Shown here: positions 1 through 64,000 of the stretch, piece after piece
How positions within the stretch are numbered: the stretch's first letter is position 1
How the letters are laid out: each line of letters begins with the position of its first letter
Origin: Roseivirga sp.
GTDB lineage: Bacteria > Bacteroidota > Bacteroidia > Cytophagales > Cyclobacteriaceae
DNA: 64,000 nucleotides
Reading direction: 5' to 3'
Assembly: GCA_018402485.1 (NCBI GenBank)
Contig: JAGYIY010000001.1
Coordinates: forward strand, 1,458,001-1,522,000
Notes under the pieces: model-generated
Told to the model about the DNA's origin: nothing
The model's input: only the letters and a program-made list of their open reading frames with translations
The model's database searches: none
Translations under genes and position numbers: made by a program

Positions 1-84
1 AATACTATCTAGTGAATTGAATGGAGCTTGGTCATCTGCAAATTGTGCCAGAAAAATGGCAGGTCCTTTAATGGTTTTCATCAT
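1..84 (-). CDS. Sugar phosphate isomerase/epimerase-like protein, N-terminal fragment
   Basis: Only the first 28 codons are inside the window; the gene runs off the left edge. The start is ATG at 84 (or the adjacent ATG at 81). The visible residues (MKTIKGPAIFLAQF and on) look like the start of the TIM-barrel sugar isomerase/epimerase family (AP_endonuc_2 fold), commonly found next to Gfo/Idh/MocA genes in Bacteroidota. It begins 5 bp after the oxidoreductase stop at 90, so it is probably the last visible gene of that operon. The family call is an inference from a short fragment and its neighbours. Confidence 0.5.
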   Translation of the reverse strand, partial: MMKTIKGPAIFLAQFADDQAPFNSLDSI

Positions 85-89
85 TTGTT

Positions 90-1235
90 TTAGTCGTTTA
101 TAGGCGTCCAAACATTTCCGTTTTTACTTGAAGCAAGTGTAGCTTCAATGAATTTCATTCCTCTTACACCATCGCGAATGGTAGGAAAAGCTCCTTTCAG
201 ATAGGCTTCACCTCGAATGGCCTTGGCAGCACCCAAATATAGGTTCGCCATGGAATCAAAAATCCCTTCAGGATGGCCGGGAGGCATTTTTGTGGCTTCG
301 GTGGCCATTTTCCCATTGTAGGCATTGCCAGGTTTAAGCACATTGATAGGGTGTCCTTCCCTGAGGTGATACAAATAATTGGGGTTTTCCTGTTCCCACT
401 TCAGCGCACCTTCTGTACCATAAACGGCAATGCATAAATTGTTTTCTTCTGCTGTGGCAATTTGGCTGGCACGAACCATACCTCTTACCTCATCGTCAAA
501 TCGTAACAAAGCCGTTCCGTCCACATCCAAAGGGTTGTTATTATACAAGGTATTTAAGTCCGACAGTACTTTTTGGGTGGTCAGGCCGGTGGTGTATTCA
601 ATCATATTAAAAGCGTGCACCCCTATATCACCCATGCAGCAGCTTTGCCCTGCTTTGTCGGGGTCGAGTCGCCAAACGGTTTTGCGCTTTTCTACATCGT
701 GAATCACAGGGTTGATCCAGCCTTGATAATACTGCGCATCCGCCCTTTGAATTTTGCCAATCACCCCTTCGGCAATCATGGTTTTCATTTGTCGTACCAT
801 GGGGTAACCGGTGTAGGTATGTGTCAGGGCAAAAACAATTTGATGTTTGGCGACCAGTTCCTCCAGCTCCACAGCCTCGGCAGCGGTATTGGTAACAGGT
901 TTTTCGCAGATGACGTGAAATCCAGCTTGAATCAATTGCTTGGCCATGGGGTAGTGGAGGAAGTTGGGCGTAACCACCACCACTGCCTCAATGCGCTCAT
1001 GGGCTGGAAGTGCCGTTTCTTTGGTGATAAAAGTATCAATATCTGGGTAGGTTCTCTCCGGATTAAGCTCAAGCTTGCTGGCAAAGGCTTGGGCACGCTC
1101 GTAATCTGTATCGAAAGCTCCACCAATTAATGTGTATTCTTCACCAATATAGGATGCAATGCGGTGAACAATTCCAATGAAAGAGCTGTGGCCACCTCCA
1201 ATCATTCCCATTCTTATTTTTCTGTGTGTTGACAT
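90..1235 (-). CDS. Gfo/Idh/MocA family NAD(P)-dependent oxidoreductase
   Basis: 381 aa, a usual length for the family. The N-terminus has a dinucleotide-binding loop (GMIGGGHSSFIG, about residues 9-20) and the family EKP motif (CEKPVTN, about residue 110), followed by the alpha/beta C-terminal substrate domain. Such enzymes oxidise or reduce sugars and cyclitols, often at C3. It sits in a minus-strand run after the DUF1080 lipoprotein and the MFS permease with gaps of 15-35 bp, so a role in intracellular turnover of an imported (possibly 3-keto) sugar is likely. No Tat or Sec signal is visible, so it is probably cytoplasmic. Substrate unknown. Confidence 0.9.
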   Translation of the reverse strand: MSTHRKIRMGMIGGGHSSFIGIVHRIASYIGEEYTLIGGAFDTDYERAQAFASKLELNPERTYPDIDTFITKETALPAHERIEAVVVVTPNFLHYPMAKQLIQAGFHVICEKPVTNTAAEAVELEELVAKHQIVFALTHTYTGYPMVRQMKTMIAEGVIGKIQRADAQYYQGWINPVIHDVEKRKTVWRLDPDKAGQSCCMGDIGVHAFNMIEYTTGLTTQKVLSDLNTLYNNNPLDVDGTALLRFDDEVRGMVRASQIATAEENNLCIAVYGTEGALKWEQENPNYLYHLREGHPINVLKPGNAYNGKMATEATKMPPGHPEGIFDSMANLYLGAAKAIRGEAYLKGAFPTIRDGVRGMKFIEATLASSKNGNVWTPIND

Positions 1236-1268
1236 AAAAAATATATTTTGTTTTAAGATTTACTGAAG

Positions 1269-2510
1269 TTAAGCTTCCGGGTCGTAAGATATTTTTTCGT
1301 TTTTAAAGGCCAGTCCGAAAATAACAAAAACCAAGGCTGAGAATGCGGCAGGAATCAACCAGACGTTTTGCCAGGCATGTCCATCTTCTGTTGTGTAAAA
1401 GCTAGAGATTTCTCCAGCTGCCCAGAATCCTATGAGCATACCAACGCCATAGGTGGCCAAAGTTATCAGCCCCTGAGCTGAGCTTTTGTATTTTTCTCCT
1501 GCCTTCGAATCCGTATAAATTTGACCCGAAACGAAAAAGAAATCGTAGCAAATACCGTGCAGGGCAATACCGATCAACAACATAAATACGCCACTATCGG
1601 CATTGCCATAGGCGAACAACAGATAGCGAACCACCCAGGCAGCCATGCCAAATAATAAGGTTTTTTTGATACCGAATTTCTTTAAGAATAAGGGCAAAAG
1701 AAGCATAAATAGCACTTCCGATACTTGACCTATGGTCATTTTACCTGTAGCACCTTCCACACCAATTTCTGTTAAGAAAGGGTTGGCATTTTGGTAATAA
1801 AAGGCCAAAGGAATACTGATCAATACAGAAGAGAAAAAGAACACCGAAAAGTTGCGGCTCTTTAAAAGTTTTAAAGCGTCTAAGCCTAGTATTTCATTCA
1901 CCGTGGCTTTTTGGGTACGGTCTGCTTTCGGTGGTGTTTTCGGAAGGGTAAAGCTAAACAAACCCAAAAGACCGGATGCAATGGCAGTCATGACAAAGGT
2001 GTTTTTCAGCATACCTGCTTTGATAGCAGCCTGCGCATCCCAAGCAAAAACGTAACTAATCACCAATCCGGCAACAATCCAGCCGATGGTACCCCAAACC
2101 CTTATTTTTGAAAAATCTTTTGAAGGGTCGCTCATGGTGCGAAAGGCAACAGAGTTGACCAAGGCAAGTGTAGGCATATAAAGGATCATATAGCCGAAAA
2201 CATAAGGATAGAAAACGGCAAAGTCTGTGGTGTTGGCCATCAGATACATGAGCAAGGCCCCTAGTAAATGCAATACACCTAAAATTCTTTCGGCATTGAA
2301 ATAGCGGTCGGCTATGAGGCCGATGATAAAAGGAGCGATGATGGCACCCCATGATTGTGTTGAAAAAGCTTGGGCAATTTGTCCATCAGTAGCGTTGATG
2401 TTATTACCCAAAAAAGTACCTAGGGTGACAAACCAGCCTCCCCAAATGAAAAATTGCAAGAACATCATAATGCTCAATCGCACTTTGATGCCGTTAGATG
2501 TTGCAGCCAT
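1269..2510 (-). CDS. MFS transporter, nucleoside:H+ symporter (NupG/XapB)-like
   Basis: 413 aa, very hydrophobic, about 12 predicted membrane segments. Features typical of the Nuc_H_symport/MFS_1-like group are the N-terminal FFIWGGWFVTLGTFL segment, the SKIRVWGTIGWIVAG stretch near residue 135, and a soluble loop after TM6 (PKADRTQKATVN). In Bacteroidota such permeases are often found in sugar operons rather than nucleoside operons; here it sits between the DUF1080 lipoprotein and a Gfo/Idh oxidoreductase. It probably imports the sugar that the operon handles through the inner membrane. Substrate is inferred from context only. Confidence 0.85.
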   Translation of the reverse strand: MAATSNGIKVRLSIMMFLQFFIWGGWFVTLGTFLGNNINATDGQIAQAFSTQSWGAIIAPFIIGLIADRYFNAERILGVLHLLGALLMYLMANTTDFAVFYPYVFGYMILYMPTLALVNSVAFRTMSDPSKDFSKIRVWGTIGWIVAGLVISYVFAWDAQAAIKAGMLKNTFVMTAIASGLLGLFSFTLPKTPPKADRTQKATVNEILGLDALKLLKSRNFSVFFFSSVLISIPLAFYYQNANPFLTEIGVEGATGKMTIGQVSEVLFMLLLPLFLKKFGIKKTLLFGMAAWVVRYLLFAYGNADSGVFMLLIGIALHGICYDFFFVSGQIYTDSKAGEKYKSSAQGLITLATYGVGMLIGFWAAGEISSFYTTEDGHAWQNVWLIPAAFSALVFVIFGLAFKNEKISYDPEA

Positions 2511-2525
2511 AGTTATCTGATTTAT

Positions 2526-3332
2526 TTAGTTTTTAGATGAATTCATTTTTTTTAAGGGTTTGAGCATCACCTTTCGAAATTGTATCGGATGGCTTTCGCT
2601 CTGCAAAGCAATGTAACCTTCTTTCAGAGGTTGACCATCTGGTTTGGCTATTGGATTAAAATTACTCACCACACCGCCACCAATACTGGGTTGGCTGTAC
2701 TGAATGAGCGTATCACCATCCACAATATGAGCCAGTTTCTCATCACCCATCACCAAAATGTCCATGGTCACCCATTCTTCTCCATGAAAAGTAGGGCCAT
2801 CTACTTCAATACAATGTGTTTCTATTAATTCTCCGTTAATTACTACATGGCTTCCCGGGGTACACAAATTACCGGTACCCCTTGGGCCTTCATTCAAACC
2901 GCCTAAAAATTGTGCTTCTAAAGAAATAGGAAAATCTTGCTGTTCCTCCATGCTTTCCGGAGATTGGGAGTGAATCATCACCCCACTGTTCTTCTTGCCC
3001 CAAAGGGCACCGCCTGTCGCTTGTTCTCCTTTGAATCGGTACTCTATGCGTAGCAGATAATGAGAGAAAGGGGTTTCGTAAAATAAGTGTCCAAAGCGGT
3101 TGGAAAAAGAATAATAATCATCGTAGCTCACAGTTAAAAGCCCGTCTTCTACCCGAAAGGTATTGCCATAGTTTTCTCCAGTAGGGTAACCCGTGATTTT
3201 GGGAATCCATCCCTCCAGGTCTTTACCGTTAAATAGTGGTATCCACTCATCTTCTTGAGCCGATCGGCACGAAAGCATGCCACTTAGCCAGAGCATGCCA
3301 AGGCATAAAAATAGTGTTGCGCGTTTCATCAT
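2526..3332 (-). CDS. DUF1080 (3-keto-disaccharide hydrolase-type) lipoprotein
   Basis: 268 aa. The N-terminus is a lipoprotein signal with the lipobox LSGMLSC (Cys about residue 22). The rest is a DUF1080 (PF06439) concanavalin-like domain: WIPLFNGKDLEGWIPK near residue 30, the NSGVMIHSQ segment near 115 and the C-terminal GYIALQSESHPIQFRKV. Family members include 3-keto-disaccharide and 3-keto-glycoside hydrolases. It is the first gene of a minus-strand operon with a permease and an oxidoreductase, so it probably acts in the periplasm on the glycoside before uptake. Activity is not proven by sequence. Confidence 0.88.
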   Translation of the reverse strand: MMKRATLFLCLGMLWLSGMLSCRSAQEDEWIPLFNGKDLEGWIPKITGYPTGENYGNTFRVEDGLLTVSYDDYYSFSNRFGHLFYETPFSHYLLRIEYRFKGEQATGGALWGKKNSGVMIHSQSPESMEEQQDFPISLEAQFLGGLNEGPRGTGNLCTPGSHVVINGELIETHCIEVDGPTFHGEEWVTMDILVMGDEKLAHIVDGDTLIQYSQPSIGGGVVSNFNPIAKPDGQPLKEGYIALQSESHPIQFRKVMLKPLKKMNSSKN

Positions 3333-3379
3333 AAAGAAGCAATAAGTTAGCTAAAAAATTACGGTTTGCAAGTGGGAAA

Positions 3380-4042
3380 TTAAGCTTTCAAATGCGATTC
3401 CGCAACAATCATATCTTCGGGGGTAGTAATTTTCAAGTTTCGGTAGTCTCCGGCAATCAAATGGATATGATGGCCCGCAGCCTCCAATACCGAAGCATCA
3501 TCCGTAAAACCCGGTTGATAAGGCTGTTCGAAAGCTTTTTGAATGATCGGAAGTTGAAAAGTTTGTGGTGTTTGTATCAACCGGAATTGGCCTCTTTCTA
3601 GGGCAGAGGAATGGTCGCCATTGATTTGACGAATGGAATCTTTTAAGGGGACAGCGGTAATGGCATTGCCCATTTCCTGAGCGATAGCAAAGCTTTGGCG
3701 AATGATTTCGCGGCTAATCATTGGGCGCACACCATCATGAATAGCGACTAAGCCATCATCAGCACTCAGGTTTTGTAAACCATTTTGTACTGTGTGAAAA
3801 CGAGTTTCTCCACCCGGAAATACTTGATGAGGAACATCAAAATCATACTGCTCTACAAGTTCTTGCCAATGTTGGATTTGGTGTTTTGGTAAGGCGAGGT
3901 GAACTTGAATGTCATCGAAATCAAAAGCCCTTAGGGTGTGCATTAAAACGGGGAGATTGTTGAGGGGTAAAAATTGTTTGGGCGTATCGGACTGCATGCG
4001 TTGTCCGGATCCTCCTGCCACGATAAGCGCAAATTTCTGCAT
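3380..4042 (-). CDS. ispD: 2-C-methyl-D-erythritol 4-phosphate cytidylyltransferase
   Basis: 220 aa, close to the usual 220-240. IspD joins CTP to methylerythritol phosphate in the MEP isoprenoid pathway. Seen: the nucleotide-binding N-terminus IVAGGSGQRM, PKQFLPL near residue 24, HDGVRPMIS near 101, a QTPQTFQ segment near 158 and TDDASVLEAAG near 181. The first ~110 bp of this gene occur again at 14626-14734 beside queA, so the gene now lies at the left edge of a 10.6-kb island that probably cut an older queA-ispD arrangement. Its present promoter must therefore lie in island DNA (4043 onward). Confidence 0.95.
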   Translation of the reverse strand: MQKFALIVAGGSGQRMQSDTPKQFLPLNNLPVLMHTLRAFDFDDIQVHLALPKHQIQHWQELVEQYDFDVPHQVFPGGETRFHTVQNGLQNLSADDGLVAIHDGVRPMISREIIRQSFAIAQEMGNAITAVPLKDSIRQINGDHSSALERGQFRLIQTPQTFQLPIIQKAFEQPYQPGFTDDASVLEAAGHHIHLIAGDYRNLKITTPEDMIVAESHLKA

Positions 4043-4474
4043 GGCCGAAAATACAAAAAAAAGGACTTGAGGATAGTAGTTGGTTGAAATTACTTCTATC
4101 TAAGATAAAGGGTCAACAAGCATTGTATGGATAAAATGTGTGGTAAGGGGTATCGGAGGTATTTAAAAGCGATAAAGATAAAAAGCTATGCTTAGGCCTC
4201 CCTTCCTGTGAAAAATTGACAAAAAGTAAAAAAATTAGCTGCGTGTAAACAAATGTGGTACAAATTATTTAAAAGAGGTAATCTTTTAATTTCTCAAAAA
4301 TCTAATATGCAAATATATTATGTTTATTCCACTTATATTATGTACATTTAGCCTAAGTAGAATGAGTATAATGAACATGTGGTTTAAAGTTATGTTCCAG
4401 AGCATCATACAGCCTAAAAGCATTTGCCCAAGCACCATTGACTTACTATAGGTATTACATATAAGGGAAGAACA
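4043..4474. other. Intergenic left end of the island, no gene seen
   Basis: 432 bp, AT-rich, between the divergent ispD and the small HTH gene. It should hold the ispD promoter and the start signals for the HTH gene. I see no convincing ORF, tRNA, integrase relic or long repeat here. A stretch around 4343-4350 resembles a weak TAnnTTTG -7 element. Confidence 0.6.
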
Positions 4475-4705
4475 ATGAGAGAAAAAATCCAACGCATGGA
4501 AAGGCTAGATGCCATGATCAGAAGAAAGGGCACGGGAAGCCCGGAAGAATGTGCCAAAAGATTTGGTATTTGTAAACGGCACTTGCACCGTTTAATAGAT
4601 GAAATGAGGAGCCATGGAGGCCCAATTGTTTACGATCCAACCATAGGTTCCTATGTATATACTGAAAACGTAAAGTTTTCTTTTGGCTTTATACCTATAG
4701 AATGA
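4475..4705 (+). CDS. Small helix-turn-helix DNA-binding protein
   Basis: 76 aa. Residues about 8-50 read as a DeoR/HTH_11-like helix-turn-helix (LDAMIRRKGTGSPEECAKRF, then GICKRHLHRLIDEMRSHG as the recognition region), followed by a short wing-like tail (PIVYDPTIGSYVYTE, then FSFGFIPIE). Proteins of this shape are frequent beside small secreted-peptide or bacteriocin-like genes in Bacteroidota (from memory of the family). A purine-rich AGGGAAGAAC lies just before the ATG. A truncated copy lies at 9072-9258. It is the only intact regulator candidate in the island and may read the palindrome in the downstream leader. Regulation is inferred. Confidence 0.75.
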   Translation: MREKIQRMERLDAMIRRKGTGSPEECAKRFGICKRHLHRLIDEMRSHGGPIVYDPTIGSYVYTENVKFSFGFIPIE

Positions 4706-4788
4706 TTGATATGTGTGATTACAATGTCATTTCAGAAAAAAATAAAAAAAATATTACTCGGTGACATATTTACAGCACTGGTAAATAT

Positions 4789-4846
4789 TATACTTGCAAG
4801 TAAGAAGCTAATAAAAAGTAATAGGTAAGCATTGGCTTTGAGTTTG
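4789..4846 (+). promoter_or_regulatory. 58-bp repeated leader, copy A, with palindrome TACTTGCAAGTA
   Basis: Nearly the same 58 bp occur at 8223-8280 and 9342-9399. Each copy lies 13-24 bp before the start codon of a small exported-protein gene. A perfect 12-bp palindrome (TACTTGCAAGTA, 4791-4802) opens the element, and its right part TAAGCATTGGCTTTGAGTTT is invariant. The central AATAAAAAGTAATAG is the least conserved part. Probably an operator plus promoter or 5' leader. The binding protein is unknown; the HTH protein just upstream is the obvious candidate. Confidence 0.65.
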
Positions 4847-4870
4847 AATTACAAATAAAACAAAAGAAAA

Positions 4871-5614
4871 ATGAAAAAATTACATATTATATTAGTATTA
4901 TGTATGACTTATTCTTGTCAGGAAGTAAATCCTGAAGTCAATATTTATGAGCATGGTCTAAACACAGAAGCCAATAGACAGCTTGTAAAGGGTTTTGCAA
5001 AGAAGAAATCTGATATTTTGGAGCAAAGAGCAATACTTACCTCTAAATTTTTAAATGATAGACTTAATAAGGGGTATTCGAGTTCCGATGGTTTTATAGA
5101 TCAAGATCAATTTCAATTAGATTTACTAAAAGAATATGAAAAGTGTTCCAACTGCTCTTTAGTGTCCAAGGATCTTATGATTCCTTTCTTGAAGAAACTC
5201 TTTAAGGTGCATAATAGTTATTTGGTCGAAACTATTCAGGAATTTGAGGAGGAAGTTTTGATAAGTTCATTGGATAATCAGGCTAAGTCTAATCTACTTT
5301 TTCTAACGTATGCATTTAATATAAGTGCCGAAATCGGTATTAACCAAGAACAGGAATTTGATGGAAGTAGCGGTTTTTGGGATTGTTTCGGAGAAAAAGT
5401 TGGGAGTAATGCTGGAGAGGGGATGGCATATGGATTTTTAGGAGGTTGTCTTTTGGGAGGAATTGCTGGAGGTACAGGAGGAACTGTTTTACTTCCTGGT
5501 GTAGGCACTGTTACAGGAGCAGTTGCTGGATGTATCTATGGTGGTGCAGGCGGAGCAGTTGTTGGAGGTGCCTTAGGAGTTGTCAAGACAGGTTTGCAGT
5601 GTCTTTTCAGTTGA
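4871..5614 (+). CDS. Exported lipoprotein with glycine-zipper C-terminal domain (LP1)
   Basis: 247 aa, family not recognised. The N-terminus is a short signal peptide with a weak lipobox (MTYSC, Cys16). Residues 20-165 are polar and helical, with a KCSNC pair at 92/95. Residues 171-247 form a glycine-rich hydrophobic domain (GFLGGCLLGGIAGGTGG and following) with glycine-zipper spacing, bounded by Cys172 and Cys244 and with further Cys at 193 and 221. This recalls membrane-inserting bacteriocin or lysis-type domains, but no known family could be assigned. It is preceded by leader copy A and followed after 32 bp by a two-TM protein. LP2 at 9424 has the same plan. Function unknown. Confidence 0.75.
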   Translation: MKKLHIILVLCMTYSCQEVNPEVNIYEHGLNTEANRQLVKGFAKKKSDILEQRAILTSKFLNDRLNKGYSSSDGFIDQDQFQLDLLKEYEKCSNCSLVSKDLMIPFLKKLFKVHNSYLVETIQEFEEEVLISSLDNQAKSNLLFLTYAFNISAEIGINQEQEFDGSSGFWDCFGEKVGSNAGEGMAYGFLGGCLLGGIAGGTGGTVLLPGVGTVTGAVAGCIYGGAGGAVVGGALGVVKTGLQCLFS

Positions 5615-5646
5615 TTAATAGTTGTTGTATATAAATATATATTATT

Positions 5647-5853
5647 ATGTCAAAAAAAATATTTAAAGTACTTAGAATGTCTTTATTTATAAACTTATAT
5701 TTATTATTTTACTTAGGGATTTCTAGTAATTATAAAAATACATTAAATAATTTGAAGTCAATTGATTTTTATATTGATATATTTGTTAGCTTATTGTTTG
5801 CATTCATTATGCTGCGACTATATCAAAGGAAACTCAAGAGTATTAAAGGATAG
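5647..5853 (+). CDS. Small two-TM membrane protein paired with LP1
   Basis: 68 aa with two hydrophobic segments (about residues 12-27 and 43-58), a basic start (MSKKIFKVLR) and a basic tail (RLYQRKLKSIKG), as in a small inner-membrane hairpin protein. Not recognised as a family. It follows the glycine-zipper lipoprotein by 32 bp and ends 6 bp before an IS3 fragment. The same order (lipoprotein, then a short two-TM protein) recurs at 9424-10268, which supports a real gene and a functional pair, for example an effector and its protector. That role is inference only. Confidence 0.6.
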   Translation: MSKKIFKVLRMSLFINLYLLFYLGISSNYKNTLNNLKSIDFYIDIFVSLLFAFIMLRLYQRKLKSIKG

Positions 5854-5858
5854 TATAA

Positions 5859-6058
5859 TACTCCCCTAAACTGAGACCAAAGGTTAAGTCAAAAAAAATA
5901 AATTTCACCCTTTAAAGAAGCGAAAAAGACGTAAATATTCTCCAGCCTTTAAGGCTAAAATAGCCGTTGAAGCAATCATAAATCAGCATACACTTGCTGA
6001 ATTATCAAAGAAATATGAGGTGAGCTCAGATTTCATTTCCAAGTGGGAGGGGAAAGGT
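5859..6058 (+). mobile_element. IS3-family left-end fragment, copy 1
   Basis: 200 bp starting with an IS-end-like TACTCCCCTAAACTGAGACC and running into an OrfA-type transposase N-terminus (RRKYSPAFKAKIAVEAI, then TLAELSKKYEVSSDFISKWE) before stopping at GGGGAAAGGT. A second copy at 7929-8130 begins and ends at the same bases. No OrfB, no catalytic DDE domain and no right end are present, so neither copy can move by itself. The fragment ends 32 bp before the small peptide gene at 6091 and may have brought part of its upstream region. Confidence 0.8.
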
Positions 6059-6090
6059 GCAAAAGTAGTAGTTAAACAAAAGTGATAATT

Positions 6091-6312
6091 ATGAAAAAAG
6101 CATATAAATTATTTTTATGTGGAACCATTGTTTTTGGTTCATTCATTGCATGGAATACTATTGCAACAGCTCAAGAATATGAGCTTTGCCCAGGCAGAGG
6201 TGAAAGATGTGCAAGGGTAGAGAAGGATATAAAAGTATTCGGTGCGAAGTTAGCGACTATTCCAATTTGGTTAAAGAAAACCAAAGGTGGGCCTGGATTA
6301 ATCATTAAGTAA
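6091..6312 (+). CDS. Small exported Cys-containing peptide (peptide 1)
   Basis: 73 aa using the ATG at 6091; a GTG 9 bp upstream is less likely. It has a signal peptide (KKAYKLFLCGTIVFGSFIAW, then NTIATAQ) followed by CPGRGERC and a basic, glycine-rich tail ending GGPGLIIK. Size, signal and a Cys pair just after the cleavage area resemble the NVEALA-type exported peptides of Bacteroidota, although the NVEALA word itself is absent. It is followed at once by a perfect-looking hairpin (6323-6352), then a beta-propeller gene and a MauE-like gene, the usual companions of such peptides. Function unknown. Confidence 0.6.
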   Translation: MKKAYKLFLCGTIVFGSFIAWNTIATAQEYELCPGRGERCARVEKDIKVFGAKLATIPIWLKKTKGGPGLIIK

Positions 6313-6322
6313 TCATTAACAT

Positions 6323-6352
6323 ATACAGTGTTCCGATTTCGGAATACTGTAT
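6323..6352 (+). terminator. Hairpin between peptide 1 and the beta-propeller gene
   Basis: ATACAGT-G-TTCCGA-TT-TCGGAA-T-ACTGTAT forms a 13-bp stem with one bulge pair and a 2-nt loop. There is no clean U-run, so partial termination or transcript stabilisation of the peptide mRNA is as likely as full stop. Similar hairpins follow peptides 2 and 3. Confidence 0.65.
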
Positions 6353-6362
6353 TATTTGAAAA

Positions 6363-7463
6363 ATGAGAAATATTATTATCTTATCTGTGTTGGTTATAGC
6401 TTCTTTTATGGTGGTATTAGCCATGAAATGGAGGATGTTTGATTATTCTACCACCTCAAACAATAGTGCTAAAACCACTGAGTCAGCCCGGAGTGATAGC
6501 GTCATCAATTCTGCCATAATGTCGAATGAACTTCCAGAATTCAGAGATTTTATGTTTAAACTCAAAGAAGAAAAAGACATTATTTTTGAGGAAAACGGAA
6601 TTTGGAAATGGAAGAAAATAGATAATCAGTTATGGATAGTTGGCTCCAGTGACCAAAGCTTTTACGCAATCGATGACAATGGTAAAGTCTTGAGAAAATG
6701 GGGGAGATTAGGAGATGCTCCTTGGGAAAATAGAGAAATATCATCATTCGATATAAAAAATGAAAAAATATACATAGTAGATAGAGACAAATCAGAATTT
6801 AAAATAATAGAAAACGAAAAGGAATTAGTTCTTTATGAGAAACCGCAATTGCCATTCTGGTCAGGTACTTTTTTAACAGAAAACTTGATAACGTCTGTCT
6901 CTGAAAATGGAAAGACTTTTGAATTTCTCACATTGGATTTAGAAAGTGGTAAAACCACGAAAATTGATATACCTAACCTTCTTGGTTATGATGAAGCATA
7001 TCCAAATATGAACATAGCTTATGAAGGTTACTTTGTATCAAATGGACAAGGTTATTGCGCTTATGTATGTTTAAAAGCCGGAACCTTTTTTGTCATCGAA
7101 AGTTCTGATATAAAAGCACGACCTTATAACACTATAGACAAAACTGATCCTCCTGAGATTTCTGTAAGAAAAATGGGAGCAATAAACTTTTTTATTAGAG
7201 AGCCTGATCATAACGTGAATTATTCGGCTTGTATCGATAAAAATAATCTATACATTATTTCAACTATACTTTTTGAGAAATCAGACAATCTTGTTCTAGA
7301 CATTTACAATTTGAAAAATGGCAATTATATCGGAAGTGCACAAATCCCAACATTTAGCGATCAATATCCGGTAGACATAACTAAATCAATAGATGGCAAC
7401 GATCTTTATGTCCTATATGAAAATCAGGATATCAAAAAATACACAATGGTAAAAGATGAATAA
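6363..7463 (+). CDS. 6-bladed beta-propeller protein, membrane-anchored or secreted
   Basis: 366 aa. One N-terminal hydrophobic segment (about residues 3-21) serves as signal or anchor; no lipobox is seen. The body has repeated beta-propeller blades typical of the BF3164/DUF5128-type proteins of Bacteroidota: WIVGSSDQSFYAIDDNGKVL near 90, GRLGDAPWENREISSFDI near 113, KIYIVDRDKSEFKI, and NLYIISTILFEKSDN near 302. It starts 10 bp after the hairpin behind peptide 1, and its stop overlaps the next start by 8 bp, so it is translationally coupled to the MauE-like gene. A role in exported-peptide handling is inferred from context. Confidence 0.8.
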   Translation: MRNIIILSVLVIASFMVVLAMKWRMFDYSTTSNNSAKTTESARSDSVINSAIMSNELPEFRDFMFKLKEEKDIIFEENGIWKWKKIDNQLWIVGSSDQSFYAIDDNGKVLRKWGRLGDAPWENREISSFDIKNEKIYIVDRDKSEFKIIENEKELVLYEKPQLPFWSGTFLTENLITSVSENGKTFEFLTLDLESGKTTKIDIPNLLGYDEAYPNMNIAYEGYFVSNGQGYCAYVCLKAGTFFVIESSDIKARPYNTIDKTDPPEISVRKMGAINFFIREPDHNVNYSACIDKNNLYIISTILFEKSDNLVLDIYNLKNGNYIGSAQIPTFSDQYPVDITKSIDGNDLYVLYENQDIKKYTMVKDE

Positions 7464-7887
7464 GTCCGCATTGAACAAGAGCCAACTCATATCAACTTCT
7501 ATCGATCTAGGGTTTATTTTTCTTTTTTCATACTCATCCCTAGTGAAGTTCCTTAGTTTGGACTCCTTCGCTGAAAAATTATTGAAATCACCACTAATTG
7601 GGCTAGATCTTTTAAACTTATTTGTCTATTCAGTTCCATTTATTGAGGCTATGGTGGTTATTTTATTAGCAATAAAATCGTCTAGAAAATTTGGTCGCTA
7701 TCTAATGTTTTTTCTTTTGTCAAGCTTTACCGTTTATCTTATAAACTTAAACAATTTAAGTGGTTTCGTTCCATGTTCGTGCGGAGGACTTTTTGAAACA
7801 TTGACATTTGACCAGCATGTTACGATCAACATTGTGTTTTTAGTACTTGCCGGTATTAACATTTTCCTTAACAGAAGTAAGCCTTAA
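7456..7887 (+). CDS. MauE/DoxX-like redox-associated membrane protein
   Basis: 143 aa with four hydrophobic segments (about 12-30, 51-72, 79-97, 122-138) and a PCSCGG motif (Cys107 and Cys109) in the loop before the last helix. This is the layout of MauE/methylamine-utilisation-type proteins, thought to pass electrons for disulphide formation or reduction outside the cytoplasm. Its start overlaps the propeller stop by 8 bp. With the Cys-containing peptides and the CxxC lipoprotein at 13992 it points to disulphide chemistry in the envelope. Exact partner unknown. Confidence 0.8.
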   Translation: MNKSALNKSQLISTSIDLGFIFLFSYSSLVKFLSLDSFAEKLLKSPLIGLDLLNLFVYSVPFIEAMVVILLAIKSSRKFGRYLMFFLLSSFTVYLINLNNLSGFVPCSCGGLFETLTFDQHVTINIVFLVLAGINIFLNRSKP

Positions 7888-7928
7888 TCTGCACTTTGAT
7901 GGCTCTTTTTAATAATGAGCGCGCTTTG

Positions 7929-8130
7929 TACTCCCCTAAACTGAGACCAAAGGTTAAGTCAAAAACGATTTAAATTTAACCATTTAAAGAAGCGAACAAG
8001 ACGTAAATTTTCTCCAGCCTTTAAGGCTAAAATAGCCGTTGAAGCAATCAGAAATCAGCATACACTTGCTGAATTATCAAAGAAATATGAAGTGAGCTCA
8101 GATTTCATTTCCAAGTGGGAGGGGAAAGGT
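7929..8130 (+). mobile_element. IS3-family left-end fragment, copy 2
   Basis: 202 bp, closely similar to 5859-6058 and with the same two end points (TACTCCCCTAAACTGAGACC at the left, GGGGAAAGGT at the right). It differs in a short stretch after the terminus (AAAACGATTTAAATTT), so it is not the product of a very recent copy event. It encodes only the N-terminal ~40 residues of an OrfA-like transposase. Flanking sequences differ from those of copy 1, so the two may have spread as a small non-autonomous unit. Confidence 0.8.
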
Positions 8131-8222
8131 ATAAATAGATAAGATTTGAGATGTTTGAAGGATAAAATCAAAATAAATTTATTAAAAATGTGGCAGTGAC
8201 ATTTTATGATACAACCTCACCT

Positions 8223-8280
8223 TATACTTGCAAGTAAGAAGCTAATACAAGGTCCTGGGTAAGCATTGGCTTTGAGTTTG
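8223..8280 (+). promoter_or_regulatory. 58-bp repeated leader, copy B, with palindrome TACTTGCAAGTA
   Basis: Second copy of the leader at 4789-4846, with the palindrome at 8225-8236 and the same TAAGCATTGGCTTTGAGTTT right part. It ends 13 bp before the ATG of peptide 2. Sequence upstream of the palindrome is not shared with copies A and C, which marks the palindrome as the true left edge of the conserved element. Confidence 0.65.
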
Positions 8281-8293
8281 TTTATTAATAAAA

Positions 8294-8579
8294 ATGAAAA
8301 TGAAAAATTTAATAGGGTTGGTATTGGTTTTATTTTTGGTCGTGGGTTTAAGTATATACCAAGAAGAGGATATTTACGCAGAGAGTTTGTGTCCTGAGTG
8401 CATTGAGGGAAGAAGAGAACACATAAGAGGTTGTTTGTCTTTGTGGGGTAACTTCTCTTCTGGGGAGCCTGGGGGGGCTAGCTACAGGTCATAAAAAAGT
8501 TTGTAGAAAGGATAAACTTAACCCTTGCCGAAAGGATTGGTTAGCAGGGTGCGAATCGGCTATTTCAAATGTAGAATAA
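8294..8579 (+). pseudogene. Small exported Cys-rich peptide (peptide 2), frameshifted in a G7 run
   Basis: The ATG frame gives 66 aa: a signal (LIGLVLVLFLVVGLSIY), then ESLCPECIEGRREHIRGC, then a stop at 8494. With one G fewer in the run of seven at 8471-8477 the frame continues to 8579 (about 94 aa) and adds four Cys (KKVCRKDKLNPCRKD, WLAGCESAI region). That continuation aligns with the relic peptide 3 at 10299-10460 (GNFSVGES, KKACRRDKDYNTCDKDC), so it is the ancestral reading frame. The gene is either broken or switched by G-run slippage. It is preceded by leader B and followed by a hairpin. Confidence 0.7.
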
Positions 8580-8585
8580 AGATGT

Positions 8586-8626
8586 GAGGGTTCTGCTAAT
8601 ATGATTATTGGAACAGTAGAACCCTC
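8586..8626 (+). terminator. Hairpin after peptide 2
   Basis: GAGGGTTCT and AGAACCCTC form a 9-bp perfect stem around a 23-nt loop, 6 bp after the restored stop of peptide 2 and 19 bp before the SUMF1-like copy 1. No U-run follows directly. Its position matches the hairpins behind peptides 1 and 3. Confidence 0.6.
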
Positions 8627-8645
8627 CCATTAAACTTTTGTTGTT

Positions 8646-9128
8646 ATGATGACTCTAATACTCTTATTTATTATCCTACAAATGCCTGCTTTAATCGATA
8701 CTTCCATGGTATGGGTAGAAGGCAATGGTGAAATCCAATCTTTTTACATGGATAAGTACGAAGTGACCATGGCGGAATTCCAGCGTTTTGTTGCAGCAAC
8801 CGGCTACAAGACCTCTTCAGAAATTTTGGATTCTGGCAAAGTGTATAATCCTTATTACAGAAAGGTAAAAGGGGTGAATTGGAGACATGATCATAGAGGC
8901 AATAAAATAGCATCAGATCGGTATGCTGTGCTTCCAGTGACCAGAATTTCCCTCAGAGATGCCCAGGCTTATGCAAAATGGGTTGGGAAACGTGTGCCAA
9001 CCAAACAAGAATGGCTCTATGCTGCTCGTGGTGGAATAAAAAGTAAATCCTACCGGTATCTGGGGGGGATAGGGCACGGGAAGCCGACAAAGCCCAGAAG
9101 AATGTGCCAAAAGGTTTGGTATTTATAA
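8646..9128 (+). pseudogene. SUMF1/FGE-like protein copy 1, 3'-truncated
   Basis: Residues 20-139 match the SUMF1-like copies at 10518, 11286 and 12054 almost word for word (SMVWVEGNGEIQSFYMDKYE, GKRVPTKQEWLYAARGG). After the codons for YRYLGG the match ends inside a G7 run and the DNA switches to a copy of the small HTH gene (9072 onward), so the last ~80 residues, including the GLYDMGGN and GMRLVKD parts, are lost and 21 unrelated residues end the ORF. The N-terminal 19 residues (MMTLILLFIILQMPALIDT) also differ from the other copies. Probably non-functional. Confidence 0.85.
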
Positions 9129-9258
9129 ACGGCACTTGCACCGTTTAATAGATGAAATGAGGAGCCATGGAGGCCCAATTGTTTACGATCCAACCATAGG
9201 TTCCTATGTATATACTGAAAACGTAAAGTTTTCTTTTGGCTTTATACCTATAGAATGA
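9072..9258 (+). pseudogene. Truncated copy of the small HTH gene
   Basis: From GGGCACGGGAAGCC on, this stretch matches the HTH gene at 4528-4705 through its stop codon, with a 9-bp insertion after GTGS (adding RQS) and a Cys-to-Tyr change in FGIYKRHL. The first 18 codons are missing, and the same frame has a TAG immediately upstream, so it cannot be made as a full protein. The match continues past the stop into leader copy C and the ATG of LP2, so the whole block 4528-4875 was copied here. Confidence 0.85.
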
Positions 9259-9341
9259 TTGATATGTGTGATTACAATGTCATTTCAGAAAAAAATAAAA
9301 AAAATATTACTCGGTGACATATTTACAGCACTGGTAAATAT

Positions 9342-9399
9342 TATACTTGCAAGTAAGAAGTTGATACAAAGTCCTAGGTAAGCATTGGCTTTGAGTTTG
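9342..9399 (+). promoter_or_regulatory. 58-bp repeated leader, copy C, with palindrome TACTTGCAAGTA
   Basis: Third copy of the leader, palindrome at 9344-9355, ending 24 bp before the LP2 start. Unlike copy B it shares more than 200 bp of upstream sequence with copy A because the whole HTH-leader block was duplicated. The core differs from copies A and B at only a few positions (AAGTTGATACAAAGTCCTAG). Confidence 0.65.
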
Positions 9400-9423
9400 A
9401 ATTTTAATTAAAACAAAAGAAAA

Positions 9424-10074
9424 ATGAAAAGGGTAATTAAAAAATCATGGAGAGGGTTAACGGGTTTGTTTGTTCTGAAAATTGGAGTAATTTGTCTTTT
9501 ACTTACTATTCAGGCATGTAGTGATGCTATAGAGCCTAAGATTAACTTTGATCAGACTGCAATTGATGAATATGAGAGTTTTATAAACCGAGGGGTTTTT
9601 AATTCATCTTTTGGTAACTCTGCGAATTTAGAAGTTGAGGAAATGTCTGAAAGCCAAGCCAAAGAAGTACTTTCAGATTTCACAGATCAATCTATGAAAT
9701 TTTTGATTGGTATTGGATTTGATAAGAGTACCATTGATTCTGAACTTGGTGGCGTTAATAGTCCTAATACGGCGGCCATAGCTTATATCATTTTAGAAGA
9801 AATCAAAAAAGATAAATCTTCAGCATCATACTTTGATTTGAATAGTTTAATGATGAATCAAAGTTATGCTCAAGGAGATGTTCTAGATTGTGCCTTAGAA
9901 GCCTTTGGGTTTGCGGCAGTTGGTTATATTTTTCAATATGGTATTGAAGAGGCTATTGAACATTATGGAAAAAAGGGGCTGATTAAAGTACTTGGGAAAG
10001 CTGCGGGAAAAACCTTGGGATGGGTTGGTTTAGCCATAGCAGCTTATGAGTTTACAGATTGTATGACAAAATAG
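9424..10074 (+). CDS. Exported lipoprotein with Cys-bounded hydrophobic C-terminal domain (LP2)
   Basis: 216 aa, family not recognised. A long basic N-region (MKRVIKKSWRGL) leads to a hydrophobic stretch and the lipobox TIQAC (Cys32). Residues 35-145 are polar and mostly helical; residues 150-213 form a hydrophobic, glycine/alanine-rich domain (GFAAVGYIF, KAAGKTLGWVGLAIAAYEF) bounded by Cys156 and Cys213. LP1 (4871) has the same overall plan with little direct identity. It lies behind leader C and 5 bp before a two-TM gene. It may be a membrane-active effector or a structural envelope protein; function unknown. Confidence 0.75.
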   Translation: MKRVIKKSWRGLTGLFVLKIGVICLLLTIQACSDAIEPKINFDQTAIDEYESFINRGVFNSSFGNSANLEVEEMSESQAKEVLSDFTDQSMKFLIGIGFDKSTIDSELGGVNSPNTAAIAYIILEEIKKDKSSASYFDLNSLMMNQSYAQGDVLDCALEAFGFAAVGYIFQYGIEEAIEHYGKKGLIKVLGKAAGKTLGWVGLAIAAYEFTDCMTK

Positions 10075-10079
10075 ATATT

Positions 10080-10268
10080 ATGAATATATATATATATATT
10101 ATAATAAGCTCAGTATTAATAGTAGAATTATTAAATATTATATTTAATAATAAAATAAATAAATATATAGTAAAATATAAAATGATAAAATTAATACTTA
10201 TACATACATTATTTGGTATAATAAGTATTTTAACATCATATTATATATTTACAAATATTAAAATATAA
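10080..10268 (+). CDS. Very AT-rich small two-TM membrane protein paired with LP2
   Basis: 62 aa from the ATG at 10080, 5 bp after the LP2 stop; an in-frame TTG at 10059 inside LP2 is a less likely start. There are two hydrophobic segments (about residues 4-22 and 36-58) with a basic loop (NNKINKYIVKYK) between them. Only about one base in ten is G or C, and most isoleucines use ATA, far from the codon use of neighbours. The position matches the two-TM gene at 5647 behind LP1, which argues for a real gene. Immunity or partner role is inference. Confidence 0.5.
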   Translation: MNIYIYIIISSVLIVELLNIIFNNKINKYIVKYKMIKLILIHTLFGIISILTSYYIFTNIKI

Positions 10269-10298
10269 TTTATGTTATTATACTAGTTAGGCGAGTGA

Positions 10299-10460
10299 TT
10301 GAATCACATAAGTAGTTGTTTATCATTAAAGGGTAATTTTTCTGTAGGGGAGTCTAGAGGCTTTCTTGCAATTGGATCCAAAAAGGCTTGTAGACGTGAC
10401 AAGGATTATAACACATGTGATAAGGATTGCTTAACGCGATGTCAATCTAGCTTATTATAA
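10299..10460 (+). pseudogene. Relic of a small exported Cys-rich peptide (peptide 3), 5' end lost
   Basis: An open stretch after a TGA at 10296 encodes 53 codons with no start that could yield a signal peptide. It aligns with peptide 2 in its restored frame: CLSLKGNFSVGES against CLSLWGNFSSGEP, then KKACRRDKDYNTCDKDC against KKVCRKDKLNPCRKD, then LTRCQSS. Cys spacing is conserved, with one extra Cys. Upstream codons are full of stops, so the signal-peptide half has decayed. A strong hairpin follows at 10468, as behind the other two peptide genes. Confidence 0.65.
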
Positions 10461-10467
10461 TTTTAAT

Positions 10468-10496
10468 AGACCCTACAATATTGATTTGTAGGGTCT
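10468..10496 (+). terminator. Hairpin after peptide 3 relic
   Basis: AGACCCTACAA and TTGTAGGGTCT form an 11-bp perfect stem with a 7-nt loop, followed by TTTC. The strongest of the three peptide-associated hairpins; it would end or reduce transcription 21 bp before SUMF1-like copy 2. Confidence 0.75.
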
Positions 10497-10517
10497 TTCA
10501 TTGAAAATACAGAAACT

Positions 10518-11231
10518 ATGCTCAATTTATTTGCTTTACTCTTAGCCCTCGGAACTGTACAAGACAGTGACAGTTCCATGGTATGGGTAGAAGGCAATGG
10601 TGAAATCTAATCTTTTTACATGGATAAGTACGAAGTGACCATGGCGGAATTCCAGCGTTTTGTTGCAGCAACCGGCTACAAGACCTCTTCAGAAAGGCTT
10701 GATTCTGGCAAAGTGTATAATCCTTATTACAGAAAGGTAAAAGGGGTGAATTGGAGACATGATCATAGAGGCAATAAAATAGCATCAGATCGGTATGCTG
10801 TGCTTCCAGTGACCAGAATTTCCCTCAGAGATGCCCAGGCTTATGCAAAATGGGTTGGGAAACGTGTGCCAACCAAACAAGAATGGCTCTATGCTGCTCA
10901 TGGTGGAATAAAAAGTAAATCCTACCGGTATGTTGGTGGAAATAGAGCTCGTCAGGTAGGATGGTTTGATGGTAATTCATATGAAATCTTAATGCCCATT
11001 GGTCAGAAAATGCCTAACGAGCTAGGCTTATATGATATGGGCGGTAACATTGACGAAATGGCCATTGACAAAGAGAATAATCGCTTTTGGGGAATGGGAG
11101 GCAGTTTTTTTACGGACAAGGATTATTTTGAAATGGACTATATAGCAAAAGGATCTTATAGTACCATGAACTATATCGATGATTCGGGCAGTCCATTGAC
11201 AGGCATGCGGTTGGTGAAAGATGCAAAGTAG
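10518..11231 (+). pseudogene. SUMF1/FGE-like protein copy 2, nonsense mutation at codon 31
   Basis: Same length (237 codons) and frame as the intact copies 3 and 4, but codon 31 is TAA (10608-10610) where they have CAA (Gln). Everything before it matches (MLNLFALLLALGTVQDSDSS), and everything after is open and highly similar to copy 3. Restart at the ATG at 10620 would give 203 residues without the signal peptide, so an exported product is unlikely. It is the first unit of three exact 768-bp tandem repeats. Confidence 0.85.
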
Positions 11232-11285
11232 TATGCTGCTTCCTTGAGATTGATTCAAAAAACGATTTAATAAAACATAAGCGCT

Positions 11286-11999
11286 ATGCTCAATTTATTT
11301 GTTTTAATCTTAGTTATTGGAACTGTACAAGACAGTGATAGTTCCATGGTATGGGTAGAAGGCAATGGTGAAATCCAGTCTTTTTACATGGATAAGTATG
11401 AGGTGACCATGGCGGAATTCCAGCGTTTTGTAGCAGCAACCGGCTATAAGACCTCTACAGAAATTTTGGATTCTGGCAAAGTATATAATCCGTATTACAG
11501 CAAGGTAAAAGGGGTGAATTGGCGTCATGATCATAGAGGCAATAAAATAGCAGCAGACCGGTATGCTGTGCTTCCAGTGACCAGAATTTCCCTCAGAGAT
11601 GCCCAGGCTTATGCGAAATGGGTCGGTAAACGTGTGCCAACCAAACAAGAATGGCTCTATGCTACTCGTGGTGGAATAAAAAGTAAATACTACCGGTATG
11701 TTGGTGGAAATAGAGCTCGTCAGGTAGGATGGTTTGATGGTAATTCATATGAAATCTTAATGCCCATTGGTCAGAAAATGCCTAACGAGTTAGGCTTATA
11801 TGATTTGGGAGGTAACATTGGGGAAATTGCATCAGATTTAAGTAATGATAAGTTCTGGAGTATGGGTGGTAGTTTCTTTAAGGATAAAGACTATTTTGAA
11901 ATGGACTATATAGCAAAAGGATCTTATAGTACCATGAACTATATTGACGAACCGGGCAGCCCATTGACAGGCATGCGGTTGGTAAAAGATGCAAAGTAG
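11286..11999 (+). CDS. SUMF1/FGE-sulfatase-domain exported protein, copy 3 (intact)
   Basis: 237 aa. A short hydrophobic start (LNLFVLILVIGTVQ) is the likely signal. The rest is an FGE/SUMF1-type domain: MVWVEGNGEIQSFYMDKYEV, the LRDAQAYAKWVGKRVPTKQE block near 105, NELGLYDLGGN near 174, SMGGSFF near 194 and the terminal GMRLVKDAK. There is no cysteine at all, so the two catalytic Cys of true formylglycine-generating enzymes are absent and sulfatase activation is excluded. Non-catalytic members of this fold serve as binding or structural proteins. The flanking 54-bp spacer is repeated unchanged before copy 4. Confidence 0.85.
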   Translation: MLNLFVLILVIGTVQDSDSSMVWVEGNGEIQSFYMDKYEVTMAEFQRFVAATGYKTSTEILDSGKVYNPYYSKVKGVNWRHDHRGNKIAADRYAVLPVTRISLRDAQAYAKWVGKRVPTKQEWLYATRGGIKSKYYRYVGGNRARQVGWFDGNSYEILMPIGQKMPNELGLYDLGGNIGEIASDLSNDKFWSMGGSFFKDKDYFEMDYIAKGSYSTMNYIDEPGSPLTGMRLVKDAK

Positions 12000-12053
12000 T
12001 ATGCTGCTTCCTTGAGATTGATTCAAAAAACGATTTAATAAAACATAAGCGCT

Positions 12054-12767
12054 ATGCTCAATTTATTTGCTTTATTCTTGGTTTTAGGAACTACACAAGA
12101 CAGTGACACTTCCATGGTATGGGTAGAAGGCAATGGTGAAATCCAATCTTTTTACATGGATAAGTATGAGGTGACCATGGCGGAATTCCAGCGTTTTGTA
12201 GCAGCAACCGGCTATAAGACCTCTACAGAAATTTTGGATTCTGGCAAAGTATATAATCCGTATTACAGAAAGGTAAAAGGTGTGAATTGGAGACATGACG
12301 TTTATGGTAGGGAAATACCACAAGAACGATATAATGAGTTGCCAGTTAGTAGGGTTTCACTTAAAGATGCTCAGGCCTATGCCCAGTGGGTGGGTAAGCG
12401 TATCCCCACCAAAGAAGAGTGGATGTATGCTGCTCATGGCGGAATAAAAAGTAAATCCTACCGGTATGTCGGTGGAAATAGAGCTCGTCAGGTAGGATGG
12501 TTTGATGGTAATTCAAGAGAAACCTTGATGCCTATCGGTCAGAAAACACCCAATGAACTCGGTATTTATGACCTTGGGGGAAACATTGAGGAGGTGGCTA
12601 CTGACTTCACGGATAAAAAAATATGGAGTATGGGAGGTAGCTTCTTTACTGACAAAGATTATTTTGAGTTAGATTATTTAGAGAACGGTTCTTACAGACA
12701 TATAGGAGGGGCAACTATGTCAGAGGGACCATTAACGGGAATAAGACTGGTCAAAGATGCAAAGTGA
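12054..12767 (+). CDS. SUMF1/FGE-sulfatase-domain exported protein, copy 4 (intact, mosaic)
   Basis: 237 aa, same architecture and also without cysteine. It is nearly identical to copy 3 from the start to about 12298 and again around 12437-12520, but clearly different between (VYGREIPQERYNELPVSRVS instead of HRGNKIAADRYAVLPVTRIS) and in the last third (GSYRHIGGATMSEGP). This patchwork suggests gene conversion between tandem copies or copying from an older paralogue. It is followed after 43 bp by a beta-propeller lipoprotein gene, probably in one transcript. Function unknown. Confidence 0.85.
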   Translation: MLNLFALFLVLGTTQDSDTSMVWVEGNGEIQSFYMDKYEVTMAEFQRFVAATGYKTSTEILDSGKVYNPYYRKVKGVNWRHDVYGREIPQERYNELPVSRVSLKDAQAYAQWVGKRIPTKEEWMYAAHGGIKSKSYRYVGGNRARQVGWFDGNSRETLMPIGQKTPNELGIYDLGGNIEEVATDFTDKKIWSMGGSFFTDKDYFELDYLENGSYRHIGGATMSEGPLTGIRLVKDAK

Positions 12768-12810
12768 AGCATCACTGCATTGAATTTGACTCATACATAA
12801 TGCATTAAAA

Positions 12811-13995
12811 ATGATAAAATATCATCACATCAGGTTTGTAATGCTGGCTTCTTTGACGGCATTCCTTGTGCTGGGTTGTTCAGGCGACCAAGTAACTCGT
12901 GTAACCCACAACATAAAATCCATTAGCGTAAACCCTGCCAATGCCAAACAATTACCTTTAAGTGACATTGCCGACTCGGTTAGTTATGTGCTTTTAGACA
13001 CACCTGAAGAGCTGGCCATCGGGCAAATCGATCGAGTACTTTTATCCAACAATACGTTTTTTGTCCTAGACCGCGAAATAGCCTCTGCCCTTTATGTATT
13101 CGACCGCAAGGGGAAATATCTTTTTGATATTCAAGAAGGTATTGGAGGGCCTGGTGAAGTACTGGAATTCACAGATTTTGATGTGAGTAAACAGAATGAG
13201 GAATTGTACATCTTAGACAATGAACGCATGGACATAAAGGTGTTTGATTTTTCTGGCGCGTTTGTACGTAGCATTCGTTTGCCTTTTTTTGCAGCTGCTC
13301 TGAATGTCCTTAAGGATGAAATAGCTGTATTTCGAAACAACCAATATAATGAGGCAGATGAGTGGAGAAACCATCAAGTGGTGGTGCTATCGAAAGAGGG
13401 TGCCATACTTCGGTCATTCCTACCTCTAAGTTTGGAAACAAATTACTTCTCCTATCACGACTCATTTCGACCCTTACAGACTACTGATGCGGGCTGGATA
13501 TTTAGCCAAGCCTTGAATGATTCGATTTATGAAATTTCGGGAAACACCCTTACCGGGAAATATAAGATTGACTTTGGAGACCGATCCCTGTCTCAAATTG
13601 AAGGGGGCTTTTTCGGAATCAATGATTTCTTGCAATCTGAGCAAAGGATGAAAAGCCATTACTTGATGGGCGATACTTTTGAGACCTCCGATTACCTCAT
13701 GTCCCTGTTCTTTGCCGGCAAAACCTATCAATACCTGTTTTATGATAAACAGACGGGACAGCCCCAAGTGGTGAGCAAAATAGAAAATGACATCAATGCG
13801 GTTCCCTTTATGCATATTAAGTTTGCCAATGATGAATTATTGCTGGCGGATTTACCTACTGAATTACTTTTGATGATGGATGAGCAAATGCCAGCCGCAG
13901 AAAAAAGTAATACCATAAAGCAATTGCTGAGTGATCCCGTCTTCGAAAAAGAAAACCCAATTCTGCTGCTGGCTTATCTTAAACAAAGAAAATGA
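12811..13995 (+). CDS. 6-bladed beta-propeller lipoprotein
   Basis: 394 aa. A signal peptide with lipobox LVLGC (Cys23) is followed by a DUF5128/BF3164-type propeller: LPLSDIADSVSYVLLDTPEE near 50, FFVLDREIASALYVFDRKGK near 90, GGPGEVLEFTDFDVS near 115, ELYILDNERMDIKVFDFSG near 135. Later blades are weaker. The stop overlaps the start of the CxxC lipoprotein at 13992 by 4 bp, so the two are coupled. Similar propellers lie at 6363 and 62889. Probably in the outer membrane or periplasm; its ligand is not known. Confidence 0.85.
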   Translation: MIKYHHIRFVMLASLTAFLVLGCSGDQVTRVTHNIKSISVNPANAKQLPLSDIADSVSYVLLDTPEELAIGQIDRVLLSNNTFFVLDREIASALYVFDRKGKYLFDIQEGIGGPGEVLEFTDFDVSKQNEELYILDNERMDIKVFDFSGAFVRSIRLPFFAAALNVLKDEIAVFRNNQYNEADEWRNHQVVVLSKEGAILRSFLPLSLETNYFSYHDSFRPLQTTDAGWIFSQALNDSIYEISGNTLTGKYKIDFGDRSLSQIEGGFFGINDFLQSEQRMKSHYLMGDTFETSDYLMSLFFAGKTYQYLFYDKQTGQPQVVSKIENDINAVPFMHIKFANDELLLADLPTELLLMMDEQMPAAEKSNTIKQLLSDPVFEKENPILLLAYLKQRK

Positions 13996-14558
13996 GTAGG
14001 TTGAGAATAGGTGCTATTGTGGGTATGCTTGTCTTTTTACATGCTTGTAACAATGAGCCTAACGAACATTCAGGTCAGCGCGAGATGGATTATTTGCAAT
14101 CTCAATTCAATCAATTGGTTGAAATAGATCGCTCAAGATTTTATTATGAAGATTCGATATTTCCCGATATCCGTTTGAATGATACATTGAACCTATCCGA
14201 TTTAGGGAGTGAATACCTATACCTTAGGTTATCTGAGCTTCATTGCCAAGAATGCATTAAGGACATGGCTTTATTTATCAATGATCATTTTCGAGAACAT
14301 AAAGCGAGGGTGGTTATTCTGGGACAATTCCAGAGTGAGCGAAAAATGAGCATCTTCCTGAGAAGATTGAACTTGTTGGAATGTATTGCTTTTTTGGTAC
14401 CAGAAATAACAGGGCACGATTTGGAAAGGACTCAAGCTCCTTATGCTTTTCTTTTAAAAGCAGAAAATAGATTGGATAATCTTTGGTTACCACATTATTC
14501 ACTTCCTGAATTGTCTGATGCGTATCTTCAGGCAATGGCGGCTAAGTTGATCAAGTAA
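13992..14558 (+). CDS. Thioredoxin-like lipoprotein with CxxC motif
   Basis: 188 aa. Lipobox FLHAC (Cys19). A thioredoxin-fold core is suggested by YLYLRLSELHCQECIKDMAL with the CQEC pair at residues 85/88, then RVVILGQFQ and an APYAFLL strand near 155 that would hold the cis-proline (AP). Such lipoproteins accompany 6-bladed propellers and exported peptides in many Bacteroidota. It is coupled to the propeller gene by a 4-bp overlap. The likely role is thiol-disulphide exchange in the periplasm, possibly on the Cys-containing peptides of the island; direct evidence is lacking. Confidence 0.75.
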   Translation: MSRLRIGAIVGMLVFLHACNNEPNEHSGQREMDYLQSQFNQLVEIDRSRFYYEDSIFPDIRLNDTLNLSDLGSEYLYLRLSELHCQECIKDMALFINDHFREHKARVVILGQFQSERKMSIFLRRLNLLECIAFLVPEITGHDLERTQAPYAFLLKAENRLDNLWLPHYSLPELSDAYLQAMAAKLIK

Positions 14559-14625
14559 TTGTACAATGAGTTTATTGAAGAAGAGTAGCCATTAAACTAG
14601 GGGTGTGTAAAAAAATAAGCACCAA

Positions 14626-14734
14626 AGGTGTGCATTAACACGGGAAGATCGTTGAGGGGTAAAAATGGTTTGGGCGTATCGGACTGCATGCGTTGTCCGG
14701 ATCCTCTTGCCACTACGAGTGCAAATTTCTGCAT
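14626..14734 (-). pseudogene. ispD 5'-end relic at the right edge of the island
   Basis: About 110 bp read on the minus strand as the first ~36 codons of ispD (MQKFALVVARGSGQRMQSDT and on), with roughly 10% base differences from the real ispD start at 3934-4042. The nucleotide-binding AGGSG has become ARGSG, and the match stops after VLMHT, so it makes no enzyme. It lies directly after the queA terminator and probably marks where ispD stood before the island arrived. Confidence 0.85.
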
Positions 14735-14748
14735 GACCGATAATACAA

Positions 14749-14781
14749 AAAAAGCCTTTACCCAATGGGCAAAGGCTTTTT
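14749..14781. terminator. Bidirectional terminator downstream of queA
   Basis: AAAAAGCCTTT-A-CCC-AAT-GGG-C-AAAGGCTTTTT is a 14-bp stem with one mismatch and T-runs on both strands. It would stop queA transcription on the minus strand, 20 bp after its stop codon, and anything leaving the island on the plus strand. Confidence 0.9.
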
Positions 14782-14801
14782 ATATCTTATTGGGTGGCTG
14801 T

Positions 14802-15848
14802 CTAAATGATCAGCAAAGCATCTCCATAACTGAAGAATCTATATTTTTCCTTAATGGCCACCTGATAGGCATTCATCAATGTTTTGTAGCCTGCAAAAGC
14901 TGCTGCATGCATGAGCAATGTAGATTCCGGTAAATGAAAATTGGTCACCAATGCATTGGTAATTTTAAAATCGTAAGGAGGGAAGATGAATTTATCCGTC
15001 CACGCTTCATTGGCTTTCAAACGATCGTGTGCATTGACTGATGACTCCAAAGCACGCATAGAAGTTGTACCAATAGATACCACACGTTTTTTGGCGTCCA
15101 ACGCCCTGTTCACCAAGGCTTCCGTTTCCGGGCCAATATTGTAATGCTCAGAGTCCATTTTGTGCTTGGTTAAATCTTCCACATCCACCGGACGGAAAGT
15201 GCCAAGCCCAATGTGCAGGGTAACCGGTGTTACGTCCACGCCTTTGATTTCTAAACGTTTTAGCAAATGCGGAGTGAAATGAAGACCCGCTACAGGAGCA
15301 GCCACTGCGCCTACATTTTTAGCAAAAATGGTTTGAAACCTTTCACGGTCTTCAGGTTCGGTAGGGCGATCGATCACGCGTGGCAGTGGCGTTTCGCCTA
15401 AAGCGTCTACTGTTTTGGTAAACTCTTCATCGTTTCCATCGAACAAAAAGCGGATGGTTCTACCACGGGAGGTGGTGTTGTCAATGACCTCAGCCACCAA
15501 TTCGCCATCACCAAAATAAAGTTTATTGCCTACACGAATTTTGCGGGCCGGATCGACCAACACATCCCAAAGCTTCATCTCTTTGTTCAGTTCTCTCAAC
15601 AAGAACACTTCAATTTGTGCGCCCGTCTTTTCCTTCTGACCATAGAGTCTGGCAGGAAAGACCTTGGTGTCATTGCTCACCATTACATCGCCTTCGTCAA
15701 AATAATCTACGATGTCTTTGAATTCTTTGTGCTCGATTTCGCCCGTTTCGCGGTGCAAAACCATTAACCTGGATTCGTCTCTGTTTTCTTTTGGGTACTT
15801 GGCAATTCGGTCTTGAGGTAACTCAAATTTGAATGCCGACAATTTCAT
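14802..15848 (-). CDS. queA: tRNA preQ1(34) S-adenosylmethionine ribosyltransferase-isomerase
   Basis: 348 aa using ATG at 15848; a TTG five codons upstream is possible. QueA transfers and isomerises the ribosyl part of SAM to preQ1 in tRNA, giving epoxyqueuosine. Seen: [18 protein letters not shown] at the start, [24 protein letters not shown], the [14 protein letters not shown] block near 190, [10 protein letters not shown] and [12 protein letters not shown] near 260, and [18 protein letters not shown] near 310. It ends in a strong terminator beside the ispD relic, consistent with an ancestral queA-ispD neighbourhood. Confidence 0.95.
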
Positions 15849-16094
15849 TTTTTCGATGCTCAAAGCCTTGTCGTTTTAAATAGCTGGCAAAGATAAAAAT
15901 AAAAGACCGTGCTTCATAATAATGCGGTCATATTTCGAGAAAACCGCTATCAACTATTTTTTGGTCTCCCACTCACCCCCGATAATTTCCACTCGTTTGC
16001 TGAATTGTTTTTTTTAGCAATAATCACTTCCATACTGTTTACATTTTATCATGCTTTACGTTCCTAATTAAAACGTGTAATAAGTTCACCCTTC

Positions 16095-17357
16095 ATGAAG
16101 ATTGGAATTTTCTTAAAGTTATTGGTTGAAAGCATTCGCTTTGCTATTCAGGTGTTGACCACCAACCTTCTCCGTACTACACTCTCATTGCTAGGAGTAA
16201 CCGTCGGGATTATGCTCATCATTGCCGTTTTTACCATGGTAGACTCGCTAGAGAAAAACGTAAAGGATAGCCTTGACTTTTTGGGCTCCAATGTGGTGAC
16301 GGTAGATAAATTCCCCTTTGGTACCGGTCCCGATCCCAATTATCCTTGGTGGAAGTATTTCAGAAGACCCAATAACAGTTATGCAGAATATGAATTTTTA
16401 AATGCCAATCTAAAAAATGCCGCGGCAGTTACCATTGTCGGAAGAACCCAGACGACAGTTAAATATGGCAGTAGCAGTGTTAATCAAGTTGATTTGCATG
16501 GAATTACCTATGATTTTAGTTTGGTGTACGAAGTTTTAGTAGAGCAAGGACGTTATTTTACGCAACGAGAGATCGAGTCAGGAAGAGGAGTAGCGGTAAT
16601 TGGTGCTGAAATTGCTGAAAGTTTGTTTCCCCTTGGTAATGCTTTGGGGCAAGATATCAAAGTAAAGGGACAGAAGCTGCGGGTTATTGGCGTCATGGAA
16701 AAGGAAGGTGAGAGCTTTATTGGCACCCCCAGCAATGACAACCGCATTTACATTCCTTATAAAATGTTTACCAAGTTCTTTACCATTCGTAAACAGTTTG
16801 GTATCAATCCTTCCATTGCTGTAAAAGGATTGGAAACAGATATTGGTTTGGTAGAATTGCAATATGAGCTGGAAGGTTCACTCCGGCAAATGCGTGGACT
16901 GCGACCCAAGGAAGATACCAATTTTGCGATGAACAGACCAGAAGCCCTTGTGGATGCATTGGGGGGTATTTTTGATGTCTTGGGCATTGCCGGATGGATC
17001 ATTGGCGGTTTTGCCATCTTGGTAGGGGGGTTTGGTATTATGAACATTATGTTTGTATCTGTGCAAGAGCGCACCAAGATCATTGGCATTCAAAAGTCCT
17101 TAGGAGCAAAGAACTACTTTATCCTATTCCAATTTTTATTTGAGTCCGTATTCCTATGCTTGATTGGGGGAATGTTTGGGGTTCTGATCGTCTTTTTGCT
17201 CACGCTCATCCCTTTTGGCACATTAGAAGTAGCCCTGAGTACCAAAAACATTCTTTTGGGTGTGGTCGTCTCCAGCGTTATTGGTTTGGCTTCGGGCATT
17301 ATCCCTGCTGCCAAAGCAGCACGTTTAGACCCTGTTGAAGCCATGCGTGCGGCATAA
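16095..17357 (+). CDS. MacB/FtsX-type ABC transporter permease
   Basis: 420 aa. One TM helix near the N-terminus (about 20-45), then a MacB-type periplasmic domain (about 50-280, with FPLGNALGQDIKVKGQKLRV), then three TM helices near 292-320, 345-375 and 385-410 and the terminal AARLDPVEAMR typical of FtsX-domain permeases. Such proteins move lipoproteins, peptides or drugs, or transmit mechanical force, with a MacB/LolD-type ATPase. No ATPase or membrane-fusion gene lies next to it here, so its partner must be encoded elsewhere. Confidence 0.9.
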   Translation: MKIGIFLKLLVESIRFAIQVLTTNLLRTTLSLLGVTVGIMLIIAVFTMVDSLEKNVKDSLDFLGSNVVTVDKFPFGTGPDPNYPWWKYFRRPNNSYAEYEFLNANLKNAAAVTIVGRTQTTVKYGSSSVNQVDLHGITYDFSLVYEVLVEQGRYFTQREIESGRGVAVIGAEIAESLFPLGNALGQDIKVKGQKLRVIGVMEKEGESFIGTPSNDNRIYIPYKMFTKFFTIRKQFGINPSIAVKGLETDIGLVELQYELEGSLRQMRGLRPKEDTNFAMNRPEALVDALGGIFDVLGIAGWIIGGFAILVGGFGIMNIMFVSVQERTKIIGIQKSLGAKNYFILFQFLFESVFLCLIGGMFGVLIVFLLTLIPFGTLEVALSTKNILLGVVVSSVIGLASGIIPAAKAARLDPVEAMRAA

Positions 17358-17855
17358 TTTGGGTATTGGAAGTTCGGAATTAAAAAATTTCGAATTGGGA
17401 ATGAGTATATTAAATAGTGAACTCATTTAACCACTAAAGCCAACAACATACATCCCATCCCACACCACACAGCCATTAGCGGTTCGCTATTAGCCATTAG
17501 CAGTGACAATTTGACCAATGCCCCTGCTTACGTCAAAACCCAATAACCCATTAAGACATTAACCCAACCCCCAAAAAACCAACTCACAACCACCCTGAAT
17601 CAATTAGAAATTACGAGTTGCGAACCGCTAAAAGCGAACCGTGAACTGCGAATAGCGACCACCATCATGCAAATACCCAAAACCCAAAACCCATTTCCCA
17701 AAATGTTGAGATGTCAAACACCTTCGAGGTGTCAGACATCTTTAGGGTATTCTGTATTTTCAACGTTTGTGAAGGTGGGATGGACTGCTTTAAGCGGTAT
17801 AATAAATAACCTTCTGTAGAAAATTCGTCTCATGATGTCTATCTTTGATTCACAG
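17358..17855. other. Intergenic scrap with degenerate repeats and one palindromic repeat
   Basis: About 500 bp without a gene. It holds low-complexity runs built from words such as AATTAGAAATTACGA, AACCCATT and GCGAACCG, like those at 62080-62450, and one 31-bp imperfect palindrome (17710-17740: GATGTCAAACACCT, TCG loop, AGGTGTCAGACATC) that recurs at 18798 and 19733. Looks like accumulated non-coding repeat debris. Confidence 0.7.
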
Positions 17856-18431
17856 ATGAAAAAGATTTATATCATAGCTGGACCTAATGGAGCAGGTAAA
17901 ACAACTGCTTCCTACACCATTCTACCTGAGATATTTAACTGCCATGAATTTGTTAATGCAGATGAAATTGCAAGAGGTCTTTCCCCATTCAACCCAGAAG
18001 GTGTCGGACTTCAGGCCGGTCGACTGATGCTAGAAAGGATAAATGAACTAATAGAAAGAGGAAAAACCTTTGCTTTCGAAACCACGCTGGCTACCAAAAG
18101 TTACCAATCGTTAATCAAACGAGCCCAAGTTTTGGGCTATGAAACAATTCTGCTATTTCTGTATTTAAATTCAACAGAACTAGCAATTAGACGAGTAAAG
18201 ACGAGAATTATTGAAGGGGGACACAACATTCCTACAGATGTTATTGAGAGACGTTTCGAAAATGGACTCGTTAACTTCTTCAATAGATACATCCCAATTG
18301 TAGACTCTTGGCTACCAATAGACAATTCAGATGAGCATTTTAAATTTATTGCAAAAGGCTCAAAGAATGAATTTGACATCGACAATCCTAAAAAGTGGAA
18401 CTATCTAAAAGAACAATATCATGGACAATAA
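17856..18431 (+). CDS. Zeta-toxin-family P-loop kinase
   Basis: 191 aa from the ATG at 17856, whose product MKKIYIIAGPNGAGKTTASY places the Walker A (GPNGAGKT, residues 9-16) at the expected distance; an ATG 24 bp upstream is also in frame. Further zeta-toxin features are the FVNADEIARGLSPF block near 40, TFAFETTLA near 77 and RVKTRIIEGGHNIPTDVIER near 115. Zeta toxins phosphorylate UDP-N-acetylglucosamine and block wall synthesis; many stand-alone family members have unclear roles. It overlaps the small gene at 18421 by 11 bp. Confidence 0.85.
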   Translation: MKKIYIIAGPNGAGKTTASYTILPEIFNCHEFVNADEIARGLSPFNPEGVGLQAGRLMLERINELIERGKTFAFETTLATKSYQSLIKRAQVLGYETILLFLYLNSTELAIRRVKTRIIEGGHNIPTDVIERRFENGLVNFFNRYIPIVDSWLPIDNSDEHFKFIAKGSKNEFDIDNPKKWNYLKEQYHGQ

Positions 18432-18582
18432 CTTATTAGACCTCGAGAATAAAGTGAGACAAGGTCTTGAAAACACCTATAAAAAACTTTTGGAGTTCAA
18501 ACGTCAAAAAAACACTCCTTTAATTTTTACCAGAAATGGAAAAATTATAGAAATGAAATTAAAAACGAATACCATCAAATAA
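18421..18582 (+). CDS. Small protein overlapping the zeta-type toxin gene (possible antitoxin)
   Basis: 53 aa: MDNNLLDLENKVRQGLENTY, then KKLLEFKRQKNTPLIFTRNG and a basic tail. The ATG lies inside the last codons of the zeta-type gene (11-bp overlap, other frame), a typical sign of translational coupling. The sequence is a helical N-half followed by a short beta-like LIFTRNGKIIEMK, as in many small antitoxins that read the target of zeta-type kinases. No specific family could be named; the antitoxin role is inferred from order and overlap. Confidence 0.55.
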   Translation: MDNNLLDLENKVRQGLENTYKKLLEFKRQKNTPLIFTRNGKIIEMKLKTNTIK

Positions 18583-18659
18583 TGATTCACAGGTGCAGGT
18601 CAGCTGATGTGGTTACCGACTTATCGGTAACCGAACATGCTTATCCGGCTTGCTAATGT

Positions 18660-18851
18660 GAAATCCTCGATGGAGCGAATCGGGCATTGTTACATGCTTG
18701 CCATATGAGTTTTACGTTTATTTTTCCTTATTTTTAAAAAGGCTTTTGGTTTCAGCTTACATTTTATCCGGTGGGTATTGCTGAATTCAACGTTTTAGAT
18801 GTCAGACACCTTCGAGGTGTCAGACATCTTGTGGGTAATGTTTTTACCCGG
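18660..18851. repeat. 192-bp intergenic direct repeat, copy 1
   Basis: Almost identical (about 98%) to 19595-19786. It includes a 31-bp imperfect palindrome (18798-18828) and is preceded at 18611-18632 by a 9-bp-stem hairpin (GGTTACCGA, CTTA loop, TCGGTAACC). No ORF of note. The two copies bracket the antitoxin/ParE-like locus 18996-19519. Confidence 0.85.
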
Positions 18852-18995
18852 CTATGTTTCTACTGAAAAATTAGGAATTCAGCGGTTGTGAAGATGAGTT
18901 TTGAGACAGACTGCCGTTGGTAGAAATCTGTGACCAAGAAAAAAGACACTGAGAACTGGCCAAAATTTATTATCTTGAGACAAACATTTAAGAAG

Positions 18996-19232
18996 ATGTC
19001 AACAATAGAATTGAGAAAGCGATTAATTGACAAAATACATAAAACCAAGGACGAAAGAATCCTTGAAGAAGCTTACAGACTTCTTGAACTTGAGACTGAA
19101 GATATTGAAATTTATAGATTAAATTTAGACCAAAAAGAAGCGATTAGTGAAGCCAGACAACAGGTTAAAAACGGTCAGTTTTTAACTGAGGACCAAGCTA
19201 ATAAAGAGATTGACGAATGGTTAAGCAAATAA
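18996..19232 (+). CDS. Antitoxin-like protein of a ParE/RelE-type module
   Basis: 78 aa from ATG at 18996; an upstream in-frame start at 18930 gives an unconvincing basic extension. It reads as MSTIELRKRLIDKIHKTKDE, a helical middle, and the C-terminal part EAISEARQQVKNGQFLTEDQ, NKEIDEWLSK, which is typical of antitoxins (addiction module, DUF2683-like) that precede ParE-type toxins in Bacteroidota. Its 3' end overlaps the toxin start by 16 bp. The paired toxin carries a nonsense codon, so the antitoxin appears to be an intact survivor. Confidence 0.75.
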   Translation: MSTIELRKRLIDKIHKTKDERILEEAYRLLELETEDIEIYRLNLDQKEAISEARQQVKNGQFLTEDQANKEIDEWLSK

Positions 19233-19519
19233 TTTGGTCTCAAAGAGCTCAAACTGACAGGAAACAAATTTTAGAGTACTAGTTACAAAGAAACAATTCA
19301 AACACATACAGCAAAAAGCTGGATAAGCCATTTCGAGAAGCGCTCAATATCATTCGTGACTACCCTCAAATTGGCCAACCGACGGACGACCAAAAGGTCA
19401 GGGTTAAGATAATAAAGGACTACCTTCTCATTTACGAAGAGACCAATAGCTCAATCATTCTCCTTACAATTTGGGACAGCAGACAAGACCCCGAAAAATT
19501 GGAAGAGATTTTAAAGTGA
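19217..19519 (+). pseudogene. ParE/RelE-type toxin interrupted by a TAG at codon 22
   Basis: The frame from ATG 19217 reads VKQIIWSQRAQTDRKQILEY, TAG (19280-19282), LQRNNSNTYSKKLDKPFREA, then RDYPQIGQPT, VKIIKDYLLIYEE and IWDSRQDPEKLEEI up to TGA at 19519 (100 codons). This is a full ParE-family protein except for the amber stop, at a place where relatives usually have Trp (EYW), a one-base change TGG to TAG. Without suppression no toxin is made. Confidence 0.85.
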
Positions 19520-19526
19520 CCAGCTG

Positions 19527-19626
19527 TTCCGGATTTACAACCCAGACCCGTTATCATAGGATTTGCAATCCGTCAAACACATGCTCACTATTGGGAAATC
19601 CTCGTTTGAGCGAATCGGGCATTGTT
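19527..19626. repeat. 100-bp repeat with GGATTTGCAATCC words, copy 1
   Basis: Closely similar to 19832-19931. It contains GGATTTGCAATCC, a near-palindrome, and ends in GCGAATCGGGCATTGTT, a piece shared with the 192-bp repeats. It starts 7 bp after the broken ParE gene. It looks like a REP-type intergenic repeat. Confidence 0.75.
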
Positions 19627-19786
19627 ACATGCTTGCCATATGAGTTTTACGTTTATTTTTCCTTATTTTTAAAAAGGCTTTTGGTTTCAGCTTACATTTT
19701 ATCCGGTGGGTATTGCTGAATTCAACGTTTTAGATGTCAGACACCTTCGAGGTGTCAGACATCTTGTGGGTAATGTTTTTATCCGG
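19595..19786. repeat. 192-bp intergenic direct repeat, copy 2
   Basis: Second copy of 18660-18851, with the 31-bp palindrome at 19733-19763. Only about three base differences are seen, so the duplication is recent or kept uniform by conversion. Confidence 0.85.
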
Positions 19787-19831
19787 ACTGCAGTTCTTTG
19801 TAACAAGTGCTTCTTGCAAAGAACCCAGCTA

Positions 19832-19931
19832 TTCCGGATTTGCAATCCGGAACCGATATCATAGGATTTGCAATCCGTCAAGCACATGCTCACTAATGGG
19901 AAATCCTAGGTTAAGCGAATCGGCTATTGTT
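19832..19931. repeat. 100-bp repeat with GGATTTGCAATCC words, copy 2
   Basis: Copy of 19527-19626. It has an intact palindrome CCGGATTTGCAATCCGG (19834-19850) and another GGATTTGCAATCC at 19864. The remaining sequence up to the recA terminator holds nothing recognisable. Confidence 0.75.
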
Positions 19932-20025
19932 CAAACATTGCCTTATACGTTTTTAGAAAGCAAGAGGGGGCGAGCCCAAGAGCAAGTTTATCCTTTACCT
20001 GCCAATACTTAATGAGTGGATCACT

Positions 20026-20055
20026 AAAAAACCGACAGTCACCCATCGGTTTTTA
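20026..20055 (-). terminator. recA terminator
   Basis: AAAAACCGA and TCGGTTTTT pair perfectly around a 10-nt loop; T-runs lie on both sides, so it works in both directions. It lies about 20 bp past the recA stop codon. Confidence 0.9.
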
Positions 20056-20073
20056 CACGTTACCAGCCTTCCA

Positions 20074-21093
20074 TTACTTTTTCTCCTCTACTACCTCTTC
20101 ACCATTGATATGGGCTTTGATCTTCTTTTCGAGTTCTTCCATCAATTCCGGATTGTCTTCCAGCAAGAGTTTTACAGCATCACGGCCTTGTCCCAATTTT
20201 TCATTGTTGTAAGAAAACCATGAGCCTGCCTTTTTGACAATTTCCAAATCTACGCCCAGGTCTAAAATCTCTCCCGATTTAGAAATGCCCTGTCCGTACA
20301 TAATGTCGAATTCTACTACTTTAAAAGGAGGAGCAACCTTGTTTTTTACCACCTTTACACGGGTGCGGTTGCCCATGATATTGTCCGCACTTTCTTTGAT
20401 TTGGCCGATTCTTCGAATGTCCAATCGAACAGAGGCATAGAATTTCAGTGCATTTCCTCCCGTAGTCGTTTCCGGGTTGCCAAACATCACCCCAATCTTT
20501 TCACGTAACTGGTTGATAAAAATACAGGCGCAACCGGTTTTATTAATGGTACCCGTGAGCTTTCGCAAGGCCTGCGACATCAATCGAGCTTGCAAACCCA
20601 TTTTACTATCGCCCATTTCGCCTTCTAATTCTCCTTTAGGCACCAATGCAGCTACGGAGTCAATCACTATGATGTCAATGGCCCCTGAGCGGATCAAATG
20701 TTCTGTAATTTCCAAAGCCTGCTCGCCATTGTCGGGCTGAGAGATCAATAAGTTTTCTGTATCGATGCCTAGTTTCTCTGCATAACTCTTGTCGAAAGCA
20801 TGCTCCGCATCAATAAAAGCTGCTAAACCACCTGCCTTTTGGGCTTCGGCAATGCAGTGCATGGTCAAAGTGGTTTTACCCGAAGATTCCGGGCCGTAGA
20901 TTTCTGTTACCCTACCTCGGGGAATACCGCCAATGCCCAGGGCGATGTCGAGCCCCAATGAGCCGGTAGAAATGGAAGGCAGATCTACGACCTTGTTATC
21001 ACTCAATTTCATCACAGCACCTTTGCCATAAGATTTTTCAAGCTTATCGATGGTTAACTGTAGGGCTTTTAATTTTTCTGCTTTATCGCTCAT
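20074..21093 (-). CDS. recA: Recombinase RecA
   Basis: 339 aa, full length. RecA forms filaments on single-stranded DNA for homologous recombination and SOS induction. Seen: [13 protein letters not shown] at the start, Walker [11 protein letters not shown] near 66, the [13 protein letters not shown] Walker B region near 140, loop L2 region [20 protein letters not shown] near 195 and a short acidic/lysine tail (EEVVEEKK). Monocistronic, ending in a strong terminator. Nothing unusual. Confidence 0.98.
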
Positions 21094-21183
21094 GTTGGAT
21101 TGGATTTATATTTTAACGGAACGTGAAGATACTAGTAAAGCCATCAATACACAACTCAAATATTCTTGTAATTTCGCTTCGAT

Positions 21184-22224
21184 ATGAAGTTAAAGCAACT
21201 GGTCTTTCGGTTTCTTTTGGTTTTGATCCTGATGCTCACCGTGTTGGTCATTTGGCAATGGCCTTTGGTCAATTATGGACTCATGCAGTTGAGGGGTCAA
21301 TTGGAAGTAGTACGTAAGGCCGTGCCTTTGGAGGTCTTTCTGGCTTTGCAAACCACTACCCACGATCAAAAAGAAAAAATCAAGGTGATACAAGAAGCAC
21401 GTACCTTTGCTTTCGACCGCCTTGGTATTTTGCCTTCTGAGAATTACACCACCCTTTTCGACCAGCAAGGGCAACCCAGCATGTATGTGGTCACCGCCTG
21501 TGCCCCATATGCATTCCAACCCCGTATGTGGCATTTCCCTGTTGTGGGGAGTTTTCCATACAAGGGGTTCTTTGAAAAGAACAAGGCCTTGGCTGAAGCC
21601 AAGAAAATCAAGGAAGAGGAGGGGCTGGAAGTAAGTGTACGCACTGCCGGTGGTTGGTCCACTTTAGGTTGGTTCAAAGACCCTGTACTTTCTAATATGC
21701 TCAATCGTTCGGAAGGCGACTTAGCTAACCTTATCATCCACGAGCTTACGCATGGCACGCTTTTCGTGAAAGATTCCGTGACTTTCAATGAAAATCTCGC
21801 TTCCTTTATCGGTGATCAAGGAGCGTTACTTTTTTTAGAAGAAAAATACGGAAAAGGGGCAGCAGAAGCGGAAGCCTATGCCGCAAAACTGGCGGATGAA
21901 ACTATTTTTAAAAGCTTTATGCTGCGCGCTGCGCAATCATTGGATTCACTTTATACCTCTTTTGCATCAGAAGCTGATAGCTTGAAGTTACAAATGAAAG
22001 AGGAAAAAATTGCTAAAATTCAAACAGCTTTCGATACCTTAAACTTTCAGTCAACGGTTTACGAAGGGTACTTTGATGATTTTACGCCCAATAACACCTA
22101 TTTTATGTCCATGCTGCGTTACAATGGTCAGAAAGTGCTTTTGGAAGAGGAATGGCTGACAAATTATCAAGGAGATTTAGCGGCCTATTTGGCCGCGCTC
22201 AAAAAGAAATACCCGAGTATGTAA
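21184..22224 (+). CDS. Aminopep-family (DUF2265) putative metallo-aminopeptidase
   Basis: 346 aa. An N-terminal hydrophobic segment (about residues 7-23) anchors or exports the protein. The zinc-peptidase motif HELTHGT lies near residue 188, with NENLASFIGDQGA about 15 residues later supplying the third ligand glutamate, as in the Aminopep family (PF10023). A conserved FSPAFQPRMW-like stretch (YAFQPRMWHFPVVG) lies near 110. Such proteins are periplasmic peptidases of unknown substrate. Followed 34 bp later by the DUF3108 gene, probably one transcript. Confidence 0.85.
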   Translation: MKLKQLVFRFLLVLILMLTVLVIWQWPLVNYGLMQLRGQLEVVRKAVPLEVFLALQTTTHDQKEKIKVIQEARTFAFDRLGILPSENYTTLFDQQGQPSMYVVTACAPYAFQPRMWHFPVVGSFPYKGFFEKNKALAEAKKIKEEEGLEVSVRTAGGWSTLGWFKDPVLSNMLNRSEGDLANLIIHELTHGTLFVKDSVTFNENLASFIGDQGALLFLEEKYGKGAAEAEAYAAKLADETIFKSFMLRAAQSLDSLYTSFASEADSLKLQMKEEKIAKIQTAFDTLNFQSTVYEGYFDDFTPNNTYFMSMLRYNGQKVLLEEEWLTNYQGDLAAYLAALKKKYPSM

Positions 22225-22258
22225 TGAGGATGGTATAGCTTTTGCCTAAGCTTAACTT

Positions 22259-23071
22259 ATGATAGCAAAACGACTTTTTATTTTTTTGGCTTTGATCAGT
22301 TTCATTTCTGAAGTAAAAGCACAAGATCATTCCCTAACCAAAGAATTGCCCTTTATGATGGGTGAGCAAATCAATATGGTGGCCTCCATCGGGTTTATCC
22401 GCGCAGCCGAGGCTACACTCACTGTCGATCCGCAGGCACATCGAATCAATGGCAAACCCACCTGGAAGCTAGTGGTCACTGCCAATACGGTGGGCATGTT
22501 TGATATTTTCTCCAAGCTCAGAGATCAATGGGGTTCCTACTACGACACATCGGCCTTAGTACCTCGGCAATTTTACCGATACCTTCGAGAAGGACGTTTT
22601 CGCAGGAATGAAATTCTTTACTTCGATCATGAAAACGACTCGGTGAACGTGCGCAGTTTAGACCAAGTAACCCGAGAGCCTGTAAAAGACTCTCTGTACG
22701 TTTTGCCCAAAAATGCCCAAGATATGGTAAGCGGTTATTACTACATCCGCTCCGTGGACTTTACCCAATTGAAGAAAGGAGATATGATTCAATTCAATAC
22801 TTTTTACGACAATAAGGATAAGCCTTTTAGAGTCAAATATTTAGGAACTGACGTAATACGAACAAAACTTGGTAAACTCAGGGCTTATGTTTTGGTACCC
22901 ATGCTGGAGAAGGATGCTCTGTTTGAGGAAGACAATACCATTAAAATTTGGCTTTCCGCAGACAAGAATAAAATACCTCTTCAGGTAAAGGCAAAAATCT
23001 ATGTAGGATACCTTACACTTGAAGCTAAATCCTTAGAAAACATAAAGTATCCACTAGCTGGGGCCAAATAA
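22259..23071 (+). CDS. DUF3108 domain-containing exported protein
   Basis: 270 aa with a clear signal peptide (KRLFIFLALISFISEVKA, cleavage after KA). The body reads as a DUF3108 beta-rich domain: GEQINMVASIGFIRAAEATL near 37, NTVGMFDIFSKLRDQWGSYY near 77, RYLREGRFRRNEILYFDHEN near 107 and IKIWLSADKNKIPLQVKAKI near 235. It probably lies in the periplasm. The biochemical function of the family is not established. Confidence 0.85.
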   Translation: MIAKRLFIFLALISFISEVKAQDHSLTKELPFMMGEQINMVASIGFIRAAEATLTVDPQAHRINGKPTWKLVVTANTVGMFDIFSKLRDQWGSYYDTSALVPRQFYRYLREGRFRRNEILYFDHENDSVNVRSLDQVTREPVKDSLYVLPKNAQDMVSGYYYIRSVDFTQLKKGDMIQFNTFYDNKDKPFRVKYLGTDVIRTKLGKLRAYVLVPMLEKDALFEEDNTIKIWLSADKNKIPLQVKAKIYVGYLTLEAKSLENIKYPLAGAK

Positions 23072-23160
23072 CTTTTGTAAGCAGTGAATATTACTTACAT
23101 TGAGATTGATTAACATCAATGACAAAATAGGTAGGTTAGACATAAAGCCAAAGAAAGTCA

Positions 23161-23192
23161 TTGACAGAAAGTATTTATTTCGCCTATATTTA
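23161..23192 (+). promoter_or_regulatory. Putative Bacteroidota-type promoter of the response regulator gene
   Basis: TTG at 23161, 21 bp spacing, TATATTTA at 23185 (7 of 8 to TAnnTTTG), 17 bp before the ATG at 23209. Confidence 0.5.
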
Positions 23193-23208
23193 CCCATAAA
23201 AAAAATCC

Positions 23209-23895
23209 ATGGCAAATAAACATAACCCTAAAGTACTCGTAGTCGATGACGACCCAGATATCTTAGAGTTGCTTAAGTACAACTTAAAAAAGGAAGGCTA
23301 CGATGTAGAAATAGCAAGTGATGGACACAAAGCCATCCATTTAGCAAAGTCCTTCGGTCCGGAGTTGATTTTATTGGATATAATGATGCCGCAGCAAGAT
23401 GGGGTCGAAACCTGTCGATTAATCCGTGAAATTCCAGAGATGGCTGATGCGCATATCATTTTTCTCACAGCCCGTGCCGAGGAGTATTCGGAAGTGGCTG
23501 CTTTTGAAGCAGGTGCGGATGATTACATAACAAAGCCCATTAAGCCTAGAGCATTGATGAGCCGCATCAGTGCTTTGTTTCGCAAGGACAGTAAGAATAA
23601 AACGAAACCTCAGGTGGTTGTGGGCAACCTCACCATCGACCGTTCGAGCTACACCGTATCAGTAAGCGGTAAGCAATTTTCTTTACCCAAGAAAGAATTT
23701 GAGTTGCTCTACTTTCTAGCTCAGAATCCAAATAAAGTTTTTAGCAGAGATGAACTTTTGCAAAACATTTGGGGCACAGATGTTTATGTTCTGGCAAGAA
23801 CAGTGGATGTACACATTCGTAAAGTGCGCGAGAAAATAGGAGATGGCTTTATTTCAACTGTGAAAGGTGTGGGGTATAAGTTCAAAATCAGCTAG
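23209..23895 (+). CDS. OmpR/PhoB-family response regulator
   Basis: 228 aa. Receiver domain (about 9-125): VLVVDDDPDILELL with the acidic pocket, LILLDIMMPQQDG with the phospho-acceptor Asp near 57, FLTARAE and DYITKPIKP with Thr and Lys switches. Winged-helix DNA-binding domain (about 135-227): LPKKEFELLYFLAQNPNKVF, SRDELLQNIWG, TVDVHIRKVREKIG and TVKGVGYKF. The next gene, 3 bp downstream, is its histidine kinase. Resembles PhoB/PhoP regulators; the signal is not known. Confidence 0.93.
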   Translation: MANKHNPKVLVVDDDPDILELLKYNLKKEGYDVEIASDGHKAIHLAKSFGPELILLDIMMPQQDGVETCRLIREIPEMADAHIIFLTARAEEYSEVAAFEAGADDYITKPIKPRALMSRISALFRKDSKNKTKPQVVVGNLTIDRSSYTVSVSGKQFSLPKKEFELLYFLAQNPNKVFSRDELLQNIWGTDVYVLARTVDVHIRKVREKIGDGFISTVKGVGYKFKIS

Positions 23896-23898
23896 CTG

Positions 23899-25014
23899 AT
23901 GTTTTTCAATTCACGGGTTGTAGCGCTTACCCTGGCAGCTGTTGTGGCTGCCCTTACTGTTGTTTTTCTCACCCTCGTACCATCTATGCCTATGCCTGGT
24001 TTTTTGGTGGCAGGGGGGCTTTCTTTTGCTGCTACTTATTTCTTTGTTTTTATTGCTTTTGAGTTTCTTGTCATGCGAGAAATTGGTAAGATTTATAAGG
24101 TGCTGAATAAAATGCGCAAAAAAGATTTTTCCTACATCGATGAGCTGGAGCATGAAGCATCCAATCACCCTATCAAAAAAATCAACCGCGAGATATATAC
24201 CTATGGGGTTAATCGAAACAAGGAGATTGAAGATTTAAAAAAGCTCGAAGTATTCAGAAGAGAATTTTTAGCAGACGTAAGTCATGAACTCAAGACGCCT
24301 GTTTTTGCTGCTCAAGGTTTTGTACATACATTGCTAGATGGTGCTGCCAGTGATAAAAAAATTAGAAAAAAATTCCTAAAGCGTGCGGCTAAAAGTTTAG
24401 ATAATCTCGACGATCTCATAGAAGATCTGCTAACCCTTTCTCAAATTGAAACAGGGCAGATAAAAATGCATTTTGAGCATTTCAACATTTTAACTACTGC
24501 TTTAGAAGCCATTGACCAAATGGAAAATAAGGCAGAGAAGAAAGATTTGATCTTAAGTTTAGACCAAAATTATGAACAAGCAATTTTTATTTATGCAGAT
24601 CAAAAAAGAATATACCGCGTACTTATTAACCTTATTTCTAACGCAATTAAATACACCGATAAAGGAGAAATCAAAATAGGCTTTGAGCAGAAGGGGCAAA
24701 AAGTAAATGTGATTGTAAAAGACACGGGTAGAGGTATTCCACCAGATGACTTAAACCGTATTTTTGAACGCTTTTTCCGCGTAGAAAAATCACGTTCCAA
24801 GGAAATGGGTGGCACAGGTTTAGGCTTGGCCATTGTCAAACACATCTTGGAGGCACATGATACCAAGGTAAGTGTAACCAGTACAGTAGGTATAGGTTCA
24901 ACGTTTAGTTTTACATTAGCGGTTGGTCAAAGCACAGCTGAGATGGAAGAAGCCGCAAGAAAACAATTGATGATGCTTCAAAAAGAAGAAGCGTTCGAGG
25001 AAGAAAACGATTAA
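23899..25014 (+). CDS. Sensor histidine kinase (PhoR-like)
   Basis: 371 aa. Two N-terminal TM helices (about 5-28 and 33-58) with almost no loop between them, so no large external sensor; a short linker then leads to the DHp domain with the phospho-acceptor DVSHELKTPVFAAQGFVHTL near 130, N-box LINLISNAIKYT, G1 VKDTGRGIPPDDL, F-box IFERFFRVEKSRS and G2 GGTGLGLAIVK. The C-terminal tail is acidic. It pairs with the response regulator just upstream. Confidence 0.93.
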   Translation: MFFNSRVVALTLAAVVAALTVVFLTLVPSMPMPGFLVAGGLSFAATYFFVFIAFEFLVMREIGKIYKVLNKMRKKDFSYIDELEHEASNHPIKKINREIYTYGVNRNKEIEDLKKLEVFRREFLADVSHELKTPVFAAQGFVHTLLDGAASDKKIRKKFLKRAAKSLDNLDDLIEDLLTLSQIETGQIKMHFEHFNILTTALEAIDQMENKAEKKDLILSLDQNYEQAIFIYADQKRIYRVLINLISNAIKYTDKGEIKIGFEQKGQKVNVIVKDTGRGIPPDDLNRIFERFFRVEKSRSKEMGGTGLGLAIVKHILEAHDTKVSVTSTVGIGSTFSFTLAVGQSTAEMEEAARKQLMMLQKEEAFEEEND

Positions 25015-25725
25015 GTGAAAATAAATTTCAAAGATCTTATTGTATTTGAGGATAATCACTTCGTTGTGGTTAACAAGCCTCCCATGATTGCCACACTGGC
25101 AGACAGAGGGGCGCATGTGAATATGCAATTATTGGCTGAAACTTATTTGGAAGGACTATCGGCTTGTCATCGTTTGGACAAAGAAACATCGGGATGTTTA
25201 CTTTATGCAAAAAATGCAGAGGCCTACAGGAAAGCAGCCATGCAATTCGAAAAGCGAGAAATCAATAAAAAATACCATGCTTTTGTTCAAGGTGTTCACA
25301 GTTTCAATCATAAAGAGGTTGATCTGCCCATACGAGCTTTAGCAAAAGGAGGAGTAACTACCGACTTATTCAAAGGCAAACCTGCCCTCACTTTTTTTGA
25401 TACCGTTAAATCTTATCGCACACATTCTTTAGTGGCCTGCCAGCCCATTACGGGGCGAATGCATCAAATCCGCGTGCATCTAAGCAAGCTTGAGGCACCT
25501 ATTATCAATGACGTCCTGTATGGAGGACAACCTTTATATCTTTCCGCTTTGAAAAGAAATTACAATCTTAAAAAGTGGGAAGACGAAAAACCGCTGATTC
25601 AACGCTTTGCCTTGCATGCATTTCAGCTTGAATTTTATACTTTTGAACAGCGTATTCAAGTGGAGGCGCCATACCCTAAGGATTTAAGGGCTCTACAACG
25701 TCAACTAGAGAGACATGGTGTATAG
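25015..25725 (+). CDS. RluA-family RNA pseudouridine synthase
   Basis: 236 aa, start GTG immediately after the kinase stop. Core motif ACHRLDKETSGCLLYAKN with the catalytic Asp near residue 60, TGRMHQIRVHLSKL near 155 and LHAFQLEFYTF near 205. Short form without an S4 domain. It isomerises uridine in rRNA or tRNA; the exact target cannot be read. Probably co-transcribed with the two-component genes, without obvious functional link. Confidence 0.9.
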   Translation: MKINFKDLIVFEDNHFVVVNKPPMIATLADRGAHVNMQLLAETYLEGLSACHRLDKETSGCLLYAKNAEAYRKAAMQFEKREINKKYHAFVQGVHSFNHKEVDLPIRALAKGGVTTDLFKGKPALTFFDTVKSYRTHSLVACQPITGRMHQIRVHLSKLEAPIINDVLYGGQPLYLSALKRNYNLKKWEDEKPLIQRFALHAFQLEFYTFEQRIQVEAPYPKDLRALQRQLERHGV

Positions 25726-25776
25726 GCCTGTTTTACAAGTAACTTTTGGCTGCCCATTAAAATTTCTATTTCCCTA

Positions 25777-25807
25777 TTGGAAATGAAAAACCAAACTTCT
25801 ATCTTTG
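25777..25807 (+). promoter_or_regulatory. Promoter of the rplM-rpsI-rpsB(-tsf) operon
   Basis: TTG (25777-25779), 20-bp spacing, TATCTTTG (25800-25807) match the Bacteroidota consensus TTG-N19/20-TAnnTTTG exactly. The leader to the GTG start at 25864 is about 50 nt. Confidence 0.75.
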
Positions 25808-25863
25808 TGTCCCTTTTTAGGGAGGGTCTGAATTAATAATTAAAGTCAATAAAACAAACTGAA

Positions 25864-26307
25864 GTGGATACACTAAGTTACAAGACAATTTCGGCGAACC
25901 GAGCAACTGTTGATAAACAGTGGGTTCTGGTGGATGCTGAGTCAAAAACATTAGGTCGATTGGCCAGTGAGGTGGCAAAAATGATACGTGGTAAACATAA
26001 GCCAAACTTTACACCACATGTAGATTGCGGTGACAATGTCATTGTAATCAATGCAGATAAGGTAAGGTTAACAGGTAAAAAGTGGACCGACCGTGTCTAT
26101 TTGAGCTATACAGGATATCCTGGAGGACAAAAAGCCACTACTCCTCGACAATTGAAGGAGAAATCTTCCACTTTATTGGTAGAAAGAGCTGTACGCGGTA
26201 TGCTACCCAAGAACAGGTTGGGAAGAAGTTTATTCAACAATTTGCATGTTTTTGAAGGTGTAGAACACCCTCACGATGCGCAAAAGCCAAAAACCGTAGA
26301 AATTTAA
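25864..26307 (+). CDS. rplM: 50S ribosomal protein L13 (uL13)
   Basis: 147 aa, start GTG. Typical L13: WVLVDAESKTLGRLASEVA, MIRGKHKPNFTPHVDCGDNV, RVYLSYTGYPGGQK, VERAVRGMLPKNRLGR and a terminal HPHDAQKP. First gene of the rplM-rpsI-rpsB-tsf cluster, 9 bp before rpsI. Confidence 0.97.
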   Translation: MDTLSYKTISANRATVDKQWVLVDAESKTLGRLASEVAKMIRGKHKPNFTPHVDCGDNVIVINADKVRLTGKKWTDRVYLSYTGYPGGQKATTPRQLKEKSSTLLVERAVRGMLPKNRLGRSLFNNLHVFEGVEHPHDAQKPKTVEI

Positions 26308-26316
26308 TCAAATCGA

Positions 26317-26703
26317 ATGGATACTATTAATACCATAGGAAGAAGAAAGACATCCGTAGCGCGTCTCTATATGCAACCGGGCAAAGGAGAATTCACTGTC
26401 AATGGGGAATCTCTTGACAATTATTTTCAAGACGATGTTTTAAAGATCATTGTGAAGCAGCCGCTAGTTCTAGTGCAGCAAGATGGAAATTTTGATTTCA
26501 AAGTGAATGTAGATGGTGGAGGCCTTTCAGGTCAGGCAGAAGCGGTAAGAATGGCCATTGCCAGAGCGCTATGTGAAGCCGATATCGAGCACCGTGGTCC
26601 TTTGAAGAAAGAAGGTTTCTTAACGCGTGATCCAAGAATGGTAGAGCGTAAGAAATATGGCAAGCGAAAAGCCAGAAGATCTTTCCAATTCTCAAAACGT
26701 TAA
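26317..26703 (+). CDS. rpsI: 30S ribosomal protein S9 (uS9)
   Basis: 128 aa. Starts with [39 protein letters not shown] near 70 and the basic tail [20 protein letters not shown] ending FSKR, which reaches the P-site tRNA in the ribosome. 9 bp after rplM, 20 bp before rpsB. Confidence 0.97.
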
Positions 26704-26723
26704 TCATAACTATAACTCATATA

Positions 26724-27503
26724 ATGTCAAATTTAACTCATAAGGACTTACTTGATGCTGGTGTTCATTTCGGACACTTAACGAGAAAGTGGGATCCTCG
26801 TATGGCGCCATATATTTTTATGGAGAAAAACGGGATTCACATTTTAGACCTTCATCAAACCCTAAGCAGCCTCGAAGAAGCATCAAACGCTGCGAAGAAC
26901 ATTGTTCGTTCGGGTAGAAAAATCATGTTTGTTGCCACCAAGAAACAAGCCAGAGCGCTTGTGAAAGAAGAGGCCGAAAGATTAAACATGCCATTTGTGA
27001 CCGAAAGATGGTTAGGAGGTATGTTAACCAACTTCGCAACCATTCGCAAGTCATTGAAAAAAATGTCAGGTATTGACAAATTGATGAAAGAAGAGGCTTT
27101 CAAGGCCTTGGCCAAAAGAGAGCGTTTGATGAAGATGCGTGAAAAGGAAAAACTGGAAAGGTTGTTAGGCGGTATTGCAGACCTTACTCGTCTTCCGGCT
27201 GCACTTTTCGTGATCGATGTGAAGCGTGAGCATATTGCTGTTGCTGAAGCGAAAAAATTAAACATTCCGGTATTTGCTTTGTGCGATACCAACTCAGATC
27301 CTACTTCTGTAGACCACGTCATTCCGGGTAATGATGATGCTTACAAATCTGTTGAAATCATTACCAAGGCTTTTGGTAAAGCGGTTGAGGAAGGTTTGAT
27401 GGAGAGGAAACAAGAGAAAGAACAAAAAGATAGAGAAAAAGCAGAGGAGGAAAAAAGAGCTGTTGACGAGCCGAAAAAAGAAGCGGCTACAAAAGAAGCC
27501 TAA
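26724..27503 (+). CDS. rpsB: 30S ribosomal protein S2 (uS2)
   Basis: 259 aa. Seen: [20 protein letters not shown] at the N-terminus, [14 protein letters not shown] near 75, [19 protein letters not shown] near 93 and [19 protein letters not shown] near 200. The C-terminus (after about 230) is a charged Lys/Glu-rich extension ([16 protein letters not shown]), as in many Bacteroidota. Confidence 0.97.
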
Positions 27504-27601
27504 TCCACTGCAATCAAATACATTTGAAAATTGAACATTGATCCTATTCGGTGTTCAATTTTTATTTACATCAACTTTGAAAAAAATAAACCACTGATAA
27601 C

Positions 27602-28432
27602 ATGGCGATTTCAGCAAAAGAAGTGAACCAATTAAGACAAATGACCGGTGCCGGTATGATGGATTGTAAAAAGGCGTTGGTTGAAACCGATGGCGATTTT
27701 GACAAGGCCATTGAAGTATTACGTAAAAAAGGTCAGAAGCTTTCTGAAAAAAGAGCAGAAAGAGAAACCTCTGAAGGATCTGTTTTCATTCGCGAGAGTG
27801 ATGATAAAAAAAGTGCCATTTTGGTTTCTTTTACATGCGAAACTGACTTTGTGGCGAAGAACGAAGATTTTCAAGCCATGGGTGAGAAAATAGCAGATTT
27901 GGCTTTGACGCAAGAACCATCTGACCTAGAGGCATTGAAAGCCATTTCGGTTGATGGACAAACGCTACAAGAGCAGGTGACAGAATTACTAGGTAAGATT
28001 GGTGAAAAGCTTGAAATCAGTGCTTATGAAAAATTAAGTGGCGAACAAGTGGCTTCATACATTCACTCCAATGGTAAATTAGGCGTTTTGGTAGCACTTG
28101 AAGGAACAGGTGGACAAGATGTTTCTGATGCAGGAAAAGATGTGGGTATGCAGATTGCTGCCATGAATCCTGTTGCGTTGAATAAGGAGGGTGTAGATGC
28201 TGCTATTGTGGAGAAAGAGATCGAGATCGGTAAAGAGCAAGCTCGCCAAGAAGGTAAGCCTGAAAATATTATTGAAAAAATTGCCATGGGTAAATTGAAT
28301 AAGTTCTTCCAAGAGAATACTTTGTTGAGCCAGTCTTTTGTAAAAAACCCTAAGCAAAATATTCAGCAATATCTTGATGAAGTGAATAAAGGATTAACTG
28401 TAAGTGACTTTAAAAGAGTAGCTATAGGTTAA
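27602..28432 (+). CDS. tsf: Elongation factor Ts
   Basis: 276 aa, usual length. Nucleotide exchange factor for EF-Tu. The N-terminal UBA-like domain reads VNQLRQMTGAGMMDCKKALV; core motif TDFVAKNEDF near 80; C-terminal coiled and dimer parts follow, ending VSDFKRVAIG. It stands 98 bp after rpsB and is probably co-transcribed; a hairpin terminator follows. Confidence 0.97.
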   Translation: MAISAKEVNQLRQMTGAGMMDCKKALVETDGDFDKAIEVLRKKGQKLSEKRAERETSEGSVFIRESDDKKSAILVSFTCETDFVAKNEDFQAMGEKIADLALTQEPSDLEALKAISVDGQTLQEQVTELLGKIGEKLEISAYEKLSGEQVASYIHSNGKLGVLVALEGTGGQDVSDAGKDVGMQIAAMNPVALNKEGVDAAIVEKEIEIGKEQARQEGKPENIIEKIAMGKLNKFFQENTLLSQSFVKNPKQNIQQYLDEVNKGLTVSDFKRVAIG

Positions 28433-28452
28433 ACCTTCGTAACTGTTAAGAG

Positions 28453-28487
28453 AAGGTTGTATCTTATGAAGGTGCAGCCTTTTTTTA
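28453..28487 (+). terminator. tsf operon terminator
   Basis: AAGGTTGT pairs with GCAGCCTT (two G-U pairs) and is followed by a run of seven T. 21 bp past the tsf stop, between convergent genes. Confidence 0.75.
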
Positions 28488-29480
28488 TGGTTTCAACTCA
28501 AGCACTTGCCCCCTGAAGGCCACTTGATATCCCTCGCGAATCACCGTTTTGTATTCAGGTTGATTCCTCCACAACAAAGGGTTGCTGTTGTTGATGTGAA
28601 TAAAATGAATTTTTTGTTTTTCTGTTGTTGGCATGTCTTTGAATAATTGCATGCTTTCTTCCACCAAAGGATGTGGTATTTCAGTCATTAATCTTCCTTT
28701 GAGTTCCCTTTCATTGTAAAAAGTGGCATCCAATAAGGCATAGTCTACTTGCTTGACCCAATCCACAATGCTTTCTGTCCATTTGCCCCATTTATCAATG
28801 TCGGGAATAAACAAAGCTTGTTGTTTTCCGGAACTGATAAGGAAACCGACTGTTTCCGTAAATTCATCCCGGTGAGGAACAAGCAGGGGGGTTACGCTTA
28901 ACCTTTCATTGAGTTGAACTTTTTGACCACTGGACATGGTGTTGATGCGAATGTTATTGAGTGCTATCAATTGGCTCCAGGGACCATTTTGGGTTAAAAA
29001 TTGAGCCATACGTGGCATGGCATAAACAGGTACTTCCTGACTGTTCATGGCTTCCCTACCCAAATGCATCATCCCGGTATAGTGGCCCATGTGACCATGG
29101 GTAAGAAAGATACCATCAAAAGGATACTGAGTGGTAGTGGAAATATCATCTACCAAAGCCAACTGCTGTTTGAAATCAGGAGTCGCATCAAACAGCCATC
29201 TTTCTTGACTTACAGGGTCAATAAGTGCTAAAGAAGAAGCAAATTTAATGTCTTTTTCGCCTGTTTTAACCTGTTGCCAAGCACTTTGTTGTCCCGCTTG
29301 CGGATAACCTGCATCTTGGGCAACCCCCAATACATACAGGAAAGAATTGTTTTCAGGAAGGGATGAGGGTAAGGTTTGGGTTGGCGTTGAACATGAGAGG
29401 ATGGCGCAAAAAAATAGAGCTACGAGTAGCTCTATCTTTAAGGTTGAAGATGATGCTGTTTGTTTAGGTTTAGCTTCCAC
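28485..29480 (-). CDS. PqqB-like MBL-fold hydrolase, lipoprotein
   Basis: 331 aa, start GTG at 29480; no ATG lies before the lipobox FCAILSC (Cys about 30). The rest reads like PqqB of the metallo-beta-lactamase fold: YVLGVAQDAGYPQAG near 48, ASSLALIDPVSQERWLFDAT near 80, the metal site variant LTHGHMGHYTGM near 124 (His-x-His-x-Gly-His), VPHRDEFTETVGFLISSG near 200 and FIHINNSNP near 300. It overlaps the end of the upstream 57-aa gene by 11 bp, so the two are coupled. No other PQQ genes are near, so a role in PQQ synthesis is unlikely. Confidence 0.85.
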   Translation of the reverse strand: MEAKPKQTASSSTLKIELLVALFFCAILSCSTPTQTLPSSLPENNSFLYVLGVAQDAGYPQAGQQSAWQQVKTGEKDIKFASSLALIDPVSQERWLFDATPDFKQQLALVDDISTTTQYPFDGIFLTHGHMGHYTGMMHLGREAMNSQEVPVYAMPRMAQFLTQNGPWSQLIALNNIRINTMSSGQKVQLNERLSVTPLLVPHRDEFTETVGFLISSGKQQALFIPDIDKWGKWTESIVDWVKQVDYALLDATFYNERELKGRLMTEIPHPLVEESMQLFKDMPTTEKQKIHFIHINNSNPLLWRNQPEYKTVIREGYQVAFRGQVLELKP

Positions 29481-29643
29481 ATCCTACACAGTCAATGGCT
29501 GAATCAACCGGCTTAACGCCATTTAGTTTCATTCTGAGGTTGTGAATTTTGTCTTTGATGTCCATGTCTTTGAACATGTCTCCTGTCAACTGAGACTCAA
29601 GTTGATCGATTTGAGTTTGTAGGGTTTCTTGTGTTGTTTCCAT
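29470..29643 (-). CDS. 57-aa protein with C-terminal CxxC, coupled to PqqB-like gene
   Basis: Starts at ATG 29643: METTQETLQTQIDQLESQLT, then a helical charged middle, ending PVDSAIDCVGCGS with Cys52 and Cys55. No signal peptide. The N-terminal 45 residues look like a coiled coil. The stop codon lies inside the PqqB-like gene (11-bp overlap), so both are read from one message. I do not recognise the family; a small peptide with a fixed Cys/Gly tail beside a PqqB-type hydrolase could be a modified peptide, a metal carrier or a redox cofactor protein. All of these are inference. Confidence 0.65.
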   Translation of the reverse strand: METTQETLQTQIDQLESQLTGDMFKDMDIKDKIHNLRMKLNGVKPVDSAIDCVGCGS

Positions 29644-29881
29644 GCGTAGTTAGTTAGATTGTGGCTATAATTTAGGCGATTCTTTTTTTCGAACCAAGTT
29701 TAACCAATAATAAATTGCCCATAAAGGGCTTTAGACTATCATTGAAAACATTGAGGCAATGTATGCATGAAGATGCCTTGCTGTATATTTGGTGTACGGA
29801 TTAATGATTTGTATTGAGCGCTTTTTGCATAACCTCAACAAAGTTCTATAGTAGAACTCCGTTAATTTGTTGTTCAATGTT

Positions 29882-29889
29882 TACTTTTG
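29882..29889 (+). promoter_or_regulatory. -7 element of the gcvT promoter
   Basis: TACTTTTG matches TAnnTTTG. It lies 20 bp before the ATG at 29909 and within the upstream in-frame TTG region, which supports ATG 29909 as the real gcvT start. No clear -33 TTG is seen. Confidence 0.5.
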
Positions 29890-29908
29890 TATCCAAACAA
29901 GCACAACT

Positions 29909-30997
29909 ATGGAATTAAAGAAAGTAGCACTCAATGAAGTACATGAATCCTTGGGTGCCAAAATGGTTTCCTTTGCAGGTTTCAATATGCCAGTACGGTA
30001 TTCCTCAGATATGGAAGAACATAAAACAGTCCGTGAAGCAGTTGGGGTTTTCGATGTTTCGCATATGGGTGAATTTTTTGTAGAAGGGAATCAGGCTTTG
30101 GACTTGATTCAACTGATTTCCAGCAATGATGCCTCAAAGCTGATGGATGGCCAAGCCCAGTATGCCTATTTACCCAATGACCGAGGTGGAATCGTCGATG
30201 ATTTTTTGGTGTATCGTTTTCATGAGAATAAATATCTGCTTGTTGTCAACGCTTCCAACATCGAAAAGGACTGGAATTGGATTAACCAACACAACACTTT
30301 CGATGCTCGACTCACCAATGCGTCTGATGACTATGCACTTTTGGCAGTTCAGGGTCCTAAGGCAATACAAACCCTCCAAAAGCTAACCGATATCAACCTA
30401 TCGGCTGTAAAGTTTTATCATTTTACAGAAGGAAAATTAGCAGATGTGCCCGAGGTGATCATTTCAGCAACCGGTTACACGGGAGCCGGAGGCTTTGAAT
30501 TGTATGTAAAGAATGAGGATGTTCAGAAGGTTTGGGATGCTATTTTTCAAGCTGGTAAAGAATATAGTATTAAGCCCATTGGTCTAGGAGCCAGAGATAC
30601 CTTGCGATTGGAAATGGGTTATTGTTTGTATGGCAATGATATCACTGACGAAACTTCGCCCATTGCCGCAGGTTTAGGTTGGGTCACTAAATTTACGAAA
30701 GACTTCATCAATGCCGATGCATTGAAAGCCGAAAAGGAGCAAGGGACTCATCAGAAGCTTGTAGGTTTTAAAATGATGGATAAGGGAATTCCCAGAAGCC
30801 ATTATGTGGTATTTGATGGGGATGATAATGAAATTGGTGAAGTAACTTCCGGCAGCATGTCACCTTCTTTGGGTTATGGAATCGGCTTAGCCTATGTCAA
30901 TAAACCTTTTCATACCTCAGGCACAGAGATTTACATTGGTGTTAGAAATAAAAGACTAAAGGCAGTGGTGGAAAAATTACCACTTTACAAGGCTTAG
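29909..30997 (+). CDS. gcvT: Glycine cleavage system T protein (aminomethyltransferase)
   Basis: 362 aa from ATG 29909; a TTG start 42 bp upstream would lie in the probable promoter. It moves the aminomethyl carbon of glycine to tetrahydrofolate. Seen: HESLGAKMVSFAGFNMPVRY, VGVFDVSHMGEF near 50, GYTGAGGFELYV near 195, the conserved LGARDTLRLEMGYCLYGND near 232 and GEVTSGSMSPSLGYGIGLAY near 310. comB follows with 2 bp between stop and ATG. Confidence 0.96.
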   Translation: MELKKVALNEVHESLGAKMVSFAGFNMPVRYSSDMEEHKTVREAVGVFDVSHMGEFFVEGNQALDLIQLISSNDASKLMDGQAQYAYLPNDRGGIVDDFLVYRFHENKYLLVVNASNIEKDWNWINQHNTFDARLTNASDDYALLAVQGPKAIQTLQKLTDINLSAVKFYHFTEGKLADVPEVIISATGYTGAGGFELYVKNEDVQKVWDAIFQAGKEYSIKPIGLGARDTLRLEMGYCLYGNDITDETSPIAAGLGWVTKFTKDFINADALKAEKEQGTHQKLVGFKMMDKGIPRSHYVVFDGDDNEIGEVTSGSMSPSLGYGIGLAYVNKPFHTSGTEIYIGVRNKRLKAVVEKLPLYKA

Positions 30998-30999
30998 TG

Positions 31000-31701
31000 A
31001 TGTACGTAGAAGTTTGCTACACCCCCGAATTGATTCATCAGTTTGACTTAAGAGGCAAAAGTGTGGTCATTATAGATGTACTACGTGCCACATCATGCAT
31101 GGTAGCAGGCATGGGTTCTGGTGTAGCGAGTATTCGTCCAGTTGCATCGGTGGAGGAGTGCCGTGCGCTGGGTGAGCAAGGGTATGCGATGGCTGGAGAA
31201 CGAAATGGTCAAAAGGTGAAGGGATTTGATTTAGGTAATTCACCTTTGGAATACCAAGAAGCAAAGTGGCTAGGAAAGCACATTGCAACTACGACGACCA
31301 ATGGTACACGAGCCATTGCATGCGCTGATGATGCACAGGAAGTTGTGATTGCCTCTTTTTTGAATCTTCGTGCTGTTGTGGATTACCTAAGCCTTCAAAA
31401 ACAGGATGTTGTTTTATTTTGCGCAGGATGGAAAGGGAAATATAATATTGAAGACAGCCTTTGTGCTGGTGCTATTGCTAATGGGTTGTCGGATATGATA
31501 ACACACACTACGGATGCTACACAAGCGGCTATTTACTTATATCAGGCTTGTGAAACTAAATTAGCCGAAGTGATAGCCCAAAGTGATCATGCTCAAAGGC
31601 TTTCTAGCTTTGGTATTGCAGATGATGTGACTTACTGTGCCCAGCGCAATGTTTTTGATGTGGTTCCTGTGCTACAAAACGGTGAACTCAGGCCTTTGTA
31701 G
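31000..31701 (+). CDS. comB: 2-phosphosulfolactate phosphatase family protein
   Basis: 233 aa from ATG 31000, 2 bp after the gcvT stop (a GTG at 30997 is also possible). ComB-family features: VVIIDVLRATSCMVAG near 22, AMAGERNGQKVKGFDLGNSP near 65, TTTTNGTRAIACADDAQEVV near 97, FCAGWKGKYNIEDSLCAGAI near 137. Family members hydrolyse 2-phosphosulfolactate in coenzyme M synthesis; bacteria with comB but no coenzyme M are common, so the true substrate here is uncertain. Confidence 0.85.
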   Translation: MYVEVCYTPELIHQFDLRGKSVVIIDVLRATSCMVAGMGSGVASIRPVASVEECRALGEQGYAMAGERNGQKVKGFDLGNSPLEYQEAKWLGKHIATTTTNGTRAIACADDAQEVVIASFLNLRAVVDYLSLQKQDVVLFCAGWKGKYNIEDSLCAGAIANGLSDMITHTTDATQAAIYLYQACETKLAEVIAQSDHAQRLSSFGIADDVTYCAQRNVFDVVPVLQNGELRPL

Positions 31702-32485
31702 CTGTTGGTGCATGGGGCTCTTTTTTTAAGTCTACTTGTACCTCCGCATTTTTCAAAACGTTTTTAAGGCGTTGGCTTTTTTCTCTTAGCCCATAGACCC
31801 AGCGATTGATGGGTTGAAAAATTTTGGGAAGGTCATTTCTGAAGATATCGCAAAAAAGTACCACACGGGTTTCTTCCGTTTTGTTCCAAACGGCATGCTT
31901 GTAGGTGTCATCAAACAGTATGTCTTCACCCTCCTTCCAGTCGTAACGATGCCCACCGTTGATGATGTAGCATTCACCTAATTTAGGGATGATTAGCCCC
32001 AGGTGATAGCGATAAACTCCCTTGTAGAAACCATTGTGAGGAGGAATGTGTTTTTGTGGGCCAAGTATGGAAAACATTGCTGTCGTGATGCCCGGAATTT
32101 CTTTTAATAAAGAGGTAGTTTTTGGGGCCTTGTTACAATTTCCTTCTTGCCAATTGCCATAGGCCTTAAACATAAAAACCCTCCAAGCTGCCTGATCTTT
32201 ATTGGCTATGAATTTTTGTATTTTGTCTACCTCATGAAATTTAGGAATATCATTTTCATTTTTAAGCAACTCAATCAATTCCTCTTGTATCGTTCTCCAG
32301 TTGTCTTTAAGCAATTGGTGCTTGGAAAAATGTTTTTCTAAATCCACCATGGGAGGATTTTTATAGAATAAGCGTAGCACAAGTGAAAAAGTGATGGCTA
32401 TAAGACTAGGCTCTACAAAGTATAGAATTAGGTTGAATAGGAAAAAACACCCCAGAAAGATGGCTAAGATTTCTAGAATAATCAT
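31688..32485 (-). CDS. Membrane-anchored aspartyl/asparaginyl beta-hydroxylase family protein
   Basis: 265 aa. An N-terminal TM helix (about 3-30) is followed by an AspH-type double-stranded beta-helix: FSILGPQKHIPPHNGFYKGV near 138, RYHLGLIIPKLGECYIINGG near 158, WKEGEDILFDDTYKHAVWN near 181 and TRVVLFCDIFRNDLP near 206. The HIPPHNG, HLGL and KHAVWN histidines fit the Fe(II)/oxoglutarate site. Such enzymes hydroxylate proteins or lipid A. The 3' end overlaps comB tail to tail by 14 bp. Substrate not known. Confidence 0.85.
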   Translation of the reverse strand: MIILEILAIFLGCFFLFNLILYFVEPSLIAITFSLVLRLFYKNPPMVDLEKHFSKHQLLKDNWRTIQEELIELLKNENDIPKFHEVDKIQKFIANKDQAAWRVFMFKAYGNWQEGNCNKAPKTTSLLKEIPGITTAMFSILGPQKHIPPHNGFYKGVYRYHLGLIIPKLGECYIINGGHRYDWKEGEDILFDDTYKHAVWNKTEETRVVLFCDIFRNDLPKIFQPINRWVYGLREKSQRLKNVLKNAEVQVDLKKEPHAPTATKA

Positions 32486-32668
32486 TTAGCAAAAAACTTA
32501 ATCGTTCGATCGAAACGCTATGGAATAAGCATGGGAATATAACTACCCAAGCCAAAGTCAATCTATCCATTGAGTTACTCCAAACTTTGCGTTTGATCAC
32601 AAAAGTATAATTAAATTTTGAATACCTTGATAATAAATCGTGTATATCATTTTTAAATGTCGTTCTAA

Positions 32669-33529
32669 CTACTTTTGTTTTACAATGGTACAAGTGGTTA
32701 TGCCTGTAATGGATAAAGGTATGGTCATGCCTTGTGCTTCAACATCACCTGAGATTTCTTGATCCATTACCACTTGAGTTGGCATTCCGGTGGCTTCATC
32801 AAGGGTGATTTTTGTTTGCTGAATACCTGTTACATCCATGGTCATGGCCATGCCCATTTGTTCAATGTCGCCTGTCATCTCAATATCACTTGCACCATTA
32901 ATCACGTTGTTTCCTTCCCACTGGAAGGTAGAGTTCGTTGTGATGGGAGTTCCCAAAACTACCATGGTATTGGATTTACTCCAAGAGTCATTCATTTGAG
33001 GCTCATATAAATTGAATTGTTGGCTAAGTGTACTTATTAGGATTTCCTCTTCGAAAGCAGCAAGGATATCATCGGCTTGTGCACCAAGTCCGTTATCGGT
33101 AAGTCCTTCACGGATGGAAGCGGTCATGGTTTCTAGCCCTTCAACCTCAAGAATTTCACCCATCTTATTCATTTTGAATTGGTAGGTCTGATTCACCATG
33201 GCCCTAAATGGGGCACTATGTGGATCGTCTGATTCAGAATCGATTACCATACTGCCCATGGGACTTGCATTTTCTAATTGTCTTTGAATGCTTGTCGTCT
33301 TGATGGTGTAAACACCATGAGCTGCGGCAATGACTTCATAATCATCAACATTGATGGTAGCTTGCTTGATTTCTTGCGTTTGACCCATTACGGTTTGGGC
33401 AATTTCTTGAGTAGCTTCGATATGGATGCGAAATAAATCGCCCACTTTTAATGTATAACCTGACGGTCTTTGAGCCATTGCTGCAGTTTGTAATAAAATC
33501 AACAGCATACATGTTTTTAAAATTCTCAT
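32669..33529 (-). CDS. DUF6263-like exported protein
   Basis: 286 aa. Signal peptide RILKTCMLLILLQTAAMA; then a beta-rich domain with SGYTLKVGDLFRIHIEATQE near 24, QTYQFKMNKMGEILEVEGLE near 110, and paired TGDIEQMGMAMTMDVTG and SGDVEAQGMTIPLSITG stretches near 220 and 260. Fits the DUF6263 family by general pattern; function unknown. Its start overlaps the MazG stop (ATGA type), so it is the third gene of a dtd-mazG-this operon. The 32486-32668 gap shows no gene. Confidence 0.7.
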   Translation of the reverse strand: MRILKTCMLLILLQTAAMAQRPSGYTLKVGDLFRIHIEATQEIAQTVMGQTQEIKQATINVDDYEVIAAAHGVYTIKTTSIQRQLENASPMGSMVIDSESDDPHSAPFRAMVNQTYQFKMNKMGEILEVEGLETMTASIREGLTDNGLGAQADDILAAFEEEILISTLSQQFNLYEPQMNDSWSKSNTMVVLGTPITTNSTFQWEGNNVINGASDIEMTGDIEQMGMAMTMDVTGIQQTKITLDEATGMPTQVVMDQEISGDVEAQGMTIPLSITGITTCTIVKQK

Positions 33530-33879
33530 TGGATTGAATTTTTGAGTTTTTGATTGGTTTGATGCCTGTTTTTGTCACGCGTTGTTTTTTTATTCATGCG
33601 TTCTTCCCAGGCTTGTTGTAGATTTACACCTGTTTGATTGGCTAAACAAATGGTAACAAACAGCACGTCTGCCAATTCTTCACCAAGGTTTTTGGTCTTA
33701 TCGCTTTCTTTCTCAGACTGCTCTCCATACCTGCGTGCAATGATTCTGGCTACCTCGCCCACTTCTTCCGTTAATTGGGCCATGTTAGTAAGTTCATTGA
33801 AATATCTTACTCCAATGGTTTGAATCCATTGATCTACCTCTTCCTGTAGTGCACTAATACCTTTCATTTGCTCTTTCAT
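33526..33879 (-). CDS. MazG-like nucleotide pyrophosphohydrolase
   Basis: 117 aa, single MazG domain: LQEEVDQWIQTIGVRYFNEL, then the metal-binding LTEEVGEVARIIARRYGEQ near 37 (ExxE) and GEELADVLFVTICLANQ near 67 (ExxD). Such short MazG proteins hydrolyse (d)NTPs or aberrant nucleotides. It overlaps dtd by one base and the downstream gene by 4 bp, so translation is coupled. Confidence 0.9.
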   Translation of the reverse strand: MKEQMKGISALQEEVDQWIQTIGVRYFNELTNMAQLTEEVGEVARIIARRYGEQSEKESDKTKNLGEELADVLFVTICLANQTGVNLQQAWEERMNKKTTRDKNRHQTNQKLKNSIQ

Positions 33880-34331
33880 TATTGCTTGTTTTTCGTGTCT
33901 ATGATGAGTGTTACAGGGCCATCGTTGATCAGGCTCACTTGCATATCGGAACCAAACTCTCCGGAGGCAACCTCTTTGCCCAATTGGCTACTCAAAGCAC
34001 TTAAAAACGATTCATACAGGGGTATAGAAATCTCAGGAGAAGCTGCTTTGATGTAGGACGGACGGTTCCCTTTTTTTGTACTTGCGTGTAAAGTAAATTG
34101 GCTCACGACCAAAATGTCTCCTGAAATATCTTGAACGCTGCGGTTCATAACACCTTGTTCATCAGCGAAAATCCTGAGCTGTACAATTTTTCTGCAAAGC
34201 CATTGAATATCCTCCAAGTCATCTTCAGCTACAATCCCCAATAACACCATTAATCCATGGTTGATAGAAGCTTTCTTGCGTCCGGAAATGCTTACTGATG
34301 ATTCTGAAACTCTTTGGATAACCGCCATCAT
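33879..34331 (-). CDS. dtd: D-aminoacyl-tRNA deacylase
   Basis: 150 aa from ATG 34331 (the adjacent ATG 34328 is equally good; a TTG at 34340 is also in frame). Removes D-amino acids wrongly charged on tRNA. Seen: AVIQRVSESSVSISG, the conserved SQFTLHASTKKGNRPSY near 77 (SQFTL active-site motif) and GPVTLIIDT near 138 (the cross-subunit Gly-cisPro). First gene of the dtd-mazG-DUF6263 operon. Confidence 0.95.
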   Translation of the reverse strand: MMAVIQRVSESSVSISGRKKASINHGLMVLLGIVAEDDLEDIQWLCRKIVQLRIFADEQGVMNRSVQDISGDILVVSQFTLHASTKKGNRPSYIKAASPEISIPLYESFLSALSSQLGKEVASGEFGSDMQVSLINDGPVTLIIDTKNKQ

Positions 34332-34561
34332 AAGATACAAAAAAGGAGAATATTCTAATGGTATTCAAGCGAACCTGAAATTATGCATGCTGTTTTTCTT
34401 TACATTTAGGGATGAACCAAATACAATTTTTAGGATGAATGACCATTTAGAAAGCTTTATGGGTTTCTTTCTTTACACATTAATGCTCCTCATTGATGCT
34501 AACTTTTATCAAATAGATTTATGTTAAACGCGTTTCTACAGGATCATGTGCTTCTTTCGAA

Positions 34562-35071
34562 TTAGAAAGGAAGGCTTTTGATGCGTTCATAAATATCAAA
34601 GTAGTCTGATTGAGTTAAATATTCAAAAGTTAGATCGACTGTACCCTTTTCTTTCCGTTCATTTTTGAAGTGACTTTCCCATACATGTTGAAGATACCAT
34701 TCGGGCTCATGTCCCCATCGCTGATCATTTTTTCTTCTCTGTAGAAAAATAGCATATGGAATGGTAAGTTGAATGATGAGTGCAGCTTTTTGAACAGCAG
34801 TTTGATCATGTCTAACAAATAAACCTTCAGCTAAAATGTACTGAGGATGCTTTAACTCCTGTCTTATTCTTTGATTCCAATTTTTCCAGTCAATACTTTT
34901 GGGGCTTTCCCAATCTGTTCGATTGCTCAGTGTAGGGATTTTATGTGCTGGAAGCACAAAGGAATCCTGTTCAAGATGAATCGAGGATGGAAGGACTGAA
35001 GTCAACCAGGAGGCAAGTGAAGACTTCCCAGATTGGCTGAACCCAGAGATGAGTATCAGGTGACCCCTCAT
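34562..35071 (-). CDS. Uridine-kinase-like P-loop kinase
   Basis: 169 aa. Walker A GFSQSGKSSLASWL near residue 10, DSFVLPAHKIPTL near 37 like the substrate loop of uridine or nicotinamide riboside kinases, ILAEGLFVRHD near 80 and an RRKNDQRWGHEPEWYLQHVW lid-like part near 112. This size and pattern fits small nucleoside kinases; the substrate cannot be told from sequence. It lies 20 bp downstream of pdhB and may share its transcript. Confidence 0.75.
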   Translation of the reverse strand: MRGHLILISGFSQSGKSSLASWLTSVLPSSIHLEQDSFVLPAHKIPTLSNRTDWESPKSIDWKNWNQRIRQELKHPQYILAEGLFVRHDQTAVQKAALIIQLTIPYAIFLQRRKNDQRWGHEPEWYLQHVWESHFKNERKEKGTVDLTFEYLTQSDYFDIYERIKSLPF

Positions 35072-35091
35072 TTGTCCTTATTATTAGCCTT

Positions 35092-36069
35092 CTAAATATA
35101 CATAGTTGCTTCTACAGCTTCTATGGTACGTTTTACATTGGGAAGAATCGCTTCTATCAATGTTGGTGCATAAGGGAGTGGCAAATCCATGCTGTTCACC
35201 CTTTTTACAGGGGCATCGAGATAGTCGAAAGCATCTTTTTGGATGTTGTAACTTATATCTGTAGCGATGGATGCAAGTGGCCAAGCTTCTTCAACAACTA
35301 CCAAACGGTTTGTTTTCTTCACTGATTCAACAATCGTAGCATAATCTAAAGGCCGAACAGACCTCAGATTAATAACTTCGGCAGAAATATCTTTCTTTTG
35401 TAATTCATCAGCTGCTTCATGCGCTACTTTCATCATTTTGCCGAAGGAGACTAATGTCACATCACTACCTTCTCTTACAACATGTGCTTTACCAATGGGT
35501 AATAAGTATTCTTCCTCTGGTACTTCACCTTTATCACCATACATCAATTCAGACTCCATAAATATCACAGGGTCGTTATCTCTAATGGCTGTTTTGAGGA
35601 GCCCTTTAGCATCATACGGATCACAAGGAACTACTACTTTTAACCCAGGTGTATTGGCGTACCAGTTTTCGAAATTTTGTGAGTGCTGGGAACTCAGCAT
35701 TCCGGCATTTCCCGTAGGTCCTCGAAAGACAATGGGTACAGAAAATTGGCCACCCGACATGGACATCATTTTTGCTGCGGAATTGATGACCTGATCGATG
35801 GCAACAAGAGAAAAATTAAAAGTCATGAACTCTATTATAGGGCGCAGACCATTCATGGCTGCTCCCACGCCAATACCCGCAAAACCAAGTTCGGCAATGG
35901 GTGTATCTACAATACGTTCAGGTCCAAATTCATCAAGCATACCTTGACTCACTTTGTAGGCACCATTGTAGTCGGCTACCTCTTCACCCATTAAGAAGAC
36001 TTTTTCGTCTCTTCTCATTTCCTCATTCATGGCTTCCCTTAGGGCTTCTCTAAATTGTATTTCTCTCAT
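35092..36069 (-). CDS. pdhB: Pyruvate dehydrogenase E1 component, beta subunit
   Basis: 325 aa, full length. Transketolase-type E1 beta: REIQFREALREAMNEEMRRD, MGEEVADYNGAYKVSQGM near 27, DTPIAELGFAGIGVGAAMNG near 55, RGPTGNAGMLSSQHSQ near 115 and VVEEAWPLASIATDI near 258. It links pyruvate to the E2/E3 complex and the citric acid cycle. The alpha subunit is not adjacent. A terminator (36147-36177) lies upstream and separates it from the OmpA/TPR gene. Confidence 0.92.
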   Translation of the reverse strand: MREIQFREALREAMNEEMRRDEKVFLMGEEVADYNGAYKVSQGMLDEFGPERIVDTPIAELGFAGIGVGAAMNGLRPIIEFMTFNFSLVAIDQVINSAAKMMSMSGGQFSVPIVFRGPTGNAGMLSSQHSQNFENWYANTPGLKVVVPCDPYDAKGLLKTAIRDNDPVIFMESELMYGDKGEVPEEEYLLPIGKAHVVREGSDVTLVSFGKMMKVAHEAADELQKKDISAEVINLRSVRPLDYATIVESVKKTNRLVVVEEAWPLASIATDISYNIQKDAFDYLDAPVKRVNSMDLPLPYAPTLIEAILPNVKRTIEAVEATMYI

Positions 36070-36146
36070 CGATCTGTTTTTATTCGGGGGCTAAAATTAA
36101 GCATTAGGATGGCAATAACCAATAGTGGAGCTCCATGGTTATGCAT

Positions 36147-36177
36147 AAAAAAAGCCCTTCAGAGAAGAGCTTTTTTT
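36147..36177 (-). terminator. Terminator between pdhB and the OmpA/TPR gene
   Basis: AAAAAAAGC-C-CTTC-AGA-GAAG-A-GCTTTTTTT, one internal mismatch, T-run on both strands. On the minus strand it ends the 36197-37990 gene about 20 bp after its stop. Confidence 0.85.
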
Positions 36178-36196
36178 ATAGCGTTTAAAAACGGTA

Positions 36197-37990
36197 TTAG
36201 TTCATGATATCTAAGAACGCTTGAGAAGCAGAGTAGGCTCTAAATTCCAAGTCAGTCATCGCTTTTTCTTTCAAAGAAGCATCTGCGCTGGTGGCATTTC
36301 TCAAGTGCTCAATTACTTTGTTCTCATTGTCTTGGCGAGCAGCGGCTACAGCGGCAGCGTAATGTGCCATGATGTAACCTGCCTCGTTTCTGATTACCGT
36401 TTCTAAGGTGGCTTGCGCATTTCTGAAATCTTTTCTCAACAACTGAACCAAGCCTTTGTTGAACTGATCGACAGAACGGCTGGTAGCACTATTTAGAGAA
36501 TTGATGGCTAAATCGTAGCGACCCACCATGATTTCTACAGCACCTTTTGCACCATTAATGCCTTGACGGAGGTCGTTGCTTGGGCTCATTCCTAAAGACT
36601 CAGTTAAGGTAGCATGTGCACCCCAAAGGTTGCCTTGCATAGCCATAGCCATAGCCATATTCGCTGAAGCATATACGTTGTTATTTTTTTGTTTGGAAAT
36701 TTCAAAATGGTTCATTGCAGTAGTAACGTGCCCTTTTTGCTCGTTACCAGTAGTTTGCATGGCCATTGCCAAATGAACTGCTCCAAGATTGTTATGAATA
36801 ACCCAGGTGTCATTCTTTTTAGCAGCAGCTTCGTAAATCATTTGCTTTTCTTTAAGAGAAGGGTTGTTTTCGGCAGCATATGCCAACTCTTCTAATGATA
36901 GTTCATTGGCAGAAGTTCTACCATTGGCAATTTGTAAGGCAAGTGTTGCGATTTCTTCTTTACTTTTCTTCTCTTTTACTGTTAAAACTTCTGTTTTGGC
37001 AGTACGAAGTTGAGGGTAGATGTCTTTGAAAACTTGCTTATAGGTAGATAATTTTTGTAATTCTTTCTCTTTCTGCACGAAGGATCCTGTGCCATTGATG
37101 ATATTAAGCCATTCTGTTTTATCAGAAGAAGAGATTCCACTGTAATCTGCTAGCATCGTTTTCAACCCTGTCCAATTTTGTACAACAGGTTTCAAAATGA
37201 ATCGTATTCCATCGGCCATGCCTTGGTAGTCGTACTGATCCATTTGGTCTCTGTACCAAGATTCTATGGCATCGGCTCTTTCTTGTGCCAGGTCTGAGTT
37301 GATGGTTTCCTTACCTTCTGGGGAGTGTGTTCCCGTGATGGTTACAGTGCGTGTAACATTTTTCTCAGCTATAAAAGCTTTGAATTGTTCGCCACGATCA
37401 CTATTTTTTTCAGAGGTCTTAAAAACAGATCTACCTTGATCGAAGAAAAATTCGACATTCGTAGGGATTAATTCTTCTTGGTCATTGTAGCCATGTGGGG
37501 CATAAGCTGTGTAGTATGAAGGCTGTACCAACATTGAAGTGGTAATCACACCTTCAGCAATCACCAACTCTTCAGTATCAAGGAAGTTACCACTTTTTGG
37601 ATTTAAGGCTCTACCCTGAATGACTACGTTTCCTCTTTCCATACCTTCTTTGAATGGGAAGGAGTAAGATTCTGTCACTGAAGGCTGCTCTGTTCCAGCA
37701 TTAGGATAGTCGGTTTCTCTAAATTCAATATCTCTAAGCTGCTGTTCTTGTAACCCGTAAGTATATTTAGTTCTTACTTGATAGACCTTATTTGGCTTGA
37801 GCATCTTAAGAGGAAGGGTAGCACTCATATCAAAACGCACCGTATCTGCGTGTACTTCTAAAGGCGAAGGCTCAACTTTCAATTGCTGATCTTCTGCCAT
37901 TCTTTTCATTTTACCCAAAGCGCACCCAGAGAAGGATAGTACCGCAATAAGAAATAGTGGGAAAAACTTTTTAACTGTTGGAGTTTTCAT
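36197..37990 (-). CDS. OmpA-like/TPR lipoprotein
   Basis: 597 aa. Signal with lipobox LSFSGC (Cys about 23). Residues 40-190 form a beta-rich domain; an OmpA-like region lies near 178-250 (NVEFFFDQGRSVFKTSEKNS, VTITGTHSPEGKETINSDLA, QERADAIESWYRDQM). The C-terminal 220 residues are TPR-like helical repeats (AMNHFEISKQKNNNVYASAN, GRYDLAINSLNSATS, DFRNAQATLETVIRN). Cell-envelope linking or assembly is probable; lipoproteins of this plan are common in Bacteroidota. Monocistronic. Confidence 0.8.
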   Translation of the reverse strand: MKTPTVKKFFPLFLIAVLSFSGCALGKMKRMAEDQQLKVEPSPLEVHADTVRFDMSATLPLKMLKPNKVYQVRTKYTYGLQEQQLRDIEFRETDYPNAGTEQPSVTESYSFPFKEGMERGNVVIQGRALNPKSGNFLDTEELVIAEGVITTSMLVQPSYYTAYAPHGYNDQEELIPTNVEFFFDQGRSVFKTSEKNSDRGEQFKAFIAEKNVTRTVTITGTHSPEGKETINSDLAQERADAIESWYRDQMDQYDYQGMADGIRFILKPVVQNWTGLKTMLADYSGISSSDKTEWLNIINGTGSFVQKEKELQKLSTYKQVFKDIYPQLRTAKTEVLTVKEKKSKEEIATLALQIANGRTSANELSLEELAYAAENNPSLKEKQMIYEAAAKKNDTWVIHNNLGAVHLAMAMQTTGNEQKGHVTTAMNHFEISKQKNNNVYASANMAMAMAMQGNLWGAHATLTESLGMSPSNDLRQGINGAKGAVEIMVGRYDLAINSLNSATSRSVDQFNKGLVQLLRKDFRNAQATLETVIRNEAGYIMAHYAAAVAAARQDNENKVIEHLRNATSADASLKEKAMTDLEFRAYSASQAFLDIMN

Positions 37991-38110
37991 AAGATTCTAA
38001 TTGTTTTCGTCTGTATCTAGCTTATTTTGCAACGGGCAAATTTAAGAATTTTTTAGCACAATCCGATAAAACTACATAAATTGTTTTAACTTCGTGATAA
38101 AGAAAAAATA

Positions 38111-38329
38111 GTGGAGAGGTTACAACAGTTTTTTGAATTCCAAGTCTTTGGTGTCTGTACCAAACTAGGGGAAAAACTGAATTTTTCAACCTCTAGTATC
38201 CGCCTCTTCTTTATATATGCTTCATTTTTGACTTTCGGATCACCACTTATTGTTTATTTGGGCTTGGCCTACATCATCAATTTTAGAAAGCATCTGCGTA
38301 GAAGACAAAATCCGGTTTGGTATAATTAA
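38111..38329 (+). CDS. PspC-domain small membrane protein
   Basis: 72 aa, start GTG at 38111. It has FGVCTKLGEKLNFSTSSIRL followed by a membrane stretch (FIYASFLTFGSPLIVYLGLA) and a basic tail, matching the PspC domain (PF04024), usually linked to envelope stress. The N-terminal part is hydrophilic. The 9-bp gap to the convergent glycosyltransferase leaves no room for a separate terminator. Confidence 0.85.
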   Translation: MERLQQFFEFQVFGVCTKLGEKLNFSTSSIRLFFIYASFLTFGSPLIVYLGLAYIINFRKHLRRRQNPVWYN

Positions 38330-38338
38330 ATTTATGTT

Positions 38339-39349
38339 TTAGACCTTCAAGTCCTTATAATATCTCTTTCCTGAAAAAAAATAAGACCAAGCTATACTGC
38401 CTTTGAATAACGGATAAGTTTTGTGTTTGCCGTGCTTCAAACTTTTTCTTTTCCTAAATGTGTTTCCTAAATGAGTTAACACCGCTAAATGAGCATGTAA
38501 GATGGCTATCCCATGTTGAGGACCACTTTGTATTGAAAATTTAAAAACAGCAATATAATCTAATAACATACGAATTGGAATTTTCCACAATAATGTTTGC
38601 CAAGCTTCATTTTTGAGGAGTAAATTCAAGCCATTTCGAAAATTCAAATAAGTTTTTTTCGGTTTAGATTTAGGTAAGGTCCCTCCTCCCACGTGGTAAA
38701 CCTTGCTCTCTGGACATACAGCCACCTGGTATCCGGCATTCCAAATGCGCCAGCAAAGATCGATTTCTTCCATGTGCGCAAAAAAACTCTCATCAAACCC
38801 TGCCAATTCCTGAAATACTTTTGTTTCTATGAATAGAGAGCTGCCTGAAGCCCAGAAACATGGCGTAAAATCATCGTACTGCCCCAAGTCTTTTTCAAGT
38901 GTTTCGAAAATTCTGCCTCGACAGAAAGGGTAACCTAAGTAGTCAATAAAACCGCCAGAAGCACCTGCATACTCAAAGTATTCTTTTTGGTTATAATCAA
39001 GAATTTTCGGTTGAATGGCTTTGATATTGGGGTGCTGTCGAAAAAGAGTAAGAATGGGCTCAATCCAAAGGGGCGTGACTTCAACGTCTGTATTCAGCAA
39101 AACCACATATTTTGTTTCAATTTGTTGAATGGCACGGTTATAGCCCCCGCAAAAACCATAATTTTCATCTAGTGAAATGCACCTCACAGAGGGAAATTGT
39201 TTGTGGAGAAAATGCACAGAACCATCTGTTGAACCATTGTCTACTACTACCACTTGGTGATCTCCGCTATGTTCTATCACCAGGGGTAAAAAACGCTCTA
39301 AATGATGGCGTCCGTTATAATTTAATAAAACAACAGCAAGCTGTTTCAT
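38339..39349 (-). CDS. Family 2 glycosyltransferase
   Basis: 336 aa. GT2 fold: VVLLNYNGRHHLERFLPLVI at the start, VVVVDNGSTDGSVHFL near 35, the VVLLNTDVEVTP Asp-x-Asp-like metal site near 80, FWASGSSLFIETKVFQELAG near 165 and FFAHMEEIDLCWRIWNAGYQ near 190. Resembles rhamnosyltransferase-like enzymes of cell-surface polysaccharides. It starts at the base before the ybaB stop, suggesting co-transcription. Sugar donor unknown. Confidence 0.9.
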   Translation of the reverse strand: MKQLAVVLLNYNGRHHLERFLPLVIEHSGDHQVVVVDNGSTDGSVHFLHKQFPSVRCISLDENYGFCGGYNRAIQQIETKYVVLLNTDVEVTPLWIEPILTLFRQHPNIKAIQPKILDYNQKEYFEYAGASGGFIDYLGYPFCRGRIFETLEKDLGQYDDFTPCFWASGSSLFIETKVFQELAGFDESFFAHMEEIDLCWRIWNAGYQVAVCPESKVYHVGGGTLPKSKPKKTYLNFRNGLNLLLKNEAWQTLLWKIPIRMLLDYIAVFKFSIQSGPQHGIAILHAHLAVLTHLGNTFRKRKSLKHGKHKTYPLFKGSIAWSYFFSGKRYYKDLKV

Positions 39350-39682
39350 TTAAAATAAATTACCCATGTCCATACCAGGTATATTGGGCATAATGCCTTC
39401 TGTTTGTTTCTTGATTTCTTCCTTTGCACTTGTATCTGCTTTTTCTAAGGCAATATTGATGGCGGCTACGGTAAGGTCTTGTAGCATTTCTTTGTCTTCT
39501 TTTTGCAAAAGGCCATCGTCGATATCTATCGAGATAACTTGTTTTTTACCATTGACGGTGGCTTTCACCATGCCTGCTCCAGACTCTCCGGTTTCTTGAA
39601 TATGCACCAGCTTTTCTTGGGCCTCTTGCATCTTGGCTTGCATCTCTTTGACCTTGCCCATCATTTTCATCATGTCGAACAT
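39350..39682 (-). CDS. YbaB/EbfC family nucleoid-associated protein
   Basis: 110 aa. Matches the YbaB family: MMKMMGKVKEMQAKMQEAQE (helical start), VKATVNGKKQVISIDIDDGL near 40 and LTVAAINIALEKADTSAKEE near 68. Binds DNA as a dimer and shapes the nucleoid; often encoded near dnaX/recR in other bacteria, not here. Confidence 0.93.
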   Translation of the reverse strand: MFDMMKMMGKVKEMQAKMQEAQEKLVHIQETGESGAGMVKATVNGKKQVISIDIDDGLLQKEDKEMLQDLTVAAINIALEKADTSAKEEIKKQTEGIMPNIPGMDMGNLF

Positions 39683-39703
39683 ATTTTCTTCTTTGTTGTA
39701 AAA

Positions 39704-41452
39704 TTATCGAATTAATAGAACAGAACCCGCCCGTGTAAAGGGTACTTTGTCTGTTCCTTGAAAAGAAACACGGTAAGTATAGCTCCCTGTTGGAGCAGGT
39801 CTACCTTCAAAATACCCATCCCAGCCTGTGGAAGGGTTTGTAGTTTTAAAAACCAAATTTCCCCAACGGTTAAAGATTTCTAGTGTAAAGCTAAGGTAAT
39901 TAGCATCCTTGACCTTGAAAACGTCATTGATACCGTCATTGTTGGGGCTAAAAGCATTTGGAATACCCAGCGAGCTACCTAGTGCTAAACACACCTCCTC
40001 ACTTGGTGCCGAGATATTGCCGCAGGCGTCTTCGTAGGTAATGCGATAGCATACTTCGCTTAAGCCTAAGGGAATGGAAATGTCTACATAGGTAGGTCCA
40101 ATAGTCTCGTTTAATAGGGAGAACTGGTCGTCTATGTCTTTTCTGAAAACTTGAAAATTCGAGGAGATAAAACCAGTTTCAGGAAAGGTAAGGTTGGCAT
40201 TGGCTCCTATGAGGTCTGTCCTTGGGGGCGGGGGTGGAGGAAGGGTGAGTGCAGTTGTCCTAAAAGGGTCTATCACCATACTGGTACTGAGAACTCCATT
40301 AAAGGTGCCCTGGAGGAAAAAGTCGCCTAAATCTCTACAATCTATGGTGCTAAAGAGAAAATCTAAAGTTTCATTCTGAGTGAAAGTGGAAAGCAATTGG
40401 TCTTCTGTAAAGAATTCGAGTTGTGTAAATCCTATTGAGTTGGTCGACCACCGCATATTAAAATCAATACTTGTATTGATGTTTGAATAGGATATATCAA
40501 AAGCAATGCTGTTTCCTACCTCAGAGAATTCTTGAAATAGGCCACAGGCATCTTCTGCTCGGATGCGGAAACGGTAGTTTAAATCTTGAAAATTTAAGTT
40601 GGAAGAGCTGTATTGGAAACGGTTGGTATCCGTAAGGGCGTCAATGTTTTCTAAAACTTCAAAGCCTGAGCCACTATCTATTTCTACATAATATTGTAAG
40701 CCAGGATTTAGAGGCTCGTAGTTAAAAGTGATGGTTTCTAAGTCATTAATTACCAAACTGTTCAGTTGAGGAATTGGCAGTTGATCAAAAGCAGAAACTT
40801 CATGCTTTGCTAACTTACAGCTTGAACTTTCACCATTATCTAGTAAACCTTGAACAAGTACTTCATAAGTACCCGACACAGCATAAGTGTATTCCACCGA
40901 TTCATTTCCTGAAAAGGTTTCTTGAGCACCATCTCCAAAAAGAATCCGGTAGGAATTAAATGGATCGTTGCTTTTATCAAAATTGATTAAAATAGAGCGA
41001 CCTTGACAAGAGGTAACAGATGTTTTGGGAGGGTCGTTTGGTAAAACTGTGATTTCGAGTCGATCAATACGTTCTTCATCGGTTAAACCATTGGTTTGAT
41101 CAAAAATGAAAATAACGAAATTTCCAGGAGATTCATATGTATATGTTTTCGTTTCACCGAATTCAAACGAACCCCCTACAGGTTCTCCCACATCACTTGC
41201 AATGGGGTCGTTTATGTCCCCCTCAAAACTAAACTGTAATTCGCCAACCCCAGATCTTTGATGGGTAATGCTAATACTCAAATCTGCGCATCCTGTATTC
41301 GCTGAGGCAATTATCCATCCTTTTTCGCTAGTGACTTGGCTTCGGGCATCATGCGCAAAACAAAGGAAAAACAAGCCCATCATAAGGCCCAGGTAAAAAA
41401 CCGTGTACAAGGGGGACATCTGCCTGCAATATGCTGTTCCTGTTAATTTCAT
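39704..41452 (-). CDS. Exported protein with T9SS type B (gliding/CHU_C) C-terminal domain
   Basis: 582 aa. A signal peptide (YLGLMMGLFFLCFAHDARS) is followed by PKD-like and Ig-like beta domains (FGDGAQETFSGNESVEYTYA near 170), further fibronectin-like stretches, and a C-terminal type B sorting domain: IPNAFSPNNDGINDVFKV near 496, LEIFNRWGNLVF, GWDGYFEGRPAPTGSYTYRV. Exported by the type 9 secretion system and probably kept at the cell surface. A role in adhesion or gliding is typical but not shown. Confidence 0.9.
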   Translation of the reverse strand: MKLTGTAYCRQMSPLYTVFYLGLMMGLFFLCFAHDARSQVTSEKGWIIASANTGCADLSISITHQRSGVGELQFSFEGDINDPIASDVGEPVGGSFEFGETKTYTYESPGNFVIFIFDQTNGLTDEERIDRLEITVLPNDPPKTSVTSCQGRSILINFDKSNDPFNSYRILFGDGAQETFSGNESVEYTYAVSGTYEVLVQGLLDNGESSSCKLAKHEVSAFDQLPIPQLNSLVINDLETITFNYEPLNPGLQYYVEIDSGSGFEVLENIDALTDTNRFQYSSSNLNFQDLNYRFRIRAEDACGLFQEFSEVGNSIAFDISYSNINTSIDFNMRWSTNSIGFTQLEFFTEDQLLSTFTQNETLDFLFSTIDCRDLGDFFLQGTFNGVLSTSMVIDPFRTTALTLPPPPPPRTDLIGANANLTFPETGFISSNFQVFRKDIDDQFSLLNETIGPTYVDISIPLGLSEVCYRITYEDACGNISAPSEEVCLALGSSLGIPNAFSPNNDGINDVFKVKDANYLSFTLEIFNRWGNLVFKTTNPSTGWDGYFEGRPAPTGSYTYRVSFQGTDKVPFTRAGSVLLIR

Positions 41453-41491
41453 TGCATCATGATGCTCTTTTCATCATCAATCATAAGTTGG

Positions 41492-42865
41492 TTAATTCAT
41501 AGCTAGGAGTAACTTCACCAGTTGATCTACCGACAACCGTTGTTGCTCTCCGGTTTCCATATGTTTTAACGAGTATTCCTTACTTTTCATTTCTTCTGTA
41601 CCGACCATTAACACGTAAGGAATGTTTTTTCTATGAGCGAAAGATAACTGTTTTTTCAGCTTTGCGGCTTCAGGATATAGTTCCGCTGTTATCCCCTCGT
41701 TTCTCAAAACACTTAAAACGTGTAAGGCATGATTTTCTGTGGTGGCATCGAAATTCGTAATTAAAACATGATTTTCCACTTTTAATTGTTTTGGAAATAG
41801 ATTTAATTCGTTTAGCGTATCGTAAATTCTGTCAATTCCAAAAGATATACCAACCCCTGAAACATCGGGTAAACCAAAGACACCTGTTAAATTATCGTAC
41901 CTGCCGCCCGCAGTGATCGTACCCATTTGTAGGGTAGTAGGTTTAATCTCGTATATGATGCCTGTGTAATAAGTAAGTCCGCGCGCCAGCGTAAAGTCAA
42001 GAACAATTTTTTCTGTAGATACATCTAAACTTTTTAAATAATTTAACGTGTTTTCTACCTCTTCAATGCCCACTTTCCCTTGTGTTGAATCCATTACAAA
42101 TGGCCTGAGTTGGTTGAGTTTGTCATGATGATCGCCTTCAATATGTAAAATATCCGACAAGGTTTGAAGGTCACTCTCCTTTAAACCTATCTTTATCAGT
42201 TCTTCAAAAACTCTTTCTCGACCTATTTTATCTATTTTATCTAAGGTCACACAAAAAGCATTGAATTGATCGGATGCACCGCAGGCCAAAGCTATACCTT
42301 CTAGGATTTTCCGATTACTCAGTGAAACCTGATAGTCACGAAAGCTTAAGCCATCATAAACTTCTTGGGCCATGGCTATTAATTCCGCTTCGCAAAGCAA
42401 AGAATGTGTCCCTACTACATCAGCATCGCATTGGTAGAATTCCCTATAACGCCCTTTTTGCGGTCGATCAGCTCGCCAGACAGGTTGAATTTGATAGCGC
42501 TTGAAGGGGAAGTTTATTTCATTCCGGTTCATCGCCACAAAGCGAGCAAAGGGTACCGTAAGGTCATATCGCAAGCCTTTTTCGGAGATTTTGCCCGTTA
42601 GGTGTGCAGACCCTGCAGCGTAATCTTCAGGCGCTGTTTTATTTAAAAAATCACCGGAGTTAAGTACTTTAAACAATAACTGATCACCTTCGTCACCATA
42701 TTTGCCTGTCAGGACGCTGAGATTTTCCAAGGCAGGGGTCTCTATCGGATCAAAACCATATTTTTGAAATACTTTTTGAATGGTCTGGATGATGTAATTT
42801 CTCTGAAAAACTACTTTAGGAGTAAAGTCTCGGGTACCTTTTGGTAAGCTGGGTTTTTGCGACAT
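41492..42865 (-). CDS. hisS: Histidyl-tRNA synthetase
   Basis: 457 aa. Class II synthetase: PKGTRDFTPKVVFQRNYIIQ (motif 1 region), RYDLTVPFARFVA and YQIQPVWRADRPQKGRYREF (motif 2) near 115-140, DFTLARGLTYYTGIIYE near 289, GGRYDNLTGVFG near 316 and GISFGIDRIYDTL (motif 3) near 336, followed by the anticodon-binding domain. Nothing unusual. Confidence 0.97.
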   Translation of the reverse strand: MSQKPSLPKGTRDFTPKVVFQRNYIIQTIQKVFQKYGFDPIETPALENLSVLTGKYGDEGDQLLFKVLNSGDFLNKTAPEDYAAGSAHLTGKISEKGLRYDLTVPFARFVAMNRNEINFPFKRYQIQPVWRADRPQKGRYREFYQCDADVVGTHSLLCEAELIAMAQEVYDGLSFRDYQVSLSNRKILEGIALACGASDQFNAFCVTLDKIDKIGRERVFEELIKIGLKESDLQTLSDILHIEGDHHDKLNQLRPFVMDSTQGKVGIEEVENTLNYLKSLDVSTEKIVLDFTLARGLTYYTGIIYEIKPTTLQMGTITAGGRYDNLTGVFGLPDVSGVGISFGIDRIYDTLNELNLFPKQLKVENHVLITNFDATTENHALHVLSVLRNEGITAELYPEAAKLKKQLSFAHRKNIPYVLMVGTEEMKSKEYSLKHMETGEQQRLSVDQLVKLLLAMN

Positions 42866-42984
42866 GAATGATTATTTCATGCAAATTTAAGAAATAGAAT
42901 ACGTCCCGCACCATGCTTAAGGGCTGAGAAGAAAAAAACAAACATTTTATTTTGATAAGTATTCGTAAATCCACTTGAAACACC

Positions 42985-42992
42985 TATATTTG
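42985..42992 (+). promoter_or_regulatory. -7 element before the lysine-rich protein gene
   Basis: TATATTTG matches TAnnTTTG and lies 26 bp before the ATG at 43019. The -33 region is not clear. Confidence 0.45.
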
Positions 42993-43018
42993 CCCCTCAT
43001 TTAGAAAAAGGACTGACT

Positions 43019-43396
43019 ATGGGTGTCACTAGATTAAAAAGAAAAGCCAAGAGAAATAAGCAGAAGTCTGCTGCTAGAAAAAACAGAATTAAGTTTTTGA
43101 CGAAACAGCCAGTGATTAAAAATGTGGATCAGGAGGAGTTAAAAGCATCTTTTGAATCAGTCAAAGCGTCGAAAAAAGCTGAAACCAAAAAAGCTGAAGC
43201 TGAGGTGGAAGCCATCAAAGAAGATTCTCCAAAGAAGGAGGAAATGAAAAGCGATGTAGCTAAAGATACCACTATAGAGACAAAAAAAGCAGCACCAAAA
43301 GCCAAGAAGAAGGAAGTAGAAAAAGCACCTAAGGCTGAGAAAGCGCCTAAGGCTGAGAAAGTAAAACCGACAAAGAAAGAAGAGGATAAGAAGTAA
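43019..43396 (+). CDS. Lysine/alanine-rich small basic protein
   Basis: 125 aa. The first ~30 residues (MGVTRLKRKAKRNKQKSAAR and on) resemble a short protein that I recall in other Cytophagales genomes; the rest is a low-complexity Lys/Ala/Glu tail with repeated KAPKAEKAPKAEK, like the C-terminal tail of histone H1-type or ribosome-linked proteins. A nucleic-acid-binding role is likely by charge alone. Own promoter element and own terminator. Family function unknown. Confidence 0.75.
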   Translation: MGVTRLKRKAKRNKQKSAARKNRIKFLTKQPVIKNVDQEELKASFESVKASKKAETKKAEAEVEAIKEDSPKKEEMKSDVAKDTTIETKKAAPKAKKKEVEKAPKAEKAPKAEKVKPTKKEEDKK

Positions 43397-43423
43397 TTGT
43401 GCTTACTTTTTTAATAAAAAATG

Positions 43424-43447
43424 AAGACCCTTTAGAGGGTCTTTTTT
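43424..43447. terminator. Bidirectional terminator between convergent genes
   Basis: AAGACCCT, loop TTAG, AGGGTCTT, then TTTT; an A-run upstream lets it serve the minus-strand gene too. Confidence 0.9.
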
Positions 43448-43952
43448 ATTGTAAACTACCCCTTTTTCCCAGTTCTATTACTTCAAGGTTTTTAATTACT
43501 TCTTTATCTAATTGAAACCTCAAAAGGGTTTTAACCTGGTGAAATCCATGCTGCCCTGCCGCACCAGGGTTCATATACAAAAGGTTGTTTTTCTGATCTT
43601 TGATCACACGCAAAATATGGCTGTGGCCGCAAATTAAAAGTTTGGGTTGATTGTGATGGATCAAATTTTGTACATCCTTGGCATAGTGTCCGGGTTTACC
43701 GCAAATATGAATGATCAAAGTTTTTATCCCTTCAAGCTCGAAAATAGAATATTCAGGTAACTCTTGTCGGAGTAAACGATCATCAATATTACCATACACA
43801 GCACGAACGGGTTTAAAGGCTTCCAGTTTCCTCAGAACTTGCTGATCGCCAATATCGCCCGCATGCCAAATCTCATCGCAACTTTCAAAATGCAGAAATA
43901 CTGCGGGGTCCAGATAACTGTGTGTATCCGATAGAAGGCCAATGGTTTTCAT
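43446..43952 (-). CDS. YfcE/MJ0936-type metallophosphoesterase
   Basis: 168 aa from ATG 43952 (MKTIGLLSDTHSYLDP); an ORF extension of 13 residues upstream lacks family similarity. Metal-binding motifs: SDTHSYLD, HAGDIGD, YGNIDDRLL and GHSHI plus NPGAAGQHG. Such proteins hydrolyse phosphodiesters; the natural substrate is unknown. It shares its 3' end region with the terminator 43424-43447. Confidence 0.9.
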   Translation of the reverse strand: MKTIGLLSDTHSYLDPAVFLHFESCDEIWHAGDIGDQQVLRKLEAFKPVRAVYGNIDDRLLRQELPEYSIFELEGIKTLIIHICGKPGHYAKDVQNLIHHNQPKLLICGHSHILRVIKDQKNNLLYMNPGAAGQHGFHQVKTLLRFQLDKEVIKNLEVIELGKRGSLQ

Positions 43953-44208
43953 GCTATTTAAATGCTTCGTTGCTGATCTTTGAAATGGCAAGCTTTAATA
44001 ATGTAGAAGGTAAATATCTAAATAACTAGGAATAAAGGAAAGTTGATTTCATCAATTACAAACTAACATTCACTCAAAAATCTTTTTTAGGCTCTGGTAT
44101 AAAGGAATAAGCTCGACCCAAGGATTTTTTTCCTGCGATAGCATCAGAAATATTTTTCACCAGTTAAAATGATTCAAACAACACATAAGAATTAAATGTT
44201 CGATTCTT

Positions 44209-45669
44209 ATGAGTAAAAAGGAAACAAGCGTAGTTTGGTTCAAAAGAGATTTGCGCTTGACAGACCATTTGCCACTCAAAAAAGCCATTGCCCTTGGCAA
44301 ACCCGTCATTTTAATTTACTGCTTCGACCCTAAACTGATCGAAGATCCACATTACGACCGAAGGCATTGGCGTTTCGTTTGGGAATCTTTAGAAGATATG
44401 TCTCAGGAATTGCAGCGCCATGGCCAACAACTTATTGTTTTTCATGCTGGAATGCCTGATGTGCTGCCTTTTTTGAAAAACGCATGGAATGTTACTCACC
44501 TTTTTTCTCATGAAGAAACAGGTTTAAAAATTACTTATGACACGGATTTATGGGTGAAGCAATACTGCAAAGAGGAGGGCATTCTCTGGGACGAAAGCCC
44601 CTATAATGGTATTCAAAGACGACTTTCTCATCGAAAAAACTGGGTGAAGAATTGGCATGCCTTCATGTATGAACCTGTGCATGACGTAGATCTGAGTCAT
44701 TTAAAAACCACTTCTATAGACCCTTCCCGACTCACCGGCCACCTCCCCATTCCGGAGGCTTTTCAAATGTCAAACGCTCATTTTCAGAGAGGTGGAAGAG
44801 AAATGGCATTGAAATATATGCATTCCTTTTTAAATGGGCGTGTGAAGGACTACAGTCGTTTCATCTCCAAACCCCTCGAAAGTCGCAGAAGTTGTAGCCG
44901 TTTGTCGCCTTACTTGGCATGGGGCAACTTAAGTCTTCGAGAAGTTTATCAGGCACGCCTTCGTGCTAAAGCATCTGTAGGTTACAAGCAACCATCGGCC
45001 ACTTTTGCAGCTCGTTTGCAATGGCATGATCATTTTGTTCAAAAATTTGAATCAGAGGAGCGGTATGAGTTTGAAAATATCAACAAGGGTTACAACACCT
45101 TAGATCGAGGCTTAAATGAGATGTATTTGGAGGCATGGGAAAAGGGTGAAACGAGGGTGCCTTTGGTGGATGCTTGTATGCGCTGTTTGAAATCAACTGG
45201 ATACATCAATTTCAGGATGCGTGCCATGTTGGTGAGCTTTCTAACTCATCATTTATGGCAAGATTGGAAACAAGGTGCCATACATTTGGCAACACATTTT
45301 TTGGATTTTGAACCCGGTATCCACTATACGCAGTTTCAAATGCAGGCAGGTACAACTGGTTTGAATACCCTGCGAATTTATAATCCGATCAAACAAAGCA
45401 AGGAACACGATCCAAAAGGCCTATTCATCAAGCAGTGGGTGCCTGAATTGGCCGCAGTCCCTGAACAGTATATTCATGAACCTTGGCTTATGCCTCCCCT
45501 TGAAGCACAGATACTCGGTTTACAGGTAAAAGATTTACTGCCGATTGTGGATGTGACAAAAGCTGCTGAGCAAGCCAGAAAAAAACTGTGGGCTCACAAG
45601 AAGCATCCGGAGGTTCGGTCAGAAGGTCAACGTATTTTGAAAAAGCATGTCATTCCACGCTCATTCTAA
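44209..45669 (+). CDS. Cryptochrome/photolyase family protein, CPD-type layout
   Basis: 486 aa. N-terminal alpha/beta antenna domain (VVWFKRDLRLTDHLPLKKAI) and C-terminal FAD domain: RSCSRLSPYLAWGNLSLREV near 225, LQWHDHFVQKFESEERYEFE near 267, VDACMRCLKSTGYINFRMRA near 322 and FEPGIHYTQFQMQAGTTGLN near 368. Likely repairs UV damage with blue light, or acts as a sensor. It is the first of three photolyase-like genes in a row; 43 bp separate it from the DUF2256 gene. Subfamily not assigned. Confidence 0.9.
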   Translation: MSKKETSVVWFKRDLRLTDHLPLKKAIALGKPVILIYCFDPKLIEDPHYDRRHWRFVWESLEDMSQELQRHGQQLIVFHAGMPDVLPFLKNAWNVTHLFSHEETGLKITYDTDLWVKQYCKEEGILWDESPYNGIQRRLSHRKNWVKNWHAFMYEPVHDVDLSHLKTTSIDPSRLTGHLPIPEAFQMSNAHFQRGGREMALKYMHSFLNGRVKDYSRFISKPLESRRSCSRLSPYLAWGNLSLREVYQARLRAKASVGYKQPSATFAARLQWHDHFVQKFESEERYEFENINKGYNTLDRGLNEMYLEAWEKGETRVPLVDACMRCLKSTGYINFRMRAMLVSFLTHHLWQDWKQGAIHLATHFLDFEPGIHYTQFQMQAGTTGLNTLRIYNPIKQSKEHDPKGLFIKQWVPELAAVPEQYIHEPWLMPPLEAQILGLQVKDLLPIVDVTKAAEQARKKLWAHKKHPEVRSEGQRILKKHVIPRSF

Positions 45670-45712
45670 TGGAAGAAATTAAACCATTTATACCCTTCAA
45701 GGTTGGTAAGTC

Positions 45713-45844
45713 ATGAAAAAGGGCTTACTCCCTACAAAAATTTGCCTGATTTGTCAGAGACCTTTTGCGTGGCGTAAAAAGTGGTCTACCTGTTGGGATG
45801 AAGTAAAATATTGTAGTGAACGTTGTAGAAGAAATAAGAAATGA
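45713..45844 (+). CDS. DUF2256 small zinc-ribbon protein
   Basis: 43 aa: MKKGLLPTKICLICQRPFAW, then RKKWSTCWDEVKYCSERCRR. The two CxxC-type pairs (CLIC, and CSERC) and the PFAWRKKW...WDEVKYCS pattern are the signature of DUF2256. These proteins are often encoded next to photolyase/cryptochrome genes. The stop overlaps the next ATG by 4 bp, so it is translationally coupled to the FeS-type photolyase gene. Function unknown. Confidence 0.9.
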   Translation: MKKGLLPTKICLICQRPFAWRKKWSTCWDEVKYCSERCRRNKK

Positions 45845-47373
45845 AAACGCTCCGACTGGTTTTAGGCGATCAACTCAATCAGGAACACTCCTGGTTCGAA
45901 GAATTGAATGAGGATCATCTCTATGTAATGATGGAAATGAAGCAAGAACTCACTTATGTGAAGCATCATGTACAAAAGGTAATTGCCTTCTTTCTGGCCA
46001 TGCGCGAATTTAAACGTGATCTAGAAGCCAAAGGGCATCAATTTTTATACCTGACCTTAGATAATCCTGAGAATTATCATCAGCTGGAGAAAAATGTACA
46101 GCGTATCATCGCAACTCATAAGATACAACGTTTTGAATTTCAATTGCCCGATGAATACCGCCTTGATGAACAGCTTGCATCCATCTGTCAAAAACTGAAT
46201 ATACCATTTCAGGCGGTAGATACAGAACATTTCCTTACCAAAAGAGAGGAGCTGGGGGGTTTTTTTAAGGGCAAAAAACAATGGTTAATGGAGTCCTTTT
46301 ATCGTTATATGCGCAAAAAGCATGGCATTTTAATGAATGGACCCGATCCTATCGGAGGTCAGTGGAATTTCGATCATGATAACCGGAATAAAATGCCTAA
46401 AGATGTAAGCCTGCCTGTTCCGAAGATATTTCAGAAAAAAGTGGAGGATATTCAAAAACTATTAGATGAATCAGGTGTGGCTACCTTTGGAAATATAGAT
46501 CCGAAAAAGTTCATTTGGCCAGTATCTCAAACTGATGCAAAGGAGTTATTTCAGTATTTTTTATCACATCTGCTCCCTCACTTTGGGCGATATCAAGATG
46601 CCATGACAACCAAAGACTGGTCATTGTTCCATTCACGTATTTCCTTTGCCCTCAATACCAAAATCTTAAACCCTAAGTATGTGATTGAGGCCACAGAAGA
46701 ATATTACAGACAGCATGAAGAGGAAATTCCTTTGCCAGCTGTAGAAGGTTTTATTCGCCAAATTTTGGGATGGAGGGAGTACATGCGAGGTATATATTGG
46801 CACCATATGCCAGATTATGCCAAAACTAATTTTTTTAATCATAAAAGAGTACTTCCAGAATGGTACTGGACGGGTAAAACAAAAATGAAATGTCTTTCCC
46901 ACAGCATAGAACAGTCTTTGGATTATGCTTATGCGCATCATATTCAGCGGCTCATGGTCACAGGAAACTTCGCCTTATTGGCAGGGATTGATCCCAACGA
47001 AGTTGATGCTTGGTATTTGGGGGTTTATATTGATGCTATTGAGTGGGTGGAAATTACCAATACCAGAGGCATGAGTCAGTTTGCTGATGGTGGGGTGGTG
47101 GCCACAAAGCCCTATGTGGCATCTGCAAATTACATGCATAAAATGGGGGATTATTGTAGTCAGTGTCATTACAATTACAAATCAAAAACAGGCGAAGGTT
47201 CCTGTCCTTTTAATAGTTTGTATTGGCACTTTATAGATCGTAACAAAGAAAAGTTGGGTAAAAATCCTCGCATGGGAATGATCTATCGTGTATGGGGCAA
47301 GAATTCAGAGGAAAAGAAAAACCAAATACTTCAACAGGCGGATACCTACTTACATCAACTTAATGAGCTATGA
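45841..47373 (+). CDS. FeS-BCP-type cryptochrome/(6-4) photolyase
   Basis: 510 aa. Starts with LRLVLGDQLNQEHSWF, as in the iron-sulfur bacterial cryptochrome/photolyase group (PhrB, CryB). FAD domain features: GFIRQILGWREYMRGIYW near 305, HHIQRLMVTGNFALLAGIDP near 363, MSQFADGGVVATKPYVASAN near 410. Four Cys likely bind the FeS cluster (one in the GWREY region is not visible; CSQC near 440 and CPFN near 455 are). Such enzymes repair (6-4) photoproducts. It overlaps both neighbours by 4 bp. Confidence 0.92.
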   Translation: MKTLRLVLGDQLNQEHSWFEELNEDHLYVMMEMKQELTYVKHHVQKVIAFFLAMREFKRDLEAKGHQFLYLTLDNPENYHQLEKNVQRIIATHKIQRFEFQLPDEYRLDEQLASICQKLNIPFQAVDTEHFLTKREELGGFFKGKKQWLMESFYRYMRKKHGILMNGPDPIGGQWNFDHDNRNKMPKDVSLPVPKIFQKKVEDIQKLLDESGVATFGNIDPKKFIWPVSQTDAKELFQYFLSHLLPHFGRYQDAMTTKDWSLFHSRISFALNTKILNPKYVIEATEEYYRQHEEEIPLPAVEGFIRQILGWREYMRGIYWHHMPDYAKTNFFNHKRVLPEWYWTGKTKMKCLSHSIEQSLDYAYAHHIQRLMVTGNFALLAGIDPNEVDAWYLGVYIDAIEWVEITNTRGMSQFADGGVVATKPYVASANYMHKMGDYCSQCHYNYKSKTGEGSCPFNSLYWHFIDRNKEKLGKNPRMGMIYRVWGKNSEEKKNQILQQADTYLHQLNEL

Positions 47374-48641
47374 GTAAAGCCATTTATTGGTTCAGAAATG
47401 ATCTCCGTATATCTGATAATGAGGGTCTTTCGGAGGCTGTTAAAGGGAACAAAGTTGTTTATCCCCTTTATGTATTAGATGAACGACTTTTGAATCATTC
47501 GTTCATGGGGGTCGAGCGCCTTGGTGTGCATCGATTACGCTTTCTATTGGAAAGCCTAAGAGATTTAAAATCTTCTCTACAATCTTTAGGCTCCGATCTA
47601 TTTTTTTTCATTGGCGATCCATCAACAATACTCCAAAGGCAATACGAGGAGTGGGCTTGTTCAGCACTTTACGCACAGCAGGGGGTTGCCATTGATGAAA
47701 CTAATCTAGAAAGAGAATTATCTGAACAGCTGAATGCACGCTGGTATTGGGGGAGTACCTTGTATCACTTGGATGATTTACCTATGACCATAGAGGAATT
47801 GCCAAAAATATACACTGAGTTCCGCAAAGCAGTAGAAAAACAAGCAATCATTAGAGAATTGGTTGCAGCTCCGGTGATAATTGAAACGGAGAAACATCAA
47901 CAGACCCAAATCCCAACCTTAGAAGATTTGGGTTTTGAAACGCCTGTAGTGGACGATCGAGCAGTTGAATTATTTCTGGGAGGAGAGACAGCAGGAAAGA
48001 GGCGATTACACTATTACCTCTGGGAAAAAGAACTTTTATCCGAGTATAAAAATACGAGAAATGGTTTAATCGGTGGTGACTATTCTAGCAAATTTTCCCC
48101 TTGGTTAGCTCAAGGCTGCTTGTCACCTCGAACCATCTTTTATGAAATCAAGCGATTTGAAAAATACATTAAGAAAAATAGCTCTACCTATTGGCTGATT
48201 TTTGAACTGATCTGGAGGGATTATTTTCAATTTGTAGCTTACCAAGCTGGGGCTAGCTTGTTTAAAAAGCAGGGGATGGCGGAGCAAGCACCCCCATTAT
48301 TTGATAAAAATAGGTCTTTTAATTCGTGGTGCGAGGGGCTGACTGCTGAGCCTTTCGTGAATGCCAATATGAAAGAACTCAACCGTACCGGGTTTATGAG
48401 CAATAGAGGGAGGCAAAATGTAGCGTCATACCTCATCCATGATCTAGGCGTAGACTGGCGAAAGGGAGCAGCCTATTTCGAAAAGATGTTGGTAGATTAC
48501 GACCCTGCTTCTAATTATGGTAACTGGGCCTATATTGCTGGAGTAGGGAATGATCCTAGAGGGGGGAGAAAATTCAATTTGCAAAGTCAAAAAGAGATTT
48601 ACGATCCAAAGGGTGAATATCAGGCATTATGGTCGCATTAA
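47370..48641 (+). CDS. DASH-type cryptochrome
   Basis: 423 aa. Antenna domain starts KAIYWFRNDLRISDNEGLSE; FAD domain has KRRLHYYLWEKELLSEYKNT, FSPWLAQGCLSPRTIFYEIK near 242, LIFELIWRDYFQFVAYQAG near 271, NANMKELNRTGFMSNRGRQN near 330 and DYDPASNYGNWAYIAGVGND near 370, which is typical of cryptochrome DASH. DASH proteins repair CPD in single-stranded DNA and may sense light. Last of the three, coupled to the FeS-type gene by a 4-bp overlap. Confidence 0.93.
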   Translation: MSKAIYWFRNDLRISDNEGLSEAVKGNKVVYPLYVLDERLLNHSFMGVERLGVHRLRFLLESLRDLKSSLQSLGSDLFFFIGDPSTILQRQYEEWACSALYAQQGVAIDETNLERELSEQLNARWYWGSTLYHLDDLPMTIEELPKIYTEFRKAVEKQAIIRELVAAPVIIETEKHQQTQIPTLEDLGFETPVVDDRAVELFLGGETAGKRRLHYYLWEKELLSEYKNTRNGLIGGDYSSKFSPWLAQGCLSPRTIFYEIKRFEKYIKKNSSTYWLIFELIWRDYFQFVAYQAGASLFKKQGMAEQAPPLFDKNRSFNSWCEGLTAEPFVNANMKELNRTGFMSNRGRQNVASYLIHDLGVDWRKGAAYFEKMLVDYDPASNYGNWAYIAGVGNDPRGGRKFNLQSQKEIYDPKGEYQALWSH

Positions 48642-48705
48642 ACCCTTCAAAAGGTAATGAACCTATTGGTGAGAGCAATAGAATTGATGTATCATTGTAA
48701 TCAGT

Positions 48706-49479
48706 ATGGAAGATCTTAAGTTCGCTTTAATTCAATCAGATATTCATTGGCACCAGCCAGAAGCGAATAGGGCCATGTTTGAAGAAAAAATCTGGGCGAT
48801 TTCGGAAGACATTGATGTAATTCTTCTTCCAGAGATGTTTCAAACAGGGTTTACCATGGAGCATGAAGCACTGGCAGAACCCATGAACCTCACTACGTTC
48901 AAATGGATGAAACAGATGGCGGCTCAAAAAAAGGCAGCCATATGTGGTTCTTATATCGTAAAAGAAGAAGGGAAAGTCTTTAATAGACTGGTGTGGATGA
49001 ATTCCGATGGTAGTTTTCATACCTATGATAAGCGTCATCTTTTCCGTATGGCAGAGGAGGATCAATATTTTGATATGGGCCAAGAGCATCTGATCGTTTC
49101 TTACAAAGGATGGAAAATTTGCCCCATGATTTGTTATGATTTACGATTCCCTGTTTGGTCGAGGAATGTCAAACTATCTTATGATGTGATCTTATATGTG
49201 GCCAATTGGCCAGCTGCCCGTGTGAATGCGTGGGATACCCTATTGGAGGCGCGTGCCATAGAAAACCTTAGTTACTGTTTAGGGTTGAATAGGGTAGGGA
49301 TAGACGGTAAAAGAATTGCTTACAATGGACATTCAGCAGCCTATAATCCCAAAGGGGAGCGATTGATTTTTTCGGAAAAGGAAGAAGTACTTTATGTTAC
49401 ACTTTCAGCAAAGGACTTAGCCTCTTTTAGGGGAAAATTCCCAGCTCATTTAGATGCTGATCATTTTGAACTCAAGTAG
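48706..49479 (+). CDS. Nitrilase-superfamily omega-amidase (YafV-like)
   Basis: 257 aa. Nitrilase triad: Glu in LLPEMFQTGF near 43, Lys in YDKRHLFRMA near 109, Cys in CPMICYDLRFPVWSR near 142. LEARAIENLSYCLGLNRVG near 186 is typical. Such enzymes deaminate alpha-ketoglutaramate-type compounds (YafV/Nit2). It follows the photolyase genes by 64 bp in the same direction; no functional link is obvious. Confidence 0.9.
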   Translation: MEDLKFALIQSDIHWHQPEANRAMFEEKIWAISEDIDVILLPEMFQTGFTMEHEALAEPMNLTTFKWMKQMAAQKKAAICGSYIVKEEGKVFNRLVWMNSDGSFHTYDKRHLFRMAEEDQYFDMGQEHLIVSYKGWKICPMICYDLRFPVWSRNVKLSYDVILYVANWPAARVNAWDTLLEARAIENLSYCLGLNRVGIDGKRIAYNGHSAAYNPKGERLIFSEKEEVLYVTLSAKDLASFRGKFPAHLDADHFELK

Positions 49480-49847
49480 TGTTCAAAATGGGATAAGACT
49501 TCCTCCTCTGTCGACGTAAAATTTACATCTCTTTTAAGCAACTTCAGCATTTTTTCTATCATTTCATTCCCACCTTCGCAAACAATGAACACAGGGGTTT
49601 TGACCTTTCTTAATACCTCAAAAAAATGAACTATACTACCTGGTAGAGTAGGTTTTTTAACAGATAAATGGACTACTACCTCTTCAGCCTCCTTCATAAA
49701 GCTTAGACCCTGACTGATTAAAAATGAATCTGAATCTTGGTCAGCATCAAAGCATTGGTAGCCTTTTAATTTGAAAATTTCACGGAATGGTGAGTGGAAT
49801 TGAACCTCTTGAGGAGGTTTGATTTGAAGATAAATGTACACTTTCAT
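49461..49847 (-). CDS. Hypothetical protein, Rossmann-like
   Basis: 128 aa, not recognised. Alternating strand-helix pattern: KVYIYLQIKPPQ, AEEVVVHLSVKK, TPVFIVCEGGNEMIEKMLKL, which suggests a small alpha/beta fold such as a nucleoside 2-deoxyribosyltransferase-like or toll-like shape. No signal peptide. The start overlaps the T9SS cargo stop by 4 bp, so they share a transcript; its end overlaps the amidase gene by 19 bp tail to tail. Confidence 0.7.
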   Translation of the reverse strand: MKVYIYLQIKPPQEVQFHSPFREIFKLKGYQCFDADQDSDSFLISQGLSFMKEAEEVVVHLSVKKPTLPGSIVHFFEVLRKVKTPVFIVCEGGNEMIEKMLKLLKRDVNFTSTEEEVLSHFEHYLSSK

Positions 49848-51985
49848 CGCTGTAAAACTACTTTCCGTGTTGTGAATCGATTACCATCAGAAAATCTGAA
49901 AATATAAATCCCATTGGGGAACTGTCTTATTGAGATGCTTTTTCGTTCACTAGAAGTCAGTGATAGGTTATCTTGCATTTGTTGTCCATCAACATTGTAA
50001 ATGGTAAGTTGAAGAGTGGTTTCAGGTAAAATAGTTATTTCTCCCGAGGATGGGTTAGGAGCGACGATTACTCTGATTTCATCTGCATCATTTCCATTTT
50101 TTTTGGGTTCACTTACATTTCGTAAAAAAATCAATCCTCCTTTGTTGTTACCTGCTATCAGATCGGGTAGGCCATTACCATAGATATCTGCTACAGCAAG
50201 GAAGTGAAAACGCCCCCAACGTGAAGGTAGCATCTCCTCATTTATTTGTATCAAATCCGTTTGTGCATTTATGGCATTAAAATCTACCATCATGGGCCGA
50301 TTATACCAACGCAGAGTGCCAGAACCATCGATGCTGAGCAGCTCCGAACGGCCATTCTTGTCGAAGTCGGCAACGGCTAAAGCAGGATTCAATCGATTAA
50401 AGTCGTTCATCAATCCTCCGAAGTTAGATTGTTCATCCGACCAGTTGAGGTTACCCTTGTTTAGATAAAGGGAAAGGCTACCAAGCTGTCGGCCTATTAA
50501 AAGATCAGGCAGGCCATCATCATTAACATCAGCAAAAAATGGGTTGTCAAATTCATTGAGGTCGACCGAAATATCAATGGGGCTATCAAAATTAAAGTCT
50601 TCGATTTGTTCGTAATAAAAAAGACGTGTATCAGCTAAGCCAACCTTAGCTTGTAGCAGTAAGTCTGGCTTACCATCACCATTCAAATCAATGAATTGAG
50701 GTTTGAAAGAGGTAAAACCCAAGGTGCTGAGGGATAAAAAGTCATCATTAATTTTTTCAAAAGAGGGTTCAAACTGATTGCCAATGTTTTCAAAAACGGT
50801 TACTGTTGCAGAAAAATCTTGACCGTTAAACAGGCCCCTGTTACCAATAAACAAATCTAAATCACCATCATTATCCATGTCGATAAAAGTAGGAAAAGCG
50901 TCCTCACCCACATCGATCATTTCATCTTGTAAAAATGGTCTTGCATTTTGAAAGTTGCGTTCTGTTACTGTGCCTAAATCATCGAGTACTTGAATATGAT
51001 TTTTTAAATTCACCACATCTCCTAAATTTTGGTCTACGTTGGTGGAAATGATCAATTCTTGTAAACCATCAAAATTGATATCTTCCAGAAAGGCATTGGG
51101 AAAAAATGAGAATTGAATAGGGTTTTCATTTGGATAGAGGGCGAAGTCGAGCATTTGGGCTTCTTGTGCTGTTCCTTCATTCCTTAAAAAATAAAGGTTC
51201 TCGCAAAGCTCATCCGATGTAATGATGTCTATATCACCATCGCCATCTGCATCGAAAGGTAAAATCGTTTTTCCTCCAGCATGTTGAATGGCAGTGGTAT
51301 CAAAAGCACTGTTTCCAACAGGGCAAGGCTCATCGAATACAAAGCTATTACAATTACACTCTTCGAAATTGCCCCAATTTCGGGTTATTCTTTCAAAGCT
51401 TAAATCTCCGCATGCACCAGTATTTTCGTAGTAGACAATGGTGCTGGCGCTTCCAAATCGGTAGGTGAGAATATCAAGGGCGCCGTCGCCATTAATGTCT
51501 GCAATTCCTGGTATATCTCCTGGACTTACTTGTATGTTACTTCCCGAAGTAATGGTCAGAAAAGCTTCAGCTTCCTCCCATGCTGGAAACTTATCTTCAC
51601 TTATGTTTTTATACACCTTGATGCCCAATGAGGTACTGGTAAATAAATCTTTTTTTCCATCGCAGTCATAATCCTTCAAAATGAGCCAGTGAACAACGTC
51701 TTCAGGGAAGGAGTATGCAAATTCAGGTGCCCATTCATAGGATCCATTAACAGACAAGTAAGTGGTAATTTCTTGCGCCATGCGATGATAGAGCACCAAA
51801 TCAAGCTCTCCATCACCGTTTAAATCCATGGTTTGAAATTGTGTTGCATTCAATCCTCCTTCAAAGGCTCTATTTAAGGTCTCCCCATTCGCTCTCACCG
51901 GAATAGCTGTCTCATATTCAAAAGCCACTTGAGCCCATGAAGGGACGGTAACAAAAATGAAAAATAGAATGAGTCTGATTTTCAT
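49844..51985 (-). CDS. FG-GAP/VCBS-repeat protein with T9SS type A sorting domain
   Basis: 713 aa from ATG 51985, the first Met before a good signal peptide (MKIRLILFFIFVTVPSWAQ); the 36-residue upstream extension is ignored. At least seven FG-GAP-like repeats with DxDGDG-type calcium loops (DLNGDGELDLVL, DADGDGDIDIIT, DMDNDGDLDLFIG, DLNGDGKPDLLL, DVNDDGLPDLLIG) suggest a beta-propeller. C-terminal type A sorting signal: NPSSGEITILPETTLQLTIY, GIYIFRFSDG, RKVVLQR. Secreted by T9SS; ligand unknown. Confidence 0.92.
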   Translation of the reverse strand: MKIRLILFFIFVTVPSWAQVAFEYETAIPVRANGETLNRAFEGGLNATQFQTMDLNGDGELDLVLYHRMAQEITTYLSVNGSYEWAPEFAYSFPEDVVHWLILKDYDCDGKKDLFTSTSLGIKVYKNISEDKFPAWEEAEAFLTITSGSNIQVSPGDIPGIADINGDGALDILTYRFGSASTIVYYENTGACGDLSFERITRNWGNFEECNCNSFVFDEPCPVGNSAFDTTAIQHAGGKTILPFDADGDGDIDIITSDELCENLYFLRNEGTAQEAQMLDFALYPNENPIQFSFFPNAFLEDINFDGLQELIISTNVDQNLGDVVNLKNHIQVLDDLGTVTERNFQNARPFLQDEMIDVGEDAFPTFIDMDNDGDLDLFIGNRGLFNGQDFSATVTVFENIGNQFEPSFEKINDDFLSLSTLGFTSFKPQFIDLNGDGKPDLLLQAKVGLADTRLFYYEQIEDFNFDSPIDISVDLNEFDNPFFADVNDDGLPDLLIGRQLGSLSLYLNKGNLNWSDEQSNFGGLMNDFNRLNPALAVADFDKNGRSELLSIDGSGTLRWYNRPMMVDFNAINAQTDLIQINEEMLPSRWGRFHFLAVADIYGNGLPDLIAGNNKGGLIFLRNVSEPKKNGNDADEIRVIVAPNPSSGEITILPETTLQLTIYNVDGQQMQDNLSLTSSERKSISIRQFPNGIYIFRFSDGNRFTTRKVVLQR

Positions 51986-52081
51986 GCTGATTACAAAGAA
52001 AGAGCTAAATGAATGAGTTACTATTTTTATAACGTAGATTTTAGAAATTTGTATGTTAGTTTCCGAAACCAAAGAACAAAA

Positions 52082-53368
52082 ATGATTGACCAACTATATC
52101 AAGCTTTTCATAATAGCACAGGTGTTTCTACCGATACGAGAACTTTAAAAAAAGGGAATCTTTGGTTTGCTCTCAAAGGGCCCAATTATAACGCCAATGC
52201 TTTTGCTGATGAAGCACTCAGCAAAGGGGCAAATTATGTTGTGATTGATGATGCGTGCTATGCAAAGGGTGCTCAATACATACTAGTAGACGATGGTCTG
52301 AAGGCCCTACAGGGGTTAGCCCTACATCATCGAAAGCAATTCCAAATTCCATTTATTGGCATTACAGGATCTAATGGTAAGACAACCACCAAGGAATTGG
52401 TCCGAGACGTATTGGCTACAAAATATGAAGTTGTAGCGACCAAAGGAAATTTGAATAATCATATTGGTGTTCCACTTTCGGTTTTAGAGGTCAGTAAAAG
52501 TACTGAAATTGCTATTATTGAAATGGGCGCCAATAAAGTAGGGGATATCGCTGAACTTTGCAGGTACGCAGAACCAAGTCATGGTTTAATTACCAACATC
52601 GGTAAGGCACACTTAGAGGGGTTTGGTGGTATGGATGGAGTGATTAGGGGGAAAACGGAATTATACCACCATCTGATTCAGCGCAAGGGTAAGATTTTCG
52701 TCAATTCCAATAGTGAAATCCTTAGAAATATTGCGGAGCGGCGAATGGAATCACCTTATATGTACCCTAATTCGGATGATTATTTTTCGGCCTGTTTGAT
52801 ACAACAACACCCGTATATTCTTTTTGAAATGCCAGATGGTACACAATGCAAATCACTTTTGTCAGGAGCTTATAATTTTGATAACATCTGTGCAGCTCTC
52901 TGCTTAGGTACCTTTTTCAATGTTCCTCAACAAGACATGCTGAAGGCAATAGCAGATTATATTCCAGATAATAACAGGTCGCAGCTACTTCAAAAAGGGA
53001 GTAATCAGATACATATGGATGCTTATAACGCTAACCCTACTTCTATGCAGTTTGCATTACAAAATTTTGCAGTCGGTGAGGGTAAAAAGGTGGCGATTTT
53101 AGGAGATATGTTTGAGTTAGGCAAGGATGCGGAAAAGGAACATGCTGCCATTGGAGCGCTTACCAAAGACTTGTCGCTAGATGAAGTGTTAGTTTGTGGA
53201 AAAATGATGAAATACGCCTCTGAAAAGAATGATACAATAGCCTATTTCGAAACCAAAGAAATATTGGCTCAACATTTAGCCAATAACCCAATTAAGGATG
53301 CTCAAGTACTGTTGAAAGCTTCTAGAGGAATGGCCTTAGAAACTTTATTACCCCTATTCGATAACTAA
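52082..53368 (+). CDS. murF: UDP-N-acetylmuramoyl-tripeptide--D-alanyl-D-alanine ligase
   Basis: 428 aa from ATG 52082; an in-frame upstream start at 52013 would reach into the promoter region between divergent genes. Adds D-Ala-D-Ala to the murein precursor. Seen: STDTRTLKKGNLWFALKGPN near 16, Walker A FIGITGSNGKTTTKELV near 95, IIEMGANKVGDIAELC near 150, NIGKAHLEGFGG near 178 and MDAYNANPTSM near 312. Stands apart from other mur genes. Confidence 0.95.
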   Translation: MIDQLYQAFHNSTGVSTDTRTLKKGNLWFALKGPNYNANAFADEALSKGANYVVIDDACYAKGAQYILVDDGLKALQGLALHHRKQFQIPFIGITGSNGKTTTKELVRDVLATKYEVVATKGNLNNHIGVPLSVLEVSKSTEIAIIEMGANKVGDIAELCRYAEPSHGLITNIGKAHLEGFGGMDGVIRGKTELYHHLIQRKGKIFVNSNSEILRNIAERRMESPYMYPNSDDYFSACLIQQHPYILFEMPDGTQCKSLLSGAYNFDNICAALCLGTFFNVPQQDMLKAIADYIPDNNRSQLLQKGSNQIHMDAYNANPTSMQFALQNFAVGEGKKVAILGDMFELGKDAEKEHAAIGALTKDLSLDEVLVCGKMMKYASEKNDTIAYFETKEILAQHLANNPIKDAQVLLKASRGMALETLLPLFDN

Positions 53369-53752
53369 AAGAAGTGATGAATTCCTTATGTATAGATAAT
53401 CAATTAAGAAGCCATGTTATCTGTATGTACTTTGCTCAAGCGTAAATTACATTTTCTAAACCCATTTTTCATGTCCTAAACTCATCATTTCAACCTCAGA
53501 AAGGTTGCGGCAGAGAAATGAAGTCATAGGAAACGCACACGATGAAAGGGTTTCATTGAGATCTACCTCACCAGTTTTGTCGTTTAAGAAATTGTTTATG
53601 CTGTTATTCCATTTTTCAATGAACAGGTAATTTCTCTGATTCCTCCTTTGGAGGGGTGTTCCCTTAAAGAGAAAATGAAGAAATGGCTTTTTTGTGGGAA
53701 ATCACCCTAAAATCGGGTTGAAATATTTTTAAAAAATATTCACTGAGATGGC
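53369..53752. other. Intergenic, no gene seen
   Basis: About 385 bp between murF and the tRNA promoter. I find no ORF with a plausible start and composition, no clear terminator beyond weak hairpins, and no repeat shared with the rest of the window. Confidence 0.6.
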
Positions 53753-53782
53753 TTGTAAAATAAAAGAGGCCTACTACCTTTG
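53753..53782 (+). promoter_or_regulatory. Promoter of tRNA-Val
   Basis: TTG (53753-53755), 19-bp spacing, TACCTTTG (53775-53782): full match to the Bacteroidota consensus. About 30 bp before the mature tRNA 5' end. Confidence 0.75.
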
Positions 53783-53818
53783 CATTCCTGTTTTAGCAAG
53801 TCAATATTTTGCTATTCC

Positions 53819-53893
53819 GGGCGCTTAGCTCAGTTGGTTCAGAGCACCTCGTTTACACCGAGGGGGTCGGGGGTTCGAATCCCTCAGCGCCCA
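53819..53893 (+). tRNA. tRNA-Val (anticodon TAC)
   Basis: 75 nt. Acceptor stem GGGCGCT pairs with AGCGCCC, discriminator A; D arm GCTCAGTTGGTTCAGAGC; anticodon stem CCTCG/CGAGG with loop TTTACAC, anticodon TAC (reads GUA); T arm CGGGGGTTCGAATCCCTC. CCA is not encoded (CTC follows). Own promoter and terminator. Confidence 0.97.
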
Positions 53894-53900
53894 CTCCTGA

Positions 53901-53924
53901 AGGCCGCATTTTGCGGTCTTTTTT
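53901..53924 (+). terminator. tRNA-Val terminator
   Basis: AGGCCGCA, loop TTT, TGCGGTCT, then six T. One G-T pair. 7 bp after the tRNA. From here to 54249 no further gene is seen; one plus-strand ORF that spans the tRNA is rejected. Confidence 0.85.
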
Positions 53925-54249
53925 GTTGCCTGCTCCCTTTTTTTGCCTGTTTTAAGTCAATCATTTTTTTGTTTACCATGGTCATTAATCAGAACGGTTT
54001 GCCATTATCTCTTTCAAATCATGGTCCTTTTGTATTATTGATTTGGTTGTGTTTCGTTCTATTCTTTGCTTATCTGAGGGGGATGCATTTCATAGAAGTG
54101 CCGCAGAAATCTTTTCAATCTTTTACTTGGGTTTTGAGCTAGCCGTAAAATGAATTTATGTTCATCCGAAGAATTACCTTGTTCATCGATATTTTTTGGT
54201 CGAACTTGAGCTTTGATCGAGTTTTGATGCATCAACAATAACAACCGAT

Positions 54250-55125
54250 ATGAACAAGTTAAAGATGCCCTTGATGTTTTGTATGCTCTTCTTGATGAGC
54301 TCTTGTGTGTACTCTTTGTTTCCGATTTACACCAAAGACACCATGTTTTACTTTGCCAGTTTAGAAGGTACGTGGCGTACCGATGAGGCAAGTGAAGATT
54401 ACATTCGCTTTATTCCGAACACGGAAATCAATGGTCAAGCTTCAGTGGATGCGGCCAATAAAAAAGTAACCATCAAAAAGCAAGATGTGGAAATTGAAAC
54501 CTCCTATTCCATCACCTTTGAAGATGATGAATATTTCGTACAAAATGGCGATACCATCAGAGATAAACAGAAGGTTGAAGGTTATTACAAAGGCCAACTT
54601 GACTCCATCTTCACCGAGCTTGCCGCCAATACCGGAGAGTTGGCCATAGGCTTATCTAAGTTCGCAGATGGGCTGAGCCGTATGTCAAGGAATCTTTCAA
54701 ATAGCATGACACCTTTAACATTTGCAGCAGATGACATGAGCTACCTAATGGAAGTAAAAGATGGGGATGGATTAATTCGTTACGAAATGGTCATTACAAA
54801 AATTGGGGAGGATTATTTCATGGACATATACCCGTCAGATGAAGATGCTTCTCTGGCCAATGTTTCTTCCATGGTCTGGTTTCCCGTGCATAGTTTCATG
54901 AAGATGGAGGTGAAAAATGGCCAACTGCTCTTGTCTTCCTTCAAACTAGATAAAATGAAAAGGCTCTTTGAAAGCAATTTGGTTCGTATGCGACATGAAA
55001 TGGTAGATGGTTCGGTGTTGCTGACAGCAAAAACAGATGAAATCAGAAAATTCCTAGAGCGATACAGCAACGATGAAACCGTATTCGAATCAACCGAGGT
55101 GTACTCAAAAGTTGAACAAGAATGA
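54250..55125 (+). CDS. Hypothetical lipoprotein upstream of a LytS/LytTR pair
   Basis: 291 aa. Signal with lipobox FLMSSC (Cys about 19), then YSLFPIYTKDTMFYFASLEG, TWRTDEASEDYIRFIP, and ITFEDDEYFVQNGDTIRDK, a beta-rich domain; a central helical part (ELAIGLSKFADGLSRMSRNL) and a C-terminal domain ending EVYSKVEQE. Not recognised as a named family. It overlaps the histidine kinase start by 4 bp, so it may be the sensed or regulated partner of this two-component system. That link is inference. Confidence 0.75.
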   Translation: MNKLKMPLMFCMLFLMSSCVYSLFPIYTKDTMFYFASLEGTWRTDEASEDYIRFIPNTEINGQASVDAANKKVTIKKQDVEIETSYSITFEDDEYFVQNGDTIRDKQKVEGYYKGQLDSIFTELAANTGELAIGLSKFADGLSRMSRNLSNSMTPLTFAADDMSYLMEVKDGDGLIRYEMVITKIGEDYFMDIYPSDEDASLANVSSMVWFPVHSFMKMEVKNGQLLLSSFKLDKMKRLFESNLVRMRHEMVDGSVLLTAKTDEIRKFLERYSNDETVFESTEVYSKVEQE

Positions 55126-56126
55126 AAAAGGTTTATCAAGTTTTTAAATCCAAAGGCTTACAACACTCAGTATTCTGGGTGTTGTCCATTTATGCCATAG
55201 GCGACTATTTTTCAATTTCAAATTTTCTGAAGTTCATTGATTTCTTTTATGCCGTACTCTTCCACATTCCCTTGGTCTTCTTGGTTTATGTTAACCTGAG
55301 GTTGCTGATTCCAAAGTTTTTGCAAAAGGGGCGCTGGTTTTTATATGCATTGACCGTGCCTTTGCTTTTAGGCACTACTTATGGATTGCATGAGCTCACT
55401 TTTGAGGTGCTTTTCCCTTTACTCGATACAGAATTCTACATGGTTTCTTTTACAGATTGGCAGGTACTTGTCACCATTTTCACCATCTATTTAGTGCTAA
55501 CCACTCTGTTGAAGTTGTCTAAATCTTGGTACACCTTGCAGCAAGTGCAAAAAGAAAAATTAGCCATTGAATTAAGGGCCCTGAAAGAACAGGTGAATCC
55601 ACATTTTCTGTTCAATAGTTTGAACAGCATTTATGCCATGTCCATGGCGGGAAATAAAAAAACGCCAGAGGCCGTATTGGAGCTATCGAGTCTGCTGAGG
55701 TATATGTTATACGAGGCAGGAGAGGAACAAGTACCACTCTCTCGTGAAATAGAGATGCTAGAGCAATACATTGCTTTGCAACAACTACGAGCAGATGATA
55801 GTACAGACATTCAGTTGATTGTAGAGGGTCAACCAGATGATGTAAATATTTTCCCTTTGCTCTTCTTCCCTTTGCTGGAAAATAGCTTTAAACATGGGGT
55901 GAAAACAGTCTCGGAAAGTGCCTATGTGCATCTAAAGATTGTTGTCAAGAACGGCCTTCATTTGACTTTGAAGAACAATGTCGGCGAGAATAAATCCATA
56001 GACTCCTTAGGGGGAATTGGTTTAGAAAATGTGAAAAGACGCTTATCTTTATTGTACCCTGACCGCCATCGATTTGAGGTAGAGGCAGGGGATGAAGATT
56101 TTACAGTTAACCTCTCCATACTATGA
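55122..56126 (+). CDS. LytS/YehU-type sensor histidine kinase
   Basis: 334 aa. Four N-terminal TM helices (about 17-40, 43-63, 70-95, 110-130), a coiled linker (LSKSWYTLQQVQKEKLAIEL), then the His_kinase domain with the phospho-acceptor motif LKEQVNPHFLFNSLNSIYA near 160 and the ATPase N-box LLENSFKHGVKT near 260 and GGIGLENVKRRLSLLYP near 303. Pairs with the LytTR regulator that overlaps its stop by 4 bp. Confidence 0.92.
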   Translation: MKKVYQVFKSKGLQHSVFWVLSIYAIGDYFSISNFLKFIDFFYAVLFHIPLVFLVYVNLRLLIPKFLQKGRWFLYALTVPLLLGTTYGLHELTFEVLFPLLDTEFYMVSFTDWQVLVTIFTIYLVLTTLLKLSKSWYTLQQVQKEKLAIELRALKEQVNPHFLFNSLNSIYAMSMAGNKKTPEAVLELSSLLRYMLYEAGEEQVPLSREIEMLEQYIALQQLRADDSTDIQLIVEGQPDDVNIFPLLFFPLLENSFKHGVKTVSESAYVHLKIVVKNGLHLTLKNNVGENKSIDSLGGIGLENVKRRLSLLYPDRHRFEVEAGDEDFTVNLSIL

Positions 56127-56806
56127 TCAGGTGCCTAATCATTGACGATGAACCCTTAAGCCGTCAGGTCTTGCAAAGCTATGCCGAAGACCATCCTGAC
56201 TTGGTCGTTTCAGGGGTATGTAAAGATGCCATGGAAGCCATGAAGCATTTGGAAACAGAGCCTGTAGATCTACTGCTCTTAGATATTCACATGCCAAAGC
56301 TCTCGGGTTTGAGTTTTTACAAATCGTTGCAGCAAAAGCCTCAGGTTGTTTTTACTACGGCCTTTTCTGAGCATGCCGTGGAGGGTTTTGAGCTAGAGGC
56401 CACAGACTACCTGTTAAAGCCCATTGCCTTCGATCGTTTTTTTCAAGCCATAGAAAAAGTAAAAGCCAAAGGGCAGCAAGGAGAGGGGAACAGCTCGAAA
56501 ACGCATATGATGCTGAAAGCAGATAAGAAGACATATCGTGTATTGCTGAAAGACATTTTGTATTGTGAAGCTTTAGGCGATTATGTCAAAGTTCACCTCG
56601 AAGAAAAGACCCTTATCATTAGTTCAACCATGAAAAATATGATGGTGGAGTTGCCCTACCCTGAGTTTTTGAGGGTGCACAAATCGTACATTGTCAATAC
56701 CTCCAAAATTGAATTTTTAGAGGGTAACCAATTGGGAGTGGCCGGGCATAAAATCACGGTAGGGCAGAGCTACAGAGATTCCGTACGAGAAGTATTAGGT
56801 ACCTGA
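56123..56806 (+). CDS. LytTR-family response regulator
   Basis: 227 aa. Receiver: RCLIIDDEPLSRQVLQSYA, VDLLLLDIHMPKLSGLSFYK with the phospho-acceptor Asp near 54, VVFTTAFSEHAVEGFELEAT and DYLLKPIAFDRF. LytTR DNA-binding domain from about 130: ADKKTYRVLLKDILYCEALG, YVKVHLEEKTLIISSTMKN and FLRVHKSYIVNTSKIEFLEG. Third gene of the operon starting at 54250. Confidence 0.93.
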   Translation: MIRCLIIDDEPLSRQVLQSYAEDHPDLVVSGVCKDAMEAMKHLETEPVDLLLLDIHMPKLSGLSFYKSLQQKPQVVFTTAFSEHAVEGFELEATDYLLKPIAFDRFFQAIEKVKAKGQQGEGNSSKTHMMLKADKKTYRVLLKDILYCEALGDYVKVHLEEKTLIISSTMKNMMVELPYPEFLRVHKSYIVNTSKIEFLEGNQLGVAGHKITVGQSYRDSVREVLGT

Positions 56807-57269
56807 CTGGGAATCGAGAAAGCTATTTTCAGAATATTACAACATGGCATAAGCACTCGTTTACATACTTTCCTTTCAATTTATCCTCATTCTTATTAGT
56901 GAGAGGTAGATCAAAAATATCTTTTTAATGCTCTTAAGTCCTGCACTTTGGGTCATTTTTCTTAGCTACCTCTTTAACCAAGATCGCTCGGCTTCTCTCT
57001 GTCTCCAATACCTCGCTTTAAATGTATTTAACCCTCGTATAGATTTTAAAATTAGACCAAATATCAAACCTTGAAGTCAGAGTCGTTTTGTTGAAATTCG
57101 GGTCAATGCTTTGGATAGACTTCTAGAAGAAAATGGTCTTAAAAATAAAGTGGGAGACTTGGTCTTCGATAGGCAAAGCCATTAAAAGAGCGAATAAAAG
57201 GAATAAATACTTGACTTTCATAAGGGATAATTGACATGTAAGTAAACAATTATCCGGAATAATGCTGAG
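56807..57269. other. Intergenic with a possible short decayed ORF
   Basis: About 460 bp. The only hint is a minus-strand stretch 57123-57221 that starts MKVKYLFLLFALLMALPIED, like a signal peptide, and stops after 32 codons; reading on past the stop gives no recognisable protein. It may be the relic of a secreted protein. Nothing else seen. Confidence 0.5.
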
Positions 57270-58169
57270 CTAAGGAACACTTTCACCCTTCGAAGCAACC
57301 CAGATTTCAAACCATTGCTGACGGCTTAGTATTAAATCTAAAGCCGTTATGGCACCTTTGATTCTTTCCATTTTGCCGGTACCCAAAACAGGAATAATAC
57401 CTACCGGATGATTCAATAACCAGGCATACATGATTTGATCAATAGGCGCCTCCAAATTTTTGCTCAACTTGTGAAGCACATTCTTTAAAGTCAGAAAACG
57501 ATGGGTTTCTGCTTTGAAAACCGCTCCTCCCGCCAAAGGCGACCAGGCCATGGGTTTTAAACCTATTTCCTGGCAATGATCTATGGTGCCATTTTCGAAC
57601 TGTTCCAGGGCTGCCACAGATATCTCAATTTGGTTGGTCACCAAGGACATATCCAGATGGGCTTGCAATGCCTTGTATTGCGTAGGAGAGAAGTTCGAAA
57701 CCCCGAAAGCCTTTACTTTCCCCTGTTGTTTGAGTTGATCAAATGCCTCGGCCACTTCATGCGGGTTGATCAGGGGGTCGGGGCGATGTAAAAGCAAAAG
57801 GTCGATTTGCTCGCGGTGCAGGTTTTTTAAGCTTTTTTCTGCTGAGCTGATGATGTGTTCGGCACTTGTATCGTAATGCTTGATGTAATGCTTTGGCCGG
57901 TTGGAAGATACCAGTTGAATGCCGCACTTCGTCACGATTTTTAGTTGTTTGTTGAGCTCAGGATGCTGAGATAAGGCTTTGCCGAAGAGCTCCTCACATT
58001 GGTAATCACCATAAATATCGGCATGATCGAAAGTGTCGATGCCTAAACTTAAACATTCTTCTACCCACTGAGCCAGTTCTGTTGCAGAGTAGTTCCAATC
58101 GGTTAAGCGCCAAACGCCTTGTACCATAGGCGAGATGCTAAGATCGTCTGTTAATTTGATTTGCTTCAT
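57270..58169 (-). CDS. Aldo/keto reductase family oxidoreductase
   Basis: 299 aa, TIM-barrel aldo-keto reductase: SLGIDTFDHADIYGDYQCEE near 42 (catalytic Asp and Tyr), IVTKCGIQ near 78 (Lys), DLLLLHRPDPLINPHEVAEA near 120 (His), VKAFGVSNFSPTQYKALQAH near 150 and IIPVLGTGKMERIKGAI near 258 (NADP phosphate site). Closest to the YdhF-type group by general look. Substrate unknown; stands alone, divergent from arsC. Confidence 0.92.
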   Translation of the reverse strand: MKQIKLTDDLSISPMVQGVWRLTDWNYSATELAQWVEECLSLGIDTFDHADIYGDYQCEELFGKALSQHPELNKQLKIVTKCGIQLVSSNRPKHYIKHYDTSAEHIISSAEKSLKNLHREQIDLLLLHRPDPLINPHEVAEAFDQLKQQGKVKAFGVSNFSPTQYKALQAHLDMSLVTNQIEISVAALEQFENGTIDHCQEIGLKPMAWSPLAGGAVFKAETHRFLTLKNVLHKLSKNLEAPIDQIMYAWLLNHPVGIIPVLGTGKMERIKGAITALDLILSRQQWFEIWVASKGESVP

Positions 58170-58243
58170 GTGGTTTGTTTAAGATTCGTTAAAATTGGCA
58201 TTAAGTAGTAAATTCACCTAGTATAACCAAAAAAAGTAAGCCA

Positions 58244-58588
58244 ATGATTAAGATTTTTCATAATCCACGCTGTGGCAAAAGTCGCGAAGCCTTAAAGATA
58301 CTAGAAGCCAGTGGCGAAATGATTCAAATTGTAGAGTACCTCAAAACCGTTCCTTCTCGTGAAGAATTGGCCGAATTGATTGATTTACTGAGGATTCGTC
58401 CGGAAGACTTGGTGAGAAAAAATGAGGCGGTTTACAAAGAAAAGTATAAGGGTAAAACCTTAAGCGATAAAGCTTGGGTTGATGCCATGGTGAAAAACCC
58501 CAAGTTAATCGAACGACCGATTGTGGTGCAAGGCAACCAAGCCGTAATTGGGCGTCCACCGGAAAGGATAAAGAACTTATTGTCATGA
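58244..58588 (+). CDS. arsC: Arsenate reductase (glutaredoxin-type) family protein
   Basis: 114 aa. ArsC/Spx fold: IKIFHNPRCGKSREALKILE with the catalytic Cys12, VEYLKTVPSREELAELIDLL, then DAMVKNPKLIERPIVVQGNQ near 84 and the terminal IGRPPERIKNLL. The ERPIVV segment carries the conserved Arg. No other ars genes are near, so it may act as a general thiol oxidoreductase (YffB-like) rather than in arsenic resistance. Confidence 0.85.
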   Translation: MIKIFHNPRCGKSREALKILEASGEMIQIVEYLKTVPSREELAELIDLLRIRPEDLVRKNEAVYKEKYKGKTLSDKAWVDAMVKNPKLIERPIVVQGNQAVIGRPPERIKNLLS

Positions 58589-58873
58589 ATCGACACGGGG
58601 TGTTATCAATTATTAATTAGGGGTAGTTCTGCTGTGATGAGTGATAAAAAACTATGGAGGTGCTTTATGAGGAGTCATATGTAAACCTTATTTTATTTAA
58701 AATTTAAAGCAAAGAGAACTAAAAACCAAAATCTTGTGGTTATATGCTTGTAAATAAAAAACGGTAGAAAATAAAAACTGACCGTGTATGTGGAATTAGG
58801 TGTAAGATATGATTGATAAAAAGGATAAGTCAATCCGACAGCAAGTAGGTAAAGGCGAGATAAGTAAAATTAA

Positions 58874-61054
<2,181 letters not shown>

Positions 61055-61382
61055 ACAGGGTAGCTATCAACAGTTAAAACATCCAGTACATAGGTGTGTG
61101 GCAGATAGTGGCCCGTATCAACTTATCAGTAACGGAAAATTGTCTGTCTTCATTTGCTATGGTTATATCCTTGGTTGAGCCAAGTGATTTCTATTTCAAA
61201 TCTTAACCTAGGAGGTATACATAAGAGAATTGAAATAAAATTCTCATTCAATTAATATAATAAAGCAACCTTCTTAAATAATTTGACGTTCCAATTTTTT
61301 GAAAACATTTGCATTTATTAGCTAATGACTTTGGTTTAAAGTTAAATATAATAAATAAACAAAAAATCTAAATGTGAGTAAA
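61055..61382. other. Intergenic, no gene seen
   Basis: About 330 bp between katG and the outer-membrane protein gene. No ORF, clear hairpin with T-run or shared repeat recognised. AT-rich towards the right end, where the promoter of the next gene must lie. Confidence 0.6.
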
Positions 61383-62003
61383 ATGAATACAAAAAACATC
61401 TTCATATCAATACTTGCCTGCTTGATCATTTTTCAATTCAACGCTTTTGCTCAAGAAAATAACGAAGCAAAAACATTGTTTGGGAATGGAAATCTAATAA
61501 GCACCAAAGATGTAGGATTTTTTGTTGCACCAAGCTATGCCTTAACCCAAATGGATGGAAGTGCAACCTCTTTATTCCATCTACGCGGCGGAATTGGTTT
61601 GAAAGATCAGATCGCTTTGGGAGGGTACTTCCAAACTTCATTAAATGAAATTAGACCTCAAAGTGAAACCTTGTCAAATGTTTACATGGATTACTGGTCC
61701 GTAGGTGGGTTTGTTGAATACACATTGTTTTCTAAAAAAGTGTTTCATTTAACCTTTCCATTTCATGTAGGGTATGGAGAAGTGCAAATGGACAATGAAA
61801 ACGATGATACTGATCTTGGAGAGGCAAATTTCTTCCAAATTGAGCCTTCTGCGTTGTTAGAAATTAACTTACACAAATACGTTCGTTTTAATCTTGGTGC
61901 AGGTTATCGTTTTGTAGGACAAATGGATTATCGAAACTTCAACCAATCAGATATTTCAGGCCTGACAGGTTATGTAGGACTGAAAATTGGCCTGTTCAAG
62001 TAA
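61383..62003 (+). CDS. Outer-membrane beta-barrel protein
   Basis: 206 aa from ATG 61383 (a GTG 9 bp upstream also in frame). Signal peptide NIFISILACLIIFQFNAFA-Q. The rest alternates amphipathic strands and turns: VGFFVAPSYALTQMDGSATS, FHLRGGIGLKDQIALGGYFQ, YWSVGGFVEYTLFSKKVFHL, RFNLGAGYRFVGQMDYRN, TGYVGLKIGLFK with a terminal aromatic, as in eight-strand barrels. Function unknown. Confidence 0.8.
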   Translation: MNTKNIFISILACLIIFQFNAFAQENNEAKTLFGNGNLISTKDVGFFVAPSYALTQMDGSATSLFHLRGGIGLKDQIALGGYFQTSLNEIRPQSETLSNVYMDYWSVGGFVEYTLFSKKVFHLTFPFHVGYGEVQMDNENDDTDLGEANFFQIEPSALLEINLHKYVRFNLGAGYRFVGQMDYRNFNQSDISGLTGYVGLKIGLFK

Positions 62004-62079
62004 ATACCTACAACTGACAATATAGAAGCATTCCACGGAAAAAGGTGCGTAGCAAGCCTTGTTCTTGCTATAGGTTAAA

Positions 62080-62450
62080 CAATGGATTACCCTAACCCAA
62101 CACCCATAGTCAATTAGAAATTACGAATTACGAATGAGGAATTGAGAATCACGAAAAGCGAATTACGAACTCGGAATTAAGAAAACTGCCCCCCAAATAC
62201 CCATCAACCCAACACCCATAGTCAATTAGAAATTACGAGTTAGGAATTACGAATAAGGATCTTGGATAGCGATCTCCCTTAACCACCAACCCATCAACCC
62301 AAAAACCAATTAACCCAACTCCCATTAACCCAACACCCATAGTTAATTAGAAATTACGAATTACGAATTACGAATGAGGATCTTGGATAGCGAACATATT
62401 TAACCAAAAACCCATCAACCCAAAAACCCACCAGCCCAAAAACCGATGAT
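62080..62450. repeat. Degenerate low-complexity repeat tract
   Basis: Three imperfect copies of a unit built from AACCCAACACCCATAGTCAA, TTAGAAATTACGAATTACGA and GGATCTTGGATAGCGA, mixed with AACCCATC words. Similar words occur at 17400-17700. No ORF; spacing is irregular, so not CRISPR. From 62451 to 62647 nothing else is seen. Confidence 0.8.
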
Positions 62451-62647
62451 TAGAAGTGTGAACTAAAAAGTAAGGTGTATCTGTTTTTATTTACCCTTCA
62501 CCAACAAAAAATATAAATAAATATTGTTTACTATTAATAAGTATGTTATGTTTAAGTAAGCATATCGCATTGAATGCATTGAGAATGGCAGGTAGATGTA
62601 AACAGAATTCAGTTAAATATTAGGCTTTAAACGTGATGAGTGGGCAT

Positions 62648-62770
62648 ATGAAAAAGAACATTAAGATAATGGAACAGTTTTTTAAAATGAGCCCCACGCA
62701 TCAGCAAATTGATTTGTTGAATTTCCGTTTGAGTGTGCGCACCATCTATACTGACGATAAAAACGAATAA
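62648..62770 (+). CDS. Possible small ORF of unknown function
   Basis: 40 aa: MKKNIKIMEQFFKMSPTHQQ, then a segment ending TIYTDDKNE. An in-frame ATG at 62636 would add four residues. No signal peptide or recognised motif. It is the only plausible ORF in the 880-bp gap before the propeller gene. It may be a gene fragment; weakly supported. Confidence 0.25.
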   Translation: MKKNIKIMEQFFKMSPTHQQIDLLNFRLSVRTIYTDDKNE

Positions 62771-62888
62771 CCATTTAGTATTTTATTTTTTTGTAGTCAA
62801 AAAAATTAATAATTTTAAATAAAGTAAATAATGTAATTAATTCTTTATTCTTTTAACAGTTTTTTGAAGTTTGAACCGATTCATAAAT

Positions 62889-63887
62889 ATGAAGCTTAAT
62901 TATTTTATTTTCACATTTTTATTTGGGATCATTCTTTTAGGGTGTTCAGAAAAAAACTCAATATCATTTGATGATAGATTCCCAATAAACTCTTTAGACC
63001 AAATTAACGATTCGATATTCATCACTGATGGTATAGGAGAATTCCTTATGAATGACTCAGTCACTCTGATTGTGGACAATAAACAATCGAAAGTTTTTAT
63101 AACAGATAGTGACTTCAAAATTGTAAAAACATTGAATTATGGAGACGGACCTACGGATATAAGACATTCATATAAAGCCGTTTTAAGAAGTAATAAAATT
63201 TACATAGCAGATTATGGGAAGATGGCGTTATCCAAGTTCAGTTATGGCGGTGTTTGGTTAGAAACAATCAAAGCTCCATTTGATGAATTCCATTCATTTA
63301 TTTATGAATTTGGTGTTGATGACGAGGAGAAATTCTACCTGCAATCTTTCCAGACAATTAATCCAATTATTAAAATCAACAATCTCTCCGAAGTAGAGAA
63401 AGAATTTGGACATTTTCCTGAATATGAGAGCGAAGCACATAATAGGGCAATTAATACACAAAACTTGATCGTAACCGATAACAATAATATTATCAATGTT
63501 TTTACATCTCATCCAATCATTGAATTGCATAGTAATGATGGTGACCTTTTAAATAGGCTAGATTTAAGCGATTTTTTTTCATTTCGGACTAAAAAGTATG
63601 AAGAACTTCTAATTCAGAATCCAAACTTTAAGAATACATTGTCTTTTTCCTATTACAATGACATTACACTCTCTAAAAATAAGCTATACCTGCTTTTTAT
63701 TGGAGATTATGAAATTCCAAACAGCAATCAAGTAGCTATAATAAACCTAGATGATAACTCTATGAAACTAGAAAGGGTGATTAACCTAAAATTGGAAGGT
63801 GCTTTTTTCAAAGAAATAACTATCAATAACGAAACACTTTGGGCATATGATAAAGAAGGTGCTGAGTTGATTCAATTCAAACTTTAA
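62889..63887 (+). CDS. 6-bladed beta-propeller lipoprotein
   Basis: 332 aa from ATG 62889 (MKLNYFIFTFLFGIILLGC, lipobox LLGC, Cys19); a TTG at 62871 is less likely. Propeller features: GIGEFLMNDSVTLIVDNKQS near 50, KVFITDSDFKIVKTLNYGDG near 72, KIYIADYGKMALSKFSYGG near 105, EEKFYLQSFQTINPIIKINN near 145. Same type as the propellers at 6363 and 12811, but with an AT-rich codon use close to the 6363 gene. Followed after 8 bp by another lipoprotein gene. Confidence 0.82.
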   Translation: MKLNYFIFTFLFGIILLGCSEKNSISFDDRFPINSLDQINDSIFITDGIGEFLMNDSVTLIVDNKQSKVFITDSDFKIVKTLNYGDGPTDIRHSYKAVLRSNKIYIADYGKMALSKFSYGGVWLETIKAPFDEFHSFIYEFGVDDEEKFYLQSFQTINPIIKINNLSEVEKEFGHFPEYESEAHNRAINTQNLIVTDNNNIINVFTSHPIIELHSNDGDLLNRLDLSDFFSFRTKKYEELLIQNPNFKNTLSFSYYNDITLSKNKLYLLFIGDYEIPNSNQVAIINLDDNSMKLERVINLKLEGAFFKEITINNETLWAYDKEGAELIQFKL

Positions 63888-63895
63888 GAAAAATA

Positions 63896-64000
63896 ATGAA
63901 GAAATACGCTCTACTTTTTATCTCAATTGCCATTTTTTCATGCTCAGAGGGCAAGAATCCTGAGATAACAACAAACCAAGAAGATTTATCTAAAAGATTG
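63896..64000 (+). CDS. Lipoprotein, N-terminal fragment at window end
   Basis: 35 codons are visible: MKKYALLFISIAIFSCSEGK with lipobox IFSC (Cys16), then a polar stretch. The start lies 8 bp after the propeller stop. By analogy with 12811/13992 it may be a thioredoxin-like lipoprotein, but the diagnostic part is outside the window. Confidence 0.6.
   Translation, partial: MKKYALLFISIAIFSCSEGKNPEITTNQEDLSKRL

Follow-up and report, generated by a model that had tools for sequence, protein, structure and literature searches.

A leader-linked array of secreted-cargo genes between ispD and queA in Roseivirga and its possible relation to bacteriocin-type loci

Gene content and insertion site

The 10.7-kb island between ispD and queA belongs to the window (the whole 64,000-nucleotide stretch of Roseivirga sp. 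DNA analysed here) and contains every gene type listed in an earlier note on this DNA: an HTH gene, lipoprotein pairs, exported peptides, propellers, a MauE-like protein, a CxxC lipoprotein and four SUMF1-like genes (Table 1). The ends given there, 4043..14734, correspond to two ispD start codons. Much of this gene set is decayed. A second HTH copy, a repeated leader, the IS3 remnants and a partial ispD copy had been overlooked. The description of the island as AT-rich holds at 4–8 and 9–11 kb (GC 33–35%), but the right third is hardly AT-rich, because GC over 11–15 kb is 38–41% compared with about 41% in the surroundings. A Pfam scan of the 16 island ORFs revealed no integrase or transfer genes, only the IS3-type remnants.

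Table 1. Features of the ispD–queA island and its boundaries, in order of position
Feature	Position	Strand	Basis or remark
ispD, left boundary	3380..4042	(-)	PF01128 175.7 bits
Small HTH protein, putative regulator	4475..4705	(+)	Only sub-cut-off Pfam HTH matches; C39-linked in relatives
Leader copy 1, subtype A, before lipoprotein 1	4770..4870	(+)	Sequence comparison
Lipoprotein 1, Gly-rich hydrophobic Cys-bounded end	4871..5614	(+)	ORF inspection
Two-TM partner 1	5647..5853	(+)	Crude TM scan
IS3-type transposase remnant 1	5859..6063	(+)	PF01527 27.3 bits, cut-off 24.1
Exported Cys peptide, intact	6091..6312	(+)	ORF inspection, Cys count
Propeller-like exported protein	6363..7463	(+)	PF17170 19.2 bits, below 22.9 cut-off
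MauE-like membrane protein	7456..7887	(+)	PF07291 81.6 bits
IS3-type transposase remnant 2	7929..8135	(+)	95% DNA identity to remnant 1
Leader copy 2, subtype B, before broken peptide	8200..8299	(+)	Sequence comparison
Exported Cys peptide, frame broken at G7 run	8294..8494	(+)	Sequence inspection
Truncated SUMF1-like gene running into HTH fragment	8646..9128	(+)	PF03781 103.8 bits
Second HTH copy, 5'-truncated, fused to first SUMF1 copy	9090..9258	(+)	Sequence comparison
Leader copy 3, subtype A, before lipoprotein 2	9324..9423	(+)	Sequence comparison
Lipoprotein 2, C-x57-C helical end	9424..10074	(+)	Sequence comparison
Two-TM partner 2	10080..10268	(+)	Crude TM scan
Cys-peptide remnant, start lost	10299..10460	(+)	Sequence inspection
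SUMF1-like gene, one internal TAA	10516..11231	(+)	PF03781 match
SUMF1-like exported protein, intact, Cys-free	11286..11999	(+)	PF03781 match
SUMF1-like exported protein, intact, Cys-free	12054..12767	(+)	66% orthologue, same site, G006
Propeller lipoprotein	12811..13995	(+)	PF17170 158.9 bits
Lipobox + CQEC (CxxC) lipoprotein, thioredoxin-like by motif only	13992..14558	(+)	No Pfam match
Decayed partial copy of ispD start, island's right end	14610..14753	(-)	88% over 144 nt; old junction
queA, right boundary	14802..15863	(-)	PF02547 444.8 bits

The ispD–queA site is empty in 12 of the 17 Roseivirga genomes with queA (G015, without a true queA match, stands outside this count). In two others (G006 and G007), it harbors HlyD and a C39-peptidase ABC transporter together with GG-leader peptides and an HTH gene of the island's family, which, judged by gene content, is a bacteriocin-type locus layout.

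The HTH family and the shared leader

A C39 exporter lies within 10 kb of 28 out of 45 copies of the HTH family, compared with 0.45 expected, the rows not being independent (in G038, one exporter is surrounded by four copies), and the linkage is present in 21 of 29 genomes. The other 17 copies have no C39 within this distance, and several of them adjoin genes without any sign of secreted peptides. Within Roseivirga, all six HTH copies with a C39 exporter adjoin GG-type peptides (the motif is GS in G002), and all five intact copies without one adjoin lipoprotein or Cys-peptide cargo. A double-glycine tail ends 13 of 25 C39-adjacent HTH proteins versus one of 20 others (three further G038 copies, all less than 10 kb from a C39 match, were left out and three from the genome of the window were added); copies in the lineage without C39 lack this tail. 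No C39 exporter was found in the genome of the window itself (0 PF03412 matches at E <= 0.001), whose assembly is 84.6% complete and could miss one. The link to C39/GG-leader peptide loci is the main clue to the identity of the island, and it had escaped the earlier note. In a PHROGs search with six island proteins, the best match was that of the HTH protein to phrog_13105 (unknown function; E 0.0012). The dyad TGnnATnnnATnnCA follows the HTH gene within 220 nt in nine of 56 downstream segments (class-level locus L132 not counted) versus 12 of 2672 control segments; this pattern was written after 20 segments had been viewed, and these contain all nine matches, the other 36 having none. As a candidate operator, the dyad would at best be confined to near relatives.

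Seven unrelated cargo genes in two islands of the genome (three lipoproteins and four Cys peptides) share a leader of about 90–100 nt, which ties the two cargo types together. The copies are 74–94% identical (mean 82%) before the start codon, while identity past it (50%) is at the level of shuffled leaders (52%), so that the boundary between leader and cargo is sharp. A model built from the seven copies (matches reported at E < 1e-4) detected the leader in the gap between HTH gene and cargo of G007, before a GG peptide (3.7e-8), and of G014, before a Cys peptide (5.6e-6), as well as before a Cys peptide at another HTH locus of the same genome as the window (3.7e-5) and as an orphan copy there (9.8e-9). 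Outside this genome, under stricter filters, the leader was matched at only two of eight Roseivirga HTH copies. The lipoprotein pairs L088, L089 and L090 have neither a leader match nor an HTH gene detected nearby, and the leader-model scan gave no match at the peptide cassettes L105, L106 and L107.

A random stack, in which ispD–queA is a hot spot gathering unrelated insertions and leader copies were spread within small mobile remnants, appears quite improbable as an explanation of the whole. The MauE trio does lie between IS3 remnants, such remnants are also located upstream of leader copies (7929 in the window; 11312 and 13351 in the second island, L006), SUMF1 is fused to HTH in both islands, the ends of ispD and fabD are duplicated, and the SUMF1-propeller combination is known from the ispD–queA site only. 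Nevertheless, all seven leader copies extend to the start of an exported cargo (with codon ATC at L006 13167), and the leader recurs behind HTH genes in two other species. The stack of unrelated insertions that had been named as the refuting case applies in part to the IS3-flanked MauE trio, and perhaps to SUMF1.

Two other identities of the leader were considered and rejected. None of 16 predicted base pairs showed changes on both sides, and the leader was treated as plain sequence rather than as an RNA element; an Rfam scan of 3900–15000 gave no match. A 40-aa ORF in subtype A (4706–4828) was discarded as a gene because the subtypes differ by an indel inside it.

Lipoprotein pairs, Cys-peptide cassettes and the SUMF1-like genes

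The lipoprotein family ends in Cys-x53-57-Cys, and in all nine homologous loci examined (two weak further matches, G045 and G315, were left out) a small hydrophobic membrane protein of 59–102 aa lies directly behind the lipoprotein gene, with at least two TM segments in eight cases and one in G010 by a crude scan. This constant pairing fits an effector–immunity pair, in which the lipoprotein may be toxic and its partner protective. A single-sequence model of lipoprotein 1 (mean pLDDT 49) contains a helical hairpin at residues 167–245 with values of about 75–84, the rest being unreliable. A fold search with the domain model gave four matches with a best E of 6.3, which is meaningless, and the best PDB match of the lipoprotein profile (E 0.46) was not significant. 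Kinship of this domain to GG peptides was rejected, as no sequence match was found among 5489 other small locus ORFs, GG peptides included.

That exported Cys peptides recur beside propellers and redox-type genes, as the earlier note had proposed, was borne out by eight such cassettes at six sites of the genome and by further peptide-propeller cassettes in G014, G051 and G090. Four of the eight cassettes match a named propeller profile over the cut-off, one matches DUF4221, one stays below the cut-off and two have no profile match. Propellers without peptides occur at L103, L104 and L108, so a propeller alone is no marker of the system. An NCBIfam scan added nothing beyond noise and a 31-bit match of the right propeller, weak against a cut-off of 350. 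By inspection and a crude script, the N-termini of the window's peptides and lipoproteins are of the Sec type or carry a lipobox, and no double-glycine leader was found on them. The number of Cys residues is even in 14 of 15 mature peptides under a crude cut, a count without the broken peptides of the window and without those of L106 and L109 (2 and 4 Cys, respectively, beyond residue 25). The only odd one, the third of L007, turns even when the cut is moved four residues downstream. These Cys pairs may be closed by the MauE or CxxC proteins; a seven-sequence CxxC profile matched best, not significantly, the thiol-disulfide oxidoreductase 2lja in the PDB (E 0.17). NVEALA genes (PF14055) lie near propellers, and the peptides resemble this family in being small and Sec-exported. 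The NVEALA-type label nevertheless has to be dropped: PF14055 exceeds its cut-off in none of 59 genomes, that of the window included, and neither the peptide at 6091 nor four peptides from other loci of the genome match it at E <= 1.

The peptides differ between sites (at E <= 0.01, only those within L007 and those within L107 resemble each other) and adjoin a propeller, in many cases along with a CxxC protein. This arrangement would suit binding as well as protection, and speaks for a reading in which the same regulated cassettes carry surface lipoproteins and peptides for signaling or self-recognition, with the propellers as receptors, rather than toxins. We consider such a role possible but rather unlikely, since the association of the HTH gene with C39/GG loci and the strict pairing of lipoprotein and TM protein are better suited to effector and immunity functions; this objection is weak, because GG peptides can also be signals.

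The three longer SUMF1-like copies match the FGE/SUMF1 family (PF03781) at 121–127 bits, far over the cut-off of 23.3, and have PDB sequence matches to SUMF1. FGE/SUMF1 catalysis uses a Cys pair, which is absent here, both intact copies containing no Cys. The only close orthologue among 39 genomes (66%) lies at the ispD–queA site of G006, and SUMF1 as a general partner of the system finds no support. For the right third alone, the chances appear evenly balanced that SUMF1-propeller-CxxC (11.2–14.6 kb) represents a separate surface-protein operon, sharing the site and not the function. Its GC content is near background, no leader match precedes it, and in G006 the SUMF1 orthologue and a similar propeller lie beside queA, downstream of the GG-peptide locus. 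Conversely, the second island likewise contains fused pieces of a SUMF1 gene and an HTH gene (L006 7420–7971, 88% to the window), implying that SUMF1 DNA has moved with the cassettes.

A possible Sec-dependent form of the GG-leader loci

With modest confidence, we read the island as a stack of exchangeable secreted-cargo cassettes from a bacteriocin-type locus family, namely a Sec-dependent variant of the GG-leader peptide loci. The small HTH protein comes first; next is the leader, constant and about 100 nt long, ahead of cargo genes that can be swapped behind it. In many relatives, the HTH gene lies beside GG-leader peptides and a C39-peptidase ABC exporter; in this lineage, the cargo is, by its N-termini, Sec-routed and of two types: lipoproteins with a Cys-bounded hydrophobic helical end, each accompanied by a small membrane protein, and small Cys peptides, which a propeller and redox-type helpers accompany. 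The HTH protein would act on the leader and set cargo expression, the cargo would cross the inner membrane by Sec, MauE or CxxC proteins would help to close its Cys pairs, and the lipoprotein or peptide would act at the surface on neighboring cells, the producer being protected by the small membrane protein. HTH control, disulfides, surface action, antagonism and immunity are all proposed here from gene content and sequence.

A bolder version, unlikely as a whole, assumes one regulator-leader module serving three export routes (GG/C39; Sec with disulfide peptides and propellers; lipoproteins whose hydrophobic helical warhead is closed by Cys), with cargo swapped at the start codon. Because the HTH protein of the C39 version often ends in a double-glycine tail, the C39 peptidase could dock to it or cut it, coupling export to cargo expression; the GG-tailed regulator thus raises a simple question of export-coupled control. 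If the Sec-dependent variant exists, mining for GG leaders and C39 in search of Bacteroidota peptide bacteriocins overlooks a Sec-routed branch, which would be reachable through the small HTH gene and the leader. A constant leader with swapped cargo would also provide a handle on new effector-partner pairs.

Bacteroidetocin loci, in the parts of the account by Coyne et al. 2019 (PMC6671954) used here, combine genes for a small Cys peptide, a TM protein and a thiol oxidoreductase in one short Bacteroidota locus. The island resembles that account in having genes for a Cys peptide and a TM protein close together, with the MauE-like protein and the CQEC lipoprotein as candidate thiol oxidoreductases, and differs from it in its Sec-routed cargo, lipoproteins included, in one constant leader for unrelated cargo and in an HTH gene placed first. 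Unlike those loci, moreover, it lacks a GG leader, and a search for a C39 transporter found none. Members of this HTH family occur at C39/GG loci of the bacteroidetocin's general kind in relatives, and the leader is shared with one of these loci (G007), which does not imply kinship of their peptides to bacteroidetocins. The island also differs from graspetide and radical-SAM peptide loci, as no ATP-grasp or radical SAM gene was seen in it. Loci in relatives that we take to be of these Bacteroidota types carry the same HTH family upstream of the precursor region.

The putative HTH regulator and C39 exporters

ORF reading and profile searches of the window upheld the gene list that the earlier note had drawn up for the island, the ~10.7 kb between ispD and queA. 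We lean towards regarding this island as a partly decayed, Sec-dependent variant of GG-leader peptide loci, in which one regulator-leader module would serve swappable secreted cargo. The nearest described system is the bacteroidetocin loci (PMC6671954), and a Bacteroidales RiPP survey notes a single HTH gene within a cluster (PMC10352776). In the literature searched, mostly non-subscription journals, no title described the island's arrangement, and full-text searches of that scope found no paper on NVEALA or on DUF5128; a full-text search for a double-glycine motif, C39 peptidase and transcriptional regulator in Bacteroidota also found none.

The HTH gene, a small putative regulator, is also found in loci of Roseivirga thermotolerans (G016) and R. 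echinicomitans (G014), both of the window's genus. Matches were present in 30 of 99 genomes, the source assembly included, and in 12 of 148 further genomes sampled evenly from the class. A C39-peptidase match lay within 10 kb of 28 of the 45 copies outside the source assembly (0.45 expected from C39 density; 21 of 29 counted per genome), and in 19 of these 28 it lay 2.0-2.3 kb upstream, the length of a transporter gene. Neighbours included HlyD-like proteins, GG-leader peptides, CPBP-type and other small membrane proteins, and some proteins that we take to be graspetide or radical-SAM maturases. The other 17 copies had no C39 match within 10 kb, and several of them had no evident peptide. Within the genus the split was clean: copies with C39 carried GG-type peptides, whereas those without it carried a Cys peptide or lipoprotein. 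A profile search of the source assembly (2.57 Mb, 84.6% complete) returned no C39 match.

A C-terminal extension with a GG-leader-like GG motif (EINGG, EIKGG, KIHGG and similar) was present in 13 of 25 HTH proteins adjoining C39 versus 1 of 20 without it (Fisher 0.0009, an optimistic value because related sequences are not independent). At class level, three of eight readable copies were tailed (L123, L125 and L126), adjoining GG or graspetide-like genes; the HTH of L124 adjoins GG peptides yet has no tail. A tailed HTH may be a DNA-binding protein carrying a putative C39 cleavage site.

Features of the island and of related loci (L, extracted loci; G, other genomes; L006, L007, L105, L106, L107 and L171 belong to the source assembly)
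Feature	Window	Other loci or genomes
HTH gene	4475-4705	
Lipoprotein 1	4871-5614	
Lipoprotein 2	9424-10074	
Leader copies, by cargo start	4871, 8294, 9424	L006 15322, 13167, 11128, 7437
Orphan leader copy		L171 rc 3886-3996 (C1:966005-966115)
Peptide-propeller cassettes	6091	L006 (three); L007 (three peptides); L105; L106; L107 (three peptides)
HTH copies with GG-leader-like tail, most beside C39 exporters		L042, L043, L045, L046, L048, L057, L059, L062, L063, L064, L066, L069, L071, L079, L123, L125, L126
Same-genus HTH copies with C39 and GG-type peptides		G003, G006, G007 (two), G016, G002 (motif reads GS)
Same-genus HTH copies without C39, with Cys peptide or lipoprotein		source assembly (three intact), G001, G014
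Duplicated ispD start	3918-4061, 14610-14753	
Duplicated core-gene end (99 nt)		L006 5090-5188, 7969-8067
Second island of the source assembly		L006 (C1:20-31 kb)
IS3-type transposase remnants	5859-6063, 7929-8135	L089 16817-17015; L105 8587-8759; L006 11312-11509, 13351-13498

A leader shared by different cargo

A blastn comparison of the two islands of the source assembly revealed one stretch of 90-180 nt 5' of cargo genes in both. The 100 nt preceding the start codon were 74-94% identical among the seven copies (mean 82.4, 21 pairs), versus 45-56% (mean 50.3) for the same pairs over the 100 nt from codon 5 onward, which is the level of shuffled leaders (51.6); peptide 8294 was anchored at its second ATG. 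Behind these copies stand three lipoproteins and four Cys peptides, the peptides being unlike one another. The lipoprotein at L006 13167 (minus strand) has ATC at the start-codon position, ATG being found in the other copies; its frame is open.

Searching 59 genomes with a model built on the seven copies (sequence only) gave four additional matches at E < 1e-4. The match in G007 lies between the HTH gene and a GG-leader peptide, and those in G014 and L007 lie between the HTH gene and a Cys peptide; the orphan copy has neither HTH nor intact cargo behind it. The leader is thus a part of HTH loci in three species or more, and it precedes all three cargo types (lipoprotein with small TM protein, Sec-exported Cys peptide with propeller, and GG-leader peptide). 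The model search detected the leader at only two of the eight HTH copies in same-genus genomes other than the source assembly, and not at the other six, which slightly lowers our confidence in the overall reading. From the remaining 15 listed matches, all weak (E 0.002-0.05), no inference was drawn.

Cargo and neighbouring genes

Homologues of lipoprotein 2 were found in the source assembly (two more), G001 (two), G010, G261, G361 and G224; these eight loci and the window copy make up the nine examined, with weak matches in G045 and G315 outside them. In all nine, the next gene after the lipoprotein encodes a hydrophobic protein (59-102 aa) with two to three TM segments by crude scan but one in G010, and a Cys pair 53-57 residues apart lies near the lipoprotein C-terminus. 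Lipoprotein 1 has the same layout, yet does not match the lipoprotein profile. The HTH gene stands 5' of the pair only at the window's first pair and G001a, the window's second pair sitting behind a truncated HTH. In single-sequence models, the C-terminal domain of lipoprotein 2 is helical (pLDDT 71) and lipoprotein 1 ends in a long helical hairpin (pLDDT ~75-84) inside an otherwise poor model; a fold search of the PDB with the lipoprotein domain model gave no meaningful match. Some GG-leader peptides of relatives (L070, L123) resemble the Cys-closed hydrophobic end of the lipoprotein in layout, and a search for sequence kinship between the two found none. Antagonism is the likeliest use of the cargo, the small TM protein putatively protecting the producer; the main rival is that the cargo serve signalling instead.

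The source assembly has at least eight peptide-propeller cassettes at six sites, counted over all but two of its PF17170 matches. The propeller exceeded the cut-off for PF17170 or PF15869 in four (one in L006, and L105, L106 and L107), was backed by DUF4221 in L007 and weakly by profile in the window, and for two L006 cassettes was assigned solely from its size and position. A CxxC protein follows in one L006 cassette, L007, L105 and L106, MauE is found in the window cassette and DUF1573 in two of L006; no redox-type neighbour was seen in L107. Peptides from different sites are dissimilar in sequence, and the Cys count is even in 14 of 15 mature peptides under a crude cleavage rule. The start Met and two Cys are the only invariant columns among the CxxC proteins, for which motif and place suggest a thioredoxin fold. 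Tandem propeller-lipoprotein arrays without peptides, many ending in WVKFK or similar, occur in L103 and L104 (reading strand; two same-genus genomes) and represent a further expansion of that propeller family.

Both intact SUMF1-like proteins are Cys-free and match the FGE family. A search of 39 genomes gave a single close relative (66%), which occupies the ispD-queA site in G006 next to queA and a propeller of similar sequence; an HTH/C39/GG locus lies upstream of them. We regard the SUMF1-propeller-CxxC block as most plausibly a site neighbour, although the presence of a SUMF1::HTH fragment in L006 demonstrates that SUMF1 DNA has travelled with cassettes.

Insertion site and decay

A true queA match is present in 17 same-genus genomes besides the source assembly. 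The site is empty in 12 of them, where the position of the ispD start, counted from the final sense codon of queA, is 64-80; in G004 and G014 it is 487-496, with one additional small gene between. G006 and G007 carry accessory loci of ~9.0 and ~9.1 kb at this site, and G002 has no ispD within 1500 nt of queA. On this scale the window's decayed ispD start falls at 71 and therefore marks the old junction, the full ispD lying beyond the insert. The 99-nt duplicate in L006 (93% identity), which bounds a cassette, is a comparable scar; the core gene whose end it repeats is presumably fabD, as recognised from its sequence.

Of the SUMF1 copies, one is cut short and continues into an HTH fragment, and another has an internal stop. 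Peptide 10299 has lost its start, and the frame of peptide 8294 is broken at a G7/C7 run at 8471. Only one other such run exists in the 64 kb, at the SUMF1::HTH junction (9062), and both may be slippage sites or assembly errors. Remnants of IS3-type transposases (~120-200 nt) recur near cassettes, those at window 7929 and in L006 lying immediately upstream of leader copies.
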